NCBI GenBank assembly: GCA_938017505.1
Contig: CALIKV010000010.1
Coordinates: 1-64,000 of the forward strand
Length of the DNA: 64,000 nucleotides
Source of the DNA: an uncultured Sulfolobales archaeon
Lineage (GTDB): Archaea > Thermoproteota > Thermoprotei_A > Sulfolobales > NBVN01
Direction of reading: 5' to 3'
Below the pieces are notes generated by a model. That model was not told the origin of the DNA and did no database searches. It saw only the letters and a program-made list of their open reading frames with translations. Shown piece by piece: positions 1 to 64,000 of the stretch. The position numbers and the translations under genes were made by a program. Position 1 is the first letter of the stretch. Every line of letters begins with the position of its first letter.

Positions 1-162
1 GTCAATAGAATACCTATAAGGACTTGAAACAAGGCTGGTGAAATCCCGATATCTCGCATATTCCTGTCAATAGAATACCTATAAGGACTTGAAACATAAG
101 CTTATCGTTATATGTCGGTTGGGTGTTTTATAGTCAATAGAATACCTATAAGGACTTGTTTC
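1..162 (+). CRISPR. Distal end of a CRISPR array (three repeats)
   Basis: A 30-base repeat starts with GTCAATAGAATACC and ends with GGACTTGAAAC. It lies at 1-30 and 66-95, and a third copy at 133-162 is degenerate in its last four bases (TTTC instead of AAAC). The spacers are 35 bases (31-65) and 37 bases (96-132) and differ from each other. The 3' GAAAC end is typical of archaeal repeats and sets the crRNA direction as rightward. The altered last repeat marks the leader-distal end, so the leader and most spacers lie left of the window. No complete cas gene is seen nearby, only a cas6-like fragment. Confidence 0.95.
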
Positions 163-173
163 AATTCATTCTT
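159..173 (+). repeat. 15-base inverted repeat, left copy
   Basis: TTTCAATTCATTCTT begins inside the corrupted end of the last CRISPR repeat. Its exact reverse complement lies at 1187-1201. Read on the minus strand with the preceding base it ends in ATTGAAAC, which resembles the 3' handle of another CRISPR repeat type. Whether it is a recombination scar or chance in A/T-rich DNA is not settled. Confidence 0.5.
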
Positions 174-282
174 GTTTGATATTGTTTTGTGGATAGTTTT
201 TGTGTGTTTTTCTTTAACCTCTTTACGAAATAGCGACAATTTAAGTTTTGTTAGGGGGTTGTTTGTGATGTGTTGAAGAAAG

Positions 283-293
283 ATTTATATATT
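283..293 (+). promoter_or_regulatory. Archaeal TATA box
   Basis: The stretch ATTTATATATTA, preceded by a purine-rich GAAAG that could be a BRE, is a good archaeal promoter. It predicts transcription from about 315, upstream of the small ORF at 388. The spacing to the ORF is long (about 70 bases), so a second weak element near 363-369 (TATATAG) may be used instead. Confidence 0.45.
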
Positions 294-387
294 AGGTCAT
301 AGTAATATAGTTTGGTGATTATTATTATGAGTTAAGAGTGTTTCTGAGTCGAGAGCAACACTATATAGTTGGGCATTCTACGCTGGT

Positions 388-579
388 ATGAAGATGTTGG
401 AGCAGCTTGAGAAGATATATGGTGAGGATAAGGCGGATAAGCGTATGTATACTTTACTCCTCACCCTAAGAGCTGAAGAACTACCAAACAGATTCAGAAG
501 ACAGTTGATAAATGCCGTCGTGGAGATGAAGCTCGAGGGAGTTAGTTTCCCGCCTGAGGTAAGAGAAGAGAGAGTGTAG
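388..579 (+). CDS. Small hypothetical protein, possibly 3'-truncated
   Basis: A 63-residue, charged, helix-prone ORF (rich in Glu, Lys, Arg and Leu) without a recognised domain. Its amino-acid composition looks genuine, and a promoter lies upstream. Its stop at 577-579 falls exactly where the opposite-strand cas6-like similarity gives out, so both ORFs probably end at an old rearrangement joint and this protein may be the N-terminal part of something longer. There is no clear Shine-Dalgarno sequence before the ATG; a second ATG follows two codons later. No function is proposed. Confidence 0.45.
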   Translation: MKMLEQLEKIYGEDKADKRMYTLLLTLRAEELPNRFRRQLINAVVEMKLEGVSFPPEVREERV

Positions 580-1149
580 AGCATCGACGAGTACTACAGG
601 TACAGCACCGCAATACTTAGTGTCCCCCTGCATCGGGTTGAAGTAAGTTGGTGTTAAGAACTCAATATCTATCTCGTCCAGAAGCTCGCCAGACCTGACG
701 ATACTGATGGGGTCAATAAACTCAAGCCCCACTCTCTCAATCACGAACTCATACCCCTTAACACTAAACCTCAACTCACCAGCACTCGAAAGCAACACAT
801 GCAGAAACCTAACACCCAAATCCTCCACAAGAAAAACAACACTCATCGAACCGCGAGCACCAGGCTCAAAAACAACATTACCATCAACCAAAAACCTAGA
901 AGAAGACCCCCCAGGAAAAACAACCTCATACCCAGAATCAAACATCAGAGGCCTAAGCGAGAAAACAGCCTTCCTCCTACCACCAACCTCAACCCCCTCA
1001 TGAAGAACCAAACCAAAATCAGAATCAAACCTCGAAACCAAACCAACAAAACCAGCCCTACACTCATGACCAACAAACCAAGGCAACCCACCACCAGACA
1101 CAGCCCTCAACACAAACTTAACCACAACAATCAAAACAACCACCAACAA
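481..1149 (-). pseudogene. cas6: Truncated Cas6-like CRISPR endoribonuclease
   Basis: Cas6 cuts CRISPR transcripts within the repeat. The first 190 residues look like a Cas6: a beta-rich N-terminus, His50 in LHEG (the place of the catalytic His in Pyrococcus Cas6), a following basic GGRRKAVFS strand, and the middle-domain motif FLTPTYFNP near 164-172 followed by VPVVLVDAL. The C-terminal part with the glycine-rich loop is missing. From residue 191 on, the frame overlaps the opposite-strand ORF 388-579 and looks like read-through. Typical Cas6 proteins are about 240-290 residues. The start is TTG at 1149 with GGTG five bases upstream. The coding strand is strikingly G/T-rich (long A/C-only runs on the plus strand at 780-1170), unlike the neighbours, which suggests transfer or decay. 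Probably inactive. Confidence 0.6.
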
Positions 1150-1186
1150 AAATACACCAACAAAAAATAAATCAAAGTATCAGAGA

Positions 1187-1201
1187 AAGAATGAATTGAA
1201 A
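1187..1201 (-). repeat. 15-base inverted repeat, right copy
   Basis: Exact reverse complement of 159-173. On the plus strand it reads AAGAATGAATTGAAA followed by G, so it ends in ATTGAAAG, the handle seen in many crenarchaeal CRISPR repeats. The two copies bracket the cas6 fragment and the small ORF (about 1 kb). Confidence 0.5.
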
Positions 1202-1274
1202 GACCGCTAGTTTATCAGCGCCTTAACATGTTTTTAGGAACGATTGATATCAATAAAAAGTGAGTTGAAGGAGT

Positions 1275-1544
1275 TCATCCACCAGCGGCTATTGGGAAGA
1301 GCAGTATTTTATCCCCATCGTTGAGTCTTGAGTCAAGGTCGCTAACCATTCTGCCGTTGACCGCTATTAAAAGCTCCCCCCTCGTAATCGCGACCTTTAA
1401 TTCCTCCACGGTGCTCGCGTTCGCTGTCGAGGCTAAACTTGAGATCAAGTCACGAAGGGTTCCTCCCTCCGCGAGCTCCGCCCAAAGCCATTCCCTCCCT
1501 ATCTTCCTAGCTGCATAGCCTATGAATTCGATCAAAACCTTCAC
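1275..1544 (-). CDS. MoaD/ThiS-family ubiquitin-like sulfur carrier
   Basis: A small beta-grasp protein of the MoaD family ending in IAAGG. The exposed Gly-Gly is the site of adenylation and thiocarboxylation when sulfur is delivered to the pterin dithiolene. It sits 58 bases downstream of the tungsten enzyme gene on the same strand, a common pairing for aldehyde ferredoxin oxidoreductases, so a role in tungstopterin assembly is likely. I place the start at GTG 1544 because GGTGA lies at 1556-1552, seven bases upstream; the alternative GTG at 1553 overlaps that signal. A second MoaD occurs at 21549, so this copy may be dedicated to AOR. A SAMP-like conjugation role cannot be excluded. Confidence 0.85.
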   Translation of the reverse strand: MKVLIEFIGYAARKIGREWLWAELAEGGTLRDLISSLASTANASTVEELKVAITRGELLIAVNGRMVSDLDSRLNDGDKILLFPIAAGG

Positions 1545-1602
1545 GTTATTCACCTAAAGGTAATAGGGTTGTATTTGTTATAAAAATGTATTTAAGTTTA
1601 AG

Positions 1603-3495
1603 TTAAGCGAGTTTCCCCGCCTCTTGTAACTCGTCCGCAACGTAGCTGAGCCCGAGGTCCTCCAGCCTCTTCCTAGTCGGTATGCCCGTCTTGACGTCCC
1701 ATCCTCTCACAGTGTAGTAGTCGTCCAAGAGCTTGTCTAGCTCAAACACCTGCCCCTTCGCCGGAGTTCTTGGGAACGGCACCTTCTGTATCCTCTCCGG
1801 CAGCCAGTCCTCCTTCCTCGTGAAGCCCTCCCTGACGTTGAACGCCCTCTCGAGGTTGTACACCCTCTCGCCTACGAGCCAGAGGTAGTTCGAGTCCTTG
1901 AACTCCTCAACGCCCGTGGCTGCGTAGAGGATCTTTCCAAGCCACTCCATGGTCTTCTCAACGCTCTCGTAGCCCGCGGTCTGAACGAGCTCCGCGAACG
2001 CACACCAGCCAGCCGCCTCGAAGGCCGCTATCTGGTCCTGTACTTTCTTGTTCAGGAGTCCCTTGCCCTCAACTGCCAGGGGATCTACCCTCTCCGGCAT
2101 GCCGAGTATCTCGTACTTATTCCATCCTATCATGTGACTGCCTCCTATGTTCGACGTCGCGTAGCTGAGTCCATGGGCCTTCGCAGCCCTCGGGTCATAG
2201 GCCGGCAGCTCGAGACGCTTGCTATGCATGGCGAACTTCTCAGCACCCCTACCGATTACCTCGGCAGCCCTAACAGTGCCCTCAGCCAGCACGTTGCCTA
2301 TGCCTTCCCTGAGAGCTATCTTCCTTATGAGCTCGACCATTACGTCTCCATCACCCCACCTGAGCCTTAGGCCATCTGTTTCCTTCTCCGTTATTATGCC
2401 CTTCTCGTAGAGCTCCATAGCGAACGCTATCGTAGCTCCAGCGGATATGGTGTCGACGCCGTACTTGTCCGCGAGCATGTTAGCGTAGGCTATTGCCTCG
2501 AGGTTCGTAACGCCCGTAGTTGACCCGAAGCTCCAATGGCTCTCGTACTCTGGGAAGTCGTGAATCAGTCCCGCGTACGGTCCCTTAGTCAGCTTCCACC
2601 TCTTACCGCACTTTATCATGCAGCCGAAGCAGCCCACGTGTTTAACTACGTACTTCTCGAGCACTTCAGGCCTCCAAACCTCAACGTTCTCCAACTCGGT
2701 GTTCTTGAAGTTGTAGGTTGGGTGATGGCCTAAGGTGTAGAACTGGTAGACTATGGAGTTCGTGCCAAGACTGTGGAACGCCTCGAATAGGGGACTCTTC
2801 TTATATACCTCGACTTGCTCCTTAACGAGCTCGTTGAAGAACTCTGGGTTGAAGAGCTCGGGCCTCTTAGTACCGCGCACAACTACTGCCTTGAGGTTCT
2901 TAGAGCCCAAGACCGCCCCTCCACCGCCCCTCCCCGGAGTCCTATAGTCGTCAGTCACGAGGCACGCTATCCTAACGAGCCTCTCGCCGGCTGGCCCTAT
3001 GGTCAGCATCCTTGCGTCTCTGTCCGTTTCCTCCTTAAGCATCTCCACGGTCGCGTCAACCGTGGACCCCCACACGTGGCTCGCATCCCTCAACTCAACT
3101 GTATTGTCGTATATCCACACATACGTCGGCTTCTCGGCTCTGCCCTCGATAACTATGGCGTCGTATCCCGCGAACTTGACTTCGGCAGCGAAGAATCCGC
3201 CGCCAGTAGACCTGAAGTATCCGCCAGTTAGGGGGGACTTGAACATGGCGTATATTTTGTGGAAGCTCTGGGCAGAGGTTCCGGTAAGCGGGCTGAATGA
3301 GAGGACCATCTTGTTCTCGGGGCCCAAGGGGTCGGCTCCGGGCTTAAGCTCGTCCCACAGTATTTTGGCACCGAACCCCCTAGCCCCTACGAAGTCCCTA
3401 GCTAACTCGTAGGGAGTGTCGACCTTGGTCGCGGTCTTATGAGTTAAGTCTATCCTAAGGATCTTACCAGCATAAGAGTGTAGCTTGCTGGCCAT
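1603..3495 (-). CDS. aor: Aldehyde ferredoxin oxidoreductase (tungsten enzyme)
   Basis: A tungsten-pterin enzyme that oxidises aldehydes to acids with ferredoxin as acceptor, in the cytoplasm. The protein has 630 residues, close to the family's 600-650. The [4Fe-4S] ligands are visible as Cys289, Cys292 and Cys296 (CFGCMIKC) plus Cys498 (GWCAF), matching the four cluster cysteines of Pyrococcus AOR. The GRGGGGAVLGSKNLKA stretch near 188-203 and DPRAAKAHGL near 434-443 are family hallmarks. Start ATG 3495 has GGTGA five bases upstream; the GTG at 3504 would overlap that signal. A MoaD-like gene follows. In peptide fermenters AOR removes aldehydes released by 2-keto acid oxidoreductases. The subfamily (AOR, FOR or WOR) and thus the substrate range is not decided. 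Confidence 0.93.
   Translation of the reverse strand: MASKLHSYAGKILRIDLTHKTATKVDTPYELARDFVGARGFGAKILWDELKPGADPLGPENKMVLSFSPLTGTSAQSFHKIYAMFKSPLTGGYFRSTGGGFFAAEVKFAGYDAIVIEGRAEKPTYVWIYDNTVELRDASHVWGSTVDATVEMLKEETDRDARMLTIGPAGERLVRIACLVTDDYRTPGRGGGGAVLGSKNLKAVVVRGTKRPELFNPEFFNELVKEQVEVYKKSPLFEAFHSLGTNSIVYQFYTLGHHPTYNFKNTELENVEVWRPEVLEKYVVKHVGCFGCMIKCGKRWKLTKGPYAGLIHDFPEYESHWSFGSTTGVTNLEAIAYANMLADKYGVDTISAGATIAFAMELYEKGIITEKETDGLRLRWGDGDVMVELIRKIALREGIGNVLAEGTVRAAEVIGRGAEKFAMHSKRLELPAYDPRAAKAHGLSYATSNIGGSHMIGWNKYEILGMPERVDPLAVEGKGLLNKKVQDQIAAFEAAGWCAFAELVQTAGYESVEKTMEWLGKILYAATGVEEFKDSNYLWLVGERVYNLERAFNVREGFTRKEDWLPERIQKVPFPRTPAKGQVFELDKLLDDYYTVRGWDVKTGIPTRKRLEDLGLSYVADELQEAGKLA
1998..2000 (-). 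other. Fourth iron-sulfur cysteine codon of AOR
   Basis: The GCA triplet at 1998-2000 reads TGC on the minus strand and is Cys498 of the AOR, expected to be the distal ligand of the [4Fe-4S] cluster. Its presence together with the upstream CxxCxxxC argues that the enzyme is intact. Confidence 0.6.
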
Positions 3496-3538
3496 ATGAT
3501 TCACCTAAGTTTTGTTCATTTATTTTGGAGTTTCAAAG

Positions 3539-3551
3539 TTTATATTTTTTA
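3539..3551 (-). promoter_or_regulatory. Promoter of the aor-moaD operon
   Basis: On the minus strand the sequence GAGTAAAAAATATAAAC contains a BRE/TATA-like element. It predicts a transcript start near 3519 and a short leader of about 24 bases carrying the GGTGA signal before ATG 3495. Confidence 0.6.
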
Positions 3552-3597
3552 CTCTTTCCTCACGCCGCGCTTAGGACTCCAACGATAGTTGGCTTGA

Positions 3598-3743
3598 GAT
3601 AGTAAAAGTTGCTTACTCCTCAAGGACCCGTGCATTCCAAAGCAACCGTTGACCCAGTCAGCTGCGCTATATGACGGATTCGGGAGCTCTATCAAGTTCG
3701 TAATAGACGTTGTTGGACCATTCCTCGGTAAAAGCCTTGGGTG
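3598..3743 (+). pseudogene. Possible coding remnant in the 3.5-3.9 kb gap
   Basis: This 378-base gap holds no clear gene. One plus-strand frame between stops (48 codons, ending at TGA 3741) has a protein-like end reading YDGFGSSIKFVIDVVGPFLG, with no ATG or GTG start and only a TTG inside. It may be the tail of a decayed gene or chance. Apart from this the gap contains the aor promoter and, near 3843-3851, a weak A/T element before the next gene. Confidence 0.2.
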
Positions 3744-3882
3744 AGGGGGAAGGCAAGACGGAGGAGGGATTTAGTAAGGCGATTCTAGGATTGCACGTGT
3801 AACCTCACCCAGGGAGTTCTCCACGAGATTACGCTGGTCGAAGGTTATTAACCCCTGAACTGTATTAGAGTTGAGGGTCTTC

Positions 3883-4239
3883 ATGCCTAGGCAGCCTTTG
3901 ATAGATCACTACGAGTTCGGCGGGATCATCATCAAAGGAGTTGAGTACGATCACGATCTCGTGGTGACTCCTGACGGCCTTTTAAAGGATTGGTGGCGTG
4001 TCGAGGGACACAGAGTCCAGCTAGCGGATGTGAGGGATCTCCTCAACGTGAGAGCAGACTTAGTTGTCATAGGGACTGGTTATGAAGGGATGATGAGGGT
4101 TGACGACGAAGTGGTCGAGTCTTTCAGGAGGTCGGGTCTAGAAGTACACGTGGCTAGATCTAGGCAAGCCGTGAGGAGGTACAATGATGAGGTGAGCAAG
4201 GGCAGGAGAGTTCTCCTCCTGATTCACCTAACGTGCTAG
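3883..4239 (+). CDS. Mth938-like domain protein
   Basis: A 118-residue protein with the Mth938-like (NDUFAF3/DUF498) fold signature: the start IDHYEFGGIIIKGVEYDHDL, an LVVIGTGYEG strand-turn near 65-75 and an E-rich helix ending in LEVHVARSRQAVRRYN. Members occur widely in archaea and relate to a mitochondrial complex I assembly factor; the archaeal function is not known. Start ATG 3883 is chosen because GAGGG lies five bases upstream, which makes the TTG at 3871 unlikely. It is a lone gene between the divergent aor operon and the ABC exporter genes. Confidence 0.75.
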   Translation: MPRQPLIDHYEFGGIIIKGVEYDHDLVVTPDGLLKDWWRVEGHRVQLADVRDLLNVRADLVVIGTGYEGMMRVDDEVVESFRRSGLEVHVARSRQAVRRYNDEVSKGRRVLLLIHLTC

Positions 4240-4282
4240 CGGCATTTTAAGTCTAAAAACTACTATATAGGGGTTAAGGCAG

Positions 4283-4993
4283 TTGACCGCGGTTGATGTC
4301 AGGGACCTTAGGAAGGATTACGGGAACTTCACAGCGCTTAAGGGGATAACGTTTAAAGTGTATCCAGGGGAGGTCTACGGTCTCGTAGGTCCTAACGGCG
4401 CTGGGAAGACGACCACCTTGAGAATACTCGCAACCCTGATCAAGCCTACGGAAGGGAGCGCCTTCGTCCACGGGATAGACGTCGTCAGAGAGCCTGAGAG
4501 CGTGAGGAAGCTCATAACTTACTTGCCTGAGGAGGCAGGTTCCTATAGACACTTGACCGGGAGGGAGTACCTAAGGCTAATAGCTAAGGTATACGGGCTC
4601 GGTGAGGAAGTAGTTAATGAGGGGATTGAGATAAGCGGCTTAGGAGGGGACATAGACAAGTACACTGGCACCTACAGTAAAGGCATGAAGAGGAGGCTTC
4701 AAGTGGCTAGAGCCTTGATGGTCAAGCCTAAGGTAGCTATACTTGACGAACCGACGTCGGGGCTTGACGTAATACACGCAGTATATATAAGGGGGGTTAT
4801 AAGGGAATATGCACGAAGGCTTGGCGTGACTTTCATAGTATCGTCGCACAACATGCTTGAAGTGGAGTACCTGTGTGATGAGTTGGCCTTGATTGACAAG
4901 GGAGTTATCGTGGCTGAGGGACGTGTTAGGGAACTGCTCGATATATATAATGCGGAGAACCTTGAGGAGCTCTTCACGCGTTTGGTGAGGTAA
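4283..4993 (+). CDS. ABC-2 type exporter, ATP-binding subunit
   Basis: Cytoplasmic ATPase of an ABC exporter. It has Walker A GPNGAGKT at 36-43, a signature YSKGM at 131-135, Walker B VAILDEP at 151-157 and an SSHN switch histidine near 188. The EA-type Q-loop region (LPEE) and length of 236 residues fit the multidrug/Na+ (CcmA/NatA) class. Start TTG 4283 lies about where transcription would begin from the TATA element at 4261-4270, so the message may be nearly leaderless. The permease gene begins at the next base, so the two form an operon. The substrate is unknown. Confidence 0.88.
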   Translation: MTAVDVRDLRKDYGNFTALKGITFKVYPGEVYGLVGPNGAGKTTTLRILATLIKPTEGSAFVHGIDVVREPESVRKLITYLPEEAGSYRHLTGREYLRLIAKVYGLGEEVVNEGIEISGLGGDIDKYTGTYSKGMKRRLQVARALMVKPKVAILDEPTSGLDVIHAVYIRGVIREYARRLGVTFIVSSHNMLEVEYLCDELALIDKGVIVAEGRVRELLDIYNAENLEELFTRLVR

Positions 4994-6310
4994 ATGATCG
5001 AGGAGTTAGCGATTAAGGAGATTAAAGTGATGTTGAGAGACAAGAAGATCCTAATCCCGACTATAGTCCTCCCGTTAATAATATTCGTCGCGTTGGGAGG
5101 CGTCATGAGGTTTGCCATGACTTCCGCCATACAGGGGGTTGAGAGGGAGGTAACTAAGATGAACCTCTACGTATGTGATCTGGATAAAGGGTTCTTCACT
5201 CAGTTAATGTTCTCCTCATTAAGGAGTCTGTTAAAGAACTTCACGTTGGCTCACGAATGCGACGAAAGCGGTTTAAGGGAGGCTCTGAGTCAAGGTAAGT
5301 ACTCCCTAGCTGTCTTGGTGCCTTCCAACGCCACGGAGGTCTTCAGAAACTCGTTGCCTGTTAAACTGCTAGTCTACGGCAGGGTCTCCGGCATCTCTTT
5401 CACCTCGTTAGGCGCTACTGCAGTTGCCAACACCTTCGTGAACGTGCTCACCGAGGCTCTGAGAGCGTATTTAGTCGCCTCAGGAGGCATGAACCCCAAC
5501 TTCACGCTAATGCCCGTCCAGGCGTCAACGCAGCTCCTCTTCAGGGACGAGATCGTAGATGCCGGGACGTTAAGCGCGTTGTCGATGTCCAGTTACGTTC
5601 TGTTCTTCGTGCCTCTGATCCTCGTCACAAGCGGGCTCAGTTACGCGACAACTCTCATGGCCTACGAGAACGAGGAGAAAACCCTTGAGATACTCCTCTC
5701 ACTGCCTGTTAAGAGGAGAACCATACTGATGTCTAAGGTCGTCGGGGTCTTATTCCTCATAATCCTTTCGGCAATCTCCTTCTTCGCGGGCTTCGTGTTC
5801 TACATAACGTCCATCTTCACGGCGGTGTCAGAATCGTTAGCTAGCGAGACCAGTGTAACGATACAGCTGGAGACCATTATGACTTTGATAAGCCCTACCA
5901 CCATAGCTCTAACAGCTGTTTCAGTGTTGGTGACGTTGCTCAACGCAGCGGGTCTAGGACTCTTAATAGGCTCCATATCGCCCGACGTCAGGACTGCAGG
6001 AACGTACTCAGGACCTCTCACAATGATCTTCATAGTTCCCTCACTGCTCCTGGCTTACATGGATTTAGGGTCACTGGGGGTTGGAGGCCTGGTTATGAGC
6101 CTCCTCATATCCCCCTTCATAACCCCGCTTATAGTCCTTAAGGCGTTCCTGGAGGGCTTTGAGTGGTTAGCGTACGCGTCGATAGTGTTCGGGGTTGTGT
6201 TCATATCCCTCTTCATATACTTGGCGTCTAAGATAATCAGCTCGGAGAGGATATTCCTGATGCAGTTCAGGATCTCGCTGCGAAGAGGGAAGGGAAGGAG
6301 GCTCGTTTAG
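4994..6310 (+). CDS. ABC-2 type exporter, membrane subunit
   Basis: A 438-residue permease of the NatB/ABC-2 family. One membrane helix lies near residues 15-37, followed by an extracellular domain of about 170 residues (beta-rich, several Asn-x-Thr/Ser sites), then about five helices from residue 200 to 420. The intracellular EEKTLEILLSLPVKRRTIL coupling segment after the second helix is characteristic. The C-terminus is basic. It pairs with the ATPase that ends one base before. Likely exported substrates are sodium ions, drugs or lipid-like compounds, but nothing in the sequence decides. Confidence 0.85.
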   Translation: MIEELAIKEIKVMLRDKKILIPTIVLPLIIFVALGGVMRFAMTSAIQGVEREVTKMNLYVCDLDKGFFTQLMFSSLRSLLKNFTLAHECDESGLREALSQGKYSLAVLVPSNATEVFRNSLPVKLLVYGRVSGISFTSLGATAVANTFVNVLTEALRAYLVASGGMNPNFTLMPVQASTQLLFRDEIVDAGTLSALSMSSYVLFFVPLILVTSGLSYATTLMAYENEEKTLEILLSLPVKRRTILMSKVVGVLFLIILSAISFFAGFVFYITSIFTAVSESLASETSVTIQLETIMTLISPTTIALTAVSVLVTLLNAAGLGLLIGSISPDVRTAGTYSGPLTMIFIVPSLLLAYMDLGSLGVGGLVMSLLISPFITPLIVLKAFLEGFEWLAYASIVFGVVFISLFIYLASKIISSERIFLMQFRISLRRGKGRRLV

Positions 6311-6373
6311 CCCTGCCTACTGGCGTCACGTCCCCTTCTAAGTCGTCACCCCGTTCTCACGGATCACGTAAAC

Positions 6374-6383
6374 CTTAAATACT
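6374..6383 (+). promoter_or_regulatory. Promoter of the AMP phosphorylase gene
   Basis: CTTAAATACT, preceded by AAAC, is a TATA-like element that predicts a start near 6404, leaving a leader of about 17 bases with AGGCGGT before ATG 6421. Confidence 0.5.
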
Positions 6384-6420
6384 GGGTTAGGTAGAATTAC
6401 TCGCTAGGTAGGCGGTCTCA

Positions 6421-7926
6421 ATGCTCGTTAACGTTAAGGTTCTTGAGGCTGATGTAGGGGATTTAAGGGTTGTTTTGATGCCCAGAAGCATCGCTGCGGC
6501 CGTTGGGGTCTCAGGAGGGTTGAGAGTTAGGTTAAGGAACGGTGAGAGGTCAACCACTGCTTGGGTCATGGTTGATGAGCTGGAGGGCGACGCTGTGTTT
6601 CTGAGCAAGCAAGTCTCAGAGCTTTTAGGAAATCCTAAGAGGGTCGACGTCTGTATTCACTCGCCAACCCCAGCCGTCGATTACATCAAGAAGAAGCTCA
6701 ACGGCCTTAAGTTAAGTCAGGACGAGATATACACGGTGATTAGAGAAGTCGTTGCAGGGGTCCTGAGCGACGCGGAGATATCCGCGTTCGTGGCTGCCCA
6801 GACCAGCGTCGGGATGGACGTTGACGAGATGACTTCCCTAACGAGAGCCATGGTTGAGACGGGAAACGTACTCAAGTTCGAGGAACCTGCATACGACATA
6901 CACTCCATCGGCGGCGTTCCAGGGAACTCGAAAGTCTCCATAGTTGCTGTCCCCATAGCGGCTTCGGCAGGCGTCTTCATACCTAAGACCTCTTCAAGAG
7001 CTATAACGTCCCCCGCGGGGACTGCCGACACCATGGAGGTCTTCGCGCCCGTGACGTTCACTACGGAGGAGGTCATCGAGCTGGCTAAGAAGGTTAGGGG
7101 ATTCATCATATGGGGAGGGACTCTCAACCTAGCTCCGGCCGATGACATACTCATACGCGTTGAGCACCAACTCAAGCTAGACCCGACCTCTCAGATGATA
7201 GCTTCGATACTCTCCAAGAAGTTGAGCATGGGCATAAGTAACTTGATCGTGGACATACCTACGGGGAGGGATGCGAAGGTTGGGAGCGTTGAGGAGGCAC
7301 GGAATCTGTCGTCGATATTCACTCAAGTGGGGGGCAGGTTAGGGATTAACCTGAGGTGCGCGATAACGTACGGAGGGCAACCGATAGGCTACACAATAGG
7401 CCCTGCGCTAGAGGCTCAGGAGGCGCTAGAGACGTTCATGAATAAGGGTCCTATGTCCGTTAAGGAGAAGGCTGTGGCCCTGGCGGGTTTAACGCTTGAG
7501 ATGGCTGGAGTAGCTCCTAAGGGAGGCGGTCGTAAAGTGGCGTCCGAGATACTTGAGTCGGGCAAGGCTTATCAGGCCTTTAAAGCCATTGTGGAGGCTA
7601 TGGGCGGCTCCCCTGACGTGAGACCCGACGAAATACCTCTCGGCAGGTATAAAGCGGAGGTTAAAGCGCCGATAGACGGCTACGTGACGGGCGTTCACAA
7701 CAAACCGTTGACGCAGATAGCCATGGCAGCTGGGGCACCGTTCGATAAAGGAGCTGGTGTGAGGCTCCACGTGAAGGGAGGGCACAGGGTTAAGGAAGGA
7801 CAAGTGTTGTTGGAGATCTACAGCAACTCAGAGACGCTCCTGGACGAAGCGTTGAAGCTGGTAAACAGCCTTAAACCGATAGTGATTGAGGGGATGTTGC
7901 TAGAGACGCTCCCGGAATACATTTGA
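6421..7926 (+). CDS. deoA: AMP phosphorylase
   Basis: Archaeal thymidine-phosphorylase relative that phosphorolyses AMP (also CMP and UMP) to the base and ribose 1,5-bisphosphate. The protein has 501 residues, the usual archaeal length. About 85 N-terminal residues form the archaea-specific domain, followed by the helical domain, the phosphate-binding region with KTSSRAITSPAGTADTMEVF (near 190-210) and a C-terminal domain with HVKGGHRVKEGQVL. In archaea the product feeds R15P isomerase and form III RubisCO; neither gene is in this window. The gene stands alone with its own promoter. Confidence 0.92.
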   Translation: MLVNVKVLEADVGDLRVVLMPRSIAAAVGVSGGLRVRLRNGERSTTAWVMVDELEGDAVFLSKQVSELLGNPKRVDVCIHSPTPAVDYIKKKLNGLKLSQDEIYTVIREVVAGVLSDAEISAFVAAQTSVGMDVDEMTSLTRAMVETGNVLKFEEPAYDIHSIGGVPGNSKVSIVAVPIAASAGVFIPKTSSRAITSPAGTADTMEVFAPVTFTTEEVIELAKKVRGFIIWGGTLNLAPADDILIRVEHQLKLDPTSQMIASILSKKLSMGISNLIVDIPTGRDAKVGSVEEARNLSSIFTQVGGRLGINLRCAITYGGQPIGYTIGPALEAQEALETFMNKGPMSVKEKAVALAGLTLEMAGVAPKGGGRKVASEILESGKAYQAFKAIVEAMGGSPDVRPDEIPLGRYKAEVKAPIDGYVTGVHNKPLTQIAMAAGAPFDKGAGVRLHVKGGHRVKEGQVLLEIYSNSETLLDEALKLVNSLKPIVIEGMLLETLPEYI

Positions 7927-7999
7927 CCCTGAAAGCGTCGTTAACCACCCTCAAATAGATGGGACCTCTCGAAGCAGTTCCTTCAAAACGCTTTAAACG

Positions 8000-9073
8000 T
8001 TAGATCTGTGAGCAACTCCGTAAATCGCTTGAGGCTTTCCTTAGTCTGTTCATTATGGCGAGTCCAATGCCCTGCTCCTCAAACCCTTCTGCGATCGCGA
8101 CGTCAACTCCTAGATCATCGACCTCTCTAAGAGTCTTAAACAAGTTCTTAGCTATCTCGTAGGGGTTGAGTCTGGAGCCGATTTCAAGGGTCTTAACTCC
8201 AGCGTAGTGCCTGCACGTTTCACTGCTGCATATGAGCGCTACCTTAAGGCCCTCATTTACGTATTCCTCTATAACCGCTCTAACGCACTCGACCATACAA
8301 CTCAACTCGGTGCATTGACCGAACTCCGTGAGGGTTACAGGGGTCTCAGGGGAGTAGTGCCTATACCTAGTCCCAGGGCTCAAGGCTTTCTCGGACTCCT
8401 CCAGCCCCCTGGCGAATGACGGCACGGCTATCTTAGCCTCTAACAACCTCTCTAAATCTTCGACGCTCACGGGACCCGGCCTTAATAAAGTCGGGGGATC
8501 AGTCGTTAAGTTAACTATGGTCGACTCGACACCGAAGAAAGTGTCGTCGCCGTCTATGATGAACTCGATCTTGCCCGATAGATCCTTAATTACGTGTCTC
8601 GCTGAGGTCGGGGAGGGTCTGCCTGATAGATTTGCGCTTGGAGCCGCTATAGGGCTCCCTAAAGCCCTAATGAGGGATAGTGCTGTAGGATGGGCTGGGC
8701 ACCTGACGGCAACTGTGGTTAACCCGGCAGTTACCTCAGGCGGGACTGACTCACTCCTCTTAAGCACTAAAGTTACGGGGCCTGGCCAAACCTTGCGGGC
8801 AAGGTCATACGTACGCGGGCTTACGTCCTTGGCAACTACGTTCAGGTCATCCAGATTCCCGATATGTATTATTAGCGGGTTGTCCGCGGGCCTGCCCTTA
8901 ACGGAGAATATCTTCCTCACGGCGACCTTGTTGAAGGCATCGGCTCCCAACCCGTATACGGTCTCCGTGGGAAAGGCGACTAAACCCCCCTTCCTGAGGA
9001 CTTCAGCGGCTTCGGCTATTATCGAGTGCTCCGGCCTCAGCGGATCAACTTTAGCGACCTTAGTCTTAATCAT
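8000..9073 (-). CDS. sua5: Threonylcarbamoyl-AMP synthase (Sua5 type)
   Basis: Makes threonylcarbamoyl-adenylate from Thr, bicarbonate and ATP for the t6A37 modification of ANN-decoding tRNAs. The 357 residues comprise an N-terminal YrdC domain (about 10-205; KGRPADNPLIIHI near 63-75 and SANLSGRPSPTSA near 145-157) and the C-terminal Sua5 domain starting with SPGTRYRHYSPETPV near 230. This is the two-domain Sua5 form rather than short TsaC. ATG 9073 is the start; two TATA-like elements forming a dyad lie at 9109-9127. Confidence 0.93.
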   Translation of the reverse strand: MIKTKVAKVDPLRPEHSIIAEAAEVLRKGGLVAFPTETVYGLGADAFNKVAVRKIFSVKGRPADNPLIIHIGNLDDLNVVAKDVSPRTYDLARKVWPGPVTLVLKRSESVPPEVTAGLTTVAVRCPAHPTALSLIRALGSPIAAPSANLSGRPSPTSARHVIKDLSGKIEFIIDGDDTFFGVESTIVNLTTDPPTLLRPGPVSVEDLERLLEAKIAVPSFARGLEESEKALSPGTRYRHYSPETPVTLTEFGQCTELSCMVECVRAVIEEYVNEGLKVALICSSETCRHYAGVKTLEIGSRLNPYEIAKNLFKTLREVDDLGVDVAIAEGFEEQGIGLAIMNRLRKASSDLRSCSQI

Positions 9074-9108
9074 TCGTCGTTCCTAAGCATAAATCTTGTT
9101 CGAGGCGC

Positions 9109-9127
9109 TTAAATCTTCGGGATTTAA
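9109..9127 (-). promoter_or_regulatory. Palindromic promoter of sua5
   Basis: TTAAATC and GATTTAA form a perfect 7-base dyad around TTCGG. Each arm reads as a TATA-like element on the minus strand, and the nearer one would start transcription around 9086, just before ATG 9073. It may be a duplicated TATA or a binding site. Confidence 0.4.
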
Positions 9128-9219
9128 ACGCGTAAATAGCTGTCGTATACCGCCCGATCGGGTTCTCGCCCCGTTTACGTTACGTACACGTATGGAAGTC
9201 CTAGAGATTCGCTAGGCGT

Positions 9220-10785
9220 TCAAGTTCTAAGCTCGTTGAAGATCTGTTGATATCTTTGTGTTGCTGCCTGCCTCCAGGCCAGCATGTAGAGATCTATTGA
9301 TTGAGGATCAGCGGCCATCACGCTAGTCACTCTCACAGCGTCCCCTTGTGTGAACGTAGCTGTTTGAGAAGTCTTGGGGTCGATGTACGTAAGGGGCTCG
9401 CCGAGTCTACGCACGTAATTGTTGAATTGATCTTGCGTAATCTGACCACCAATATACTTGCTAACCAGCGAAGTCCAGACCCTCTTTAAATCGCTGTTTA
9501 AATCGACCAGAACTGCCTTGAAGTAATATATGACCGCCTTCTCGTAGGAGAGAGCTAAGTTGTCGTCAAAGGGTATTCCCGCCGTTCTGTTTATCTCCAG
9601 GAACGCTTGATATAGATCCTGCCTCTGCTGTCCTTCAGGAGTGTTGAACGCGCTTGGGTTAACGGGGAGCCTGTTTATGTCGGGGTTGAACCAAACCCTC
9701 CACTGACCCTCCGTGAGGACCCACGCTATGAAGGCTTGCGCGGCGCTTGGGTAGCGTGAGGTCGACAGCAACGCTATCGGATCGCCGTTAACTATCGTCT
9801 CCCCAGTCGGTATGACGTACCTACACTCCGGGTTCTGGTAGTGAGCTATATAACCGTAGAAGTCGATTGTAATGCCTACGTCAATGTCCCCTATAGCGAC
9901 GCCGTCGCGTACGTCAGCAGAGCCTTGGTAGACCTTAGCGTTAGCGGCCATACTAGTCAGCACTCTCCAACCCTCGTCCCATCCGTAAGCCTGGAGGATG
10001 ATCTCGTACATCCTCGTGTTGCTGGTTGATTGGGTCGGGTCAGCTATGCCCACTGCCGGGATCCCTAGACTCACCAGCTTCCGAGCGTATGCTACGTCAC
10101 CTAAATCTCTCCAGCTACTGGGTTGAGGCAAGCCAAAACTAGCTAGAGTTCTCGTGTTGATGGTGAAGCCGAAAGACGACATGGCCGCGGCGACCCAATA
10201 TACCTTACCGTCGGAGCCTACTCTCTTCATAGGTGCCCCTGCAATGTAATCGGGGATCTGGTTAACTGCATCAAGAGCCTCCGGGGAAGTCAGAGGGGCC
10301 AACAACCCTGCTTGATACACAGTATCAAAAAGCGTGGGACCGCCCCCCCACGCCACGTCATAGTTCTTCTTCTGTATAGTCTGAACCCACCATCCCGCCT
10401 CTATGTAAATGAACACGATGTCCTTGATATTGTACCTTTTAGCTGTATCAGATTGAAGGAATGCCCTCCTGGCCACCTCCTGAATGTCGCCCGAGTGTCT
10501 AGTGAGTATGTACAAAACTATACTCTCTGCAGGCGGCGTTACCGGGGTGGTAGGAGTTGTTGGGGTTGTTGGGGTTGTGGGCGTCGTTGGCGTTGTAGGA
10601 GTTGTAGGGGTAGTTACGGGAGTGGTTGGCGTAGTAGGAGTTGTTGCAGGGGTTGGTGTGGTTACAGGAGTCGTTGGCGTCGTGGGAGTCGTTGTCGGCG
10701 TTGTAGGCACAGGCGCTTGAGGAATCGTGGACACGATCACAAGTACGGCAGCAACAACTACAAGCGTAAGCAATAATACGGTCAT
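9220..10785 (-). CDS. Membrane-anchored extracellular solute-binding protein
   Basis: The binding subunit of an ABC importer. A hydrophobic segment (residues 3-20) anchors or exports the protein, a Thr/Pro stalk made of TTP and TTPT units follows (about 24-87), and then a two-lobed binding domain of about 430 residues in the AfuA/FbpA (Fe3+ or phosphate-ester) class, with AWGGGPTLFDTVYQAGLL near 148-165 and DIDVGITIDFYGYIAHY near 305-321. It is divergent from the surface protein, permease and ATPase genes to the right, its probable partners. The start is uncertain: GGTGA at 10829-10825 lies 39 bases before the ATG and no ATG, GTG or TTG is in frame between, although that stretch would encode a basic signal-peptide N-region (KTGRYDAALSRT). 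Confidence 0.85.
   Translation of the reverse strand: MTVLLLTLVVVAAVLVIVSTIPQAPVPTTPTTTPTTPTTPVTTPTPATTPTTPTTPVTTPTTPTTPTTPTTPTTPTTPTTPVTPPAESIVLYILTRHSGDIQEVARRAFLQSDTAKRYNIKDIVFIYIEAGWWVQTIQKKNYDVAWGGGPTLFDTVYQAGLLAPLTSPEALDAVNQIPDYIAGAPMKRVGSDGKVYWVAAAMSSFGFTINTRTLASFGLPQPSSWRDLGDVAYARKLVSLGIPAVGIADPTQSTSNTRMYEIILQAYGWDEGWRVLTSMAANAKVYQGSADVRDGVAIGDIDVGITIDFYGYIAHYQNPECRYVIPTGETIVNGDPIALLSTSRYPSAAQAFIAWVLTEGQWRVWFNPDINRLPVNPSAFNTPEGQQRQDLYQAFLEINRTAGIPFDDNLALSYEKAVIYYFKAVLVDLNSDLKRVWTSLVSKYIGGQITQDQFNNYVRRLGEPLTYIDPKTSQTATFTQGDAVRVTSVMAADPQSIDLYMLAWRQAATQRYQQIFNELRT
10524..10716 (-). repeat. Thr/Pro-codon low-complexity tract (stalk of binding protein)
   Basis: Tandem ACN-ACN-CCN units with variable third bases encode the stalk. 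The DNA copies are imperfect at wobble positions. A similar tract in the opposite orientation lies at 17374-17567. Confidence 0.8.
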
Positions 10786-10954
10786 GGTTCTTGACAGTGC
10801 TGCATCGTATCTACCCGTTTTGAATCACCTAACCTAGGAACGCTAAGGTAACTAATAAGTTTACGCTGGAAGCTCCTCCTTCATTGTGGAAGAAGGCCGG
10901 CACTATGATAACTTATTAACCTTCGATATTAAGTTTTAATTGAGGTGTCTCCTA

Positions 10955-12364
10955 ATGCGCAGATTAGCTGTTATAGCCTTAATCACATTGATGATAATAC
11001 CTCTTGCTGGTTTAATGAACTCTCCGGTGGAGGCAGCTAAGGTAGGTATAGGTATATTGGTTGACATGTCCCATGGACAGACTGTTGGTGGTTTAGTTGA
11101 AATGATGAAGATGGTTCCCGAGGGGAACTGGGTTGTCTTGTTACCTAGTGGAGGTGATCCAGGAATTCTACCAGACTATGTCAGGAGTAATGCTGAGGTT
11201 AGGTACGGCGGCTTTACCGCCACGACCCTGAGGGATGTTGAGGTAGTTATTATCGGTCAGGCGCTGAGCCTACTATCCCCTGAAGAGCTCTACGCTCTGG
11301 TCGGGTGGTTCAACGGAGGAACGCCAAGGGCCATATGGGTTGCAGGGGATAGCGACTACCCGGCTCAAGGCAATGAGATAGCTCAGCAAGTCGTTAACAT
11401 GGTCGCTGAAGCGATAGGCGCGCATCTAAGGATAGATTACGTGGCCGTAGACGATACCTTATCCAACGCTAAGGCGACGTACAGGGTTGTAGGCACTGTC
11501 GACCCGGACCCCGAGGTCGCGGAACTGAAGTACGGTGTTAACGTATCGCTCTTCCACGGTCCAGGACCGCTGGCGGCCGTCCTAGACGACGGGACGTGGG
11601 TAAACCCAATAGAGGTGAAAATACCTAACGTCTACGTAGTGGCCAGAACCACTGAGGGAGGGAAGATATCGGAGTATCAGCCCTCAGCGCCTGGGGCTCC
11701 AGGCATGATTCATCAGCTCTACTCACCAGGGGATATAGGGGTCTACCCACTACTAGCTGTCGAGATACTGCCCAACGGCAACAGATTCATAGTAAGCGGC
11801 GAATCACCCTACGGAGGATATCAATCAGGACTAACGTACGTATACTATGGCGTAGTGATGCAGGGATCGAGGCTCTTCAGAAACCTCGTTCTATGGGGTG
11901 CTAAGTACTACGGCGAGTTGCTGGCCTACAAAGAACTACTGGAGGGCAAGAACGTGTTGCTGGATTTAGTGAATAAAGCTGAGGAACTGAGTTCGCATCT
12001 AACCGCGCTCGCGTCACAAGTCAATAGTTTATCAGGATCCCTAAACACCGTGAAATCAACGGTTGATTCACACACCACACAGATAAGGGACGTAAGCGGT
12101 CGGTTAAGCGCTTTAGAGGGCACTGTTAATGCTCAGAGCACGCAGCTTAGCTCGCTCAACAGCAAGCTAAACGGCCTCGAGTCACGTGTCTCAAGCGTGG
12201 AGGGCTCGGTCAGCACGCTCAACACTAAAGCAGGCAGTCTTGAATCGCGAGTCACAGGTCTAGAGGGTGCTGCAGGGAATATAACCACGGCATTAGCTTT
12301 GGGCGGCGTGGCCCTGGTTCTCTCACTAGTTTCGGTGATCATGGCCTTTATGAAGAGGAAATAA
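10955..12364 (+). CDS. Surface-anchored coiled-coil protein with GATase-like N-domain
   Basis: A predicted secreted, membrane-anchored protein of about 469 residues. It has an N-terminal signal segment (RRLAVIALITLMIIPLAG), a domain of about 300 residues with alternating strands and helices starting VGIGILVDMSHGQ (resembling the Rossmann-like GATase/DUF4350 type seen in archaeal transport clusters), a heptad-rich coiled coil (about 330-430, many Ser and Leu), and a C-terminal membrane helix followed by MKRK. ATG 10955 is chosen because GAGGTG lies upstream at 10942-10947. It begins the block with permease and ATPase, so it may be an accessory of that transporter at the S-layer. The function is not established. 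Confidence 0.7.
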   Translation: MRRLAVIALITLMIIPLAGLMNSPVEAAKVGIGILVDMSHGQTVGGLVEMMKMVPEGNWVVLLPSGGDPGILPDYVRSNAEVRYGGFTATTLRDVEVVIIGQALSLLSPEELYALVGWFNGGTPRAIWVAGDSDYPAQGNEIAQQVVNMVAEAIGAHLRIDYVAVDDTLSNAKATYRVVGTVDPDPEVAELKYGVNVSLFHGPGPLAAVLDDGTWVNPIEVKIPNVYVVARTTEGGKISEYQPSAPGAPGMIHQLYSPGDIGVYPLLAVEILPNGNRFIVSGESPYGGYQSGLTYVYYGVVMQGSRLFRNLVLWGAKYYGELLAYKELLEGKNVLLDLVNKAEELSSHLTALASQVNSLSGSLNTVKSTVDSHTTQIRDVSGRLSALEGTVNAQSTQLSSLNSKLNGLESRVSSVEGSVSTLNTKAGSLESRVTGLEGAAGNITTALALGGVALVLSLVSVIMAFMKRK

Positions 12365-12542
12365 CCATATCGTTTTTCTTTAAACCCCTTACCTTCATAT
12401 CAGGTGGTCGAGAACCGTAGAGCACGTTGTTAACTTGGTCTTAGGACAGAGCACCTTTTCTTGAAGCCTGTTGATTTATGGCGGTAACGCTTCTATCGCA
12501 TTATTGGCGGATTCCCTCAATCTCTTAAGGTTTTAAGTTTTA

Positions 12543-14402
12543 ATGCGAGAATACCGTGGGTTCGAGATGTTAGGAGCTTTGAGAATCAGGGTTGGGTTTA
12601 GGTACTTAGACCTCACCTTAATTGTCATGATCACAATTCCCTTGGCCCTCTTCACACTCTTCCTGGTTCTACCGCTACTTGACATGATATCGCTGCCCGT
12701 AATGTTCACTGTAGAGAGGGTTGTAAGTGATGTTAAGACGGGGTACTCGCTCATCGAGTTATTCACTGATCCCAGGCTCTTCAGAACTTACTCAACCACA
12801 CAGCCCTTAATGATTGCTGAGCTAGGTGACGTTACGTGGGTTAACTTCAGGGGGTGGAATTTCGGGGTCATACCTAACACCCTAATAATAGCTTCTCTAG
12901 TAACGGTGTTCACCACCGTTTTTGGCTTAGTCGTCGCGTTTATCATGGCTCGCTACGAGTTTAGGGGGAAATCGCTCATGCGCGTTGTCGCGTACGTACC
13001 CCTACTCATGACCCCCTTCGTTAACGCGTACATTATAAGGAAACTGTTCTCCTTCGACGGACTGTTCTCCTACCTCTTAAACACGGTTTTAGGCCTTCCC
13101 CTGAAGATCAACGTTGACGGGATGTTCGGGGTTGTGTTGACTCAGTCCATGGCTTTCTGGCCCATAGCTTACCTAAACATGTACTCGAGCATGATGATGA
13201 TAGATCCCAGTCTAGAGGAGCAGGCTGAGAACCTTGGGGCTAGGGGTTTCAAGCTGTTCAGGACTGTGACGTTCCCCCTCTCACTCCCAGGACTTGCCGC
13301 AGGTGCCGCGGTCGTCTTCATATTCTCCATGGAAGATCTAGGAGGTCCGATAGCTTATAGTTTTTACGACGTGCTTTCATACAGTATCTACAGCAACATA
13401 AAGGCTGCACAGAACATAGGGGAGGTCGGCGCGTACGTCGGCGCGCTCTCATTAACCCTACTGACTCTGGCGTTGGTCATCTTCTTCAGCATTAAGAAAT
13501 ACGTCTCTCTCAAACAATACGCGATGTTAAGCAGGGGCGGTAGGTGGGTGCCGAGGCTTAGGAAGCCCGGCCTACTGTCTTTAATTATTTACTTTGTCGT
13601 ACTGCCTATAATGATATTCACGGCGATGCCTCAGATAGGGGTTTTCATCGTGGCGTTCAGCGAGAGGTGGTCTAAAGCCTATCCAGAGGGCTTCACCTTA
13701 AGCCACTTCACCGAGGTTGCTACAAACCCAGACATACTCTCAGGCCTAACCAACAGCGTTAAGTACGCAACCGCAGCCACTTTAATAATAATCATCCTGA
13801 GTCTCTCAGCAGCCTACTTAGCCGCCAGAAGCAGAAACCGCCCCCTAAGCGATCTAATTGACGTGTTAAGCACGTCACCTCTAGCCATACCAGGTCTGGC
13901 TATAGCGTCGGGCTACGTGATTATGTTCACTTCATGGCCCTTCAAGGACACTTTGCTAGACCCTCTATCGAGCTACGGCCCGTGGATGCTAGTGATTCTA
14001 GCCTACGTGATTAGAAGATCACCCTTCACGACGAGGACCATATACGCTGGGCTACAACAGATGCACGTAACCTACGAGGAGGCGGCAATGAATCTAGGCG
14101 CTTCAAGAGCGAGAACCCTGGCAACAATAGTTATACCGCTAATAGGACTCAACGTCCTTAGCGGCGCGTTACTCGCGTTCGTCTATTCAGTCGCTGAGAC
14201 CAGCGTCTCAGTCACCATAGGAGCTGTAGCTGCTGGTCAGAAGCCGTTAACGGCTGTGATCCTTGACTACCTCACTGGGGGGCGCGCCATAGGTCTTCAG
14301 CTAGCCGCCGCCATGACAGTTCTAATAGTCCTCACCCAGCTCTTAATAATAGTTGTAACTAACGTATTCTTGAAGCAGAGGTACGCGTTCATAGGTGTGT
14401 GA
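12543..14402 (+). CDS. ABC importer permease, fused double-domain (Fe3+/phosphonate type)
   Basis: A 619-residue membrane protein with about twelve helices in two homologous halves, like FbpB/ThiP/AfuB. Each half has an EAA coupling loop: EEQAENLGARGFKLFRTVTF near residues 223-242 and EEAAMNLGASRARTLATIVI near 510-529. Residues between the first and second helix form an unusually long outer segment. The start ATG 12543 follows a TATA-like CTTAAGGTTTTAAG very closely, so an in-frame ATG at 12567 is possible. The ATPase gene overlaps its stop. The substrate is probably that of the binding protein at 9220. Confidence 0.88.
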   Translation: MREYRGFEMLGALRIRVGFRYLDLTLIVMITIPLALFTLFLVLPLLDMISLPVMFTVERVVSDVKTGYSLIELFTDPRLFRTYSTTQPLMIAELGDVTWVNFRGWNFGVIPNTLIIASLVTVFTTVFGLVVAFIMARYEFRGKSLMRVVAYVPLLMTPFVNAYIIRKLFSFDGLFSYLLNTVLGLPLKINVDGMFGVVLTQSMAFWPIAYLNMYSSMMMIDPSLEEQAENLGARGFKLFRTVTFPLSLPGLAAGAAVVFIFSMEDLGGPIAYSFYDVLSYSIYSNIKAAQNIGEVGAYVGALSLTLLTLALVIFFSIKKYVSLKQYAMLSRGGRWVPRLRKPGLLSLIIYFVVLPIMIFTAMPQIGVFIVAFSERWSKAYPEGFTLSHFTEVATNPDILSGLTNSVKYATAATLIIIILSLSAAYLAARSRNRPLSDLIDVLSTSPLAIPGLAIASGYVIMFTSWPFKDTLLDPLSSYGPWMLVILAYVIRRSPFTTRTIYAGLQQMHVTYEEAAMNLGASRARTLATIVIPLIGLNVLSGALLAFVYSVAETSVSVTIGAVAAGQKPLTAVILDYLTGGRAIGLQLAAAMTVLIVLTQLLIIVVTNVFLKQRYAFIGV

Positions 14403-14404
14403 CC

Positions 14405-15502
14405 ATGACTAGAGTGAGTCTAAGGGACGTGACGAAGAGGTTTGGGACTGTCTATGCTGCGCAAGGAATTAAAGTTGAGGTCCGTGACGGGGAGCTCTTC
14501 ACGTTGTTAGGGCCTTCAGGATGCGGCAAGACAACGACGCTGAGGATAGTCGCGGGTTTCGAATACCCTGACTCAGGAGACGTGTTCTTTGACGACGAGG
14601 TCGTCACGTATCTCAGGCCATACGAGAGAGGCACTGCGATGGTTTTCCAGAATTACGCGTTATGGCCCCACATGAGCGTCTTCGACAACATAGCTTACGG
14701 ACTCAAGATAAAGAAGCTCTCAAGAAATGACATCGAGAGGAAGGTGTTTGAGGTTCTAGACCTGGTTGGATTGAAGGGCCTGGAAAGTAGGTACCCCCTC
14801 CAGCTGTCGGGCGGTCAGCAACAGAGGGTTGCGCTGGCGAGAGCCCTAGTAGTTGAACCTAAAGTACTCCTCCTAGATGAGCCCCTCAGCAACCTCGACG
14901 CTAAACTCAGGATGAGGATGAGGGAGGAGATAAAGAGGATTCAGAAGTCGCTAAACATAACCACCGTGTACGTGACACACGACCAGGAGGAAGCGATGAG
15001 CATCTCAGACAGAGTTGCGGTCATGAATTACGGAATGATACTACAGGTCGGTACGCCTCAAGACATCTACTTCAGACCTAGAGATCTTTTCGTGGCTACA
15101 TTCATAGGTAGGTCATCACTCCTGGACGGCAGCGTTCTCAAGGCTGACGCCGATAGAGTGGTTGTCGACGTAGGTGGTGGCGTCAGGGTGACGGGCATTA
15201 ATGTGGGGGACTTAAGGCTTAGGGAGGGAGACGAGGTAGTGGTCGTTGTCAAACCGGAGGACTTCAACATAGAGCCCCCTACAGAGCCGCATAACGCGAT
15301 TGAGGGGGTCGTTGAGTTCTCCATGTTCCTAGGTTCGTTCACGCAACTCAGGATCTCTGTCGGTAGACAGAGCTTGAAGGTCTTCGTAGATCCGAGGAAG
15401 ACTATAAAGCCAGGCGCCAAAACAGTCATTTACGTCAAGGTGGACGACGTCCTCGTGTTCCCTAGAGAGGGCTTAGAGAGGGCCGGTGCTGAGGCTCTCT
15501 AA
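14405..15502 (+). CDS. ABC importer ATPase (PotA/FbpC/MalK class)
   Basis: Drives the adjacent permease. The N-terminal ATPase domain has Walker A GPSGCGKT near 36-43, the signature LSGGQQQR near 134-141, Walker B VLLLDEPL and the switch THDQEEA. From about residue 240 a TOBE-type regulatory domain follows, as in CUT1/polyamine/iron importers. I choose ATG 14405 because GGTG sits upstream at 14394-14397 inside the permease gene's end; GTG at 14399 overlaps the stop. The overlap or near overlap implies translational coupling with the permease. Confidence 0.9.
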   Translation: MTRVSLRDVTKRFGTVYAAQGIKVEVRDGELFTLLGPSGCGKTTTLRIVAGFEYPDSGDVFFDDEVVTYLRPYERGTAMVFQNYALWPHMSVFDNIAYGLKIKKLSRNDIERKVFEVLDLVGLKGLESRYPLQLSGGQQQRVALARALVVEPKVLLLDEPLSNLDAKLRMRMREEIKRIQKSLNITTVYVTHDQEEAMSISDRVAVMNYGMILQVGTPQDIYFRPRDLFVATFIGRSSLLDGSVLKADADRVVVDVGGGVRVTGINVGDLRLREGDEVVVVVKPEDFNIEPPTEPHNAIEGVVEFSMFLGSFTQLRISVGRQSLKVFVDPRKTIKPGAKTVIYVKVDDVLVFPREGLERAGAEAL

Positions 15503-15575
15503 GCCCTTGACGATGAAGGAAGAACGGAAAACACTTATTACCTTGCTTAGTGCCTTCTAAATCGAGGTGCTTAAT

Positions 15576-17666
15576 GTGAGGCACTCCTTATTATTGGTGT
15601 GCTTACTTACCCTGGCAGTGTTTTCACAGCTAGCGGCTCCTCAGACACGCTTGAGCGAGGCATACCTTAGTGTAGGGACGGCGTTTAATGTTGTCAGGAT
15701 CAGCGATCCCACGTACTGTCTCCCAGAGATGGTTAGGGGTGGCGAGTCCTTCAACGTCACTTTCATCTACTCTGGCACTAGCATTGAGGTTTCGTCGGTG
15801 AAGCTATATGGCGCGGGAAGCGAGTACTCTGTTATTAGATGGGCCGGCGTGTCTTCAGAGACCGGCACCCTGCTGATTAAAGCCCTTACACCTCCTGAGA
15901 TAGCTCCAGGACTCTACGCCATAGTGGCTGTAGTTAGAGTTGATAACGCCGAGTACGAGGTCGTGAGCCCCAGGAGTCTCTGGGTTGTTGATGAGTATCC
16001 CACATCCCTTAAGATAATGCATGTAAGCGACATACACATCGGGATCTCCATAGATAACTGGCGGGCTGCTGACAGGTATGAGAGGTATGCGATCGTGGCC
16101 AACGCGCTGGAGCCTGACGTGGTCTTCATCACGGGCGACATAGCTGATGTAGGTAGTGACATCAGCCTCTACAAGACCTTCATGGGCATCACGAACAAAT
16201 TCCTTCAACCGACCTTCTGCGTGCCTGGCAACCATGACTGGTCTCAGGTGAGTAGCTTAAGCGGCTTCTATAAGCTGTACGGCACGTACGTAGGTCCCCA
16301 ATACTGGGTTAGAGAGCTTGGGGACTTCGTAGTAATAGGGCTTGACACCGGCTACGGAGGCGTGCTGGATTCAGCACAGTTGCTTTGGCTTAACGACACT
16401 CTAAACACCTACGTGAACGCCGAGAAGAAGGTCTTGATAATGACGCATCATCCTCTCTTCACGGGCTTCGGGCCTTTGACAGGGGACTCATCAAATTATC
16501 AACCGCTAATAGGCTCTATGTATTCGAGTTGGAGGGAGAATTTAGACAAGGCACTCACCCTCCTCAAGATAGTGGATCGACACAGCAATGTCATAGCGTT
16601 CTTTTCGGGACACATACACACTGACGCGACTAGATTATATACGGGCAGGGTGTGGTTTATGACGACAACGACTGCTGACGGCGGCACCTCACAGTACAGG
16701 GGTTATAGGCTTTACCAAGTCTACGTGAACGGCACCGTGAGGGTTGTAAGCTACGGGGGAACCACGTACTCGGAGAACGCCTCATACCCTACTGATGGAC
16801 TTAACGTTAGGGTAATAACTAACAACAACTTGACCTTATACGCTAACTTAATAGATACAGGCACTTTATTGCCTTTTATTAAGGAAGATTTCCCGATATA
16901 CTTCTTCGTTAACAGATCTCTCAACATAGCCCAGTACAAGCTCTATGCAAGGTTTAACACCAGCTCCGTAGACTACGACCATACAGAGTACGGGGATTTA
17001 TGGCTTGCAGTGTCTCGTGTAAGCTTGCGGCCAAACACGAAACTATATCTAGTGCTTTCCTCATCCCCTGACGAAAGCCCGCCTTCAGTAAGGATCCAAT
17101 ACTACACACCAACCAAGCCTATCTCAGGCAAGAGCACTGTGACTGTATATATAACGGCTTCCGACGTCGGATGGGGGATCGATACCGTCAAGCTATTCTA
17201 CAGGATTCCCAATGAGACTAAGTGGAAGGAAGCAACGATTCAAGAGATCCAAGGAGGTTATATAGCCCAAATACCGCCCTTAACGACAGGCCAGGTTATT
17301 ATAAAGGCGATAGCTACCGACATAGCCGGTTATATGAGCGAGACTGTTGAGACAGTTATAAATTACGTGGAACCCGCTACCACGCCTGTCACTACGCCGA
17401 CAACCCCTGCAACAACTCCTACTACGTCAACCACTCCCGTAACTACCCCTACAACGCCAACGACGCCCACAACCCCAACAACCCCAACAACTCCCACAAC
17501 CCCTGCAACAACCCCCACAACTCCTGTAACCACTCCTACAACCCCTACCACATCACCGACGCTAACCACAGTCGCTCAACCACCACTAAGCACGGAGACA
17601 TTACTGGTTCTGGCGTTTACAGTGGTCGCTGTTTTAGCGCTTATCCTCCTCGTAAGGAGGAAGTAG
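15576..17666 (+). CDS. Secreted, stalk-anchored calcineurin-like metallophosphoesterase
   Basis: A cell-surface metal-dependent phosphoesterase of about 696 residues. It has a signal segment (LLLVCLLTLAVFSQLAA), a beta-sandwich region to about 140, then the catalytic domain with HVSDIHIG (Asp and His ligands near 152-154), ITGDIADVG, VPGNHDW, IMTHHPLF and FSGHIHTD: all five metallophosphoesterase blocks are present. Beta-rich domains follow, then a Thr/Pro stalk (about 600-665) and a C-terminal membrane helix ending in RRK. GTG 15576 is chosen because GAGGTG precedes it; GTG 15567 overlaps that signal. A TATA-like element sits at 15530-15541. Next to an importer with an AfuA-like binding protein, it may free phosphate or phosphate esters outside the cell. 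Confidence 0.88.
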   Translation: MRHSLLLVCLLTLAVFSQLAAPQTRLSEAYLSVGTAFNVVRISDPTYCLPEMVRGGESFNVTFIYSGTSIEVSSVKLYGAGSEYSVIRWAGVSSETGTLLIKALTPPEIAPGLYAIVAVVRVDNAEYEVVSPRSLWVVDEYPTSLKIMHVSDIHIGISIDNWRAADRYERYAIVANALEPDVVFITGDIADVGSDISLYKTFMGITNKFLQPTFCVPGNHDWSQVSSLSGFYKLYGTYVGPQYWVRELGDFVVIGLDTGYGGVLDSAQLLWLNDTLNTYVNAEKKVLIMTHHPLFTGFGPLTGDSSNYQPLIGSMYSSWRENLDKALTLLKIVDRHSNVIAFFSGHIHTDATRLYTGRVWFMTTTTADGGTSQYRGYRLYQVYVNGTVRVVSYGGTTYSENASYPTDGLNVRVITNNNLTLYANLIDTGTLLPFIKEDFPIYFFVNRSLNIAQYKLYARFNTSSVDYDHTEYGDLWLAVSRVSLRPNTKLYLVLSSSPDESPPSVRIQYYTPTKPISGKSTVTVYITASDVGWGIDTVKLFYRIPNETKWKEATIQEIQGGYIAQIPPLTTGQVIIKAIATDIAGYMSETVETVINYVEPATTPVTTPTTPATTPTTSTTPVTTPTTPTTPTTPTTPTTPTTPATTPTTPVTTPTTPTTSPTLTTVAQPPLSTETLLVLAFTVVAVLALILLVRRK
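17374..17567 (+). repeat. Thr/Pro-codon low-complexity tract (stalk of phosphoesterase)
   Basis: Tandem Thr-Thr-Pro codon units encoding a membrane-proximal stalk, opposite in orientation to the tract at 10524-10716. Both genes thus share the same surface-display design. Confidence 0.8.
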
Positions 17667-17996
17667 GGATGGGAGGGAGTTGTTTTCCCGTTAAACTAAC
17701 CTTAATAGAACTCATGAACTCCAGCTTCATCAGTTATCAACGATGTTAAATCCTTACCTTTCATCTTCCAGCGGCCTGTCCTCTAGAATGAATGACTCCA
17801 AGAAATCCGAAATAACTGAGTGAGGGGTTCAGCTCTTACGTTGGTTCATCGCCTCATTTCTCTTCTCCTGTGTTGGTCTTGAGATCCTCATCGGTCTTAG
17901 GGGCTTTCAGGGGCGTCCTAAGGCCCACATCTTGAGGTCGTGGTCGCTCTCGTGAGAGGATCTCATCGAGCAGCAAAAGGCGTTAAGCCTGAGGAC
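17667..17996. other. Gene-free stretch between convergent genes
   Basis: 330 bases between the ends of the phosphoesterase and the DUF998 gene. I see no convincing ORF, tRNA or strong hairpin. It contains isolated C- and D-box-like words on the minus strand that do not form a complete sRNA. Confidence 0.5.
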
Positions 17997-18596
17997 TTAG
18001 TCTTGCTTGGCATACCTATGACGAGTTATTTGAAGGTACGTCAGTACTGCCACGCCGATGTTGTAGAGAAATATGTTATAGAGTTCGAGGAGGGCTATTG
18101 AAGGCCACTTAACTATTATAGAGCCAAGTAAGCTGAGGACGAAGATAAGAACCAGTAAGAAGCCGTATTTCGGCACGCCCTCGACAATCAGGGACACGCC
18201 GGCTAAGAACATGGTCACAGTCATTAAAACGAAGAACTCGTAGGAGACGAAACCGTGTGGACTTGTTCCTTCGGGGAACACGCCTATCAGCAGTAAGTGA
18301 AACACAGCAACTAGGAACACTCCAACGGTCATGTGACCTATTCTAGAGTTGAAGAACGCTAAAAGGCATGGTAAATAAGTAAGGGAGATCAAAGCCGCTA
18401 ACACTAAACCCGTGTTAAAGATATACGCAGTGTCTAGACCAACCCTGCCTAAATCGCTCAGGGCATTCCTAAATAAACTGAACCAGGGATTAACCGAGAC
18501 GGACCAGGCTATGAAGATATAAGAGACCGCGAATGAAAGCAACCCGCCATAGCATGTATACTTAGTCACGGAGCACTTACAGCAATCAACCAACAC
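17997..18596 (-). CDS. DUF998 family membrane protein
   Basis: A polytopic membrane protein of about 199 residues with six predicted helices. The family signature is visible in the segment NPWFSLFRNALSDLGR after the first helix, followed by YIFNTGLVLAALISLTYL and GVFPEGTSPHGFVSYEFF. DUF998 proteins are of unknown function. The frame is open up to 18680, but a TATA element at 18621-18632 predicts transcription from about 18600, so GTG 18596 is the likeliest start of a leaderless message. It is divergent from the molybdopterin cluster. Confidence 0.7.
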   Translation of the reverse strand: MLVDCCKCSVTKYTCYGGLLSFAVSYIFIAWSVSVNPWFSLFRNALSDLGRVGLDTAYIFNTGLVLAALISLTYLPCLLAFFNSRIGHMTVGVFLVAVFHLLLIGVFPEGTSPHGFVSYEFFVLMTVTMFLAGVSLIVEGVPKYGFLLVLIFVLSLLGSIIVKWPSIALLELYNIFLYNIGVAVLTYLQITRHRYAKQD

Positions 18597-18620
18597 GCCA
18601 CACCAAATAATATCACGATC

Positions 18621-18632
18621 CCTAATATAAGA
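18621..18632 (-). promoter_or_regulatory. TATA box of the DUF998 gene
   Basis: CTCTTATATTAG on the minus strand is a good archaeal TATA element about 26 bases upstream of GTG 18596, pointing to a leaderless transcript. Confidence 0.5.
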
Positions 18633-18704
18633 GTGACCATGTATGACCTCCGACGACTTTAATAAGGATTCTTGCGTCAACTTACACGGTGGTACGGGAC
18701 GATT

Positions 18705-19715
18705 ATGAGGGTCGTGAGGGCTGAGGAAGCTGTCGGCAAGGCGTTGGCCTGTGACGTCTCAATGATTGACGAGTCTTTTAAGGGGGCCATCCTTAAACAC
18801 GGACATGTCTTGAGCGCCTCAGACATCGAGGTCCTCAAGAGGACTGGGCATGGCTACGTGTACGTGTACGACGAGCCTGAGCACTCCTCAAGTGAGTTGC
18901 ATGAGGTACAGGCGGTCTTAGAGCTGGGTAAGTACGTCTCAGGTGAGGGCGTTGTAGTTACTGAGGGTGAGGAGGGTAAGGCAATACTTAAGTCCTCAGT
19001 TAACGGCCTACTTAAAGTGAACGGCGAGGGTTTAAGAAAGATAAACTCTACCGGGGTTTACGTCGTCACCACTAAACGAGGAGGCAGCGCTGTCAAAGAA
19101 GGAGGCATAGTTGGCATCGTAGATCTAATACCAGCAACAATACCGGGAGATTACCTAGAGAACTTGAAAGACGAGTTAAAGGATCACTTACCTGTTGTAG
19201 AGGTTAAGCCGTTCAGGAGGCTGAGGATAGGGATCATCATAACCGGCACAGAGGTCTTTGAGGGTCTAGTCGAGGATAAGGCGCTTCCAGTCGTCGAGGA
19301 GAAAGTGCGTGAGTACGGGGGTTTAGTGGGAGATGTCGTTAAGGTCCCAGACGATTCAGACTTGATTAAAGAAGCCTCAGTAAGGCTACTAGATCGTAAC
19401 GAAGCCTTAATATTGACTGGAGGCATGAGTGTGGATCCAACGGATCTAACACCTAAATCAATAGCTGAGGTGGCAGAGGACATCGTCATGTACGGGATAC
19501 CTGTTAAGCCGAACACCATGAGTATGGTGGCGTACGCTCGAGGGAAGGCTTTAATAGGGGTTTCTTCGTCCATAATATACTTTAGGAAATGGAATATCCT
19601 CGACGTCCTACTGCCTTGGATTATGGCCGGCGAAAGGATTAACAGGGAATACTTAATCAGCTTAGGCGAGGGTGGGTTAAGCGACCAGTTCATTAAGGAT
19701 AGAGGATGGTGCTGA
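18705..19715 (+). CDS. MoeA-like molybdopterin-binding protein
   Basis: A 336-residue protein whose C-terminal half is a MoaB/Mog-type molybdopterin-binding domain: LRIGIIITGTEVFEG near 191-205, then NEALILTGGMSVDPTDLTPKSIAE near 246-269 with the GGMSxxxxD pterin/adenylate site. The N-terminal half is a separate beta-rich domain and lacks the long MoeA domains I and II. Such short MoeA relatives occur in archaea and clostridia; the exact step (adenylation or metal insertion) is unknown. ATG 18705 is chosen over the TTG at 18672 because a TATA element near 18655-18664 predicts a start around 18690. It is translationally coupled to moaA (TGATG). Confidence 0.8.
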   Translation: MRVVRAEEAVGKALACDVSMIDESFKGAILKHGHVLSASDIEVLKRTGHGYVYVYDEPEHSSSELHEVQAVLELGKYVSGEGVVVTEGEEGKAILKSSVNGLLKVNGEGLRKINSTGVYVVTTKRGGSAVKEGGIVGIVDLIPATIPGDYLENLKDELKDHLPVVEVKPFRRLRIGIIITGTEVFEGLVEDKALPVVEEKVREYGGLVGDVVKVPDDSDLIKEASVRLLDRNEALILTGGMSVDPTDLTPKSIAEVAEDIVMYGIPVKPNTMSMVAYARGKALIGVSSSIIYFRKWNILDVLLPWIMAGERINREYLISLGEGGLSDQFIKDRGWC

Positions 19716-20626
19716 TGAACGCGTCGAGACTCGTAGATAGGCACGGGAGGATAGTGGATAGATTTAGGATAAGCGTCACGCAAAGGTGTAACCATGCTTG
19801 TATTTTCTGCCATAGAGAAGGGGTGCAGAGACCTGAGGAGGAATCCCTGAACCCCGAGGATTACGGGTTCCTGGCCAGGGTAGCGGGTAAGCTCGGGGTG
19901 AAGAAACACAAACTCACCGGAGGTGAGCCTCTGATAAGAGAGGACATAGTTGACATAGTTCGAGAGTTAAGGAGCGCGTCGGACGAAGTAACTCTCTCGA
20001 CTAACGGATCGCTTCTCAAGCTTAAGGCTCGTGCACTTCTAGACGCAGGTCTCGATAGAGCCAACGTTAGTCTTCACTCCTTCAGGGAGGACGTGTTCAG
20101 GTACGTGACTAAAGCCCCTTTAAAACCGGCGCTAGAAGGACTTGAAGAAGCCCTTCACGTCGGCCTTAAGGTCAAGATAAACTTCGTTGTCATGAGGGCT
20201 AACCTGAGTGAAGTTAGCGATGTTCTTGATTACGCGTTATCGAAGGAAGTTCCCATTAACCTCATCGAGTTGATACCTGTGGGGGTTCCCGCACCTGTTT
20301 ACTTGAAGGAACACGTGGACCTCAAGGAGGTGGAGAGTCTCGTTGAGCGTAGAGCCGTAGCTAAGTACTTGAAGGACTTCCAAAATAGGCCCACGTACGT
20401 GTTAAGCAATGGTACAGAGGTGACTCTGATTAGGGGGTATGGCAACCCCTATCTATGTGCTGGATGCACTCGCTTAAGGTTGACGCCAAGCGGTAAATTC
20501 AAGGTGTGCATTTACAGAGAGGATTTATATATTGACGCCAGTGAAGCCATAAAGAATAGGGATGAGACCTTGCTAGGCGAGGTGTTAAGGAAGGTAACTT
20601 CGTTAAGAGAGCCTTACTTCGTTTAA
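19715..20626 (+). CDS. moaA: GTP 3',8-cyclase MoaA
   Basis: Radical SAM enzyme of the first step of molybdopterin/tungstopterin synthesis, converting GTP to 3',8-cyclo-7,8-dihydro-GTP. The SAM-binding cluster is Cys25, Cys29 and Cys32 (CNHACIFC). The second, GTP-binding cluster is the C-terminal set in LCAGCTRLRLTPSGKFKVCI. LTGGEPL and a conserved basic tail region are present, although the usual GG terminus is absent. Length of 303 residues fits archaeal MoaA. ATG 19715 overlaps the preceding stop as TGATG; the in-frame ATG at 19706 lies directly on GAGG without spacing. Confidence 0.94.
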   Translation: MNASRLVDRHGRIVDRFRISVTQRCNHACIFCHREGVQRPEEESLNPEDYGFLARVAGKLGVKKHKLTGGEPLIREDIVDIVRELRSASDEVTLSTNGSLLKLKARALLDAGLDRANVSLHSFREDVFRYVTKAPLKPALEGLEEALHVGLKVKINFVVMRANLSEVSDVLDYALSKEVPINLIELIPVGVPAPVYLKEHVDLKEVESLVERRAVAKYLKDFQNRPTYVLSNGTEVTLIRGYGNPYLCAGCTRLRLTPSGKFKVCIYREDLYIDASEAIKNRDETLLGEVLRKVTSLREPYFV

Positions 20627-20637
20627 GGGGTGGTTTA

Positions 20638-21081
20638 ATGGACGTGAAAATGGTTGACGTGACGGTTAAACCTGAAGTGTCTAGAGAGGCAGTTGCTGAG
20701 GGCTTCATTAAACTCAGGAAAGAGACGTTAGCGCTTGTTAAGAAGGGGCTTGTAGAGAAGGGGGACGTATTAACGACCTCAACTATAGCCGCAATACAGG
20801 CGGTCAAGAAGACTTCCGAATTGCTCCCTCTAACCCATAACATACCTATAACACACGTGTCAACCTCCTACGAAGTGCTTGAAGAAGGCATCAAAGTAAC
20901 AGTGGTCGTGAAGACTACGGCCAGGACAGGCGTTGAGATGGAAGCGCTCACTGGTGTAGCCTTAGCGCTCCTTAATATATGGGATATGGTGAAGAAATAC
21001 GAGAAGGATGAGAAAGGCCAATATCCGGAAACCGTGATAAGTGAAATCCGAGTTGTACGGAAATCTAAGGAGGAAGCTTAG
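20638..21081 (+). CDS. moaC: Cyclic pyranopterin monophosphate synthase MoaC
   Basis: Converts the MoaA product to cyclic pyranopterin monophosphate. Family motifs are the N-terminal KMVDVTVKPEVSREAVAEG, LLPLTHNIPITHVS (standing for the usual LIPLCHP) and TTARTGVEMEALTGVALALLNIWDMVK, with Glu and Thr residues of the active site. Length 147 is normal. GGGGTGG just before ATG 20638 is the ribosome site. It is the last gene of the moeA-like, moaA, moaC operon and converges on moaE with nine bases between. Confidence 0.94.
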   Translation: MDVKMVDVTVKPEVSREAVAEGFIKLRKETLALVKKGLVEKGDVLTTSTIAAIQAVKKTSELLPLTHNIPITHVSTSYEVLEEGIKVTVVVKTTARTGVEMEALTGVALALLNIWDMVKKYEKDEKGQYPETVISEIRVVRKSKEEA

Positions 21082-21090
21082 GAAATGCGT

Positions 21091-21546
21091 TTAAGTCCTC
21101 CCTCTAGGAATTCTGCGTCCATCACCCAAAACCCAGTACTCCCCGTCACCCCTAACCTCAAGCTTTGAGATAGGGACCTCGTGTTTGACCCTCTCAAGTA
21201 TGTATTCCGCGGCTCTAAACGCTTCACCCCTGCTCACAGAAGTTACTAATATGTAGATCGTTGGATCTCCAGGGCCCAATGCCCCGATTCTATGTATTAT
21301 GACCACGTCCCTGATACTGAATTCCTTGGCGGCGCCCTCGCCTATCTCACGCATCTTACTTGAAGCGAAGCTTTCGTAAGCCTCGTAGATCAGCTCGGAG
21401 ACTTCCTCCTTATCAACGACGCCTTTAACGAATCCCATAAACATCACTAAAGCGCCGCACCCCTCCATCGACGACTCCCTGAGAAGCCTGCTCAGGTAAT
21501 CCTCAATTTTAACGCGTTCCCTGGTTATTAGGGTCTCGATGACCAC
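21091..21546 (-). CDS. moaE: Molybdopterin synthase large subunit MoaE
   Basis: Catalytic subunit of molybdopterin synthase, moving sulfur from MoaD thiocarboxylate to precursor Z. Family features are CGALVMFMGFVKG (near 30-42), LIYEAYESFASSKMREI, VVIIHRIGALGPGDPTIYI and the active-site Lys in ISKLEV near 129-134. It lies two bases after moaD on the same strand, so the two subunits are made together. Confidence 0.94.
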   Translation of the reverse strand: MVIETLITRERVKIEDYLSRLLRESSMEGCGALVMFMGFVKGVVDKEEVSELIYEAYESFASSKMREIGEGAAKEFSIRDVVIIHRIGALGPGDPTIYILVTSVSRGEAFRAAEYILERVKHEVPISKLEVRGDGEYWVLGDGRRIPRGRT

Positions 21547-21548
21547 GC

Positions 21549-21809
21549 CTACCCCCCAGCCGCGGGTGGCAATAACGTGATCTCGTCGCTGTCCTTAACT
21601 AAGTAGTCATTACTAACCACCCTGTCGTTAACCAGGACGATTACATTCACATCAGCCTTCTTAACCATCCTCAAGAACTCATCAAACCAGCTGATCTTCT
21701 TGGGTAGAATGTCGAGCAACTCACCAACACTGACAGGGCTTGGCAGCTCTACGTTAACTGACTCAACCCCTGCGAAGTCCTTAAGCATGCCGAAAAACTT
21801 AATCCTCAT
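21549..21809 (-). CDS. moaD: Molybdopterin synthase sulfur carrier MoaD
   Basis: An 86-residue beta-grasp sulfur carrier ending in LLPPAAGG, whose C-terminal glycine becomes the thiocarboxylate. It starts at ATG 21809 after GGTGATGGG and is followed directly by moaE. This is the second MoaD in the window. Given its partner, this copy serves molybdopterin synthase, while the one at 1275 accompanies AOR. Confidence 0.94.
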   Translation of the reverse strand: MRIKFFGMLKDFAGVESVNVELPSPVSVGELLDILPKKISWFDEFLRMVKKADVNVIVLVNDRVVSNDYLVKDSDEITLLPPAAGG

Positions 21810-21877
21810 CCCATCACCTACTATACTATGATTGTCTTCTCTTATAGTTCTTATCGTTGCCTTAAAGATAATATGTT

Positions 21878-21896
21878 TATTATTGTGTTAATAATA
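21878..21896 (+). promoter_or_regulatory. Palindrome at the ECF transporter promoter, candidate ThiR operator
   Basis: TATTATT, five bases (GTGTT), then AATAATA: a perfect 7-base inverted repeat. It sits between a TATA-like element (near 21866-21877) and ATG 21917, where a bound repressor would block transcription. The regulator ThiR is encoded at the end of the same gene cluster, so a thiamine-responsive site is a reasonable inference. Confidence 0.45.
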
Positions 21897-21916
21897 TAGT
21901 TATAACGGGAAGGGGG

Positions 21917-23356
21917 ATGATCGAGGCAACGGTGAACGCAGCCGGCTATAGAATGAATGAGGAGATTATTAAGGGCATTGATTTCAGAGGCTTGGACGGG
22001 GAGCTTATTCTAGTAGGGGGTTCGTCAGGTTCCGGGAAGACCACGTTGTTGCTCACGGTCTCAGGAGTCCTCACGTCCCTGTTGGGCGGGTGGGTCGATG
22101 GCGTTGTTACGGTTAACGGCGTCAACACTGTTAAGATGCCTGAGAATGCCGTGACCACTAAGTTAGTGGGTTTAGTCCTGCAGGATCCTGAGAAACAGGT
22201 TTTAATGCCGACCCCCTTAGACGAGGTTCTATTCACGTTAGAGAACTTAGGGTATGAGGAGAAGGACGCTGTGAAGACTGCCGTGAGCGTTCTAGGGAGG
22301 TTCGGCTTAACTGGTAAGGAGTTGACGCATGTTGAGAGCTTATCAGGCGGTGAGAAGAGAAGGTTGACGCTGGCCTCAGCAACTCCTCATAACCCCTACT
22401 TAGTAATGCTCGATGAGCCAACTGCTTCTATAGATCCTTGGGGTGTAAGGGAGGTGAGGAGATACGTTGCGGAGTTGATTAAGGAAGGCCACGTCGTTCT
22501 GATAGTTGAGCACAAGATCAAGTACTTCATAGACTTAGCAGAGAAATTCATCCTAATAGACTCTGGGAGGAAAGTAGCGGAGTTCTCCGGCGATGAGCTT
22601 CGCTCTAGAGATTTGCTACGGGGACTCAGGCACTCCGGCGTCGACGTGGAGCCTGTTCACGAACCTGCTGAGAAGACGTATGGAGGGAGGAGGGCTCGTG
22701 ACGGTGTTGTCCTTAGGGTTGATAGTCTGGAGTGCTGGTATGAGGAGGGGAGACCCATCATGAGGGGGATATCGTTTGAGCTGATGAGGGGTGAGATCCT
22801 GGCTTTAGTAGGTCCGAACGGTTCAGGAAAAACAACGCTTCTGAAATCCATAGCGGGCTTTCATAAAAAATGCTCTGGCGAGGTAAGAGTGGCAACCGAT
22901 AAGAGGGCGTTCTACGTACATCAAACACCGGACTACATGTTCCTGGAGAACACTCTCGCGAAGGAATTAAGACACGTAGCTCTGAGAACAGGGGTTTCAG
23001 TTGAGGTATTGAGCGAGAGGCTGCCCTTCTTCACGCTGAAGAAAGAACTCCCACCCTATAGACTGAGCCTGGGTCAACGTAGGTGGCTAACTCTCGCCAT
23101 TGCCTGGGCCTATAGTCCTGAGCTGATTTTACTGGATGAACCAACCGCGGGGTTGGATCTACACTTACTCAAAGACTTGTTTAGCTTCATAAAGACCGTG
23201 AGCGAGAGGGGGACCTCCTTCATAATATCGACTCACGACCCCAGAGTCCTCTCAGAGCTAGCGGACAGAGCAATCCTCCTGGAAGAGGGTAAAGCCAGAG
23301 AGGTAGATCCGTTTAAAGCGGCCTTGATGCTCGAGAGCATAGCAGGTGTTTACTGA
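21917..23356 (+). CDS. ykoD: ECF transporter double ATPase (YkoD type)
   Basis: Two ABC ATPase domains in one 479-residue chain, the energising module of an ECF vitamin transporter. Domain 1 has GGSSGSGKTT near 34-43, LSGGEKRRLTLA and LVMLDEPTASID. Domain 2 has GPNGSGKTT near 298-306, LSLGQRRWLTLA and LILLDEPTAGLD. Fusion of the two EcfA domains is the YkoD arrangement of the hydroxymethylpyrimidine/thiamine transporter YkoEDC. It overlaps ykoC by TGATG. GGAAGGGGG before ATG 21917 is the ribosome site. Confidence 0.88.
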   Translation: MIEATVNAAGYRMNEEIIKGIDFRGLDGELILVGGSSGSGKTTLLLTVSGVLTSLLGGWVDGVVTVNGVNTVKMPENAVTTKLVGLVLQDPEKQVLMPTPLDEVLFTLENLGYEEKDAVKTAVSVLGRFGLTGKELTHVESLSGGEKRRLTLASATPHNPYLVMLDEPTASIDPWGVREVRRYVAELIKEGHVVLIVEHKIKYFIDLAEKFILIDSGRKVAEFSGDELRSRDLLRGLRHSGVDVEPVHEPAEKTYGGRRARDGVVLRVDSLECWYEEGRPIMRGISFELMRGEILALVGPNGSGKTTLLKSIAGFHKKCSGEVRVATDKRAFYVHQTPDYMFLENTLAKELRHVALRTGVSVEVLSERLPFFTLKKELPPYRLSLGQRRWLTLAIAWAYSPELILLDEPTAGLDLHLLKDLFSFIKTVSERGTSFIISTHDPRVLSELADRAILLEEGKAREVDPFKAALMLESIAGVY

Positions 23357-24072
23357 TGCTCCTTAAGTATAGGGAGTCATCGCTGTTCATATACGCTCTA
23401 GGGGTCTCAGTTATAGCTTTTGTAAGCAACTCGGTGGGGGCTCTGCTAATTCCCTCGTTAATTAACGGGGCTTTAGGCCTAATGTTAGGCAGTAAGAGAT
23501 TACCTATGAAGCTACTCTTAACACTTCTAGTCTTCAGTACATGGGGGGCATTCCTCAACGGGCTTTATTTCCACAACACCGGTGAAATAGTGGTATCAAC
23601 TCGCGTACTCACTATTAGAAGTGGCGCTATAGAGTCTTTCCTCACTGTTAACCTTAGGTTCTTTTTAATAGTGGGAGCTACGCTAACCATGTTAGGCCTA
23701 GTAAATATTAGGGATTTAATAAAATCGCTAGAGAGGGACTTAAGAATGCCATCGGGCTTGGCATTCTCCATAGCCTACGCGTTCAGGCTATTCCCTTTAT
23801 TAAGTAGGGACTTGAGCGAGGTCCTCATAGCTAGGAGAGAGCGAAGGGTAGGCACTAATGTAATAAACCCTAAGAACCTAAGAAGCGTTTTACTACCTAT
23901 ACTCAACCTAAGCTATGAAAGAGCTGTGTGGGGAGGCATCTCAGCAGAACTCAGAGGCCTTAGCTTCAGGAAGAGCCTTAAAGGAAGGCCATTAGGACCT
24001 GGTGATCTAATTATAATGTTGGCGCTGACTGTTCAATGGCTGATTTCCTACTTAGTGCCTCTCCTAGTCTGA
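23356..24072 (+). CDS. ykoC: ECF transporter transmembrane T component (YkoC type)
   Basis: A 238-residue EcfT/CbiQ-family protein with about five membrane helices. The cytoplasmic coupling region between helices shows ARRERRVGTN and then SAELRGLSFRKS, the two charged signatures that contact the ATPase. It couples the ATPase to the substrate-specific subunit encoded downstream. Translation is coupled to the ATPase gene (TGATG). Confidence 0.87.
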   Translation: MLLKYRESSLFIYALGVSVIAFVSNSVGALLIPSLINGALGLMLGSKRLPMKLLLTLLVFSTWGAFLNGLYFHNTGEIVVSTRVLTIRSGAIESFLTVNLRFFLIVGATLTMLGLVNIRDLIKSLERDLRMPSGLAFSIAYAFRLFPLLSRDLSEVLIARRERRVGTNVINPKNLRSVLLPILNLSYERAVWGGISAELRGLSFRKSLKGRPLGPGDLIIMLALTVQWLISYLVPLLV

Positions 24073-24137
24073 AATCTATAATAAACGGCTCGGGTACGCT
24101 GCAAAATAACCTGTTAATCAATGTTTTTATTCCTCTG

Positions 24138-24148
24138 TTATATATATC
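24138..24148 (+). promoter_or_regulatory. Internal promoter before the S component
   Basis: GTTATATATAT is a strong TATA-like element that would start transcription near 24168, at the beginning of the S-component gene. It implies separate or extra expression of the substrate-binding subunit. Confidence 0.5.
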
Positions 24149-24162
24149 TATGGGGATGGGTC

Positions 24163-24690
24163 GTGGGTCACGTGATCAAGTTTACTGGTGTGGATCTGGC
24201 GTTGCTTGCTGTGGCTAGTGTGGTGAGCGGAGTTATCTTCACAGCTACTTGGACTGTGTATTACACTTCAGAAGCCCTTGTAGGTCCTATTGGTGCTAGG
24301 GTAATTAGCTATGGTTTGTGGTTTATAGGAGCTCCTCTAGCGGCTTCGCTAGTGAGAAAACCTATCTCAGCGCTCCTCGGCGAGCTTATAGGCGCTCTCG
24401 TCGAGACCTTGATAGCCCCTTTAGGCGGTATAACTAACGTGATCTACGGTTTTGCACAAGGACTGGCTTCCGAACTAGGTTACTTGATGTTTAGGTACAA
24501 GCGTTGGGGCATCGTCCAGGGAGCCGTTGCCGGTGCTCTAGCAGGCCCGCCATGTGTCGCTTTAGACGCACTCCTCTTCGGCGAGATAGGGGGCGTAGCG
24601 GAGATGTGTCTCTGGGTTCTGGCCGCTTGCATTAGTGGGGCAATATATGGGGCGATCGCCTCCTCAGCCGGGGTCTCGGTCAGGAAGTAG
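24163..24690 (+). CDS. ykoE: ECF transporter S component, YkoE family (thiamine/HMP)
   Basis: The substrate-specific membrane subunit. The pattern fits YkoE: six helices, an N-terminal VIFTATWTVYYTSEALVGPIGARVISYGLWFIGAPLAA region, then RKPISALLGELIGALVETLIAPLGG and YGFAQGLASELGYLMFRYKRWG. YkoE binds thiamine or its pyrimidine precursor. The frame is open from ATG 24121, but a TATA box at 24138-24148 lies inside that stretch, so GTG 24163 (after GGGATGGG) or GTG 24172 is the likelier start. The neighbouring ThiR supports thiamine as ligand. Confidence 0.8.
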   Translation: MGHVIKFTGVDLALLAVASVVSGVIFTATWTVYYTSEALVGPIGARVISYGLWFIGAPLAASLVRKPISALLGELIGALVETLIAPLGGITNVIYGFAQGLASELGYLMFRYKRWGIVQGAVAGALAGPPCVALDALLFGEIGGVAEMCLWVLAACISGAIYGAIASSAGVSVRK

Positions 24691-24698
24691 CTCAGTGG

Positions 24699-25625
24699 CT
24701 ACTCGACGCATTTAAGAGCTTTCTTGACGGCATTGATCGCGCTTCCGGAGAACACGTAGATCACCGGCTCTATCCCTAGACCACCAGCATCAGCAATCAC
24801 ATCAGGCTCTTTACTTAGCTTATACAGTACGTCCTCTAACGAGGTGAAGAAGTCCTTCACTGACGAGTAAGGCCCTATATTCACCACGTTTAACCCCGAG
24901 TTAAGTAATTTTTCGATGCAAAGTCTATCGTACTTAACCACTACTGTAGACCTCACACCATGGAACCTCCTCATGACTGCGAGGAGGACGCTTGCAGTGT
25001 GTTTACTACCCCCCCTAATAGGATCGCCAACCGCAAAGACTTTGTTGCTAACCTTCACTATCCTCCCAGAATATCCTACTATATCCTTGAAATTACTTGC
25101 ATTGGGAGGTGCAGCAACTATGTTCATACCCACCTCGGGGATAATATCGGAACCTCTTGGATGCAGGCTCAGCAATTCGTATGCGGTTCTAACCTCCTCT
25201 ACATAAGGATCCTCAGCCCTCTCAAAAGCCCTGAAACACAGATCACAGCTCTTAGGGACTAACGAACTCAGCCTCCTATGGTAATTACAAAGTGATCCAT
25301 CCTTCAGGATCGAGTTCAAGTAAGCGTTCAACAACTTGAAGTAATCGTAATATTTACCGCTCAATAAACATTCCACGAGGACGTCCACGGTTCTAAGAAC
25401 CTCACCAGCATCAAGACCTAGACTACTTAACCTGTCTAGGTACTCACTAGGGCTGACGCTCAGGTACTTACTAACCATAGGCTGTGAGATGCTCAACAAC
25501 CTGGCAATCCTTAACTGGCCGAAGCCTTTATCGTTGAGTCTATGTACTAGTAGACCTCTTAACTCAGGGACCACGTGTTTAGCTACTAACTCATGAGGTA
25601 GCAAATCCCTCCCTACTAAAATCAC
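24699..25625 (-). CDS. thiR: ThiR thiamine regulator (HTH plus ThiN domain)
   Basis: An archaeal transcription factor. The N-terminal helix-turn-helix is visible as GFGQLRIARLLSISQPMVSKYL (about 35-56). A middle segment with cysteines (C117, CDLC near 130) follows, then a ThiN domain (about 140-308) with HPRGSDIIPEVGMNIVAA, GDPIRGGSKHTAS and ADAGGLGIEPVIYVFG-like motifs. In ThiR proteins the ThiN domain senses thiamine phosphate and the protein represses thiamine genes. It lies convergent to the YkoDCE genes. GTG 25625 with a TATA element at 25639-25648 suggests a leaderless message. The domain could also be an active thiamine-phosphate synthase, but the absence of ThiD makes regulation likelier. 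Confidence 0.85.
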   Translation of the reverse strand: MILVGRDLLPHELVAKHVVPELRGLLVHRLNDKGFGQLRIARLLSISQPMVSKYLSVSPSEYLDRLSSLGLDAGEVLRTVDVLVECLLSGKYYDYFKLLNAYLNSILKDGSLCNYHRRLSSLVPKSCDLCFRAFERAEDPYVEEVRTAYELLSLHPRGSDIIPEVGMNIVAAPPNASNFKDIVGYSGRIVKVSNKVFAVGDPIRGGSKHTASVLLAVMRRFHGVRSTVVVKYDRLCIEKLLNSGLNVVNIGPYSSVKDFFTSLEDVLYKLSKEPDVIADAGGLGIEPVIYVFSGSAINAVKKALKCVE

Positions 25626-25851
25626 TAGACTGAATAGAGATTTAAATACAACGGGTACGACGGGCTTCCCTACCGTCCTGACCTAGCGTTGACTCCTGTG
25701 GGGCCAGGCCTTCCTCCTCGCATCGTGGGGAGGCCTTCGCTTTCATCGCCTACACCCATTCGAGCTCACCTAACCCCACATGTTTGACATAGGCCTCACC
25801 ACCCACCCCTCGACGAAAGAATCAACAACTTAACGCTAGACAGAAGAGGTT

Positions 25852-26139
25852 TCAAAAACCCTCATGGTCTGACTTGGCGGGAGGGAGTAGGAGTGAGGGG
25901 CATTCCATACAGCCGCTCTCCAGACGCTTCACATGTATGCAGCAAGTTGCGAACCCCTCGTTTCTTTCATTAATTAGCTCCACAAGCAGGTACTCACCAC
26001 TTAGATAGGCTTTAACGTCAACTACGTTCTGGGTTATTTTACGAAGACATAACTCGTAGTTCCTGTCTCCATAACTGATCGAGAGAACGACTTCATATAA
26101 ACCCTCAGACCTCCTAACCTCCTTAACACCGACGTTCAC
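25852..26139 (-). CDS. Hypothetical protein, 95 residues
   Basis: A small beta-rich protein with five cysteines (one near 51% of its length in ELCLRK, CC near 66-67 and C77/C80 in GCMECPS). No family is recognised. The paired cysteines could bind a metal or form a disulphide. GTG 26139 is the start; an A/T element (ATAAGTTTAAC on the minus strand near 26187-26197) could be its promoter. Alternating hydrophobic strands (YEVVLSISYG, YLLVELINE) support real coding. Confidence 0.5.
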   Translation of the reverse strand: MNVGVKEVRRSEGLYEVVLSISYGDRNYELCLRKITQNVVDVKAYLSGEYLLVELINERNEGFATCCIHVKRLESGCMECPSLLLPPAKSDHEGF

Positions 26140-26254
26140 GAAGCAATCCAGTTAGCACACCCAGTAAGGTACTCGCTTCAGAGGAGTTAAACTTATCGAG
26201 TCTATCTTGTGGTGTGCAATGGCGTGATTAATGCCGATCCTACTTAGCCTGCGC

Positions 26255-26270
26255 GCGGGCTTCCGCCCGT
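26255..26270 (-). terminator. Hairpin with GNRA loop after the phosphorylase gene
   Basis: On the minus strand ACGGGC-GGAA-GCCCGC forms a six-pair stem (one wobble) with a GGAA tetraloop, eight bases after the stop codon. It may protect or end the transcript. There is no U-rich tract, so intrinsic termination is not certain. Confidence 0.4.
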
Positions 26271-26277
26271 ACATCAC

Positions 26278-27795
26278 TTAACGTATTAACCTAAGTAAAG
26301 TGTTTCTCACATCAGCTAATCTAATGAATGACTTAGCGGCGTTGAGCGATACCTTGGTGTGGTCGTTAGGGTTCTCTACATACGCCTTAATAATGCTGAT
26401 CAATTTCCTGGTGAATTCCTCGTACTCCTCTTCATCCACTTCGCTAGCCTTAACGCTCGTGTATATGTCTATAAACTCAGAGATGTCTCTCCCGAATAAC
26501 CAACCGTTATAATAATCCTTAATCATCTCCAGAGCAGCTCCGTCTCTTGAGGAGAGCGTAGGGGTCCCGTTGACGCCGGCCTTCATGAAGCTAGTGCCTG
26601 AAGCCTCCCAACCAGGGAACGGCGTGAACAAAAGTAGGTCTGAACCCCTGAGTATTGTCTTGGCATCTTCAAGCCCGTAATTAATCACGTATACTACGTT
26701 ATCGTACTTCCTAGATAGCCTGAGGAATTCCTTAGCGTACATCCTCCCGTAAGTATCCTGTGGGTGTGGCCTCCCACCCAGAACGTAAAATGCGTTTAGG
26801 TCCTTATTCTCTTCGATGAACCTGGTTATGAAGTGGGGACGCTTGTACTTCACGACCCTTCTGGCCCAAGTGATTATAGGCGTGCTGAGATCAGGCAGCC
26901 TCCTAACCCCTAATCCCTTCAAGTACTTGATGAGTTCCTCTTTAAGCCTGGATCTAATCCGCAGGAACCCCTCCACGTCATCACTCTCGCTCAAGACGAA
27001 ATCAAGCACCTCCCTGTCGCACCACCTACGTAGACTAACCCCATTAGTTGCGTCAAGAAGTCTAGTTGCAACACCTTGCATGATATCCCCCATGACCTTA
27101 AGCTGCTTTCTTGAGACGACGTAGCTTCTAGGAACCAACCTAATCACACACTCCGTCAGGTTTACATAGTTACCTCTACACGTGTCAAGTCTCTCCTCGC
27201 CGAACTCTGAGGCAAGCCAATCTCTATGAAGTAGTGGATGAGCCCAAGGACCTGGCGAGTGAGTCACGAACTTAACGTTAGTCAAGTCATTTAATGCGAA
27301 AGCCGTCATACCGGCGAAGCTCTCCTGTAGATGTACCTCCTCAACAGGATTGAAGGCCCCTGACTCTATAAGCGTTGCGGCACTCTTACTTAAGATAACG
27401 TATTTATAGAACACTTCCTCAGCGTTTTTCTCGATGTAAAGCTTCTTCGTGAGCTCGACAGCCCACTGGGGTTCGACCACCTTGAGTAGGACTAGCTTTG
27501 AGCCGGCAACCTCATACATGAAGGGCTTCACAGCGATCGTCTCCCCCCTGACCCTGATGATTATCGGGTCTAACTCAAGCCCCTCTGGAAGGACCCAGTC
27601 ATCACTGACCTCAATTAAATCCGCGTCACTTACGCTGTATGATGCATACCCACTAGGATGATATAGGGTGGTGACCACGTAGTTAATGCCTAGGGACCTT
27701 GCCTCAATAAGTTTATCACCCTCAAGAACCCCTAAACCACCCGCGAATCTTGTCAGTCCTTCAACAGCTACCTCCGGCGTTACACTCACGTACAT
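26278..27795 (-). CDS. Glucan phosphorylase-like glycosyltransferase (GT35 type)
   Basis: A 505-residue enzyme of the archaeal/bacterial alpha-glucan phosphorylase type, which would split storage glucan to glucose 1-phosphate. Matches to GT35 are FAGGLGVLEGD at 17-27, HLQESFAGMTAFAL near 154-167, WARRVVKYKRPHFI near 310-323, GGRPHPQDTYGR near 340-351 and EASGTSFMKAGVNGTPTLSSRDGAALE near 405-431. The Lys in GTSFMK is the place of the pyridoxal-phosphate lysine. It is shorter than the usual 700-850 residues. A glycogen-synthase-like role is the alternative because the fold is shared. It has no sugar genes beside it. Confidence 0.75.
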   Translation of the reverse strand: MYVSVTPEVAVEGLTRFAGGLGVLEGDKLIEARSLGINYVVTTLYHPSGYASYSVSDADLIEVSDDWVLPEGLELDPIIIRVRGETIAVKPFMYEVAGSKLVLLKVVEPQWAVELTKKLYIEKNAEEVFYKYVILSKSAATLIESGAFNPVEEVHLQESFAGMTAFALNDLTNVKFVTHSPGPWAHPLLHRDWLASEFGEERLDTCRGNYVNLTECVIRLVPRSYVVSRKQLKVMGDIMQGVATRLLDATNGVSLRRWCDREVLDFVLSESDDVEGFLRIRSRLKEELIKYLKGLGVRRLPDLSTPIITWARRVVKYKRPHFITRFIEENKDLNAFYVLGGRPHPQDTYGRMYAKEFLRLSRKYDNVVYVINYGLEDAKTILRGSDLLLFTPFPGWEASGTSFMKAGVNGTPTLSSRDGAALEMIKDYYNGWLFGRDISEFIDIYTSVKASEVDEEEYEEFTRKLISIIKAYVENPNDHTKVSLNAAKSFIRLADVRNTLLRLIR

Positions 27796-27882
27796 TTAGA
27801 GGAGCCTCAAAAACTAACAATCAATGCATAATAAGCTTTCTGACTCCCCGCTTATCCTGCTCCCCTTCCATCTTACACTATA

Positions 27883-28581
27883 TTATAAGCTGAGTCTACC
27901 TCCTTTCATTAATTTCGAGAGTGCCTCCTCGAAGCTCTCACTAGCGTTAAGGACGTACGTCAGGTACGTCCCAGTCCTGCCTATCCTATCCCTCCTTAAC
28001 AACAACCTGACTCTCTCATGAACCACGTTGATGGACACGCCGAGCAGGAACGCTACATAGCCTTCATAATTAACAACAGGTGATTCTAGGTGACCTCTAT
28101 CGGTGGGGATTATAAGAGTTAGGTTCTTGTTCACGCCAGGCACTCTAACCCCGCTCTCTAGCTCCCGTAACGTAATCACGCCGCCGAACCTGTAGAACTC
28201 CCACTCAGTAGGCGTTAATTCTTGAAGAGGGAATGAAACCACCTCCCTACCCTCAGCATCTAGTTCTATGTATGCTTTAGGCGTCGCCGCTGGAGTGGCC
28301 TTAACAATGTATTGCTTGTGTGCAATGAATCCAGCTTCCTCCAAGCAAAGTACGACCCTGTAGGGCTGAATTAAATACGATACCACAACATCTACGTCGC
28401 TTGACTGCGTGACATCACCCCTAGCTAGGGAACCGTGCACCACGGCGTTAAGTCCACAGTTGCTCAGAGCCCTGAGCACTCCTACAGCTTTCGCTCTCAG
28501 GCTTGAGAGCAACTCCCACGTCCTACTATCGTATACTACCTCCCTGAATTCGGGGACCCTTATCACCTTATGCCTGGGCAT
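27883..28581 (-). CDS. Nucleotidyltransferase-fold protein
   Basis: A 232-residue protein with the pol-beta nucleotidyltransferase core HGSLARGDVTQSSDVDVVVS at 47-66, giving the G-S and D-x-D metal-binding triad. A third acidic residue may be in AYIELDAEGREVVSF near 100-114. The C-terminal part is helical with basic patches. It belongs to the archaeal COG1708-like group, for which the substrate is mostly unknown. No HEPN partner is adjacent, which argues against a minimal MNT toxin-antitoxin pair. Confidence 0.75.
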   Translation of the reverse strand: MPRHKVIRVPEFREVVYDSRTWELLSSLRAKAVGVLRALSNCGLNAVVHGSLARGDVTQSSDVDVVVSYLIQPYRVVLCLEEAGFIAHKQYIVKATPAATPKAYIELDAEGREVVSFPLQELTPTEWEFYRFGGVITLRELESGVRVPGVNKNLTLIIPTDRGHLESPVVNYEGYVAFLLGVSINVVHERVRLLLRRDRIGRTGTYLTYVLNASESFEEALSKLMKGGRLSL

Positions 28582-28919
28582 TAGTTCAAGACCCTCTCTA
28601 ACTGATGTGTTCCATTAAATCCTGGAATCCCTTGGAGACGCACCATCATAGGGACCGCCTTAAACCCCGCAGTGTTCCACGTACTAAAGCACATTTAGAA
28701 TGAGCGCTTAAAAACAAGGTGAAAAGCGTGAGTTCTTCTTCGCGGGCTGTTCACTAGCTTGGTTTACAGTCTTCATTGCCGCTGGACTAGAGACTCACTC
28801 ATCCAAAGTTAGACCCCGGACCAGGTCTCCAGCCCATTATCTCTACCCAGCTCGCAAGTCATCAATAAATCGTTTGGGATTCACAGCGTACTTATAAGCT
28901 TCTTCTCTAACTATGAGTC
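28582..28919. other. Gene-free stretch
   Basis: No ORF of note. It ends with the TATA element described below. The only other A/T element is at 28703-28712. No tRNA or repeat seen. Confidence 0.4.
28889..28899 (+). promoter_or_regulatory. TATA box for a short RNA candidate
   Basis: TACTTATAAGC is a good archaeal promoter element. It predicts transcription from about 28920, the first bases of the stem-loop element that follows. Confidence 0.5.
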
Positions 28920-28997
28920 GGTGATAGCGGGGTGCAGTATGAGGAGCTGTATCAAATAGTCTATGAAATCCGATTACGTAAGACTGCACCCCGCTGA
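28920..28997 (+). ncRNA. Candidate stem-loop small RNA
   Basis: AGCGGGGTGCAGT at 28926-28938 pairs perfectly with ACTGCACCCCGCT at 28983-28995, closing a 44-base loop. A TATA box lies 25 bases upstream of the predicted 5' end, and the region has no long ORF. The size, promoter and strong terminal stem fit a small structured RNA. CTGA follows the stem directly and GTGATAG precedes it, but the box spacing does not fit a C/D sRNA. A tiny mobile-element remnant with terminal inverted repeats is the alternative. Confidence 0.45.
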
Positions 28998-29046
28998 GAT
29001 TAAACGTAACCAGTTATGAGGCTTGATTAGGTGAAGTTGGTGAGGG

Positions 29047-29400
29047 ATGGGGGAATTGGTTAAGGGAGATAGGCCGGGTGAAGATAGAGATCTCAAGTCG
29101 CTTGAGTACCCTGGGAAATACTTAACTCAAAAACCCCTGATCGAGATTAGAGAATACCCAGATCACATCAAAATACTGTTTGAGGTATCAGACAACAGTC
29201 CTCATACCCTAACTGTAAAGCCTATAGGCACAACCAAGATAGAGTTACTCTTTAAGTACAAAGGACGTAATATGCGAAAACGATTAATACTTCCAGACAC
29301 TATCGTGTTAAACAGTTATGAAGTGCAGATAAAGAACGGCGTGGCGAGAGTAAGCTTTCGTAAAGGGGTTCCGGCCTTTATAGGCAGAAGAGGTTTCTAG
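29047..29400 (+). CDS. Hsp20/alpha-crystallin-like protein
   Basis: A 117-residue protein with a CS/alpha-crystallin-type fold: strands IEIREYPDHIKILFEVSD (about 32-49), MRKRLILPDTIVLNSYEVQIKNGVARVSFRKG (about 76-107). The last stretch corresponds to the LP...NGVL-type core of small heat-shock proteins. The N-terminal arm is short and the IXI-like tail is missing, so it may not form standard oligomers. ATG 29047 follows GGTGAGGG. It sits just upstream of the SRP RNA gene. Confidence 0.65.
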   Translation: MGELVKGDRPGEDRDLKSLEYPGKYLTQKPLIEIREYPDHIKILFEVSDNSPHTLTVKPIGTTKIELLFKYKGRNMRKRLILPDTIVLNSYEVQIKNGVARVSFRKGVPAFIGRRGF

Positions 29401-29455
29401 CGCTCCGTAATCAGTAAAACAAACACACGGGATCTCATTAAACGAACCACAATAA

Positions 29456-29465
29456 GAATAAAAGC
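29456..29465 (+). promoter_or_regulatory. Promoter of the SRP RNA gene
   Basis: An A-rich element GAATAAAAGC is centred about 25 bases before the inferred 5' end at 29484. Confidence 0.5.
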
Positions 29466-29483
29466 CTTGATAAGAATACTAGT

Positions 29484-29791
29484 TGGCGTGGGTAGGGCCG
29501 GGAGGGTCGCCGCCTCCTCTGAGCCGAGGGCGTAAAGCGGGGCTAGTAACCCTCTGCAGCGTGAGGGACCCTAGCAACCTCCTCAAGGTTTGCGATGAAG
29601 CTCGCCCTGTGGGGTCAGCGATGACGGAGCATCCCCTGGAGGGGGGATGTCAACCGTCTTTACAGGGGGAACCGGCCAGGCCCGGAAGGGAGCAACCTAA
29701 CTCCTGGCGCTGACGTTCACAGGTCACCGAGTGGAGGACGACCTTGAGCTCGGGTTGTTAGGGAAACCACGCTACAGAGGGGGCCACGCCA
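29484..29791 (+). ncRNA. ffs: Signal recognition particle RNA (7S RNA)
   Basis: About 308 bases, the archaeal size. The ends pair: TGGCGTGG at 29484-29491 with CCACGCCA at 29784-29791 (helix 1). The Alu domain shows GGTCGCC near 29506. Helix 6, the SRP19 site, is CATCCCCTGGAGGGGGGATG at 29630-29649 with its GGAG tetraloop. Helix 8, the SRP54 site, is CCAGGCCCGGAAGGGAGCA at 29676-29694 with the GGAA tetraloop. It guides membrane and secreted proteins to the translocon. The frame that is open across 29483-29713 is not a gene. Confidence 0.97.
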
Positions 29792-29881
29792 TAAAGGTTT
29801 AAATGTCTCGGTGTATCTTTACGTGGTCGCATTAATAAGAGGCTTGAACGTCGTGGTCGTGTAGTCTTTCAGGTGTTACGT

Positions 29882-30628
29882 ATGTATCAATGGTGCTATG
29901 GTTTGCTAAGTTTCCCGGCACTGAAGCCGGAAGTCCTCAGCAGGAGGCTCGTTAAGTTAAGGGGTTTAGGTTTTGAAAGGTGTGTTGGCTTAGGGGATTA
30001 TAAAGTAGGAGGGTTGAGGGTCTTAGGTAGAGGCCATTCCTCAATCGTTTTCGCGGCTGAATTCAAGGATCTAGGCGTGGTCGCTGTTAAGATGCTTAGA
30101 ACGGATTCCAAGCGCGATTCACTGCTTCAGGAGTGTGAGTTGATCAGGAGGGCGTACCCAGTGGCGCCTGAAGTGTATTCTTGTGACGATGAATTTATAG
30201 TCATGGAGCTCGTTAGGGGCGTTAAGTTAGGTGATCTAGTTAAGAAAACTATTGGATGCGGGACTCTGATACCGCTCTACATTAAGGTCTTAGCAGCTTC
30301 GCGGTACCTAGATATGAGGGAAGTGACGCATAAGGAACTGAACGTGCTTAAAAAGCACGTCCTCGTTGAGGAAACGCTTAAGGTCAGGGTGGTGGATTTC
30401 GAGTCAGGGTTCATGGGATTCACGTGTAACGTGTGCAGGGTCTTCTCCGCATTATTCATGAAGGACGTCCACGTCAAGACGTGCTGCGACCTAGGTTCCC
30501 CTCCTATGCAGGCCCTCCTAGAAATATTGAGGGAGTATAAGAAAACCAACTCTAGCCATCTGTTCATGGAGTTAATCAAGGCTATTTCATCGAAATGCTT
30601 GAGTAGTTCGTGTGGATGCGTAGGTTAG
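29882..30628 (+). CDS. Archaeal Ser/Thr protein kinase-like protein
   Basis: A 248-residue minimal kinase of the archaeal COG2112 type. The nucleotide loop is LGRGHSSIVFAA (near 48-59), the lysine is in VAVKMLR (near 69-75), the hinge region is FIVMELVRGVKL, the catalytic loop is THKELNVLKKHVLV (His-Lys-Glu in place of His-Arg-Asp, with Asn conserved), and the metal motif is VDFESG (DFE instead of DFG). ATG 29882 follows GGTG. Its last 47 bases overlap convergently with the JAMM-like gene. Substrates are unknown. Confidence 0.8.
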   Translation: MYQWCYGLLSFPALKPEVLSRRLVKLRGLGFERCVGLGDYKVGGLRVLGRGHSSIVFAAEFKDLGVVAVKMLRTDSKRDSLLQECELIRRAYPVAPEVYSCDDEFIVMELVRGVKLGDLVKKTIGCGTLIPLYIKVLAASRYLDMREVTHKELNVLKKHVLVEETLKVRVVDFESGFMGFTCNVCRVFSALFMKDVHVKTCCDLGSPPMQALLEILREYKKTNSSHLFMELIKAISSKCLSSSCGCVG

Positions 30629-31328
30629 TGCCTATGTATCCCTGGCGGAGGTAATTGTTAATCTCATCCACTCGCAACTTCCTCAACGCGTTCCCGAATC
30701 CGATGAGCTCCATCATGTCCTCCTCCAGGAAGGGTCCGACTCTCAACACCGTAAAGTAGCAGTCCTGAGCTATGACGCCACCGCCGAAACCTCTGTTCAT
30801 CAATATGTTTTTCAGCAACCTCACATCATGCGGAGATAAGATACAGTTATCTGGATGCGTGTGTGCACTGACTAATATGTCGTTCAGGGGTGTGTAGACT
30901 CTGCTCTCCTCACCCTCTATCAAATATCCCTTACCGTTACTTCGTAGGACGAAGAGATACTCTACCCCAGACTGGTGGGTCCACGCAGAATAAGGAAGCA
31001 GTATGTCAATCGTCTCCCTGGTCGCTAAAGCGCCTGTATTGATGAGGAGTTCGGATAAGGTCCTACCGTTCCTGCACGCTTCAACTCTGTAATCGTCTAT
31101 GACTTCGTTCTCCTTGGCCTCCTCCAGAGTCAGGAGTTTGCAAGGGAGTTCCTTAAGTCCGTCGCAACAATACCTGATCAAATCACCCTTAAATCCCCTC
31201 TCAATAGTCACTCGTGGATCAGTGCATCCGTAGTCCTCTACTAGCTCGTAAACACCACTCTCTACATAGTAAGTTTGAGCTACTGAGATAGTCCATCTCT
31301 CGGTTATTTCCGTCATCCTCTTAACCAT
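30582..31328 (-). CDS. JAMM/MPN metalloprotease-like protein
   Basis: A 248-residue protein with a JAMM zinc motif HTHPDNCILSPHD at 156-168 (His156, His158, Ser165, Asp168) and a possible catalytic Glu at 123 (GVEYLFV) upstream. The N-terminal 90 residues have several cysteines (CC at 54-55, C63, C85) and no recognised domain. JAMM proteases in archaea cleave ubiquitin-like SAMP/MoaD conjugates or act on other small proteins, and the window has two MoaD-like proteins. The assignment rests on the motif. It probably forms an operon with the small protein gene 11 bases downstream. Confidence 0.6.
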   Translation of the reverse strand: MVKRMTEITERWTISVAQTYYVESGVYELVEDYGCTDPRVTIERGFKGDLIRYCCDGLKELPCKLLTLEEAKENEVIDDYRVEACRNGRTLSELLINTGALATRETIDILLPYSAWTHQSGVEYLFVLRSNGKGYLIEGEESRVYTPLNDILVSAHTHPDNCILSPHDVRLLKNILMNRGFGGGVIAQDCYFTVLRVGPFLEEDMMELIGFGNALRKLRVDEINNYLRQGYIGTNLRIHTNYSSISMK

Positions 31329-31339
31329 ACCCTGACGCC

Positions 31340-31711
31340 TTAATACCTGAATAAACTCATCTGTTGGTCTATGTAGGGGTCGTGTTTGGAGAGTTCATTT
31401 AGCATCCTCTCAATGGTCTTCTCAACTATTTTCAGGTCCGTAGACGTGTATCCGTTGAGAATTAGGTTGGAGGTAACTATGTCTGCGTATAACTCCCTAT
31501 CTATGAGCCCTTTATCAAGAGCTATCGACGCCAGGTTAGTGATGTCTAGCTCAGGTAAATAGATCCCCCTCAGAAGCAACACGTAACTCCTGAGGAGGAG
31601 TGCTAGGGCTTCCCGTAGATCGCTGGTCTTCCCATCCTTCTTAAACCTGTCGTAAGAGTTTACCGCCTCGTTAATTAGGCGCAACGCCTCGGAGTAGCAG
31701 AGGATGGACAC
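31340..31711 (-). CDS. Hypothetical helical protein, 123 residues
   Basis: An all-helical protein with the pattern ALRLINEAVNSYDRFKKDG...LREALALLLRSYVLLLRG, resembling HEPN- or PaREP1-like helical bundles without a catalytic RxxxxH. It lies between the JAMM-like and hexuloisomerase genes on the same strand with gaps of 9-11 bases, so the three are likely one transcript. No function is proposed. Confidence 0.6.
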   Translation of the reverse strand: MSILCYSEALRLINEAVNSYDRFKKDGKTSDLREALALLLRSYVLLLRGIYLPELDITNLASIALDKGLIDRELYADIVTSNLILNGYTSTDLKIVEKTIERMLNELSKHDPYIDQQMSLFRY

Positions 31712-31720
31712 ACATACCCC

Positions 31721-32320
31721 CTACTCTATATTAGCATGTCTCAGTTTCAAATCTTCCTCAGTCTTTCCCAACCTGGCCATTAACTCAGCCGTCACTGAGT
31801 CCAGCATGACGAGCGTGGTTACCTCGAATAGAGTTCCTAGAGGGGCTAGCGGCTCGTACAACCCCTTCAACTGCCTGACGTTGTAATCATCTTCACCGCT
31901 GACCTTAGTCCTCCCGGGAACCCTAACCGTTATATCGGATATACTCCCTAACGGGGAGTCAGGGTACGTCGTTATGCTCACAACCACGGCTCCTAGAGAC
32001 TTAGCAGCCTCCGCCGCGGTAACGACCAGCTTAGTCCTCCCAGAACCTGATATCGCTATCAACATATCTCCAGGATTAAGAGGAGGATTTATGGTCTCCC
32101 CAAACACGTACACGTTGAAACCTAAATGCGAGAGCCGCATGGCGAAAGCCCTACCTACGAGCCCAGACCTACCGGCGCCTAGAACTAAGATCTTCCGGGA
32201 GTCATAATAAGCACTGACTAGCTTGCTTATGAACTTCTCCACCTCCCCCAGAGAGAGCTCGCTAAACGAGTACGTCAGGAACTTTGAGATAGTCCCATAC
32301 GCTTCCTTGAATACCTGCAC
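31721..32320 (-). CDS. hxlB: 6-phospho-3-hexuloisomerase
   Basis: SIS-domain enzyme that interconverts hexulose 6-phosphate and fructose 6-phosphate. In archaea without the oxidative pentose phosphate path it works with hexulose-phosphate synthase to make ribulose 5-phosphate. Motifs are ILVLGAGRSGLVGRAFAMRLSHLGF (about 44-68), VFGETINPPLNPGDMLIAISGSGRT (about 72-96) and a C-terminal AELMARLGKTEEDLKLRHANIE typical of PHI. Length 199 is normal. The synthase gene is not in this window. Confidence 0.92.
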   Translation of the reverse strand: MQVFKEAYGTISKFLTYSFSELSLGEVEKFISKLVSAYYDSRKILVLGAGRSGLVGRAFAMRLSHLGFNVYVFGETINPPLNPGDMLIAISGSGRTKLVVTAAEAAKSLGAVVVSITTYPDSPLGSISDITVRVPGRTKVSGEDDYNVRQLKGLYEPLAPLGTLFEVTTLVMLDSVTAELMARLGKTEEDLKLRHANIE

Positions 32321-32456
32321 TTACTCCCTAACAAAATTATAATTTCAGGGTATAAAAGCCTCGTTCTTCAGGGCTGAGGGAGACCCCATAGACTTCCGTA
32401 ATGAGTGACGCCGGACTATTAACAAGGTTTAAGTTCTATCTAAGCAAAATATAGGT

Positions 32457-32512
32457 TTGGATGATGTAGGAGGTGAACTCTGAGGGGTGAAGAACGGCTT
32501 AAAAGCTGATGA
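32457..32512 (+). ncRNA. Candidate C/D-box sRNA (or small upstream ORF)
   Basis: Boxes in canonical order: C-like ATGATGT at 32461-32467, 12-base guide, D' CTGA at 32480-32483, three bases, C'-like GTGAAGA at 32487-32493, 12-base guide, D CTGA at 32506-32509. A TTTAAG element at 32428-32433 would start transcription near 32456. Against this, the first guide is AGGAGGTGA, a perfect ribosome site, which is followed by a 16-codon ORF from GTG 32487 ending in TAA 32535-32537 just before the next gene. Both readings are open. Confidence 0.35.
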
Positions 32513-32542
32513 AATTTCTGAGCGGGTTAGGAGGTAACTTAT

Positions 32543-33229
32543 TTGAGGGGTCGGGAGACTCAGTTATGGCTTGCGTTATTGCGTGAGGTATCGTCCAACA
32601 GGTGTCTCAGCAGCGAAGGCTCTGTTGACTACGTGGGCAACGTAGATCTGTCTGAACTGGAAGCTACCTACGTTAGCGTTGACGGTCATCGATGCTTCAA
32701 ATCGCTTATCCCGCTTGCTTTTAAAGCGATTGAGGCAGGAGCTGATATATATGACGTCTCAAACCTGCTTGACTGGAAGGACTTCGAGGAGCTAGTTCTT
32801 GAGTACCTTAGGCTTTCCGGCCTAGAGGGTGTTAGGGGTTTAAGAAGCAGGGTGAGGAGGTATGAGTACGATGTAGTGTCGGTTAGCCCTATCTCTGGGA
32901 TCGGTTTAATCATCGACTGCAAGCACTGGTCACCTAGTTACAGTAAGAGAGGGAGGCTTAAACAAGTTGCTAGTAAACACAGGCTTAAGTGCGAGCACCT
33001 AGTTGATACGTGCGAGTCCCTCAAGGAAAACCGCAAGTTAATAGCCAGGGTTAAGTGGTTCATCCCAGTGTTGGTGACCCTATCAGAGCCTCTCAGGGGG
33101 CCTATCGAGGGGGTTCTAGTAGTTCCCGTGAGGTTTTTCAGAGACTTCATAGTAAACCTTGAGTACTATGTAGATTTGATGAGGGAACCCCGCCTGAAAT
33201 TACGTAATAAATGCTGGGGTAACGGTTAA
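32543..33229 (+). CDS. PD-(D/E)xK nuclease-fold protein
   Basis: A 228-residue protein with a restriction-endonuclease-like core: EELVLEYLRLSG helix (acidic residue near 83-84), YEYDVVSVS near 108-116 and GLIIDCKHW near 121-129, giving the D...DxK triad with DCK in place of ExK. The C-terminal half is basic. Related archaeal proteins are of unknown role in DNA repair or defence. TTG 32543 is preceded by GGAGGT at 32530-32535, a good distance. No methylase is beside it, so it is not a plain restriction pair. Confidence 0.65.
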   Translation: MRGRETQLWLALLREVSSNRCLSSEGSVDYVGNVDLSELEATYVSVDGHRCFKSLIPLAFKAIEAGADIYDVSNLLDWKDFEELVLEYLRLSGLEGVRGLRSRVRRYEYDVVSVSPISGIGLIIDCKHWSPSYSKRGRLKQVASKHRLKCEHLVDTCESLKENRKLIARVKWFIPVLVTLSEPLRGPIEGVLVVPVRFFRDFIVNLEYYVDLMREPRLKLRNKCWGNG

Positions 33230-33247
33230 TTAATCAACGGTTATTAG

Positions 33248-33505
33248 TCACTCCCGAGTTGTTGTGTTGGTTGACGTGGTCGTCTCGCTGGACGCTGTAG
33301 CTGGCGTTGTCGTGGCAGTGGCTGAGTTAGTCTGTGTTTGGTTAAACATCGTGGTCGGCGTGGTTTTAGTGAGAGTATTCGCGGGGGTTGTCGTCGAAGC
33401 TCTCTCTACATAAAGTCCGTAAATACCCAACACCATTGCAACCATTATAAGTAACGCAAAGACAAGCAACCCGCCTAATATGTTTTGTCTCGCCTTACGC
33501 GACAT
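33248..33505 (-). CDS. Small membrane-anchored Thr-rich surface protein
   Basis: An 85-residue protein with a basic N-terminus (MSRKARQ), one membrane helix (about 9-31) and a Thr/Ser/Asn-rich tail with many possible O- or N-glycosylation sites (NTLTK, NQTQTNS, STNTT). It resembles the stalk regions of the solute-binding protein and phosphoesterase in this window but has no globular domain. ATG 33505 follows GTGGGG; the ATG at 33517 is an alternative. Its function is unknown. Confidence 0.5.
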   Translation of the reverse strand: MSRKARQNILGGLLVFALLIMVAMVLGIYGLYVERASTTTPANTLTKTTPTTMFNQTQTNSATATTTPATASSETTTSTNTTTRE

Positions 33506-33597
33506 CCCCACATACATATATCATACCCAATATTATCTAGTGGTCCTTCTTAAAGGCTAATATATTCGGGCAGCTATTGTTTATTAGGTCGCGTGGA

Positions 33598-34776
33598 ATG
33601 AATGATCCCTACATCTACATAGCCAGTCTGTTGCTGATTGAAGCGCTCCTCTACGTCCTAGTTAAGAAGGGAGTGAAATTCCGTGAAACCCTTGAGAAGC
33701 ACGGTGTTGAGGTGGGGTTTCTATCTATCACAGTGGATTTAGGTAACGCCTCCAGGTTGCGTAGAGCATCATCCCTTAGTGGGGGTTCGGTGAGGCGTGT
33801 CATCTTCATCGCCGGAATATCTAATATGGCGTTCTTAGTGGCTTACCTGTACTTCATTCTTGTCAGTTCCTTAAGAAGCGTGTTCGTCGCGGTCTCAACA
33901 GGGGGAACCCCGACATCCCCTTTCATACCGATAATACCCGGCGTTACCGTAGGGCTTAACGTTCTACCTCCCTTGCTAGTATTCATAGGTATTGCTATAG
34001 CTGTTCACGAGTTAATGCACGCTGTAGTTGCCATCATCGAGGGTGTGAAGGTGGATTCATGGGGGATCGGCGTGTTCGCAATATTCCCGCTGGCTTACGT
34101 CAAGCCTTCTGAGTCTTCATTTAACGGGGCTTCTAGGAGATCAAGGCTCTCCATACTTAGCGCTGGGATACTGGGGAACTCGCTAGTAGCGCTCCTCGCC
34201 CTCACCATAATTAGTTTACTGTCTCAGCAAGTGGCTGTAGTGCCAGTCATAATAGATCTAGACAGGAGCAACGCCTCATTGCCTGCAGTTCAAGCAAACA
34301 TATCAACCCCGTCGATAATCCTTGAGGTTAACGGGTCGAAGATAACAAAACTAAGCGACTTCATCTCACTCCTCAGCGACTTGAGTAACGAGAGTTCAGT
34401 CCTCGTTCTGAAGACACGTAGATGCGTCATAGAGGGATACAGGGCGGTGGAGACAGACGTTACGGACGTCTATGTACTACATAAGCCTGCAGGGTCTAAG
34501 CTAGGCGTGTACCTAAACGAGTTAATATCGTCAACGACACCGACCTACGCAGTAGACACGCTAATATACATGAACTGGTTCTTCATAGTGAACCTATCGC
34601 TGGCCCTCATAAACGCGGCGCCTCTCTTCATAACTGACGGCGGTAGGATAACCACTGAAGTGCTAAGTAGGGTCAGCACAAAAGCTAATTTCTTGGTGCA
34701 AGGCGCGACCTCATTATCCATAGTGACTTTACTTATAATAGGTCTCCTTAATTCCCTGACCTCCTCCACGCCTTGA
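33598..34776 (+). CDS. M50 (site-2 type) membrane metalloprotease
   Basis: An intramembrane zinc protease of about 392 residues. The zinc motif is AVHELMHAVV near 139-148 and the third ligand region is INAAPLFITDGGR near 345-357 (the NxxPxxxxDGG motif). Between them lies a PDZ-like domain (SIILEVNGSKITKLSDFISLLSDL). Six or so membrane helices are predicted. Relatives cleave membrane-bound regulators. ATG 33598 follows AGGT at a fair distance, and a TATA-like CTAATATATT at 33558-33567 fits; TTG 33577 is the alternative. Confidence 0.82.
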   Translation: MNDPYIYIASLLLIEALLYVLVKKGVKFRETLEKHGVEVGFLSITVDLGNASRLRRASSLSGGSVRRVIFIAGISNMAFLVAYLYFILVSSLRSVFVAVSTGGTPTSPFIPIIPGVTVGLNVLPPLLVFIGIAIAVHELMHAVVAIIEGVKVDSWGIGVFAIFPLAYVKPSESSFNGASRRSRLSILSAGILGNSLVALLALTIISLLSQQVAVVPVIIDLDRSNASLPAVQANISTPSIILEVNGSKITKLSDFISLLSDLSNESSVLVLKTRRCVIEGYRAVETDVTDVYVLHKPAGSKLGVYLNELISSTTPTYAVDTLIYMNWFFIVNLSLALINAAPLFITDGGRITTEVLSRVSTKANFLVQGATSLSIVTLLIIGLLNSLTSSTP

Positions 34777-35003
34777 GGAGGTTTTAGCGGTTTCAGAATA
34801 GAAGGACTTAAATGAGAAACGATATATGGTAGGGCGTATGGCTTCCTGCGAGGGTGGAGAGCCCTCAGATGTGGGGTCCTCCTGAAAGCCCTGATGATCC
34901 TGAGGCGAAGGACTGTATAAGTCCATTAAGAACTACGTAGCTCAGAACCCTTAGTCTAGTTATTTTAGTTCAGAAAAACTTCAAGTGATTCAGCTATGTT
35001 TAG
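34777..35003. other. Region between convergent genes with hairpins
   Basis: Between the M50 and gdhA stops. GAGGG/CCCTC pairs around a 7-base loop at 34850-34866, and GGACT/AGTCC around GTATA at 34910-34924. D'/C'-like words CTGA (34882-34885) and CTGATGA (34891-34897) are present, but no matching C box. A TATA-like ACTTAAATG at 34806-34814 points rightward. Perhaps a terminator zone or a small RNA. Confidence 0.3.
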
Positions 35004-36269
35004 CTAGAGCCAGCCACGAAGCTTCATGGCCTTATATACTCTCTCAACAGCTAGTACGAAGGCGGCATCACGCATAGTTACTTTCTTATCCCTCCTTTCA
35101 TCCTTCAGCCTCTCCCATCTCTCAGCGGTCCTCTTAAAGTTCTTCTCCATGATTAACGCTAGCCTATTCCTAGTCTCCTCCTCGTCCCAGAAGTACCACT
35201 GGAGGTTCTCAACCCACTCTAGGTATGACATTATCACTCCACCAGCGTTGGCCAGTATGTCTGGCACTACAGCTATGAAGTCTTCCCTGCTGTAGAGAAT
35301 ACCCTCGGCTTCAGGTGTTGTAGGACCGTTAGCGCCTTCAACTATCAACCTCGCCTTGACCTTGCCAGCGTTTTCATGCGTTATCACGTTCTCGATGGCG
35401 GAGGGTATCAGGATATCTGCATCTACATATAAGGACGCGTCAGGATCACTGATCTTCTCGCCTTTGGGGTAGTTCACTATCTTGCCGGTCTCGTTCTTAA
35501 CCTTCATAGCTAGCTCAACATCTAAACCGTTGGGATCATAAACCGTTCCTGAAGTATCACTTACAGCGACTACTTTGGCACCGTACTTACTCGCCCAGTA
35601 CGCAGCATACTGAGCTACATTACCAAAACCATGAACGGCTATTACTTTACCCTCAAACCCGCCTAACCACTTCTCGGCCGCGGCTCTAGCGGCTATAACG
35701 GTTCCGAAACCTGTTGAATAAATCCTTACTGGATTGCCCCATAACTCTGGCGGTTTAGCTGTGAACACGCCTGGAACGTTATAGCCCTTCAGTTTACTAT
35801 ACTCATCAACCATCCACGCCATTATCTGCGGGTTCGTGTTAACGTCGGGGGCCGGTATATCCATCTCAGGACCTATTATCGGGGCAATAGCCCTAGCATA
35901 GCCTCTGCTCAGCTGTTCGAGTTCTCTAGCGCTCATTTTCTTCGGATCACACCTGACGGCGCCCTTACCCCCACCGTAAGGTATGCCTGCTAGTGAGTTC
36001 TTTAGAGTCATGCCTAGGGCTAATGCAGTGTCGCTCTCCAGAGTGACCTCCGGGTGAAACCTAATGCCGCCCTTATAAGGTCCTAACGCGTTGTTGTGTT
36101 GAACCCTATACCCCTCAAATAACGCTAGGTTACCGTTATCCATCCTAACAGGTATCTTGATCATTAAGACTCTGTCAGGCTTACTCATATATTCGTAGGC
36201 CTCATGAGGCAAGCCAGCTAACTCGATTGAGCCCTTCAAAACCCTTAACATCCATTCCAGGTAGGACAT
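35004..36269 (-). CDS. gdhA: Glutamate dehydrogenase
   Basis: NAD(P)-dependent oxidative deamination of glutamate to 2-oxoglutarate, central to amino-acid fermentation. The 421 residues match hyperthermophile hexameric GDH. The substrate region is [13 protein letters not shown] (about 62-74) and GGGKGAV with the catalytic Lys, followed by [10 protein letters not shown]. The Rossmann fold shows [15 protein letters not shown] (about 208-222). ATG 36269 follows GGTGA. The gene has its own promoter and is divergent from an aminopeptidase gene, which fits joint peptide use. Confidence 0.95.
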
Positions 36270-36302
36270 TTAAGTCACCACACATTAATATTATAAACAC
36301 GA

Positions 36303-36314
36303 CTTATATACTTA
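36303..36314 (-). promoter_or_regulatory. Promoter of gdhA
   Basis: GTTAAGTATATAAGTC on the minus strand contains a strong TATA box, which predicts a start about 36283, 14 bases before ATG 36269. Confidence 0.6.
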
Positions 36315-36464
36315 ACCTAGGTATAAGCTGTGTTCAGGATATTTTAGGCCATTACTTAACACATATACATGTCTACCAGGGTTTAAGGTTTTTGAGACAT
36401 TCTTAAGCACGTATGGCTTGTAAGCCTATAAGGCTGCAGTCACATACTTCTTGGTGGTATTCAC

Positions 36465-37565
36465 GTGCTGGATAGATTCGCTAAATTAGTTGCTGAATAC
36501 TGCACCGGCGTTAAACCGAATGACGAGGTTGTGATCACTTCAACCTACGAAGCGTATCCGTTAGTGCGTGAGTTATGGAGGGAGACTGTGATGAGAGGTG
36601 GTTACCCTAGGTGGAATTTAAGTGACGAGGTTCTTGGCGAGATATTCTACAGGTATGCCTCAGAGGATCTCTTGAGGCATCAATCCAAGATAGATGAGTT
36701 CATGAGTGAGAACGTTAACGTGAGAATCTCAATACTCTCCTCAACCCACTCAAAGTATCTGGTGAGCGTGGAGCCCGAGAGAATCAAACTAAGGGCTCAA
36801 GCCACGCGTAAGTTAAGTGAGATATTCATGAGGAGGGATAGTGAGGGCTCCCTTAGGTGGGTTGTCACCGCATACCCAACTAGATCCATGGCTCAGGAAG
36901 CCGGTATGTCCCCACTAGAGTATGAGGACTTCGTCTTCAAATCACTTAAGCTACACGCTGAAGACCCTGTTAAGGCCTGGGTCTTGCAGGCGGACACGCA
37001 ACGGAAAATAGCGGACAGCCTCAGCAAGACCTCCGAGGTAAGGATTGTCAGTGACGACACTGACATAACCCTTAAGGTTGAGGGGAGGACTTGGATCAGT
37101 GATGACGGTAAGAATAACATGCCTGGAGGAGAGGTCTTCACAGGTCCTCACGAAGACTCCACCGAGGGGGTCATCAAGTTCGACTTCCCAGCCATATGGA
37201 GAGGGGTTGAAGTAAGGAATGTCAAGTTAATCTTCAAGAGAGGCGAGGTAGTGGAAGCCGAGGCTGAGGTGGGCGGCGAATTCCTTAAAAAGATGCTCGA
37301 AACTGATGAAGGAGCAAGGAGGTTAGGTGAATTAGCCTTCGGACTTAACTACGACATAACTAGGTTCACCAAGGAAATACTCTTCGATGAAAAGATAGGA
37401 GGCACCGTACACGTGGCCTTAGGAGCATCATACTTAAAGACGGGAGGAACCAATAAGTCGTCAATACACTGGGATCTAATAAAGGACATGAAGAGGGGGA
37501 AGGTCTTCGCCGACGGTGAGCTAATATACGAAAACGGCCGATTCCTCGCGGAGACGCTTAAATAA
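36465..37565 (+). CDS. M29 family leucyl aminopeptidase
   Basis: A thermophilic (AmpS/aminopeptidase T type) metallopeptidase of 366 residues releasing N-terminal amino acids. Family signatures are the N-terminal YCTGVKPNDEVVI, the metal-ligand stretch NMPGGEVFTGPHEDSTEG (about 213-230), EVGGEFL, and the C-terminal ELAFGLNYDITRFTKEILFDEKIGGTVHVALGASY and SSIHWDLI with Glu, His and Asp ligands. GTG 36465 follows GGTGG. It is divergent from gdhA; together they turn peptides to 2-keto acids. Confidence 0.9.
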   Translation: MLDRFAKLVAEYCTGVKPNDEVVITSTYEAYPLVRELWRETVMRGGYPRWNLSDEVLGEIFYRYASEDLLRHQSKIDEFMSENVNVRISILSSTHSKYLVSVEPERIKLRAQATRKLSEIFMRRDSEGSLRWVVTAYPTRSMAQEAGMSPLEYEDFVFKSLKLHAEDPVKAWVLQADTQRKIADSLSKTSEVRIVSDDTDITLKVEGRTWISDDGKNNMPGGEVFTGPHEDSTEGVIKFDFPAIWRGVEVRNVKLIFKRGEVVEAEAEVGGEFLKKMLETDEGARRLGELAFGLNYDITRFTKEILFDEKIGGTVHVALGASYLKTGGTNKSSIHWDLIKDMKRGKVFADGELIYENGRFLAETLK

Positions 37566-37651
37566 AGCGGGGTTTATTTTTAACCACCCATGAAGGATGG
37601 GACTTAAACCTTAAAGAACCCGCGAAAGATAAGGATTTATAGATTCGTAAT

Positions 37652-37663
37652 CCTTATATATTA
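37652..37663 (+). promoter_or_regulatory. Promoter of the three-gene unknown operon
   Basis: CCTTATATATTA is a strong TATA box. Transcription would begin near 37684, at or just after the first start codons, which suggests a leaderless message. An earlier element GGATTTATAG at 37633-37642 would allow a leader containing AGGAGG (37663-37668). Confidence 0.55.
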
Positions 37664-37678
37664 GGAGGCTGGTAAGTT

Positions 37679-38752
37679 TTGGTGAGCTTAGAGGCGCTAC
37701 ATATATTTGAGAGCTTTTTAAGCTCCCTGGATCTCCTAGACTACAATAAGCTAGCTGTAATTACGGAGACTCCGTACACTGACCTCCTAGTGGATTCCCT
37801 TATAAATAAGGGCTATACTATGGTTAGAGTGAAGGAGGATTCTAAGGACCTCCTTAAATTCATCAGGCCGAACACCTACTTAATTTCTAGGTCTTATAGT
37901 CTGGTCCAACCTTACAGTGCCTGGATGAGCTATCTAGATAGGGGTGATGTCTTAATGCGCGAGATCACGCTCTTTTCATCGTTAATTACGGAGGAGGTCA
38001 GCGAGCTCTTCCTCCTATTTAAAGTACGCGCAGAGGATTTCTTCCTGGCTTACAGGGTGCTTGAGGAGTTCAGAGGCTTTAGGGGGGGTGGAGGAAGGGT
38101 TGAGGCATTAATACTAATAGAGGATGACCTGAGCCTGATAGATAGGTTTAACCTAGTTACCTTCCTGGCAAGGGCATTGACGGAGAGGCTTATCACTAGG
38201 GTGCATATCTTCAGGTTAGATAGATTACGTAGATACCTACACCCCAATGTCTTGGATGACTTGCTCAAATGGGGCTTAAGGATCTACTCTGAGTATATAG
38301 GTAAAGACATCCTGTTAACGGATACTAGGGAGGTGAGGCACATCTACTTCGTGTCATTGCTTGATATCAGTGACGCCTCCCTGCTGATTAAAAACCTGGC
38401 GGGGGCTTCACAACTAGCTAAGTTCCTCACCTGGGGCATTGTGTTCACGAGTAGTATGGGGTACGCGCATCTGAAGGGCAATGAGGAGCTCCTCAATCAA
38501 GTGAACATATCGGATTTAGTGAAGGCTTGCGGTTGGATGGTCCATAAAATTGTTAACCCCGTGTTCACTGCTACAGATCACGTGCAACTGTTCCTTGCGG
38601 AGAGTAGTGAGGAACTGCTGAGGACCCTTTCAAGCGATATATGGAACGTGACCAGCCTCTTAAGTGAGGAGGAGAGGAGCCTCAAGGTGCTCCTACCCTT
38701 CATGAAATTGACTAGGGAGTTTGTATCAGAGATTATGAGGGGACCAGGTTGA
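37679..38752 (+). CDS. Unrecognised soluble protein, first gene of unknown operon
   Basis: 357 residues with no membrane helix and no motif I can name. Alternating strands and helices occur in two parts: residues 20-120 (KLAVITETPYTDLLVDSLINKGYTMVRV...) and 140-240 (VEALILIEDDLSLIDRFNLVTFLARALTERLITRVHIFRL). The first looks like a small Rossmann-like domain, but there is no Walker A or GxGxxG. A Gly-rich linker GGGG separates them near 137. The C-terminal 130 residues are helical. TTG 37679 or GTG 37682 is the start. The stop overlaps the next start by TTGA, so the partner is surely the membrane protein. Confidence 0.7.
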   Translation: MVSLEALHIFESFLSSLDLLDYNKLAVITETPYTDLLVDSLINKGYTMVRVKEDSKDLLKFIRPNTYLISRSYSLVQPYSAWMSYLDRGDVLMREITLFSSLITEEVSELFLLFKVRAEDFFLAYRVLEEFRGFRGGGGRVEALILIEDDLSLIDRFNLVTFLARALTERLITRVHIFRLDRLRRYLHPNVLDDLLKWGLRIYSEYIGKDILLTDTREVRHIYFVSLLDISDASLLIKNLAGASQLAKFLTWGIVFTSSMGYAHLKGNEELLNQVNISDLVKACGWMVHKIVNPVFTATDHVQLFLAESSEELLRTLSSDIWNVTSLLSEEERSLKVLLPFMKLTREFVSEIMRGPG

Positions 38753-40941
38753 GTGAACCCACGCTAGTTAAGTACTGGAGGTTAAGGAGGGTCTGGGCTT
38801 CTCTCCTGATCTCTCTTTGGATAGTACTAACAAGTTACGCGTTAGGTCTCTTGAAAGAGCCCGTGGGTATACCTATAACAGGTTCTTTAGTAGTCCTGAC
38901 GTTAATCGCGCCGTTGATTTACTCTAAAAACGTCCCCAACTACGACGCGATAATATTCACGCCTTTATTCGTGAGTTACATATTGCTTATCAACGTAGCT
39001 TTCTCACTCCCTGCAGTTGAGATGTCTTTAGTCGGGAGTCTTTACGTTATATTCTCCACACTACTGCTCAGCGTCGTCATCACGTGGAACCTAGTCACTA
39101 AGCTGAGCGTTTGGGAGCTTGCAACACATTTACCGATCTTCTACTTCCTGACTCTAACCCTGTTGGAGGTGGAGGGCCTCGGACTCAATGCATACATGTT
39201 TGTCTGGATACTTGCTCTAGCCACCCTAGCGGTCAGGAGCTCTAAGGCATTCATATCAGGCCTCATGAGTCTCTCACTTTCTCTGCTCGTATTCCTAGGC
39301 GTTCATTACCTAGTGCCTGAAATATCTGCAGTGCCTCACGTGCACCTCATGGCACCTGCTGAACTCACGTACTTTTACCTGTCTGTACTCATAAGCTTCA
39401 CGATAACCTCGTTCACATCACTGCTCACACGTGCGGGATTGAAGAGGGAAGCTAACATAGTGGTGGTGATGCTGAGCTACTTAATACCGCTCATCACGTT
39501 CGTGGGACTCTTCTACTTGTCTATGTCAGCGTTAAGATTCGAGGTATTCTACAGCTACATAGAGTTCAATATGGCATCAGCTATCCTCACAGGCATCATA
39601 ATGTCCTCCCTAGCTACATCAATGTACTACACGAGAACACTCTCGGAAGTTAGGAGAGACCTGGCCTCTGCTTTGGAAAAGCAATCCCGTGAAATTGAGT
39701 CCTTGAGGCTAGTCCTACAGGAGATGATGAGGAGAGGTTTATGGGATGAAGGCGAGCTTAAGTCCGCTGAGGATAGGTTGCTCAGCCTAGCAAAAATAAT
39801 TGAGGCTTCGAGAGTAGAGCTCACGAAGAAATTGTTAAGTACCGCGAGGCTTCAAACGTTCAGGGAAACGATCGAGTTCATGGAGCGTGAGACACGCGAC
39901 ATATCGGGAACCCTAGTATCAATGTATAACAAGTCTCTGAACACCTTATCGAAGGCCGTCGCGGTGGTGTCGGCAACGCCGTACAGCGAGTCCTCGAAGG
40001 AGAGATTATCGAGACTACATGAGGTGGATACTGTTAAGGATATTCCAACCTACATAGGGCTCGTAGAGGATTTGTTGAGAAATAACTGCCTAAGACTTAA
40101 GGACTTAGTCCTTAACACGTACGTAGCGCTCGCAGAACAACTCAATATCACCTCAGTGAGGATAGGTAAGGTAACAGATATAGAGTGCTCAACAAGTACA
40201 ACGGTGGTTAAGGACCTGGATTTAATACTGAGCACCTACGCCGATCTAATGGACTTAGCAATCCCTAGACTGAGAAGCATACATAGCGGGTTGCTAAGCA
40301 GTAAGGGTTTAGTGGATGGCTTGTTAAGGAAGCTGAGTAAGAAACCTTTGAAAGGACTGGACTCTCCAGCAGTTGTTGATAAAATATATCACGAACTAAC
40401 TGAGACTCCGGAGGTGTTCAGCGAGTCTGAGATGATGCTCTTTTTAAAGAGGTATACGACTACCTACAATAACTTGGTTAGCCTCCTAAGCGAGTTAAGC
40501 GACGCCCTGACGACGGACTTAAGGGGGGTGGTTCTGAAGATCAAGTCCATATACGGAGAAAACGTCGATATAGAGGACTTGTTTTTAGGTCGTCTGAAGA
40601 GATACATAGATTTAGTTAAGGCGAAGGTGGGTAAGGAGAGCATCAAGTCACCACCCAACCTCATAGAAGGCTTTAACGAGATTCTCAAAGAACTGCCGAG
40701 CATACTCGAGAACACGTCTGTGGTTTTAGAAAGACTCATCATCCTAAATAATTTAGCTGAGCACCTACCTCTCTTTAGCGACTACGTGATGTATGAGCTT
40801 ATGCGGAAGGGCGCTCTGAGCGTCAATGAGCTGCCTTTCACTACAGAGGTCTCGGTGCAGTTAGTGTGGATCCTGCTGATGAGCAGAAACGATATAGAGG
40901 TTCGTGAGGGTTCAATATATCTTAAAGGGAGGAGCGTCTAA
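38749..40941 (+). CDS. Ten-helix membrane protein with coiled coil and winged-helix-like end
   Basis: 730 residues. About ten membrane helices occupy residues 15-285. A long helical cytoplasmic part follows: a heptad-like coiled coil (about 295-370), further helical bundles to about 660, and a C-terminal stretch (about 675-730) reading YELMRKGALSVNELPFTTE...WILLMSRNDIEVREGSIYLK, which looks like a winged helix. There is no kinase, cyclase or ATPase motif. The topology resembles a sensor or membrane scaffold. Start TTG 38749 follows GAGGGG and overlaps the upstream stop (TTGA); the next gene starts one base after the stop. Confidence 0.7.
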   Translation: MSEPTLVKYWRLRRVWASLLISLWIVLTSYALGLLKEPVGIPITGSLVVLTLIAPLIYSKNVPNYDAIIFTPLFVSYILLINVAFSLPAVEMSLVGSLYVIFSTLLLSVVITWNLVTKLSVWELATHLPIFYFLTLTLLEVEGLGLNAYMFVWILALATLAVRSSKAFISGLMSLSLSLLVFLGVHYLVPEISAVPHVHLMAPAELTYFYLSVLISFTITSFTSLLTRAGLKREANIVVVMLSYLIPLITFVGLFYLSMSALRFEVFYSYIEFNMASAILTGIIMSSLATSMYYTRTLSEVRRDLASALEKQSREIESLRLVLQEMMRRGLWDEGELKSAEDRLLSLAKIIEASRVELTKKLLSTARLQTFRETIEFMERETRDISGTLVSMYNKSLNTLSKAVAVVSATPYSESSKERLSRLHEVDTVKDIPTYIGLVEDLLRNNCLRLKDLVLNTYVALAEQLNITSVRIGKVTDIECSTSTTVVKDLDLILSTYADLMDLAIPRLRSIHSGLLSSKGLVDGLLRKLSKKPLKGLDSPAVVDKIYHELTETPEVFSESEMMLFLKRYTTTYNNLVSLLSELSDALTTDLRGVVLKIKSIYGENVDIEDLFLGRLKRYIDLVKAKVGKESIKSPPNLIEGFNEILKELPSILENTSVVLERLIILNNLAEHLPLFSDYVMYELMRKGALSVNELPFTTEVSVQLVWILLMSRNDIEVREGSIYLKGRSV

Positions 40942-40942
40942 G

Positions 40943-41821
40943 ATGTCAACCAGATGCTTCGAGAATGAGCATGAATACAAGTGCAGAGTATGGCTAAGTG
41001 ACGTGACGTTAGTTTTAGAGAGGCAAGAAATAGTGGGTGAAGTTAAGAAGATCCCGATTCATGATATTAAAGAGTTAGTATGGCGCTCGGAAACCTCGCT
41101 TGAAATTACGACGCTAGACAACGCCTTCTTCGGAATCATCGTCAACGATTTAATCAAGAAGGACGTTGAACTACTCACCTTCCTGCACAAATTTATAAAA
41201 GAGCGGCAAGACCTGATGGGGGTTCTGGAGGAGGCCTTACATAACTATGTCTGTCTGATCTCCCCCGTCTTTAGGATTCTAAGCGTTCTGACAAAGGGTT
41301 ATATTCCTGAGTGGGCTCTTTTGACTGAAACGTCAAGAAGGCTGCAGGATCTCGTAGAGGCCATCGGGTCGTTGACCAGCCTTAGGGACTTCGGCAAGAA
41401 TGTAGCTGGTTACCTGAAAGTGTTGAACAATTCCATGGAGAGGAGGAACGTAACAGCACTAATAAACGTCTCCAGGAACTATGTAAAGTACGTCACAGGC
41501 TACTTTAGCGAAGTGATAATGAAGGTGCCTATACCTATTGACCTAACGTATTTAATAGACCTGACCTTAGTTGCATTTACATATTACTACTCAAGAGAGC
41601 TTAGACTACCCCTCCAAGCAGAGAGGGCCCGTAATGAATTCAAGCACCTGACGAATGAGCTGGTTTTAAAGACGTACATAACTGATAAGGTGTTCATAGA
41701 TAGAGTGATGACGTCGTACGAATTAATACTGGAGTCGTCGAGAAGCCCTGAAGAAATACCGCAGAGACTCTTAGAATCCCTGCATGAGGAGCTATTGAGG
41801 TACGTCACACAGCCTACGTAA
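40943..41821 (+). CDS. PH-like domain protein, third gene of unknown operon
   Basis: 292 residues. The N-terminal 80 residues look like a PH/GRAM-type beta-barrel (YKCRVWLSDVTLVLERQ..., IHDIKELVWRSETSLEITTLDNAFFGIIV) closed by a helix, as if binding a lipid or protein tail. The rest is an all-helical domain. ATG 40943 has GGGAGGAG upstream, within the end of the previous gene, and the gap is one base, so it belongs to the same operon. No function is known. Confidence 0.65.
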   Translation: MSTRCFENEHEYKCRVWLSDVTLVLERQEIVGEVKKIPIHDIKELVWRSETSLEITTLDNAFFGIIVNDLIKKDVELLTFLHKFIKERQDLMGVLEEALHNYVCLISPVFRILSVLTKGYIPEWALLTETSRRLQDLVEAIGSLTSLRDFGKNVAGYLKVLNNSMERRNVTALINVSRNYVKYVTGYFSEVIMKVPIPIDLTYLIDLTLVAFTYYYSRELRLPLQAERARNEFKHLTNELVLKTYITDKVFIDRVMTSYELILESSRSPEEIPQRLLESLHEELLRYVTQPT

Positions 41822-41829
41822 TGCGCTAT

Positions 41830-42504
41830 TTACAAGTATAAGCACTCACTTAACAGGTCTTTTAATTCATACAAAGTATTGACTACTATGTATCGACCTT
41901 TCGTAGGGAGTTTAGTTTCATCGTACTTAAGGAGCACCGGATACCCAACCAGGTCCATGGCCTCGAAATCCCATTCAGTGTCACCGACGTACATGAATTT
42001 CTCGAGGGGGACGCCAAGGAGTCTTGAGAGATCCCTTAGGACGCCTCCCTTTCTAAGCGGATTAACTACCTCCACCCCCCGCGGAATTAAGTATCCGTCC
42101 TTGTTAAAAAGGAGTTTATTAGCAAGAACTATATCTATACCTAGTTCATTACCAACCATCTCAGCCAGTATGTCTATCCCGCCACTTACGATAGTTGTTA
42201 TCACGCCCGCGGTTCTCAGGAGATTCAGTAGGTCTCCCGCACCATCCATCAACTCATGCCTACTGAAAGCTTTAACCACGTCGCGTTTACTAGGAGGGGC
42301 GCCTAGGGCCTTAACTATTGCTTCGAGATCTCTCCTCATCCACTCCTCGTAAGATATCTCCCCCTTTAAGAATCTCTCAGTGTCGCGGCTTTCATCAATT
42401 AATTTCACAGACCCGAAGTACTCGTGCAGAGCCCTCCAAGACGATCTCCACTTGATCAAGACGCCGTCCATATCGAAAGCGGCGACTTTTATTTCGCAAC
42501 CCAT
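41830..42504 (-). CDS. HAD-family phosphatase, SerB-like
   Basis: A 224-residue HAD hydrolase: motif I FDMDGVL near 10-16 (nucleophile Asp), motif II TTIVSGG near 103-109, a Lys in the KGG region and motif IV GDTEWDFEAMD. The helical cap resembles phosphoserine phosphatase, but substrates of this archaeal group vary. It is 26 bases downstream of iorB on the same strand, so it may be expressed with amino-acid catabolism genes. Confidence 0.82.
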   Translation of the reverse strand: MGCEIKVAAFDMDGVLIKWRSSWRALHEYFGSVKLIDESRDTERFLKGEISYEEWMRRDLEAIVKALGAPPSKRDVVKAFSRHELMDGAGDLLNLLRTAGVITTIVSGGIDILAEMVGNELGIDIVLANKLLFNKDGYLIPRGVEVVNPLRKGGVLRDLSRLLGVPLEKFMYVGDTEWDFEAMDLVGYPVLLKYDETKLPTKGRYIVVNTLYELKDLLSECLYL

Positions 42505-42530
42505 TCTTTAAACCCTCTCAACGTATTGTT

Positions 42531-43148
42531 TTAACTCAAAGCCTTCACGTAATTAACGCCTTCATTGTACGCAAGCAGGGAGGATTTCACCGCCTTACTG
42601 CTGAGTGAGTACGCGATAGCCTCCGCTACGACCTCGTCTTTGAAGAGTTTTGAGACATTATTTAAAGCCCCCAGTAGGACCATGTTGGCTGCTCTAGAAG
42701 CGCCGAGTCTTAAGGCTATTTCTTTAGCCGGAACTAGGAGGAGTCTATCAGAACCAACAGCCTCCCTAATTCGCTTAAGCAACTCTTCTCTAACGCCAGG
42801 ACCACTCCCAGCGACGGTCATTGATGTAGGTGGCTTTATCTCTTTATCAAGTATTAATAGTCCCTCACCACTCAGGTATTTTAACGACCTCGCGCACTCG
42901 ATAATCTCCATACATACCATATAATGTGCTTCTCCGACGTCGAAGAGGGGTGAGTAAACCTCCTCGGTAACGCCTATCCTCACGTAACTCACAACACTGC
43001 CGAACCTTTGAGCCATGCCGAGCGTCTCACCAGTCCTTACTGAATACCCTGAGAGGGCGGAAGCCGTGGCTAGAACCCTTGATAGGGTTAAACCTCCCTG
43101 GCCACCAACAGAAGACACAAGGATGTTCACAATCCGGGCTCTACTCAA
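42531..43148 (-). CDS. iorB: Indolepyruvate ferredoxin oxidoreductase beta subunit
   Basis: 205-residue gamma-type subunit of the 2-oxoacid oxidoreductase family: N-terminal VSSVGGQGGLTLSRVLATASALSGY (about 11-35) and RFGSVVSYVRIG. With IorA it decarboxylates aryl pyruvates (from Trp, Phe, Tyr) to aryl-acetyl-CoA and reduced ferredoxin. The start overlaps the iorA stop by four bases. Confidence 0.93.
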   Translation of the reverse strand: MSRARIVNILVSSVGGQGGLTLSRVLATASALSGYSVRTGETLGMAQRFGSVVSYVRIGVTEEVYSPLFDVGEAHYMVCMEIIECARSLKYLSGEGLLILDKEIKPPTSMTVAGSGPGVREELLKRIREAVGSDRLLLVPAKEIALRLGASRAANMVLLGALNNVSKLFKDEVVAEAIAYSLSSKAVKSSLLAYNEGVNYVKALS

Positions 43149-45022
43149 CCCCGCGACACCTCAACAATAGCTTTATAGGGGCAATATCTAGCGCAGAGAC
43201 CACATCCAACGCAGTCTTCCGAGAATATGCCGACTTTACCGTCATCCCCTATATAAAGGGCGGGACATCCTGTAACCCTCACACACGCTAGACACTTAAC
43301 ACACCTATCACTCAACACCTCGTACCTCTTCTTCACCCCTTCCCTGCGTGTTTTAAGAATCGCGCAGGGCGCCCTAGCCACTAGCACATTAACACCTGGT
43401 TTCCTCAGGAGCTCACTCACTTTCTCCGTCATCTCATCAACGTCGAAGGGATCTACAATCGCTATATTATCAACGCCTATGGATTTAATTATCTCCGCGA
43501 GCTCCACGGATTTCGCGTACCTACCTGATTCAGTGATGCCCCACGCCGGTGTTGACTGATGACCGGTCATAGCGACCACAGAATTATCAAGCACTACGAC
43601 AAGGAGGTTCACCCTCTTATTAACCGCCTCGATCAACGGCTGCAGTCCGGCGTGGAAGAACGTAGAATCGCCTATCGTAGCTATTACTGGTTTATCATAC
43701 CCGCTTACCTTAAGACCCATGGCCATCGAGACGCTCGCGCCCATGCTGTGTTCAGTCCATATAGCGTTAAGCGGCGGGTTAACGCTCAATGCATAACACC
43801 CGATATCGCCGAATATGGGCATGTCCTCACGTCTATAGCCGGCCTTAACTATACCGAACAATATGGCGATATACGAGTTCCTGTGAGGGCAGCCGGGACA
43901 TAATGGCGGTGGACGGGCGGGAACTTCCAGGCTCCCCACCGAGGGCTGAGTCTCACGTACTTCCAATCCTAGCAACTTCGCTAGAGCTCTGGACACGGCA
44001 CGTGTGCTGAGCTCACCCTCTAACGGCAAATGTCCGTCTCCCTTACCATACACCTTAGCTTTAATTCCTTCATCGTGAAGCACCGCCTTCACACACTCCT
44101 CTAGATAGGGATCGAGCTCCTCAACCACCAGGACCTCCTCGCAATCGAATAGCGTGCCTATCAAGAAGTTCCTGGGGATGGGGTGGAGCAAACCCATTTT
44201 CACGACCCTAGCGTTACTGCCGTCAGGACTGTACCTGCTCAGAGCCTCCTTGACGTAATTATAGCTCACACCTTCAGTGACTATGCATTTATTGCCCTCG
44301 CCCACGACCGTGTTGAGCCCGTATCGCTCAGCAGCACTCTCGACCAACTTAAGCTGATTGTTAAGCCACCTATGCCTCTCTAGATTCCAGGCCATACCAG
44401 CCCTAACGTATCTGGGCTGGTCTCTATGGAATTCGTGAAACTTCCTAGGGGTTTGCATGTCCCCTGTAAGCACCTCGCCCACCGCGTGATTCACCCTCGT
44501 CGTCGTTCTAAGTATAATTGGTAATTGTAACTCCTCACTTAACAATTGTGAAATCACTGTTAGATCCTTTGCTTCCTGAGGCGTTGATGGGGATATCATG
44601 GGTAATTTAGATAGCTTAGCGTACCACCTACTATCCTGCTCGGTCTGTGTGGTTATTGGACCTGGGTCATCAGCGACTAGGACTGTCAAGCCACCGTTAA
44701 CCCCTGAGTAAGCTGCTGATAAGATAGGGTCTGAAGCTACGTTCAAGCCAGGGCCTTTCATAGTAACCAATGACCTGGCGCCGCCTAAAGACGCTCCTAA
44801 CGCCACCTCAAACGCCACTCTCTCGTTAACAGCCCACTCAGCATACATATCAAGATCGTCGCCGTACTCATGGAGGGTCATTAAAACCTCGCTGGACGGC
44901 GTGCCTGGATAACCAGTCACTACGTAAACCCCTGACTCAACAACCCCCCTAGCTATTGCCTCATTACCCATTAAAGCGACTCTCACACCGGCCGGTAGTT
45001 TCAGCGGGTTATAATGACTCAT
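43145..45022 (-). CDS. iorA: Indolepyruvate ferredoxin oxidoreductase alpha subunit
   Basis: 625-residue catalytic subunit. It has an N-terminal pyrimidine-binding domain (GNEAIARGVVESGVYVVTGYPGTPSSEV, 14-41), a TPP-binding domain with GDIGCYALSVNPP and GDSTFFHAGLQPLIEAVN, and a C-terminal 2x[4Fe-4S] ferredoxin module (CVKCLACVRVTGCP and CVGCGLCARYCP). Length is typical for IorA. It overlaps the upstream ACD alpha gene by 14 bases and iorB by four, so the CoA ester formed can be handed to ACD. Confidence 0.95.
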   Translation of the reverse strand: MSHYNPLKLPAGVRVALMGNEAIARGVVESGVYVVTGYPGTPSSEVLMTLHEYGDDLDMYAEWAVNERVAFEVALGASLGGARSLVTMKGPGLNVASDPILSAAYSGVNGGLTVLVADDPGPITTQTEQDSRWYAKLSKLPMISPSTPQEAKDLTVISQLLSEELQLPIILRTTTRVNHAVGEVLTGDMQTPRKFHEFHRDQPRYVRAGMAWNLERHRWLNNQLKLVESAAERYGLNTVVGEGNKCIVTEGVSYNYVKEALSRYSPDGSNARVVKMGLLHPIPRNFLIGTLFDCEEVLVVEELDPYLEECVKAVLHDEGIKAKVYGKGDGHLPLEGELSTRAVSRALAKLLGLEVRETQPSVGSLEVPARPPPLCPGCPHRNSYIAILFGIVKAGYRREDMPIFGDIGCYALSVNPPLNAIWTEHSMGASVSMAMGLKVSGYDKPVIATIGDSTFFHAGLQPLIEAVNKRVNLLVVVLDNSVVAMTGHQSTPAWGITESGRYAKSVELAEIIKSIGVDNIAIVDPFDVDEMTEKVSELLRKPGVNVLVARAPCAILKTRREGVKKRYEVLSDRCVKCLACVRVTGCPALYIGDDGKVGIFSEDCVGCGLCARYCPYKAIVEVSRG

Positions 45023-46376
45023 GCGACTCCCTCCTCAAGCTGAACCCCCTAATAAACGACAAAGCCTTGCCTAAAAACCATGACGATGAGCTTACAGGCA
45101 GATCTCTCGAGACCTTAGTAATTATATCGACAGCGCCTTCGCCAGCGAAGTAGCCTATCACAGGTAAACTGAATTCTTTTGATCGACTCCCAACGACCCT
45201 GGCTATCTTCTCAGGAGGTTCCGCTGCCGTGGGGACGTAAGCTAATACAGCCACGTCATAGTATTTCCTCAACGTATCAAGCGTTAGCAAGGTCGTTAAG
45301 TCCTCTATGTTGGAATCACCTCCCAAGTCTATCGGGTTAGACAACGAGACCTTTGGATCAAGATCGCGCGAGGAATTGATCAACTCGTAAGGCGGTTTAG
45401 GTAACTTAAGTCCATGCAATTCGAGGCTGGAGGCCGTTAACACTCCAAGACCACCTGAGTTCGTCACTATCAACACTCTAGATGGGATCAATCGCTTTAG
45501 ACGTCTTGAAAGCTCACACACCTCCACAGCCTCAAGGATGTCGGTCGCGAGGTACCCGCCAACCTTGGAGACGGCTGTCTTAAACACCTCGAAGTTGGGT
45601 GCTAATCCACCAGTATGCGATCTAACAGCTTCAGAACTACACTCGCCTACCCCTCCCTTCAAGACGCATAAAGGCTTACCAGCCTTCAACAACTTAAGAG
45701 AGTTCCTGACGAACTCCCTACCATTACGTAGCCATTCAAGGTAGAGCACAACGGCGCTCGTTCCGTAGTCCTCGCTCCCGTACTCCAGGGCCTCCTCAAC
45801 AGATATATCGAGACAGTTACCCAGGCTTATGAAGAACGAGACTCCTGAAGAGTATTTCCTCAACTCACTGATCACGACTCCACCTACAGCACCGCTCTGT
45901 GCTATAACACCGATACTCCCTTCAGTGGGAATGACTTCTATACTTGCATGTAAAGAATGCTTGCTGAGGGTAATCCCTGCCGAGTTGGGTCCTATGACCC
46001 GGACGTCCGCGTTCTTAACTATGTCCTCGAGCGACGCCTGGAGATCAAGCCTACCGACCTCGCCGAATCCCGATGACATGACGACAGCTAGTTTAACCTT
46101 AAGCTCCGCAGCCTCTCTAATAACGTCAACAGCAGCGTTCGCGGGCACTGCGATGACCACTACATCAGGCTTTTCAGGAAGTTCCCTTAAACGCTGGTAA
46201 GACTTGAAACCCAGAACCTCACTATATTTGGGGTTAACCACATAGACCCTCCCACGGAAGTTAAACCTAATTATATTATCAAGCACAGTGTTTCCTACCT
46301 TACCCCTAACAGGAGACCCACCGACCACCGCCACTGAGTTCAGTTCCTCTAATAAATCCTGCAGGGAAGGCTTCAT
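45009..46376 (-). CDS. acdA: Acyl-CoA synthetase (ADP-forming) alpha subunit
   Basis: 455 residues: CoA-binding domain (VAVVGGSPVRGKVGNT..., VYVVNPKY) and two succinyl-CoA-ligase-like domains with IGPNSAGI, AQSGAVGG and the phosphorylated His in VRSHTGGLAPN. With a beta subunit it turns acyl-CoA, ADP and phosphate into acid and ATP. No ATP-grasp beta gene is in the window. Being first in the operon with iorAB points to aryl-acetyl-CoA esters (ACS II type). ATG 46376 is chosen because GGAGG lies ten bases upstream; GTG 46385 is too close to it. Confidence 0.9.
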   Translation of the reverse strand: MKPSLQDLLEELNSVAVVGGSPVRGKVGNTVLDNIIRFNFRGRVYVVNPKYSEVLGFKSYQRLRELPEKPDVVVIAVPANAAVDVIREAAELKVKLAVVMSSGFGEVGRLDLQASLEDIVKNADVRVIGPNSAGITLSKHSLHASIEVIPTEGSIGVIAQSGAVGGVVISELRKYSSGVSFFISLGNCLDISVEEALEYGSEDYGTSAVVLYLEWLRNGREFVRNSLKLLKAGKPLCVLKGGVGECSSEAVRSHTGGLAPNFEVFKTAVSKVGGYLATDILEAVEVCELSRRLKRLIPSRVLIVTNSGGLGVLTASSLELHGLKLPKPPYELINSSRDLDPKVSLSNPIDLGGDSNIEDLTTLLTLDTLRKYYDVAVLAYVPTAAEPPEKIARVVGSRSKEFSLPVIGYFAGEGAVDIITKVSRDLPVSSSSWFLGKALSFIRGFSLRRESHESL

Positions 46377-46453
46377 GGCATACACGCCTCCTACGTTATA
46401 AAGTCTTAAAGGAATTTAAGGCCGTCTCCACGTTGTTCTTGGATGATGCGGTG

Positions 46454-47071
46454 ATGCTAAGATTTCTAATCCCTAGTTGGGAGGAGATACACGAATCAGT
46501 GTTAAGGTTGGTTAATGAGATTCTTGTCAATGGATATAGAATAGATCTTATCGTAGGGATCTTAAGAGGGGGATATATAGTGGCAAGGATATTATGCGAC
46601 CTGCTTAAAGCCAACGACATAGGTGTTGTGGAGGTTAAGTTCTATAGGGGCGTTGAAGAGAGAGCGGAGAGACCGATAATCACGCAACCACTCACAGCTG
46701 ACGTTAGAGGGAAGAACATCCTCATAGTGGATGACGTAGTCGACTCAGGCAGGACTTTAGAGATAGTCACGGAGCAAGTCAGGTTGAGGGGGGCGAAGAA
46801 CGTTAAGTCGGCTGTTCTCTATTACAAACCGAGGTCGATAATCAAACCAGACTACTTCGTGCATGAGACTGTTGAATGGATCGTTTTCCCTTGGGAGTGG
46901 GGTGAATTCATTAGAGATATTATGGCTCGCGAACGTATTGACGACCGCGAGAAGTTGTTCCAAAGACTTAAAGAACTCAACTTTCCTCTCCCAGATAGCT
47001 TCCTAAGAGAATTAATTATTCATGTAAGTAGAACTCAAGGATCTTTGAACCAAGCGCCTAAAACACTGTGA
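46454..47071 (+). CDS. Phosphoribosyltransferase (Gpt/HPRT-like)
   Basis: About 205 residues with the type I PRTase fold: LIVGILRGGYIVARILCDLL near 33-52 and the PRPP loop ILIVDDVVDSGRTLE near 94-108, followed by the base-binding WIVFPWEW. Archaeal relatives act as xanthine/guanine or hypoxanthine phosphoribosyltransferases. ATG 46454 is chosen; TTG 46433 is in frame upstream. A TATA element GTTATAAAG lies at 46395-46403. Its 3' end overlaps glmS convergently by 14 bases. Confidence 0.82.
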   Translation: MLRFLIPSWEEIHESVLRLVNEILVNGYRIDLIVGILRGGYIVARILCDLLKANDIGVVEVKFYRGVEERAERPIITQPLTADVRGKNILIVDDVVDSGRTLEIVTEQVRLRGAKNVKSAVLYYKPRSIIKPDYFVHETVEWIVFPWEWGEFIRDIMARERIDDREKLFQRLKELNFPLPDSFLRELIIHVSRTQGSLNQAPKTL

Positions 47072-48917
47072 CCGTCTTGGCCAGATTCCTAGGCCTATCA
47101 GGGTCTAACCCTTTTCTCACCGCAGTGTAGTAGGCAAGTATCTGGAGCGGTATTACATATGTTATTACCGAGGCTATCTCATGTAGTACTGGCATTTCAA
47201 ACTGAAAATCCGCCAGTGACGATATCTCCTCAGCGTTTTTAGGTGACACAACGATTATCCGCGCCCCCCTAGCTCTCATCTCCTCCATATTGCTCTTTAT
47301 AAGATCCTCGTCATCACTGCCCACCACGACGAATAAGACGGGGAAGCCTTCTTCAACTAGGGCTATGGGGCCGTGCTTTGATTCACCAGCAGGGTAGGCT
47401 TCAGCGTGTACGTACGCTATCTCTTTTAATTTAAGAGCCCCCTCCATGGCTATCGGCAATCCTAACCCCCTCCCCAGGTAATACGCGCTACTCTTTGTAC
47501 ACATCGCGTCAGCCAACCAGCTTGCATGACGCTCAACGCTAGATATTATTGCTGAAGCAACCCCCGGGATCTCCTCCAAGGCCTTGTAAACGGGCGAGGT
47601 GTTTGACTGTTTTAAGACCCCCCTGAGTTCACCTGTTCTTACGGCGAGGTAGGAGAGCAACGCCACCTGAGAAGTGAATGTCTTTGTTGCGGCAACCCCT
47701 ATCTCAGGACCTGCCCTGATGTAAGCTGTTAGGTCGACCTCCCTAGCTATGGTCGACTCGATCACGTTAGTTACTGCCGCTGTTAACGCCCCCCTCACTC
47801 TGGCTTCCTTAATACCCTTTAGAGTGTCTATGGTCTCGCCTGACTGACTAACCCCTATCACGACATCACCGCTCCTTAACGTTTTAAGGTACCAGGAACT
47901 CTCGGACGATATGAGCGCCTCAGCCCATAGACCGGCGTACTTCCTCAGTAATAGGGCTGAGGTCAAGGCAGCGTGGTAGGAAGTCCCGGCACCGAGCAGC
48001 AGAACCCTCTCAGACTTAGCGAGCAGTCTCGCCAGGCTCTCCACGGACTCCCTGGCTGCAGCAAGCGTTGAGGCCAAAGCGTAGGGTTGCTCGTGAATCT
48101 CCTTGATCATGAAGTGGCTGTAGCCCTCCTTAGTAGCCATTTCAGGGGACCACTCGACGGTTCTAAGCCTCGAGCTAACATCAACTGGTCTCCACGTAAT
48201 GGTGTCACCATCGCGAGTCATTTCCTCTACGAGGAGGTCGTTAAGGGTTACGTAGCCAGCCTCACCATCTCGTAATACTATGACCTTTCTAGCGTAGTTG
48301 ATGAAAGCGACTACATCACTAGCTATGAATCTCCCTTGAGCGCCTATCCCAATGACGAGAGGCGACGTGTTTCTAGCAAAGAATAACCTATTAGGTTCGT
48401 CCACGTCTATAGCTACGATAGCGTAGGCCCCCCTCAACGCCTCCACAGTCTTTTTGAAGGCGTCGTATGGGCTATATCCCCTCGCCTTAAAGAGTTCAAT
48501 TAAGTGCGGTACTACCTCAGTGTCAGTCTCTGAACGGATTTCATGTCCCTGAGCAACTAGAAGCTCTTTAAGCTCCCTATGATTCTCAATGATTCCGTTA
48601 TGCACGACCGCGACGCGACCACCACAATCCGTGTGGGGATGCGCGTTCCTATCATCAGGCCCCCCGTGAGTAGCCCACCTAGTATGCCCGATCCCTGTGG
48701 AGCCTGTAAATGAATCGAATCCGAGTCTCTGAGCAACGGCGTCTATCATGCCTTTAGACTTCCTGACCTCGAGAACGCCCCCGCGAGTTATTACGGCGAA
48801 GCCGACGGAGTCATAGCCCCTGTACTCAAGCCTCTTCAAAGCTTCTTTAATGAGCCCTCCTAAGGGTTTAGCCAAGGAGTCTTCGTTAGCTGTGATCCCT
48901 ATTATCCCGCAAACCAC
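47058..48917 (-). CDS. glmS: Glutamine-fructose-6-phosphate aminotransferase
   Basis: Makes glucosamine 6-phosphate from fructose 6-phosphate and glutamine. The N-terminal Ntn glutaminase domain (1-about 240; VCGIIGI, GHTRWATHG, GIIENH, SETDTEV) and two SIS domains (from about 270; LLGAGTSYHAAL, SQSGETIDT, AMEGALKLKEIAY) are complete, 619 residues. The C-terminus ends in LAKTVTVF, typical. Oddly, GTG 48917 is followed by GTT and then TGC, so the catalytic Cys is residue 3 rather than directly after Met. Either the Val is also removed, or initiation is unusual. Confidence 0.94.
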   Translation of the reverse strand: MVCGIIGITANEDSLAKPLGGLIKEALKRLEYRGYDSVGFAVITRGGVLEVRKSKGMIDAVAQRLGFDSFTGSTGIGHTRWATHGGPDDRNAHPHTDCGGRVAVVHNGIIENHRELKELLVAQGHEIRSETDTEVVPHLIELFKARGYSPYDAFKKTVEALRGAYAIVAIDVDEPNRLFFARNTSPLVIGIGAQGRFIASDVVAFINYARKVIVLRDGEAGYVTLNDLLVEEMTRDGDTITWRPVDVSSRLRTVEWSPEMATKEGYSHFMIKEIHEQPYALASTLAAARESVESLARLLAKSERVLLLGAGTSYHAALTSALLLRKYAGLWAEALISSESSWYLKTLRSGDVVIGVSQSGETIDTLKGIKEARVRGALTAAVTNVIESTIAREVDLTAYIRAGPEIGVAATKTFTSQVALLSYLAVRTGELRGVLKQSNTSPVYKALEEIPGVASAIISSVERHASWLADAMCTKSSAYYLGRGLGLPIAMEGALKLKEIAYVHAEAYPAGESKHGPIALVEEGFPVLFVVVGSDDEDLIKSNMEEMRARGARIIVVSPKNAEEISSLADFQFEMPVLHEIASVITYVIPLQILAYYTAVRKGLDPDRPRNLAKTVTVF

Positions 48918-48971
48918 TCTATAACAGCCTCACACTTATTTCCCTGATTAAGGCTAATATTAATAACGTTG

Positions 48972-49820
48972 ATGAGGTGGTGTTGTATTAGATTGCTACT
49001 GGTTAACGATGACGGCTTCGTCACGAAGGCACTGCCGCTCACATACAACTCACTCGCTTCTTTCGGCGAGGTAGTTGCTGTAGTGCCTGAGATGCCTAAG
49101 TCAGGTGGGGCGCACTCCCTCACCCTCCACAAACCACTCTTCCTGAGAGAACTACTGATATACGACATTAAGGTCTACGTGATAAACGGCACGCCCGTGG
49201 ACGCTGTCCACGCCGCACTTCAAATACTAGATTACAAACCCACGCTAGTTATTTCAGGCGTTAACGTCGGTGAGAACACGTCGGCTCAGAACGTTCTCTA
49301 CTCAGGCACTATTGGCGCAGCCCTAGAGGCAGGTTTACTAGGCTACCCCGCAGTTGCTTTCTCGGCGGACGTGGAGAGCGACGAAGACTTCACAAATCCA
49401 GAGTATTCATTCAAGGTCAGGAAGGTTATAGAGGCTGTAATGGAGTTTATAAGGGCTGGCGGTTGGTTTACCGGCATCGACGCTCTTTCCATCAACATGC
49501 CTAAATCAGGTTTTAAAGGAGCTGTGATGCCGAGGACCCAGAGATTAAGATTTAAACAGAGGTTTGAGAGTAGAGTGGATCCTAGGGGGAGGAGGTATTA
49601 TTGGCTTGTCGGGGACAGGCTTGTTGAGGAAGGCACTGATTCATATTACCTTAGTGAAGGATATATCGTCGTAACTCCTTTGAGGGTTGATCTAACCCAT
49701 CCAGCGTTAAGCGAGTGTAATGAGTTAGACCCACGCCTGGGCAAGTTAGTCGACCACCTACACACGGTGGCAAGACACTTAACCCACGTGTTGCTGATTA
49801 ATGGGGGTCGCCGAAAATGA
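48972..49820 (+). CDS. surE: 5'/3'-nucleotidase SurE
   Basis: Metal-dependent nucleoside monophosphatase. Motifs are LLLVNDDGF near the N-terminus (Asp-Asp metal site) and VISGVNVGENTSAQNVLYSGTIGAALEAGL near 91-120. Length about 282 is normal. The start is unsure. I keep the only ATG (48972), but GAGGTGGTG lies at 48974-48982, so TTG 48993 or ATT 48987 (giving MRLLLVNDDG, closer to other SurE proteins) may be used. Its stop overlaps moeA by ATGA. Confidence 0.92.
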   Translation: MRWCCIRLLLVNDDGFVTKALPLTYNSLASFGEVVAVVPEMPKSGGAHSLTLHKPLFLRELLIYDIKVYVINGTPVDAVHAALQILDYKPTLVISGVNVGENTSAQNVLYSGTIGAALEAGLLGYPAVAFSADVESDEDFTNPEYSFKVRKVIEAVMEFIRAGGWFTGIDALSINMPKSGFKGAVMPRTQRLRFKQRFESRVDPRGRRYYWLVGDRLVEEGTDSYYLSEGYIVVTPLRVDLTHPALSECNELDPRLGKLVDHLHTVARHLTHVLLINGGRRK

Positions 49821-51100
49821 CCAGGAAGAGGCTAGAGGGATTCACCTCCTTCGAGAAGTATGAGAAAACCCTCTCTAGACTCTTAAACTCTGTAGAGACA
49901 CGCATCGATAAAGAAGCGATCCCAGTTATAGAAGCCGTCGGAAGGATTGCAGCAGAAAGCATAACCAGCCCGAGGGACTACCCGCCGGTTGACAGGGCGG
50001 CGGTGGACGGATATGCTGTGAGAAGCCTAGACGTCTCTGGTGCATCGCCAAGTAATCCAATACCTCTTAAGCTCATCGGCAGCGTTGAGGTCGGTGAGGC
50101 CCCCCAACTCACCGTGAACCCTGGCGAGGCCGTCATGGTGTTTACAGGCGCCGTAATGCCCAAGGGCTCAGACGCCGTGATGCCTTTTGAGGAGTCTATG
50201 AGGAACGGCAAGTACGTATATGCGTTAAGACCTTTATATCAATATAGGAACGTCAGCAGGGCTGGTGAGGACCTCAAATCAGGCGATCTAATAGTGAGGA
50301 GGGGCTCTGTAATTAAGCCTTGGCACGTCGCGGCTTTAACCGAGGTGGGGATCACGCGTATTGAGGTGTTCAGTAAACCTAGAGTAGGCATTATCAACGT
50401 GGGTAGCGAGTTATTAGGAAGAGACCACCTGCCCGGAATCGGTTATCGCATACCGAATTCAACGGGACCGTTGATTTACGCGTATCTTAAGGAGTTAGGA
50501 TGCGAACCTATCTTGAGGGACGTAGTTCCTGACGATGAGGAAGAGATAATCAACGCCGTAAAGAAAGCGCTTGAAGGGGACGATATCATCATAACTACTG
50601 GGGGGACCTCAGTCGGTGGCGGGGATCTAGTTCCAGAGGCGATTGCCAAAATTCCTGGAGCGAAGTTAGTCTTCCACGGCGTCAACTTAAGACCAGGCAG
50701 GACTGCAGGAGCCTATGTAGTTGCCGGCAAGCCTATCTTCATGTTTTCAGGACTCCCTGTAGCAGCTCTGGTATGTCTCGAAGCCTTCGTAAGGCCGTTA
50801 TTTAAACGCTTGACAGGGGTTGAATCGCTTCCTGAACCCACTATAAGAGCCAGAGTTCGTAGACGGATCTCCAACGTGACTGGGTTTAAGTCTTTCTTCA
50901 GGGTAGTGGTTTACTACGAGGACGGTGAGTTACTACTCGAGCCTCTGAGACTGACAGGCTCTGGCATTATATCAACCCTCCTGAAAGGCAACGCGATACT
51001 GGTGGTTGATGAGAACGTTGAGGGTTATGATGAAGGTGAATACGTGAACGCGATCTTAATTGGTCCAATATACGATGAGAGACCTGCTTTTCTCGAATAG
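49817..51100 (+). CDS. moeA: Molybdopterin molybdenumtransferase MoeA
   Basis: Inserts molybdate or tungstate into adenylated pterin. Full 427-residue MoeA: domain with PVDRAAVDGYAVRS near 55-68, GEAVMVFTGAVMPKGSDAVMPFE near 101-123, the Mog-like domain with PRVGIINVGSELL and IITTGGTSVGGGDLVPEAI near 255-273, GLPVAALVC and the C-terminal beta-barrel domain IV. In this AOR-bearing organism the metal is probably tungsten. It is coupled to surE (ATGA overlap), away from the moaA/C/E/D cluster. Confidence 0.93.
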   Translation: MTRKRLEGFTSFEKYEKTLSRLLNSVETRIDKEAIPVIEAVGRIAAESITSPRDYPPVDRAAVDGYAVRSLDVSGASPSNPIPLKLIGSVEVGEAPQLTVNPGEAVMVFTGAVMPKGSDAVMPFEESMRNGKYVYALRPLYQYRNVSRAGEDLKSGDLIVRRGSVIKPWHVAALTEVGITRIEVFSKPRVGIINVGSELLGRDHLPGIGYRIPNSTGPLIYAYLKELGCEPILRDVVPDDEEEIINAVKKALEGDDIIITTGGTSVGGGDLVPEAIAKIPGAKLVFHGVNLRPGRTAGAYVVAGKPIFMFSGLPVAALVCLEAFVRPLFKRLTGVESLPEPTIRARVRRRISNVTGFKSFFRVVVYYEDGELLLEPLRLTGSGIISTLLKGNAILVVDENVEGYDEGEYVNAILIGPIYDERPAFLE

Positions 51101-51126
51101 TTAATGCACTCGAAGGAGGGTAGGTT

Positions 51127-51789
51127 CTAGAGAAGATTGTAGAGAAAGGAAGCCAACTCGGGGGGTACTCCTTTAACGTCATCTCTCTTGGGCATCAGAA
51201 CGTAATCTATGTTAAGCTTGTTAGCGGCCTCGCGATCGGTGAAGTGATCGCCGAAGAACAAGACCGCTTTAGGGTCAGTTCTCAGGAGTCTAATAGCTTC
51301 CTTTAATTGCTCCACGCGAGAAGTTGAGACTTCCCTAGTGACGACTAGATCTACGTAACAGAGACAACCAAGTCTCTCCAACAATGGTCGAGCAGTCTCC
51401 TCATCCCTTAACGTAACAATCGCTATTAGGTAGCCTGCGTTTTTAAGATCTTTCATTAGAGTCGTTAATCGGGGATCGCGTTCAACGCTTAACGCCGACC
51501 CCAACTCCTCCTCTTTAACTAGCTTCTCAGCTAAACGCACTCTATCCTGGGGCAACGCATTGCCATGTTGACTTAGGTACTCCGCTATCGGGTAAGGAGG
51601 CAAGTCTAAACCTAGAACCTCTCTTAATTTCTTTCTAATTAAACCCCAGTCGATACCTGTCCTTACCATCGTGCCGTCTATGTCCAGTATCAATGCGTCG
51701 TAACGCTTCCTCAATTCCAACCCCTGGCACTTACTGAAATACTCCTTAACCGAATATAGCGCTTTCTTTAAGTAACTTACCTTCATCAA
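51127..51789 (-). CDS. HAD-superfamily hydrolase
   Basis: A 220-residue phosphatase-like protein. Motif I is LILDIDGTM near 29-37, motif II IAIVTLRD near 112-119 (Thr), and motif IV VLFFGDHFTDREAANKL near 183-199. The helical cap class resembles phosphoglycolate phosphatase. It overlaps the 3' end of the dehydrogenase gene upstream by 44 bases, so it is likely translated from the same transcript. The substrate is not known. Confidence 0.8.
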   Translation of the reverse strand: MMKVSYLKKALYSVKEYFSKCQGLELRKRYDALILDIDGTMVRTGIDWGLIRKKLREVLGLDLPPYPIAEYLSQHGNALPQDRVRLAEKLVKEEELGSALSVERDPRLTTLMKDLKNAGYLIAIVTLRDEETARPLLERLGCLCYVDLVVTREVSTSRVEQLKEAIRLLRTDPKAVLFFGDHFTDREAANKLNIDYVLMPKRDDVKGVPPELASFLYNLL

Positions 51790-52885
51790 ACCTCTCGAGC
51801 CTGAGCTCGTTGGTCTCGGCTAGTTTAGGTCTGCCGTCGAGCATCATAGAGGTGATCTCCTCACCTACGATTGGAGCCATCATATAGCCGTGGCCGCTGA
51901 ACCCGGTTGCTATTAAGACGTTCTCATAGCCTGGGAGAACATCAACTATGGGGTGGTGATCAGGCGTCACCTCATAATAACCTACCCACACCCTTAGTAA
52001 CTCGGCGCTGAGTATTTGAGGAAAGTACCTTGACATTATGGTTACGGCCTTCCTCAGGTAGCCGTACCTCAGTGAGGTGTCGTCCTCAGGAACCGGGAAC
52101 TCCGCTCCTACTAGGATACTTCCTGTCTCATGTTGAACTACATACGAACCTGACTCCTTATGTATCACTAAAGGTCTCAGGAAGGGGCTGTATTTATCGG
52201 TTACTAAGAGGTGATGCGGGTCCTTCTTTATAGGTATCTCAACCCCTAAATCTCTTGAGAGCTCCTTGCTCCAGACCCCGGCAGCTATTAAGACGTGGTC
52301 ATCCACCCTAACCTCATTAGACTCATCAACAACCAAAGAACGTGCCTTGCCACCGCTTGCTCTAATCCCTCTCACGAAAGTGTATTCGTGTATGTTAACC
52401 CCTAACTCCATTAACTTCTTTCTCATCGCCCACACGAACTTAATCGGCGAGGCCTTACCAGCAGTCGGATCGTATAACGCAGCTAATACATCGCTTCGCG
52501 CGAGAGGCACCAGCTCACCCACCTCCTCAGCTGAGAGCATACGAGTTGGCACGCCCAAGCTGTTCTGGTACGCGGCCAGCCTCCTGTGAAGCTCAACAAG
52601 CTCCTCGGTGGTCAATAACCATAGGTACCCGTCCTGGATGAACTCCAGGCCTTCGACCTCCTCCTTAAGTCTAAGCCAGTTCCTTATCGACTCCCTCATG
52701 AGGGTTACGTGAACGTTTGACGCGAATGACGACCTAACACCCCCGGCACATCTACCAGTACTGCCGAAGCCTAGGTACTTACTTTCGAAGACGTGAATCC
52801 CCCTAACACCCTCCTTAGCTAGATAGTATGCTGCCATCAACCCTGTGGACCCGCCACCCACTATAGCTACGTTAACCTGCTCCAC
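51746..52885 (-). CDS. pdhB: L-proline dehydrogenase-type FAD subunit (PDH beta)
   Basis: A 379-residue DAO-family flavoprotein, like SoxB and glycine oxidase, with the FAD fold NVAIVGGGSTGLMAAYYLAKEG (5-26), GRCAGGVRSSF, and the C-terminal GYENVLIATGFSGHGYMMAPIVGE. In Thermococcus the beta subunit of dye-linked L-proline dehydrogenase is of this kind and oxidises the amino acid. The gene order here (A, ferredoxin, BFD, B) equals the four-subunit Thermococcus cluster. Sarcosine or hydroxyproline remain possible substrates. Confidence 0.82.
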   Translation of the reverse strand: MEQVNVAIVGGGSTGLMAAYYLAKEGVRGIHVFESKYLGFGSTGRCAGGVRSSFASNVHVTLMRESIRNWLRLKEEVEGLEFIQDGYLWLLTTEELVELHRRLAAYQNSLGVPTRMLSAEEVGELVPLARSDVLAALYDPTAGKASPIKFVWAMRKKLMELGVNIHEYTFVRGIRASGGKARSLVVDESNEVRVDDHVLIAAGVWSKELSRDLGVEIPIKKDPHHLLVTDKYSPFLRPLVIHKESGSYVVQHETGSILVGAEFPVPEDDTSLRYGYLRKAVTIMSRYFPQILSAELLRVWVGYYEVTPDHHPIVDVLPGYENVLIATGFSGHGYMMAPIVGEEITSMMLDGRPKLAETNELRLERFDEGKLLKESAIFG

Positions 52886-52893
52886 GGATTAAC

Positions 52894-53169
52894 TCACCCC
52901 TCCTTGAAGATGTAGAGGTACACGGGTTTAGTGGGAGGTCTTGAGGGAGGCACCTTTAACTCGACGTCTGACCTGTTCCTTGCAGGCTCCCCGAAAAGCT
53001 GTGGATACAGCCTCAGCAACGTATTTATGCAGTAACGTCCACCACAGGGCCCCATCCCTAGCCTGAGTCTTCTCTTGAGGGTCTCCATATCTTTGATTCC
53101 CTCCTCCTTAACTACCCTCTCAACCTCCTCCAGAGTGACTTCCTCACATATACAGAGGATCTTCGTCAT
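52894..53169 (-). CDS. pdhX: BFD-like [2Fe-2S] small subunit of the dehydrogenase
   Basis: 91 residues; four cysteines C6, C8 and C42, C47 (CIC and CGGRYC), the BFD-type [2Fe-2S] spacing. Such a domain is the delta subunit (PdhX) of the Thermococcus proline dehydrogenase. Start overlaps the upstream ferredoxin gene by four bases and its stop is eight bases before pdhB. Confidence 0.82.
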   Translation of the reverse strand: MTKILCICEEVTLEEVERVVKEEGIKDMETLKRRLRLGMGPCGGRYCINTLLRLYPQLFGEPARNRSDVELKVPPSRPPTKPVYLYIFKEG

Positions 53170-53663
53170 CGTTTAATCACCCTTATGGCCCTCACGTTCA
53201 TGACCAGGTTCTTAGGCACTGCTACCGTAGTCACCCAGGATCCTGTAAGCCTATCTCTGTAGGTCTTCACCACCCTCCCCGTCCCCGCCTCACCACCCTC
53301 ACGATCCAACACCACTACAGCGTCTCCTTGAGATGGTGGGGGGAGTAACTCGTGTGGGAGCGTCACGTACCCTTCATCCCCCTCCCTAGACACGTCCACG
53401 ACGAATACTGCTAGACCCGGACACCGACCAACACACACGCCACAACCAGTACATCTCTCGAAATCCACTTTAGGTATGTCAGTCATCTTATTCTTAGAAA
53501 CCGCATTGAACGGGCATGAGAACACACACACGTCGCATGGGATCTCCTCAACGCATTCATATATAGCCACAGGCCCTCTGTGTAACCTCACGTCGCTTGG
53601 AACGTACCCCATCTTAACTAGGGTTTTTAAGTCAACTACTCCGGTCTCCTTGAAGTCCGTCAT
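53166..53663 (-). CDS. pdhF: Ferredoxin-like subunit of the dehydrogenase
   Basis: 165 residues with two [4Fe-4S] motifs: CDVCVFSCP near 40-48 preceded by YECVEEIP, and CTGCGVCVGRCP near 70-81. It is probably the electron-transfer gamma subunit. The C-terminal half is beta-rich (LDREGGEAGTGRVVKTYRDRL) and unusual for a ferredoxin but matches the PdhF type. Overlaps the BFD-like gene by four bases. Confidence 0.82.
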   Translation of the reverse strand: MTDFKETGVVDLKTLVKMGYVPSDVRLHRGPVAIYECVEEIPCDVCVFSCPFNAVSKNKMTDIPKVDFERCTGCGVCVGRCPGLAVFVVDVSREGDEGYVTLPHELLPPPSQGDAVVVLDREGGEAGTGRVVKTYRDRLTGSWVTTVAVPKNLVMNVRAIRVIKR

Positions 53664-53675
53664 CCTAGGATCGCC

Positions 53676-55097
53676 TCACGAAATAAGGGAGAGTTGCCAC
53701 CCCCTCCTGACTTTCTCGCTCACCGGTGCTGACCTGTACTCTTGAAGCATCCTTAAATACTTCTCTCTACTCTCGATGAAATCCTCCCTCTCACCGTAAG
53801 CCTTAATTAGTATTGAATACCCGGCAATCCACCCCTCTATGAACGCTGTAGTTGCCTCCTCGATGGCGGCTATGTCACCGGCTATAAAGACGTTCTCCAC
53901 CGACGTCTCCATATATCGAGTCCTTAGAGGAACTAGCCCGCCTAAGTCCGGTATGTACTTCATCGCAACTCCGAACTGCCTCAACAATTCGGTGTTCGGC
54001 GTTAACCCCACTGCTAAAAGCACTGTGTCTGTCTTAATGGCTTTCTCAGTTCCAGGCACTACGTTCCAGTTTTCATCCACGCTGGCTATGACAGCCTCCT
54101 CCACCCTCTCACTCCCTTTAACGCTCAGTATCGTGTGACGGGTGAGTATAGGTATACCGTACCTTCGTATTTTAGCTGCGTGAACGAACCAGCCGCCTAT
54201 CCTAGGTAATGCCTCAACAACCGCCTTAACGTTGACGCCCGCCTGGAGTAATTGGTAAGATATTATTAAACCTACGTTCCCTGAGCCTATGACAAGTACT
54301 TCACTGCCAGGTTTAACGCCCCACACATTCATGAGTGTTTGAGCTCCGCCAGCACCCATGACCCCGGGCAGGTCATTATTGTCGAACACTAAGTGATTCT
54401 CGAAAGCCCCTGCAGCAACGACAACGTATTTAGGCCTCACTAGGTAGAGTACGTTGTCACCTACAGCCAAAACGCCTTCCTTGAACACCCCTACGACGGT
54501 TGTCCCCGTTATTATCTTGAGGTTAGAACACTTACTCAATCTCTTGTTATAATCATCAGCTATTTCGAAGCCCCTCCTCCCCGCGAAGAGCTCTCTCGAC
54601 CCGAAGAATATGTGGGTCTGCTTAATGAGTTGTCCCCCGAGTCTAATCTGGTCGTCGATTAACACCGTCTCTAGGTCGGTGCCACACAGAACCTCTGCTG
54701 AGGCCATTCCAGCAGGCCCTCCACCGATAATGAGCACGTCTACGTCGAGCTCCTCCCTAGCCACGTCCCTCCCATACCTGCTTAAATCCGGCAAACCACT
54801 TACCCTCTCTACCTTCATGTCGTGCCTAACAGAAGTTACGCACGAACGCATCGGCACACCGTCAACACGAACCATGCACGAACCGCATTTACCGACCATA
54901 CAGAACACCCCCCTTGGCCTCCCCCGTACTGGAGAGATTCTGAAGACGTTTACCCCGGATGCGTAGATGGCTGCCGCCAATGCCTCGCCCTCGAAAGCCC
55001 TAAAAGGCTTCCCCTCGAAGAATACGGTCACTTCACCGCCCCGCTTGAACTCGAGAATCGGGTGTGTATATATCCTCAAGTCGGGATTCACTATCAT
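53676..55097 (-). CDS. pdhA: NAD(P)H-dehydrogenase-type alpha subunit of the complex
   Basis: About 473 residues. The N-terminal 100 residues form a [2Fe-2S] domain (CMVGKCGSC and a fourth Cys in MRSCVT), as in SoxA/HcnA. An FAD domain VLIIGGGPAGMASAEVL near 120-136, a pyridine nucleotide domain VLVIGSGNVGLIISYQLL near 262-279 and a second FAD motif NVFIAGDIAAIEEA follow. This is the alpha subunit of the alpha-beta-gamma-delta dye-linked L-proline dehydrogenase. ATG 55097 is used; TTG 55100 precedes it. A TATA-like AAAATATTTT lies at 55124-55133 on the minus strand. Confidence 0.85.
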   Translation of the reverse strand: MIVNPDLRIYTHPILEFKRGGEVTVFFEGKPFRAFEGEALAAAIYASGVNVFRISPVRGRPRGVFCMVGKCGSCMVRVDGVPMRSCVTSVRHDMKVERVSGLPDLSRYGRDVAREELDVDVLIIGGGPAGMASAEVLCGTDLETVLIDDQIRLGGQLIKQTHIFFGSRELFAGRRGFEIADDYNKRLSKCSNLKIITGTTVVGVFKEGVLAVGDNVLYLVRPKYVVVAAGAFENHLVFDNNDLPGVMGAGGAQTLMNVWGVKPGSEVLVIGSGNVGLIISYQLLQAGVNVKAVVEALPRIGGWFVHAAKIRRYGIPILTRHTILSVKGSERVEEAVIASVDENWNVVPGTEKAIKTDTVLLAVGLTPNTELLRQFGVAMKYIPDLGGLVPLRTRYMETSVENVFIAGDIAAIEEATTAFIEGWIAGYSILIKAYGEREDFIESREKYLRMLQEYRSAPVSEKVRRGWQLSLIS

Positions 55098-55172
55098 CAA
55101 CCAATAATAGATCCAGCTAAGTTAAAAAATATTTTAACATTATGTAAAGACTAGTGGGTGGTATGAACGACG

Positions 55173-56588
55173 GTGAACTCAAGCAGGTTTGACTCATTCT
55201 TCAATCCTAGACACATCGCCGTGATAGGGGCCTCTCAAACAGAGGGCACTATCGGCAGAGCTATAACGGTTAACCTCCTTGAGAGATTCAAGGGTATTAT
55301 ATATCCGGTGAACGTCAAATACGACGAGTTATTCGGCCTCAAGACGTATAAATCATGTTTAGATCTACCGGAGACGCCTGACCTCGTAGTAATTGCTGTA
55401 CCGGCTAAGGCAGTTCCTCAAGTGATTGAAGAGTGTGGCAGGAAGGGGGTTAAGTCGGCAGTAGTGATAAGCGCTGGTTTCAAAGAGACCGGTCCTGAAG
55501 GTGAGGAGCTTGAGAGGCGCTTGCTGAGCAGCGCTAAGGAACATGGAGTAAGGGTCATAGGCCCTAACTGCTTGGGCGTGTATGACGCGTACTCAGGCCT
55601 TAACACGATATTCAACCCGCCGGACAGACAGAAGGTGCCCCCGCCCGGCAACGTGGCGTTTCTTTCACAGTCCGGGGCGCTCGGCGCAGCTATCCTTGAC
55701 TGGCTCGCAGAGTCGAATATAGGGATGAGCAAGTTCGTGAGTTACGGGAACGCCGCCGACGTGAAGGAGTGGGAGTTGCTGGAGTACCTGGTCGAGGATC
55801 AACGCACTAGAGTTATTATGATGTACATTGAAGGGGTTGAGGACGGGAGGAACTTGGTTAATTCAATAAGGAAAGCCACGAGAGCTGGTAAGCCTGTTAT
55901 AGTGCTGAAGGCGGGCAAGTCCGAGAAGGGTATGAAAGCCGTGGCATCTCACACAGGGTCCTTAGCAGGTTCTTATCAGGTCTACGAGGCGGCGTTGAGG
56001 CAAAGCGGTGCACTGACCGTCAACGAGTTGAACGACTTCATACTGGCAGCTAAATCGCTTAGCTGGCTACCAACACCCCGCGGTGAGAGGGTGATCATAG
56101 TTACGAACGGCGGTGGAGCGGGCGTCCTCACAACAGACGCCGTCGAGCTCCTCGGCCTGACTCCAAGCGAGCTGTCTGAGGAGACAAGGAAATATTTGAG
56201 AAGCGCACTGCCTGCCGCCGCCTCAGTGGGGAATCCCGTTGACGTGTTGGGCGATGCACCGCCTGAAAGATATGAGACAGCTATGGAGGCGGTTCTAAGG
56301 GATGAGAACGCTGACATGGTTATCGTTATAGGCATTATGCAGTCGCCCGCCTTCAGACCTCCTGAAGTCCTTGAAAGTGTGAAGAAACTCTCAGAGACTT
56401 ACAGGAAGCCTATAGTCTTCGTAGCTCCTGGAGGAGCGTATACGGTGGAGAACTTAAAGAAGATAGAACTAGAGTCGAAGATACCAACTTTCAAGACCCC
56501 TGAGGAAGCTGCTAAGTCGCTTTACTTCCTAGTGTCTTGGCATAGAAACTACCAACGTTTAAGGGAAACGCGTGACGGGGGGGTTTAG
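55173..56588 (+). CDS. acdA: Acyl-CoA synthetase (ADP-forming) alpha subunit, second copy
   Basis: 471 residues with IAVIGASQTEGTIGRAI, IYPVNVKYDELFG, RVIGPNCLGVYD, LSQSGALGAAILDW and the phospho-His in VASHTGSLAGSY. It is closer to the classical ACS I alpha type than the copy at 45009. No beta subunit is next to it. Divergent from the proline dehydrogenase operon. Start is GTG 55173 after GGGTGG; an overlapping ATG at 55163 leads to a short frame only. It likely conserves energy from branched or short acyl-CoA. Confidence 0.92.
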   Translation: MNSSRFDSFFNPRHIAVIGASQTEGTIGRAITVNLLERFKGIIYPVNVKYDELFGLKTYKSCLDLPETPDLVVIAVPAKAVPQVIEECGRKGVKSAVVISAGFKETGPEGEELERRLLSSAKEHGVRVIGPNCLGVYDAYSGLNTIFNPPDRQKVPPPGNVAFLSQSGALGAAILDWLAESNIGMSKFVSYGNAADVKEWELLEYLVEDQRTRVIMMYIEGVEDGRNLVNSIRKATRAGKPVIVLKAGKSEKGMKAVASHTGSLAGSYQVYEAALRQSGALTVNELNDFILAAKSLSWLPTPRGERVIIVTNGGGAGVLTTDAVELLGLTPSELSEETRKYLRSALPAAASVGNPVDVLGDAPPERYETAMEAVLRDENADMVIVIGIMQSPAFRPPEVLESVKKLSETYRKPIVFVAPGGAYTVENLKKIELESKIPTFKTPEEAAKSLYFLVSWHRNYQRLRETRDGGV

Positions 56589-56591
56589 CTG

Positions 56592-57311
56592 GTGAAGGTC
56601 CACGCCGACCTGCACATCCATTCCTACGTAAGCGATGGTGAGCCTTCTCCTGTTGAGATAGTGAAATACTCCCTGAAGAAAGGCCTTAGTATGATATCGG
56701 TGACTGATCACGACACCTTCTTAGGATCCCTCTTAGCACTTAACGCGGCTAAAGACCTTGGCAAGATATTAGTGATCCCTGGAGCTGAGGTTAGGACCCT
56801 CTGGGGTGACGTGTTAGTTCAATGTAGGGATCCGATTAAGGTGCTACGGGATCCTATAGAGTTACGTGAGGAGGCGCGGAGGAACTCGTGCGTGTTAATA
56901 CCGGCCCATCCATTCGATTTATTGAGACTAGGGATTGGTTCCAGAGTCAAGTACAAAACTCTTTGGGACGGCTACGAGGTTTTTAATTCGACTTCAGACC
57001 CGCTTGCGAACCTCATCTCCTTCATATACCTTAAGGATCTAGGGAAGTCCCTGCTTTCAAACTCTGACGCACACACTCTAGAAGGTATAGGGGTCTCAAG
57101 AAATATCATCGAAGTCGATGAAATGAACACAGACGACGCGCTGGAAGCCATACGGAAGGGTCTAATAGAGGCTTTACCGGGATACTCAATTTACTCGCTG
57201 CTCTATAAGCTTAGGTGGAGTCTTAGACTTAGGTCATTCTCAAAGACCTTGAAATCGCGTCGTGAGCTCTTTCAGACGTTGCAAGAATCACTCCTTCACT
57301 CCTCAATCTAA
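56592..57311 (+). CDS. PHP-domain phosphoesterase
   Basis: A 239-residue PHP hydrolase: DLHIHSYVSDGEPSP near 4-18 (HxH and D), SVTDHDTFLGS (DHD) near 36-46, PGAEVRT (Glu), IPAHPFD (His) and SNSDAHTLEGIG (D-A-H): a full metal-binding set. Relatives dephosphorylate nucleotides or histidinol phosphate or repair adducts; the specific role is unknown. GTG 56592 is three bases after the ACD gene stop, so the genes are probably an operon. Its 3' end overlaps the radical SAM gene by 83 bases, convergently. Confidence 0.85.
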   Translation: MKVHADLHIHSYVSDGEPSPVEIVKYSLKKGLSMISVTDHDTFLGSLLALNAAKDLGKILVIPGAEVRTLWGDVLVQCRDPIKVLRDPIELREEARRNSCVLIPAHPFDLLRLGIGSRVKYKTLWDGYEVFNSTSDPLANLISFIYLKDLGKSLLSNSDAHTLEGIGVSRNIIEVDEMNTDDALEAIRKGLIEALPGYSIYSLLYKLRWSLRLRSFSKTLKSRRELFQTLQESLLHSSI

Positions 57312-58542
57312 GGACCTCCCTAGCGATTCTCTCTTGGTTCAGCCAGTTCCCGTAGGCCTTCCCCCGACCGACTAACTTAAGCACCTCATCCCTAACTGAG
57401 GCGGGAACCCTAGACGGGTTGCTTAACGCGTACGGGGTTCCCGGCAGGGGCACGAAGAAATGTATATGAGCCCTACCACCCCTGCTCACCACCTCCTTCA
57501 TATGGAGGAGGGTCTGCTCGAGGTCCTCAGGAGTATCGTCAGGCAAGCCGAGGATGTAGTCAACGTCGACCTTAAACCCTGCTTCAGAGAGGGCTTCAAC
57601 GGCCTTAATTACGTCATCTGAAGTATGTCCCCTATTAATCTTCTTCAGCAACGCATCAGATCCTGTTTGAGCGCCTACGTTAATCCTCTCGTTATCGACA
57701 TGTTCCTTCAGAAACCTAGCCGTTTCTTTGTCGACGTGTTCAGGCCTCATCTCAGAGGGGAAGGTCCCGAAGTAAAGCCTGCCGCTTTCCCTCCCTTTCA
57801 AGGTATTTAACCTTTCAAGGAGCTCGAAGGTACTCTCACACACCCTGCCAGGAGTCTCGCACCCGTAAGAGAGTGCGTCAGGCGTTACGAATCTGAGGTC
57901 TCTAACGCCTCTCCTGAGGAGTAGGTCACACCACCGTAAGACGCTCTCCACGCTCCTGTGTCTGACTCTAGACGTGTAGGCGTAGGGGACTTGACAGTAC
58001 TTACAAGAGTTGAAGCAACCCCTACTTAGTTCCACAGGGTTGAATAAACCCAAAGCAGGGGAGAACGGAGGGTATTTGTTTAAATCCCGCGTGAACCCTT
58101 TGCCGTTGAAGACGAACTTGCCGGAGTCGAAGTAGAAGATGCCGGTAACGTTTGAGGGATCCAGCTCGTTTAGCCCCAGTCTAATTACGTATGGCAGTAC
58201 ATCCTCCACCTCACCTATGAAGGCGTAGTTGAATCCTAAGGAAAGCACCGTGCCGAACGGATCTCCTGTCGGGTGAGGTCCTCCTGCGATACTTGTGACA
58301 CCTAGCCTGGAGAGTTCCTTGTTTATCTGTATGAGCCTCTCATGAATTGAAGGCAACTCGGTGGTGAGGAGCGTCTGCATGTACGCAAGCCTTGAATACT
58401 TACTCCTTAGTTCCTTGACCACGTTGAGAACGTCGTCAAGACTAACTAGGTAGAATTCAACCTCCTTAAGGAGTTCGTGAGCCTCGGCAGCGCCTATGAG
58501 AGAATGCACGCTGTACTTGATGTTCCTCCAGTACCCCATCAC
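57229..58542 (-). CDS. Radical SAM protein, MJ1487 type with B12-binding-like N-domain
   Basis: About 437 residues. The N-terminal 130 residues resemble the cobalamin-binding domain of B12-dependent radical SAM enzymes, though the classical DxHxxG is not seen. The radical SAM cluster is in ELSRGCFNSCKYCQVP (CxxxCxxC). IAGGPHPTGDP and VDYILGLPDDTPEDLEQTLLHM are further family motifs. The MJ1487 group is of unknown function. GTG 58542 is preferred over the longer frame from 58641, since GAGG sits about 13 bases before and the extra N-terminus is low-complexity and basic. Confidence 0.83.
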   Translation of the reverse strand: MMGYWRNIKYSVHSLIGAAEAHELLKEVEFYLVSLDDVLNVVKELRSKYSRLAYMQTLLTTELPSIHERLIQINKELSRLGVTSIAGGPHPTGDPFGTVLSLGFNYAFIGEVEDVLPYVIRLGLNELDPSNVTGIFYFDSGKFVFNGKGFTRDLNKYPPFSPALGLFNPVELSRGCFNSCKYCQVPYAYTSRVRHRSVESVLRWCDLLLRRGVRDLRFVTPDALSYGCETPGRVCESTFELLERLNTLKGRESGRLYFGTFPSEMRPEHVDKETARFLKEHVDNERINVGAQTGSDALLKKINRGHTSDDVIKAVEALSEAGFKVDVDYILGLPDDTPEDLEQTLLHMKEVVSRGGRAHIHFFVPLPGTPYALSNPSRVPASVRDEVLKLVGRGKAYGNWLNQERIAREVLRLRSEGVILATSERAHDAISRSLRMT

Positions 58543-58674
58543 GACGGCATTGTTCCTCAAGCGGTTCCCACCACGTCTTGACGTTCCTCCGACCCCGTTA
58601 GTTTTTACGTCATCTTTAATTTTAGGGGTTTGAACCCTCAACTGCGGAGGTCCTATCCCCCGCGATGAACGATG

Positions 58675-58686
58675 AAAATTTATAGG
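58675..58686 (+). promoter_or_regulatory. Promoter of the C/D-box sRNA candidate
   Basis: AAAATTTATAGG is a strong archaeal promoter element with an A-rich BRE. It starts transcription near 58706, just ahead of the first C box. Confidence 0.55.
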
Positions 58687-58703
58687 TTCATGTTCTTTAG
58701 TGT

Positions 58704-58760
58704 TTCTTGATGATGTGGCGTGTGTCTGGTGGGTGATGAGGGCTTGCTAGCCCTGAGTAT
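58704..58760 (+). ncRNA. Candidate C/D-box small RNA (methylation guide)
   Basis: Boxes are in canonical archaeal order and spacing: C TTGATGA at 58707-58713, 12-base guide (58714-58725), D'-like CTGG at 58726-58729, three bases, C' GTGATGA at 58733-58739, 13-base guide (58740-58752), D CTGA at 58753-58756. A TATA box lies about 25 bases before the expected 5' end and no good ORF covers the region. Such RNAs guide ribose methylation with L7Ae, Nop5 and fibrillarin. The targets have not been assigned. Confidence 0.6.
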
Positions 58761-58856
58761 TGGAATGAGGGTTAGCCCTGAGCCCCTTAGCGAGAGAGCA
58801 TTAGTTGAGATCAAGGGATTCCCGGCGGTTCCAACAGCCTTACCGCCGAGAAACGC

Positions 58857-58866
58857 TTGTTTAAAT
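58857..58866 (+). promoter_or_regulatory. Promoter of hel308
   Basis: TTGTTTAAAT predicts transcription from about 58888, just before GGGGAGGAGG at 58897-58906 and start TTG 58910. It separates the helicase from the upstream RNA element. Confidence 0.5.
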
Positions 58867-58909
58867 GATGTTGGGAAACCTGCACGTCAGCAGGCGGGGA
58901 GGAGGACTA

Positions 58910-61024
58910 TTGAACGTGGAGATGATAGGACTCCCCGTTGACGTTGTGAAGGCCCTGAGGGAGAGAGGCATAAATGAACTTACGCCGCCTCAAGTCGAGG
59001 CCCTCAGGAAGGGCTTACTTAAGGGGACTTCTTTAGTTGTCGTAGCACCCACAGCTAGTGGTAAGACTTTGATAGGGGAGCTCTCGCTTATCAACTCTTG
59101 GATTAACGGTGGTAAAGGCGTCTACGTAACTCCGCTGAAGGCCTTAGCCGAGGAGAAGTTGGAGGAGTTTAGGTTTTGGGAACGTCTGGGGGTTAAGGTA
59201 GGCATAACCACCGGCGATTACGATGAGCCTGGTGAGGACTTAAGGCGCTACGATTGGATAGTAGCTACGTATGAGAGGATGGACTCGATTTTCAGGCTGA
59301 AGCCTTCGTGGTTAAGCGACGTTAAGGTCATTGTCATCGACGAGCTGCACATGATAGGTGATGAAGAGAGGGGTTCCGTGGTCGAATTGCTTGCCGTTAG
59401 GTCACTCCTTAAAGAGGTGCAATTAGTAGGGCTTTCCGCCACGGTAGGAAGGCCTCAAATACTTAGTGATTGGCTAGACTCAGAACTCGTCGTGAGCGAT
59501 TGGCGTCCCGTTAAGTTGATCGAGGGTTTCTACTTGCCCAGGAAGGAGGTGATAGTCTTTTCGGACGGACGTCTGGAGGAAGTACCTAAGAAGCTAACAC
59601 TACCTCAACACTGCTACAGGAAGGCAATCGACGAGGACTACCAATTACTGGTCTTCGTGCAGGCGCGGAGAAGGGCTGAGGAGCTCTCCCTGAAATTAGC
59701 GATGCTTAATCTAGAGGACGCGTCCAGGGCAGTGGAACTAGCGTCGGAGCTAGAGTCCTCAAGCGCGCCTAAATCCGAGATCGAATCCCTCACTAGGGTG
59801 GTTAATAAGGGTCTTGCCTACCATCACGCCGGACTCTCACTAGCTTCGAGAAGGATTGTGGAGAGAGGGTTTAGGGATAGAACGCTCAGGGCTGTCGTAG
59901 CTACTCCAACCCTCTCAGCAGGCATAAACCTCCCCGCCAGAAGGGTTGTAGTATATACACGGAGATTCGAGGGTTTCATTAAACCTATATCGGTCGCTGA
60001 ATTCAAGCAGATGGCTGGCAGAGCTGGTAGACCGCAGTACGATCCCTACGGTGAAGCTATCGCGGCGGACGTGACCTCAGAGGATGAGGGGTGGGGTTAC
60101 GTGTTAGGAGAGCCTGAACCTGTTAAATCAACTTTACTGCAGGAAAGGGCTATCAGGATCAACACGTTAGCGTTGATAGCGTCAGGCGACGTGAGAACCC
60201 CTGAGGACCTGAGCGATATATTCGGTAGAACGCTTGCAGGGTTCTTAATAGGGGGTAAAATAAGTACGTACATAGTAAACTACGGCCTGAAAATACTGAG
60301 AGAGAAGGAGATGATCCAGGAGAGCGGTGGGCCTCTAAGAGCCACTAAACTGGGGGCCGCTGTCTCGAGACTGTACATAGACCCTCTCTCAGCAGTCGTA
60401 ATAATCAACGACTTAAAGAAGACCGTAGCCGCTAAGCCCCTCTATTACCTAACGTTAATAGCGTTGACCCCGGACTTCAGGAAGGTGAGGATAACCAACT
60501 ATAGAACGCTCTCGGAGGAGGCTCGCGCGTCGCTCAGGACAGGGTTGGTTCCAGAGCCGCCTAAAGAGGTTGAGGAGATCAGCTATTACGAGTGGTTAAG
60601 GGCGTATAAGGTGGGGAGAATACTTAACGCATGGATCGAGGAAGTGCCTGAAGACGACATAATCAGAAACTACGGCGTCGGATCAGGTGATTTAAGGGTG
60701 TTAGTCGAGACGGGTGAGTGGTTGACGTACGCTGCATCGAAGATATGCGACGTCGTCGGGCTCAAGGAGCACTCTAAGAGGCTTGCCCTGCTGAGCATGA
60801 GGGTAAGTAACGGTGTTAAAGAGGAACTAACTGATTTGGTCAGGGTTAAAGGCGTTGGTAGGGTGAGGGCTAGAGCGCTTTACGAGACCGGCATCAAGTC
60901 CGTTGAGGATTTAGCCTCGGTAGATCCTGCCAGGATAGCTAACCTAAGAGGCTTCGGACTCAAGGTAGCTCACGAAGTTGTAAAGGAGGCGAAGAAACTT
61001 GCCTTCATCAAGGACTCGACGTAG
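58910..61024 (+). CDS. hel308: Hel308/Hjm DNA helicase
   Basis: A 704-residue superfamily 2 helicase acting on stalled forks. Q-motif region LTPPQVEALRKG, Walker A APTASGKT (46-53), DELH box in VIVIDELHMIGDE, GLSATVG (motif III), ATPTLSAGINLPAR (motif V) and QMAGRAGRPQYDPYG (motif VI) are all present. The C-terminal helical ratchet and helix-hairpin-helix (RVKGVGRVRARALYETGI) are intact. TTG 58910 has a strong GGAGGAGG six bases upstream; the longer frame from 58865 lacks one. Confidence 0.93.
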   Translation: MNVEMIGLPVDVVKALRERGINELTPPQVEALRKGLLKGTSLVVVAPTASGKTLIGELSLINSWINGGKGVYVTPLKALAEEKLEEFRFWERLGVKVGITTGDYDEPGEDLRRYDWIVATYERMDSIFRLKPSWLSDVKVIVIDELHMIGDEERGSVVELLAVRSLLKEVQLVGLSATVGRPQILSDWLDSELVVSDWRPVKLIEGFYLPRKEVIVFSDGRLEEVPKKLTLPQHCYRKAIDEDYQLLVFVQARRRAEELSLKLAMLNLEDASRAVELASELESSSAPKSEIESLTRVVNKGLAYHHAGLSLASRRIVERGFRDRTLRAVVATPTLSAGINLPARRVVVYTRRFEGFIKPISVAEFKQMAGRAGRPQYDPYGEAIAADVTSEDEGWGYVLGEPEPVKSTLLQERAIRINTLALIASGDVRTPEDLSDIFGRTLAGFLIGGKISTYIVNYGLKILREKEMIQESGGPLRATKLGAAVSRLYIDPLSAVVIINDLKKTVAAKPLYYLTLIALTPDFRKVRITNYRTLSEEARASLRTGLVPEPPKEVEEISYYEWLRAYKVGRILNAWIEEVPEDDIIRNYGVGSGDLRVLVETGEWLTYAASKICDVVGLKEHSKRLALLSMRVSNGVKEELTDLVRVKGVGRVRARALYETGIKSVEDLASVDPARIANLRGFGLKVAHEVVKEAKKLAFIKDST

Positions 61025-62651
61025 AGAATAACTTACTCACGTTTATTTCAGCTATAGTAGTTGGTACGTAGATGCCTAGATTCGTCAGAATTGCTGGATC
61101 AACCTCGCCTACCAAGCCGATGACTTCCTCCTTCACCAGGACTTCAGCCGATCTACCCGCTATGAGAGCCTTCTTCGATACCCTTCTCAAATCATATTTA
61201 ACTCCAAAGACCTTCATAAGCGACTTAAGCACTATTAGGCCGTCAGTTAACGTGTACTTGTCTCCGACCAGCCCGTAAGCGAGCATCTTAGCGTAGGTTG
61301 GATAGGCATCATCACTCAGCTTAACCACATCGCCTATCTCAAAAATCTCGAAGAACCTCCTCTTGGCGCTATTAACTAGGACGGATATAAGCAAAGTAGG
61401 CACTAGAGAGTTCCTAACGGCTGAGTACATTTTCATTTTAGGGTTTCTCACCTTAACGAAGTTCTCATCGCTGACTAAAGTCAGTACGTCTGGGTCCGTT
61501 AACATGAAGTTCAGGACTTCTTGAAGGCCCAAACCTAGTAGGACCTCCCTTAAGTAATCAGCAAACCTATCTAGAGTGTCAAGTCGACCGAAATGAGGGG
61601 AAGGACTGATTTCACTGCCTAACTCGTTGTATCCGTAAGCGATAGCTATGTCCTCTATGACGTCAACGTATGAGAGAACGTCTATCCTGAACGAGGGGAC
61701 CTCAACGACAAGCTCTTTGGAATCAAAGCGTTGTACATTATACCCCATCAGCTCCAGGAGATTCGAATCCCCCTTAGCGAGAGGGTCGAGACCTAGCAGT
61801 GACTTTACTGAGCCCCTCTCAACCTTTACCTGCCTGCTTTCCAGTGAAGGACTTACTGGGTAGGTAGATCCACCCCTGATGACTACGCTCTTGATTACTG
61901 GGTTTCTAGACCTTTCACTAACAGACGTGGTGATGAGATTCAGCACTTTCATCATTAGGCGTGGCTCCGTACCCGTGATGTCTATCACAATCCTTCGAGT
62001 GTCCTCAGTCACCTTGTTGTCCTCGGGATTAAGTATAGGTGGGAAACCCATCACCTGCCCCTCAGAATCCACTAGAAGAGGGTACTGACCCTTACGTACT
62101 AAGTGCGCGTATTTAACTCCTTTGTCCGTCTTAGCCAGAACCTCTTCGAGACTCATCATATTCTCGTACCCTAAGGGTCTGTACTTAGCGGTCTCTACCT
62201 TAACATACCTAACTGGTAACTTTATTTTATCGAGATCGTAAAGTCCTATAGCGGCCAACTCTCGATCCCCGCAGTGGGTAAGGTGCAGCTTCTCCTGTAA
62301 CTGGAAGATCTGCCTTACTGACTCTTCATCAAGCTCCAAATTCTCTATGATGGAGAAAAATGCGTAAGGCCTGTAGGAAGGCGCATTGCTAATATCTAGG
62401 TAAGCGCCTGAATCCCCAACCACGTACTTAACGGGCTTCCTAGCTCCTTTAAGAAAGCCTATAGCCCTTCCTAAACCCTCGGCTGAGAAGAGATCGGGTC
62501 TGTCATGGCTCGCCTCGTACACTATTGAATCCCCCCTGACCTCCTCAACCTCAGCTTTTAGGAGCTCAAGAGATTTCTTCAAGTCCTCCACTGTTAGCGG
62601 GATGCCGGCTATCCTCTCTACATCCCATATTTTTACCTCAATCTTGGGCAT
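61008..62651 (-). CDS. pheT: Phenylalanyl-tRNA synthetase beta subunit
   Basis: 547-residue archaeal-type beta chain: B1 region from the start, IVYEASHDRPDLFSAEGLGRAIGFL near 44-68, the B3/B4-type editing region with LVDSEGQVMGFPPILN and B5 domain with LLGLDPLAKGDSNLLELMGYNV, then a catalytic-like core with ALRN-type NSLVPTLLISVLVNS. Length fits archaeal PheT. It overlaps hel308 convergently by 17 bases and pheS by 14 bases. Confidence 0.94.
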   Translation of the reverse strand: MPKIEVKIWDVERIAGIPLTVEDLKKSLELLKAEVEEVRGDSIVYEASHDRPDLFSAEGLGRAIGFLKGARKPVKYVVGDSGAYLDISNAPSYRPYAFFSIIENLELDEESVRQIFQLQEKLHLTHCGDRELAAIGLYDLDKIKLPVRYVKVETAKYRPLGYENMMSLEEVLAKTDKGVKYAHLVRKGQYPLLVDSEGQVMGFPPILNPEDNKVTEDTRRIVIDITGTEPRLMMKVLNLITTSVSERSRNPVIKSVVIRGGSTYPVSPSLESRQVKVERGSVKSLLGLDPLAKGDSNLLELMGYNVQRFDSKELVVEVPSFRIDVLSYVDVIEDIAIAYGYNELGSEISPSPHFGRLDTLDRFADYLREVLLGLGLQEVLNFMLTDPDVLTLVSDENFVKVRNPKMKMYSAVRNSLVPTLLISVLVNSAKRRFFEIFEIGDVVKLSDDAYPTYAKMLAYGLVGDKYTLTDGLIVLKSLMKVFGVKYDLRRVSKKALIAGRSAEVLVKEEVIGLVGEVDPAILTNLGIYVPTTIAEINVSKLFSTSSP

Positions 62652-64000
62652 TCCTAACCATCACCTCAGGTATTCTAATCGACTCTATGACTTCCAGGTC
62701 ATTTGAATAAAGATCCCTTATATCATCCACCCCGAGAACTATCATCGCCAGCCTGTCTATACCTATCCCCCATGCAGCCACTTTATACATTGCTGGTAAG
62801 GCGACGCTGGAGGTGACCTCAGGTCTAAACATCCCCCCGGGGAAGACCTCAATCCATCCTAGCCTAGGATGCTTCACGAAGCCCTCAACGCTGGGTTCCG
62901 TGAAGGGGAAGTACGCTGGTTTAAACCTCACTTCCTTCATGCCTAAGCGGCTGGCAAGCTCCTTAAAGAAGCCGAGTAATTCTTTGAACGTCACCCCCCT
63001 TCCAACGATTATGCCCTCTAATTGATGGAACTCCATTAAATGCGTGGGATCAGGCGTGTCTGGTCTGAAGACTCTGTCAAACGAGAAGACCCTATACTCG
63101 CCAGCCCCACGCTCGTATATGGTTCGCATGGAGACCGGGGTTGTATGCGTCCTCAGCACAGGAAGTCTTGCCGTTTCAACTCTCCAGTGATAGCCCCAAA
63201 CATCCTCATGAATTCTCCCAGCTCTCTCGAGAACATCTACCTCATTTACGGTTAGGTTGACGTTCTCGACGAAGTACACGTCTGTCTCCTTCCTCGCTGG
63301 ATGATATTGAGGGACGAAGAGGGCGTCGAAATTCCATAGGGAACTCTCAAGATATGGTCCCTTAACTTCCTCGAACCCCATTTCAATCAGTATCTCCTCC
63401 ACATATTTCATGAACTGAACGTACGGATGCCTCAGCCTTGGAGTTCGTGTGGGCACGTCAACATTCAAATCAAACTCCTTTATCGTAGCGGTCTTCCACG
63501 AACCTGAGATCAAAACCTCTGAGGTGAGGTTGGTTATCAACTCCCCTTCAACAATCCTGCCTTCATCAATTAGACGGGGAAGTTGTTGCGTTGGGTAGAC
63601 CTTGATCTCTTTAACCTCGCTAAGATCCACAATCCTCCTACGCTTTAACAGCATTACCTGTTTAGGCACGTCTTTGTAAATCACTGGAAGCTCATGCTTC
63701 TTCATGAGTTCCTTGGTCTCAAGGACTTCTGAGGGAAAACCGCCTAGATCCTCCTTAACTAACTTAATTAAGCCGCTCTCGAGCACTACTAATCCGTGCT
63801 TCCTTAATTGACCTAATGCCGCCTTAACTTCATCGTCGTTGAAGTCTAGCTCTGTTAAAACAGACGACAGCGGGACAGCGCCGTTCCTTGCCTGTATGTA
63901 TTTCAAGAGCCTCTCTTCAGGCAGACCAACCTCCAGGTACTTAAACCCTAACTCGCTTAGCTTAACTGAGTAGCTGACAGTCCTCTCTAACCTGACGAGG
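62638..64000 (-). CDS. pheS: Phenylalanyl-tRNA synthetase alpha subunit (5' end outside window)
   Basis: Catalytic chain of PheRS. Class II motifs are FRPDTPDPTHLMEFHQLEG (motif 2) near the middle, then GMFRPEV and the C-terminal AAWGIGIDRLAMIVLGVDDIRDLY (motif 3). The N-terminal part is a winged-helix region. The frame stays open from the TTG at 63906 through to the window edge (32 further codons reading LVRLERTVSY...), so the start lies beyond 64000. It is operonic with pheT. Confidence 0.94.
   Translation of the reverse strand, partial: LVRLERTVSYSVKLSELGFKYLEVGLPEERLLKYIQARNGAVPLSSVLTELDFNDDEVKAALGQLRKHGLVVLESGLIKLVKEDLGGFPSEVLETKELMKKHELPVIYKDVPKQVMLLKRRRIVDLSEVKEIKVYPTQQLPRLIDEGRIVEGELITNLTSEVLISGSWKTATIKEFDLNVDVPTRTPRLRHPYVQFMKYVEEILIEMGFEEVKGPYLESSLWNFDALFVPQYHPARKETDVYFVENVNLTVNEVDVLERAGRIHEDVWGYHWRVETARLPVLRTHTTPVSMRTIYERGAGEYRVFSFDRVFRPDTPDPTHLMEFHQLEGIIVGRGVTFKELLGFFKELASRLGMKEVRFKPAYFPFTEPSVEGFVKHPRLGWIEVFPGGMFRPEVTSSVALPAMYKVAAWGIGIDRLAMIVLGVDDIRDLYSNDLEVIESIRIPEVMVRNAQD

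Follow-up and report, generated by a model that had tools for sequence, protein, structure and literature searches.

Which function might be encoded by three tightly packed genes whose products match no named protein family? This question is raised by an operon on the forward strand of the window, i.e. the whole stretch of 64,000 nucleotides from an uncultured Sulfolobales archaeon that was analysed here. Gene A (37679-38752) starts with TTG and encodes 357 aa, which are predicted to form a pseudo-tubulin, that is, an FtsZ/tubulin fold without the GGGTG[TS]G loop. Gene B (38749-40941, likewise with a TTG start) encodes a protein of 730 aa with membrane helices, a coiled coil and a helical soluble part, and gene C (40943-41821, ATG start) encodes 292 aa with a predicted PH/PTB-like seven-strand barrel followed by an all-helical domain. 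The A/B junction consists of a TTGA overlap and B and C are spaced by one base, exactly as claimed in the preliminary description of this locus. An in-frame GTG at 40904 offers a possible earlier start for C; in close relatives the protein begins with the same M/L-STRC, which speaks against this alternative. A putative promoter and leader, recognised by eye from the sequence, extend over 37637-37669 on the same strand 5′ of A and include a TATA-like TTTATA (37637-37642) as well as a Shine-Dalgarno-like GGAGG near 37664.

Upstream of the operon, an unrelated gene ends at 37565. On the downstream side, a gene for a HAD-type phosphatase-like protein and two genes for putative indolepyruvate oxidoreductase subunits are located on the opposite strand. 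These neighbours, named by inspection, appear to be metabolic. Searches of A, B and C against Pfam and NCBIfam named no family and returned weak noise alone, which bears out the earlier statement that none of the three genes can be assigned. The vWA, kinase and OmpA-type domains of partners in published Tubulin_2 operons were likewise absent from A, B and C.

Conservation within the host family

The family of the source archaeon (Sulfolobales; NBVN01), hereafter the host family, was searched in 31 genomes. At least one of the three genes was found in 25 of them, among these all 11 genomes of at least 90% completeness and at most 5% contamination, and the six genomes with none of the genes have a completeness of 56-82%. 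The operon is present in nearly all genera of the family. Absence of the triplet from related genomes, which the preliminary description had named as a refutation, was not seen, and each of the 21 intact loci with all three genes on one contig retains the order A-B-C on the same strand. Counted from longest-frame starts, the spacing between A and B ranges from -17 to +7 bases across these loci, and that between B and C is similarly small or overlapping, with the exception of one locus (L048) in which the C start lies 234 bases further. Order and strand are kept despite protein identities that drop to about 16-20% within the family for A, B and C, and A-B-C is an operon beyond chance. As the flanking genes vary between genera, the triplet therefore moves as a unit.

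Relatives beside a tubulin GTPase

A plain scan of genome contigs with B gave no relative. With the B profile, long membrane proteins were matched in further families, within the order as well as across the phylum, and the matches cover their C-terminal part in addition to the coiled coil. Matches limited to the coiled coil (columns about 290-400), which occur in many genomes, were left out as homologues; partial B-like frames at L326 and L327, on other genomes, were also left out of the count, and no tubulin was found on the stretch read at these two loci. Counted in this way, a B homologue occurs in 12 genomes from seven other families (G032, G042, G053, G061, G138, G162, G180, G213, G241, G303, G495 and G520; the one in G061 is cut by the contig end). 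All 12 genomes encode a Tubulin_2 (FtsZl1-type) GTPase.

The neighbourhoods of these outside B homologues harbour a recurrent set of proteins. In addition to B, it comprises a secreted protein of about 315 aa that has a signal peptide and a single membrane helix (SEC), a protein of 870-890 aa that contains a Tubulin_2 domain and whose GLGGTG-like and GGGTGSG loops are intact (TUB), a protein of 330-390 aa that carries a zinc ribbon in some lineages (ZN), and a C-like protein. Two layouts were observed, i.e. SEC-TUB-(ZN antisense)-B-C at L159, L184, L321 and L325, and SEC-TUB-B-ZN followed by a small C-like protein at L146, L148, L149, L322 and L324; in one genome (L147/L180), the genes are distributed between two contigs.

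Homology was assessed by profile-profile comparison with hhalign, using 40 column-shuffled as well as reversed controls. B aligns to the B proteins of the Tubulin_2 operons with E 1e-19 to 1e-20, a result that none of 40 shuffles equalled. The reversed profile scores lower (66-71, due to the coiled coil, versus 170-173 observed). C matches its counterpart in these operons over the full length (E 3e-7; 0/40 shuffles as good, and above the reversed control), and homology to C is not clear for the small C-like protein in layout two (E 0.01). Profile similarity together with gene order hence demonstrates a common origin of B and C with proteins whose genes lie next to that of a Tubulin_2 GTPase in seven other families.

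Protein A as a predicted pseudo-tubulin

At first sight, A had been described as two alpha/beta parts without nucleotide-binding loops. In agreement with this, the GGGTG[TS]G loop is found in 0/22 A sequences, and it is equally missing from all 11 ZN sequences. Two ZN proteins (L321 and L325) harbour DGVGSG or DGVGSA where FtsZ has GGGTGSG, and this DGVGS[GA] motif looks like a decaying T4 loop. A comparison of all family members of A with ZN gave E 2e-5, and ZN in turn matches archaeal FtsZ/CetZ with E 6e-4; in neither case was any of 40 shuffles as good, and the A-ZN match also exceeded its reversed control. When the ZN profile was compared with all PDB sequences, seven matches below E 10 were obtained, six of which are CetZ, FtsZ or tubulin, with CetZ2 as the best (E 0.004). 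A direct comparison of the A profile with FtsZ was no better than shuffles (E 0.38), and because it is not significant, the profile link from A to FtsZ runs via ZN. A alone retrieved only designed proteins in a PDB profile search (E >0.4). An origin of A by degeneration from the large tubulin of the operon was also considered; no profile similarity was found between the two (E 0.18), and the counterpart of A is ZN. Profile similarity and gene order thus identify A as a homologue of ZN, which, as judged from its profile, is distantly related to FtsZ/CetZ and lacks the GTP loop. Shared descent of A-B-C with proteins of the tubulin operons is well supported.

A tubulin-like A was forecast from the ZN sequence, and this forecast was recorded before a model of A was built. 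The AF2 model was computed without templates from an alignment of four sequences gathered via the neighbouring HAD gene, and is of low confidence (mean pLDDT 50, pTM 0.56). Its elements follow the order strand-helix-strand-strand-helix-strand-helix-strand-helix-strand-long helix, then strand-helix-strand-helix-strand-strand, which we take to be the order in FtsZ. A Foldseek search of this model against the PDB (best E 3.6e-4) placed all four matches below E 0.001 in the tubulin superfamily, and 45 of the 50 best matches are gamma-tubulin, CetZ, TubZ, BtubA, FtsZ or microtubule tubulins, albeit at modest TM-scores of 0.36-0.46. Conceivably, A could instead be a generic Rossmann-like alpha/beta protein, with a weak model producing a spurious tubulin match and the profile chain from A via ZN to FtsZ being misleading. 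The low pLDDT, the negative direct comparison with FtsZ and some short-chain dehydrogenases among the Foldseek matches would fit such an explanation, which is nevertheless improbable to a high degree in view of the preponderance of tubulins among the best structural matches, the A-ZN profile match that no shuffle reached, and the independent match of ZN to CetZ/FtsZ in the PDB. An FtsZ/tubulin fold without a GTP site is therefore a moderately supported prediction for A, and A is probably not a GTPase.

A proposed polytopic anchor and a predicted PH-like barrel

By hydropathy, B of the window has eight strong membrane segments, and its relatives have 9-10. All segments fall within about residues 1-295 (about 17-295) and are followed by a long soluble part with a coiled coil, a long helical region and a winged-helix-like C-terminal end. 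The earlier description of B as a protein that crosses the membrane several times and contains a coiled coil holds; the ten membrane helices assigned to it are plausible, and a range of 8-10 is the safer statement. PDB profile matches of B were restricted to coiled coils and helical bundles and were dismissed as an effect of composition.

The C-terminal end of B carries a conserved ELPF motif and resembles a helix-turn-helix. Together with the many membrane helices, this could suggest a membrane-bound sensor or regulator, in which the winged-helix-like end of B would bind DNA or protein and A and C would act as signalling partners. We regard this as distinctly unlikely, given that the end of B matched no DNA-binding family in Pfam, NCBIfam or the PDB and that the homologues adjoin a tubulin GTPase rather than regulators.

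For C, a structure prediction based on five sequences, again gathered via the neighbouring HAD gene, gave a confident AF2 model (mean pLDDT 88, pTM 0.75) with seven strands, a long helix and a helical bundle. The model thus shows a barrel of seven strands with a C-terminal helix as its cap, the arrangement that defines the PH-like superfold. Foldseek mostly returned PH, PTB and FERM-F3 domains with a probability of about 1 and E 0.02-0.1 and up, and comparison of the C profile with the PDB gave nothing meaningful. The prediction for C, a PH-like barrel joined to a helical bundle, is hence a confident one, in line with the PH-like beginning that had been ascribed to this protein from its sequence.

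Absence of the GTPase and a possible function

Neither Tubulin_2 (PF13809) nor the Tubulin/FtsZ family (PF00091) was detected in any of the 31 host-family genomes. A profile built from the operon's own tubulins also retrieved nothing from them beyond a single match in the source genome (E 0.015, 64 columns), which was judged to be due to chance. In an unrooted tree, the B proteins of the host family and those of the tubulin operons are split by one well-supported branch. Given the presence of tubulin operons in several distant families, the simpler history is that the host family lost the GTPase, although, with an unrooted tree, this is not the only one.

Taken together, A-B-C would on balance probably represent a tubulin-free derivative, in which pseudo-tubulin, PH-like protein and polytopic anchor form a membrane scaffold, of an uncharacterised system of Thermoproteota that combines a tubulin with a membrane anchor. 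An earlier guess had been a membrane sensor or scaffold with lipid-binding partners, of which the scaffold with partners comes close to this reading. We infer the cellular role of A-B-C, and the mechanism is derived from the anatomy of the three proteins. B could anchor the complex in the cytoplasmic membrane such that the coiled coil and C-terminal end of B face the cytoplasm, and A and C would bind to this cytoplasmic portion. The barrel of C may recognise lipid head groups or, alternatively, a peptide of B or A, and A would serve as a nucleotide-independent scaffold or cap with a tubulin fold rather than as a GTP-driven filament. In the complete system, filament dynamics would be provided by the tubulin GTPase and a link across the membrane by the secreted protein. 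The host family most likely lost both SEC and the GTPase and retained the rest of the module, which might leave a static scaffold or cap. A likely role would be local organisation of the membrane or envelope, for example, in shape, constriction, vesiculation or surface-layer positioning.

Alternatively, A may still be a filament-forming tubulin, so that the operon would encode a minimal cytoskeleton anchored by B, with filaments assembling independently of GTP or by means of a rebuilt nucleotide site. The tubulin-superfamily fold predicted for A by AF2 and Foldseek is consistent with this, A is the only candidate of this superfamily found in the host-family genomes, and a membrane anchor and a PH-like partner are encoded in its operon. 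We nonetheless consider it unlikely, since the T4 loop is missing from every A sequence checked and since A diverges very fast within one family, unlike polymerising tubulins. Returning to the tubulin-free scaffold, a bolder version can be offered tentatively, with some doubt prevailing: A might act as a GTP-independent scaffold at the membrane, or even form polymers there, together with a polytopic anchor and a PH-like adaptor of its own, as a tubulin-derived module that has outlived its GTPase partner.

To our knowledge, crenarchaeal lineages are usually described as being without FtsZ or tubulin, scattered FtsZl1 proteins aside. If true, the above proposal would place a tubulin-derived cytoskeletal module in archaea thought to be without any tubulin-superfamily protein. 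The newly defined operon, found over several lineages of Thermoproteota, encodes a secreted one-helix protein, a tubulin GTPase, a pseudo-tubulin, an anchor and a PH-like protein, the last three of which alone remain in one family. It also provides named partner proteins for studying the attachment of a tubulin-like GTPase to the archaeal membrane and the function that a tubulin fold has in the absence of GTP, and an occurrence of the full operon in tractable archaea would make its role testable by genetics.

Comparison with known systems

A search of the literature, mostly outside subscription journals, found no account of such an operon with B, ZN, C or a tubulin homologue devoid of the GTP loop, and A-B-C, which looks like a pared-down membrane cytoskeleton of heat-loving archaea, seems so far undescribed. 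FtsZl1/Tubulin_2 (PF13809) systems are predicted to function in membrane remodelling, and FtsZl1 as well as one crenarchaeal transmembrane-fused member are described by Makarova and Koonin 2010 (PMC2875224), whose main text does not list B, ZN/A or C as partners. Tubulin_2/FtsZl1 proteins are also touched on in later papers as divergent FtsZ-like sequences (PMC9871819, PMC9723716). The operon of the transmembrane-fused crenarchaeal FtsZl1 (SSO1376 type) was considered as the same system and rejected, as its membrane and small proteins do not match B or C. A-B-C resembles the FtsZl1/Tubulin_2 systems in being membrane-linked and in that homologues of B and C occur in operons with a Tubulin_2 protein, which consists of an N-terminal FtsZ domain, a coiled coil and a helical C-terminal part. 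In contrast to the published operons, A-B-C is devoid of the Tubulin_2 protein, the vWA protein and the kinase.

At the level of the individual proteins, archaeal CetZ/FtsZ (PDB 4b45, 3zid) display the two-domain fold predicted for A, and their T4 to H7 region can be aligned with the ZN relatives of A, whereas A itself lacks the GTP loop and is only about 10% identical. PH, PTB and FERM-F3 proteins share the seven-strand barrel and long helix predicted for the start of C; unlike them, C is archaeal, is fused to an unrecognised helical bundle and has no sequence match to PH families. SepF, ZipA and EzrA are examples of proteins that anchor FtsZ to the membrane. No sequence relation to these was found for B, which is polytopic with 8-10 helices, yet the job proposed for B and C would be analogous, i.e. 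to tie a protein of the tubulin fold to the membrane.

The polytopic membrane protein B (window 38749-40941) and the PH-like protein C (window 40943-41821), encoded downstream of the predicted pseudo-tubulin A, each possess a conserved pair of cysteines. In the family alignment, cysteines 447 and 480 of B, which fall within its soluble part, are invariant, while cysteines 5 and 14 near the start of C are almost invariant; both pairs may form disulfides or metal sites.

The ZN proteins, GTP-loop-less FtsZ/CetZ relatives homologous to A, include two from distant lineages (L321, 7088-8260; L325, 5855-7009) that retain DGVGS[GA] where FtsZ carries its GTP loop. These proteins possibly represent intermediates on the path from tubulin to pseudo-tubulin.

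Genomic context and related operons

At locus L147, an unrecognised soluble protein of 661 aa (10470-12452) is encoded upstream of B in the usual place of the tubulin gene, and the tubulin of the same genome lies on a separate contig (L180). In genome G005 alone, the start of C is shifted by 234 bases and the match runs across a TGA (L048, 12140-12378), perhaps owing to a frameshift or an assembly error. In several genera, A-B-C is adjoined by a putative lipoate gene cluster (L188, 7937-11538; equivalents in L050, L054, L056 and L058), whose members, judged by eye, look like a pair of radical-SAM-like genes, one gene resembling a ligase and a small companion.

The large complete genomes of one genus harbor an additional operon (L177, 4847-10776; L178, 5424-11706; L181) encoding a Tubulin_2 protein, which carries membrane helices in the L178 copy, together with a membrane protein of 750-830 aa and a protein of 262-264 aa. 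The partner proteins at these three loci match neither B nor C. At L181, the tubulin frame is disrupted and two near-identical inverted gene copies adjoin, a broken frame reminiscent of the transposon-broken SSO1376, the TM-fused crenarchaeal FtsZl1 (Tubulin_2) tubulin of the literature.
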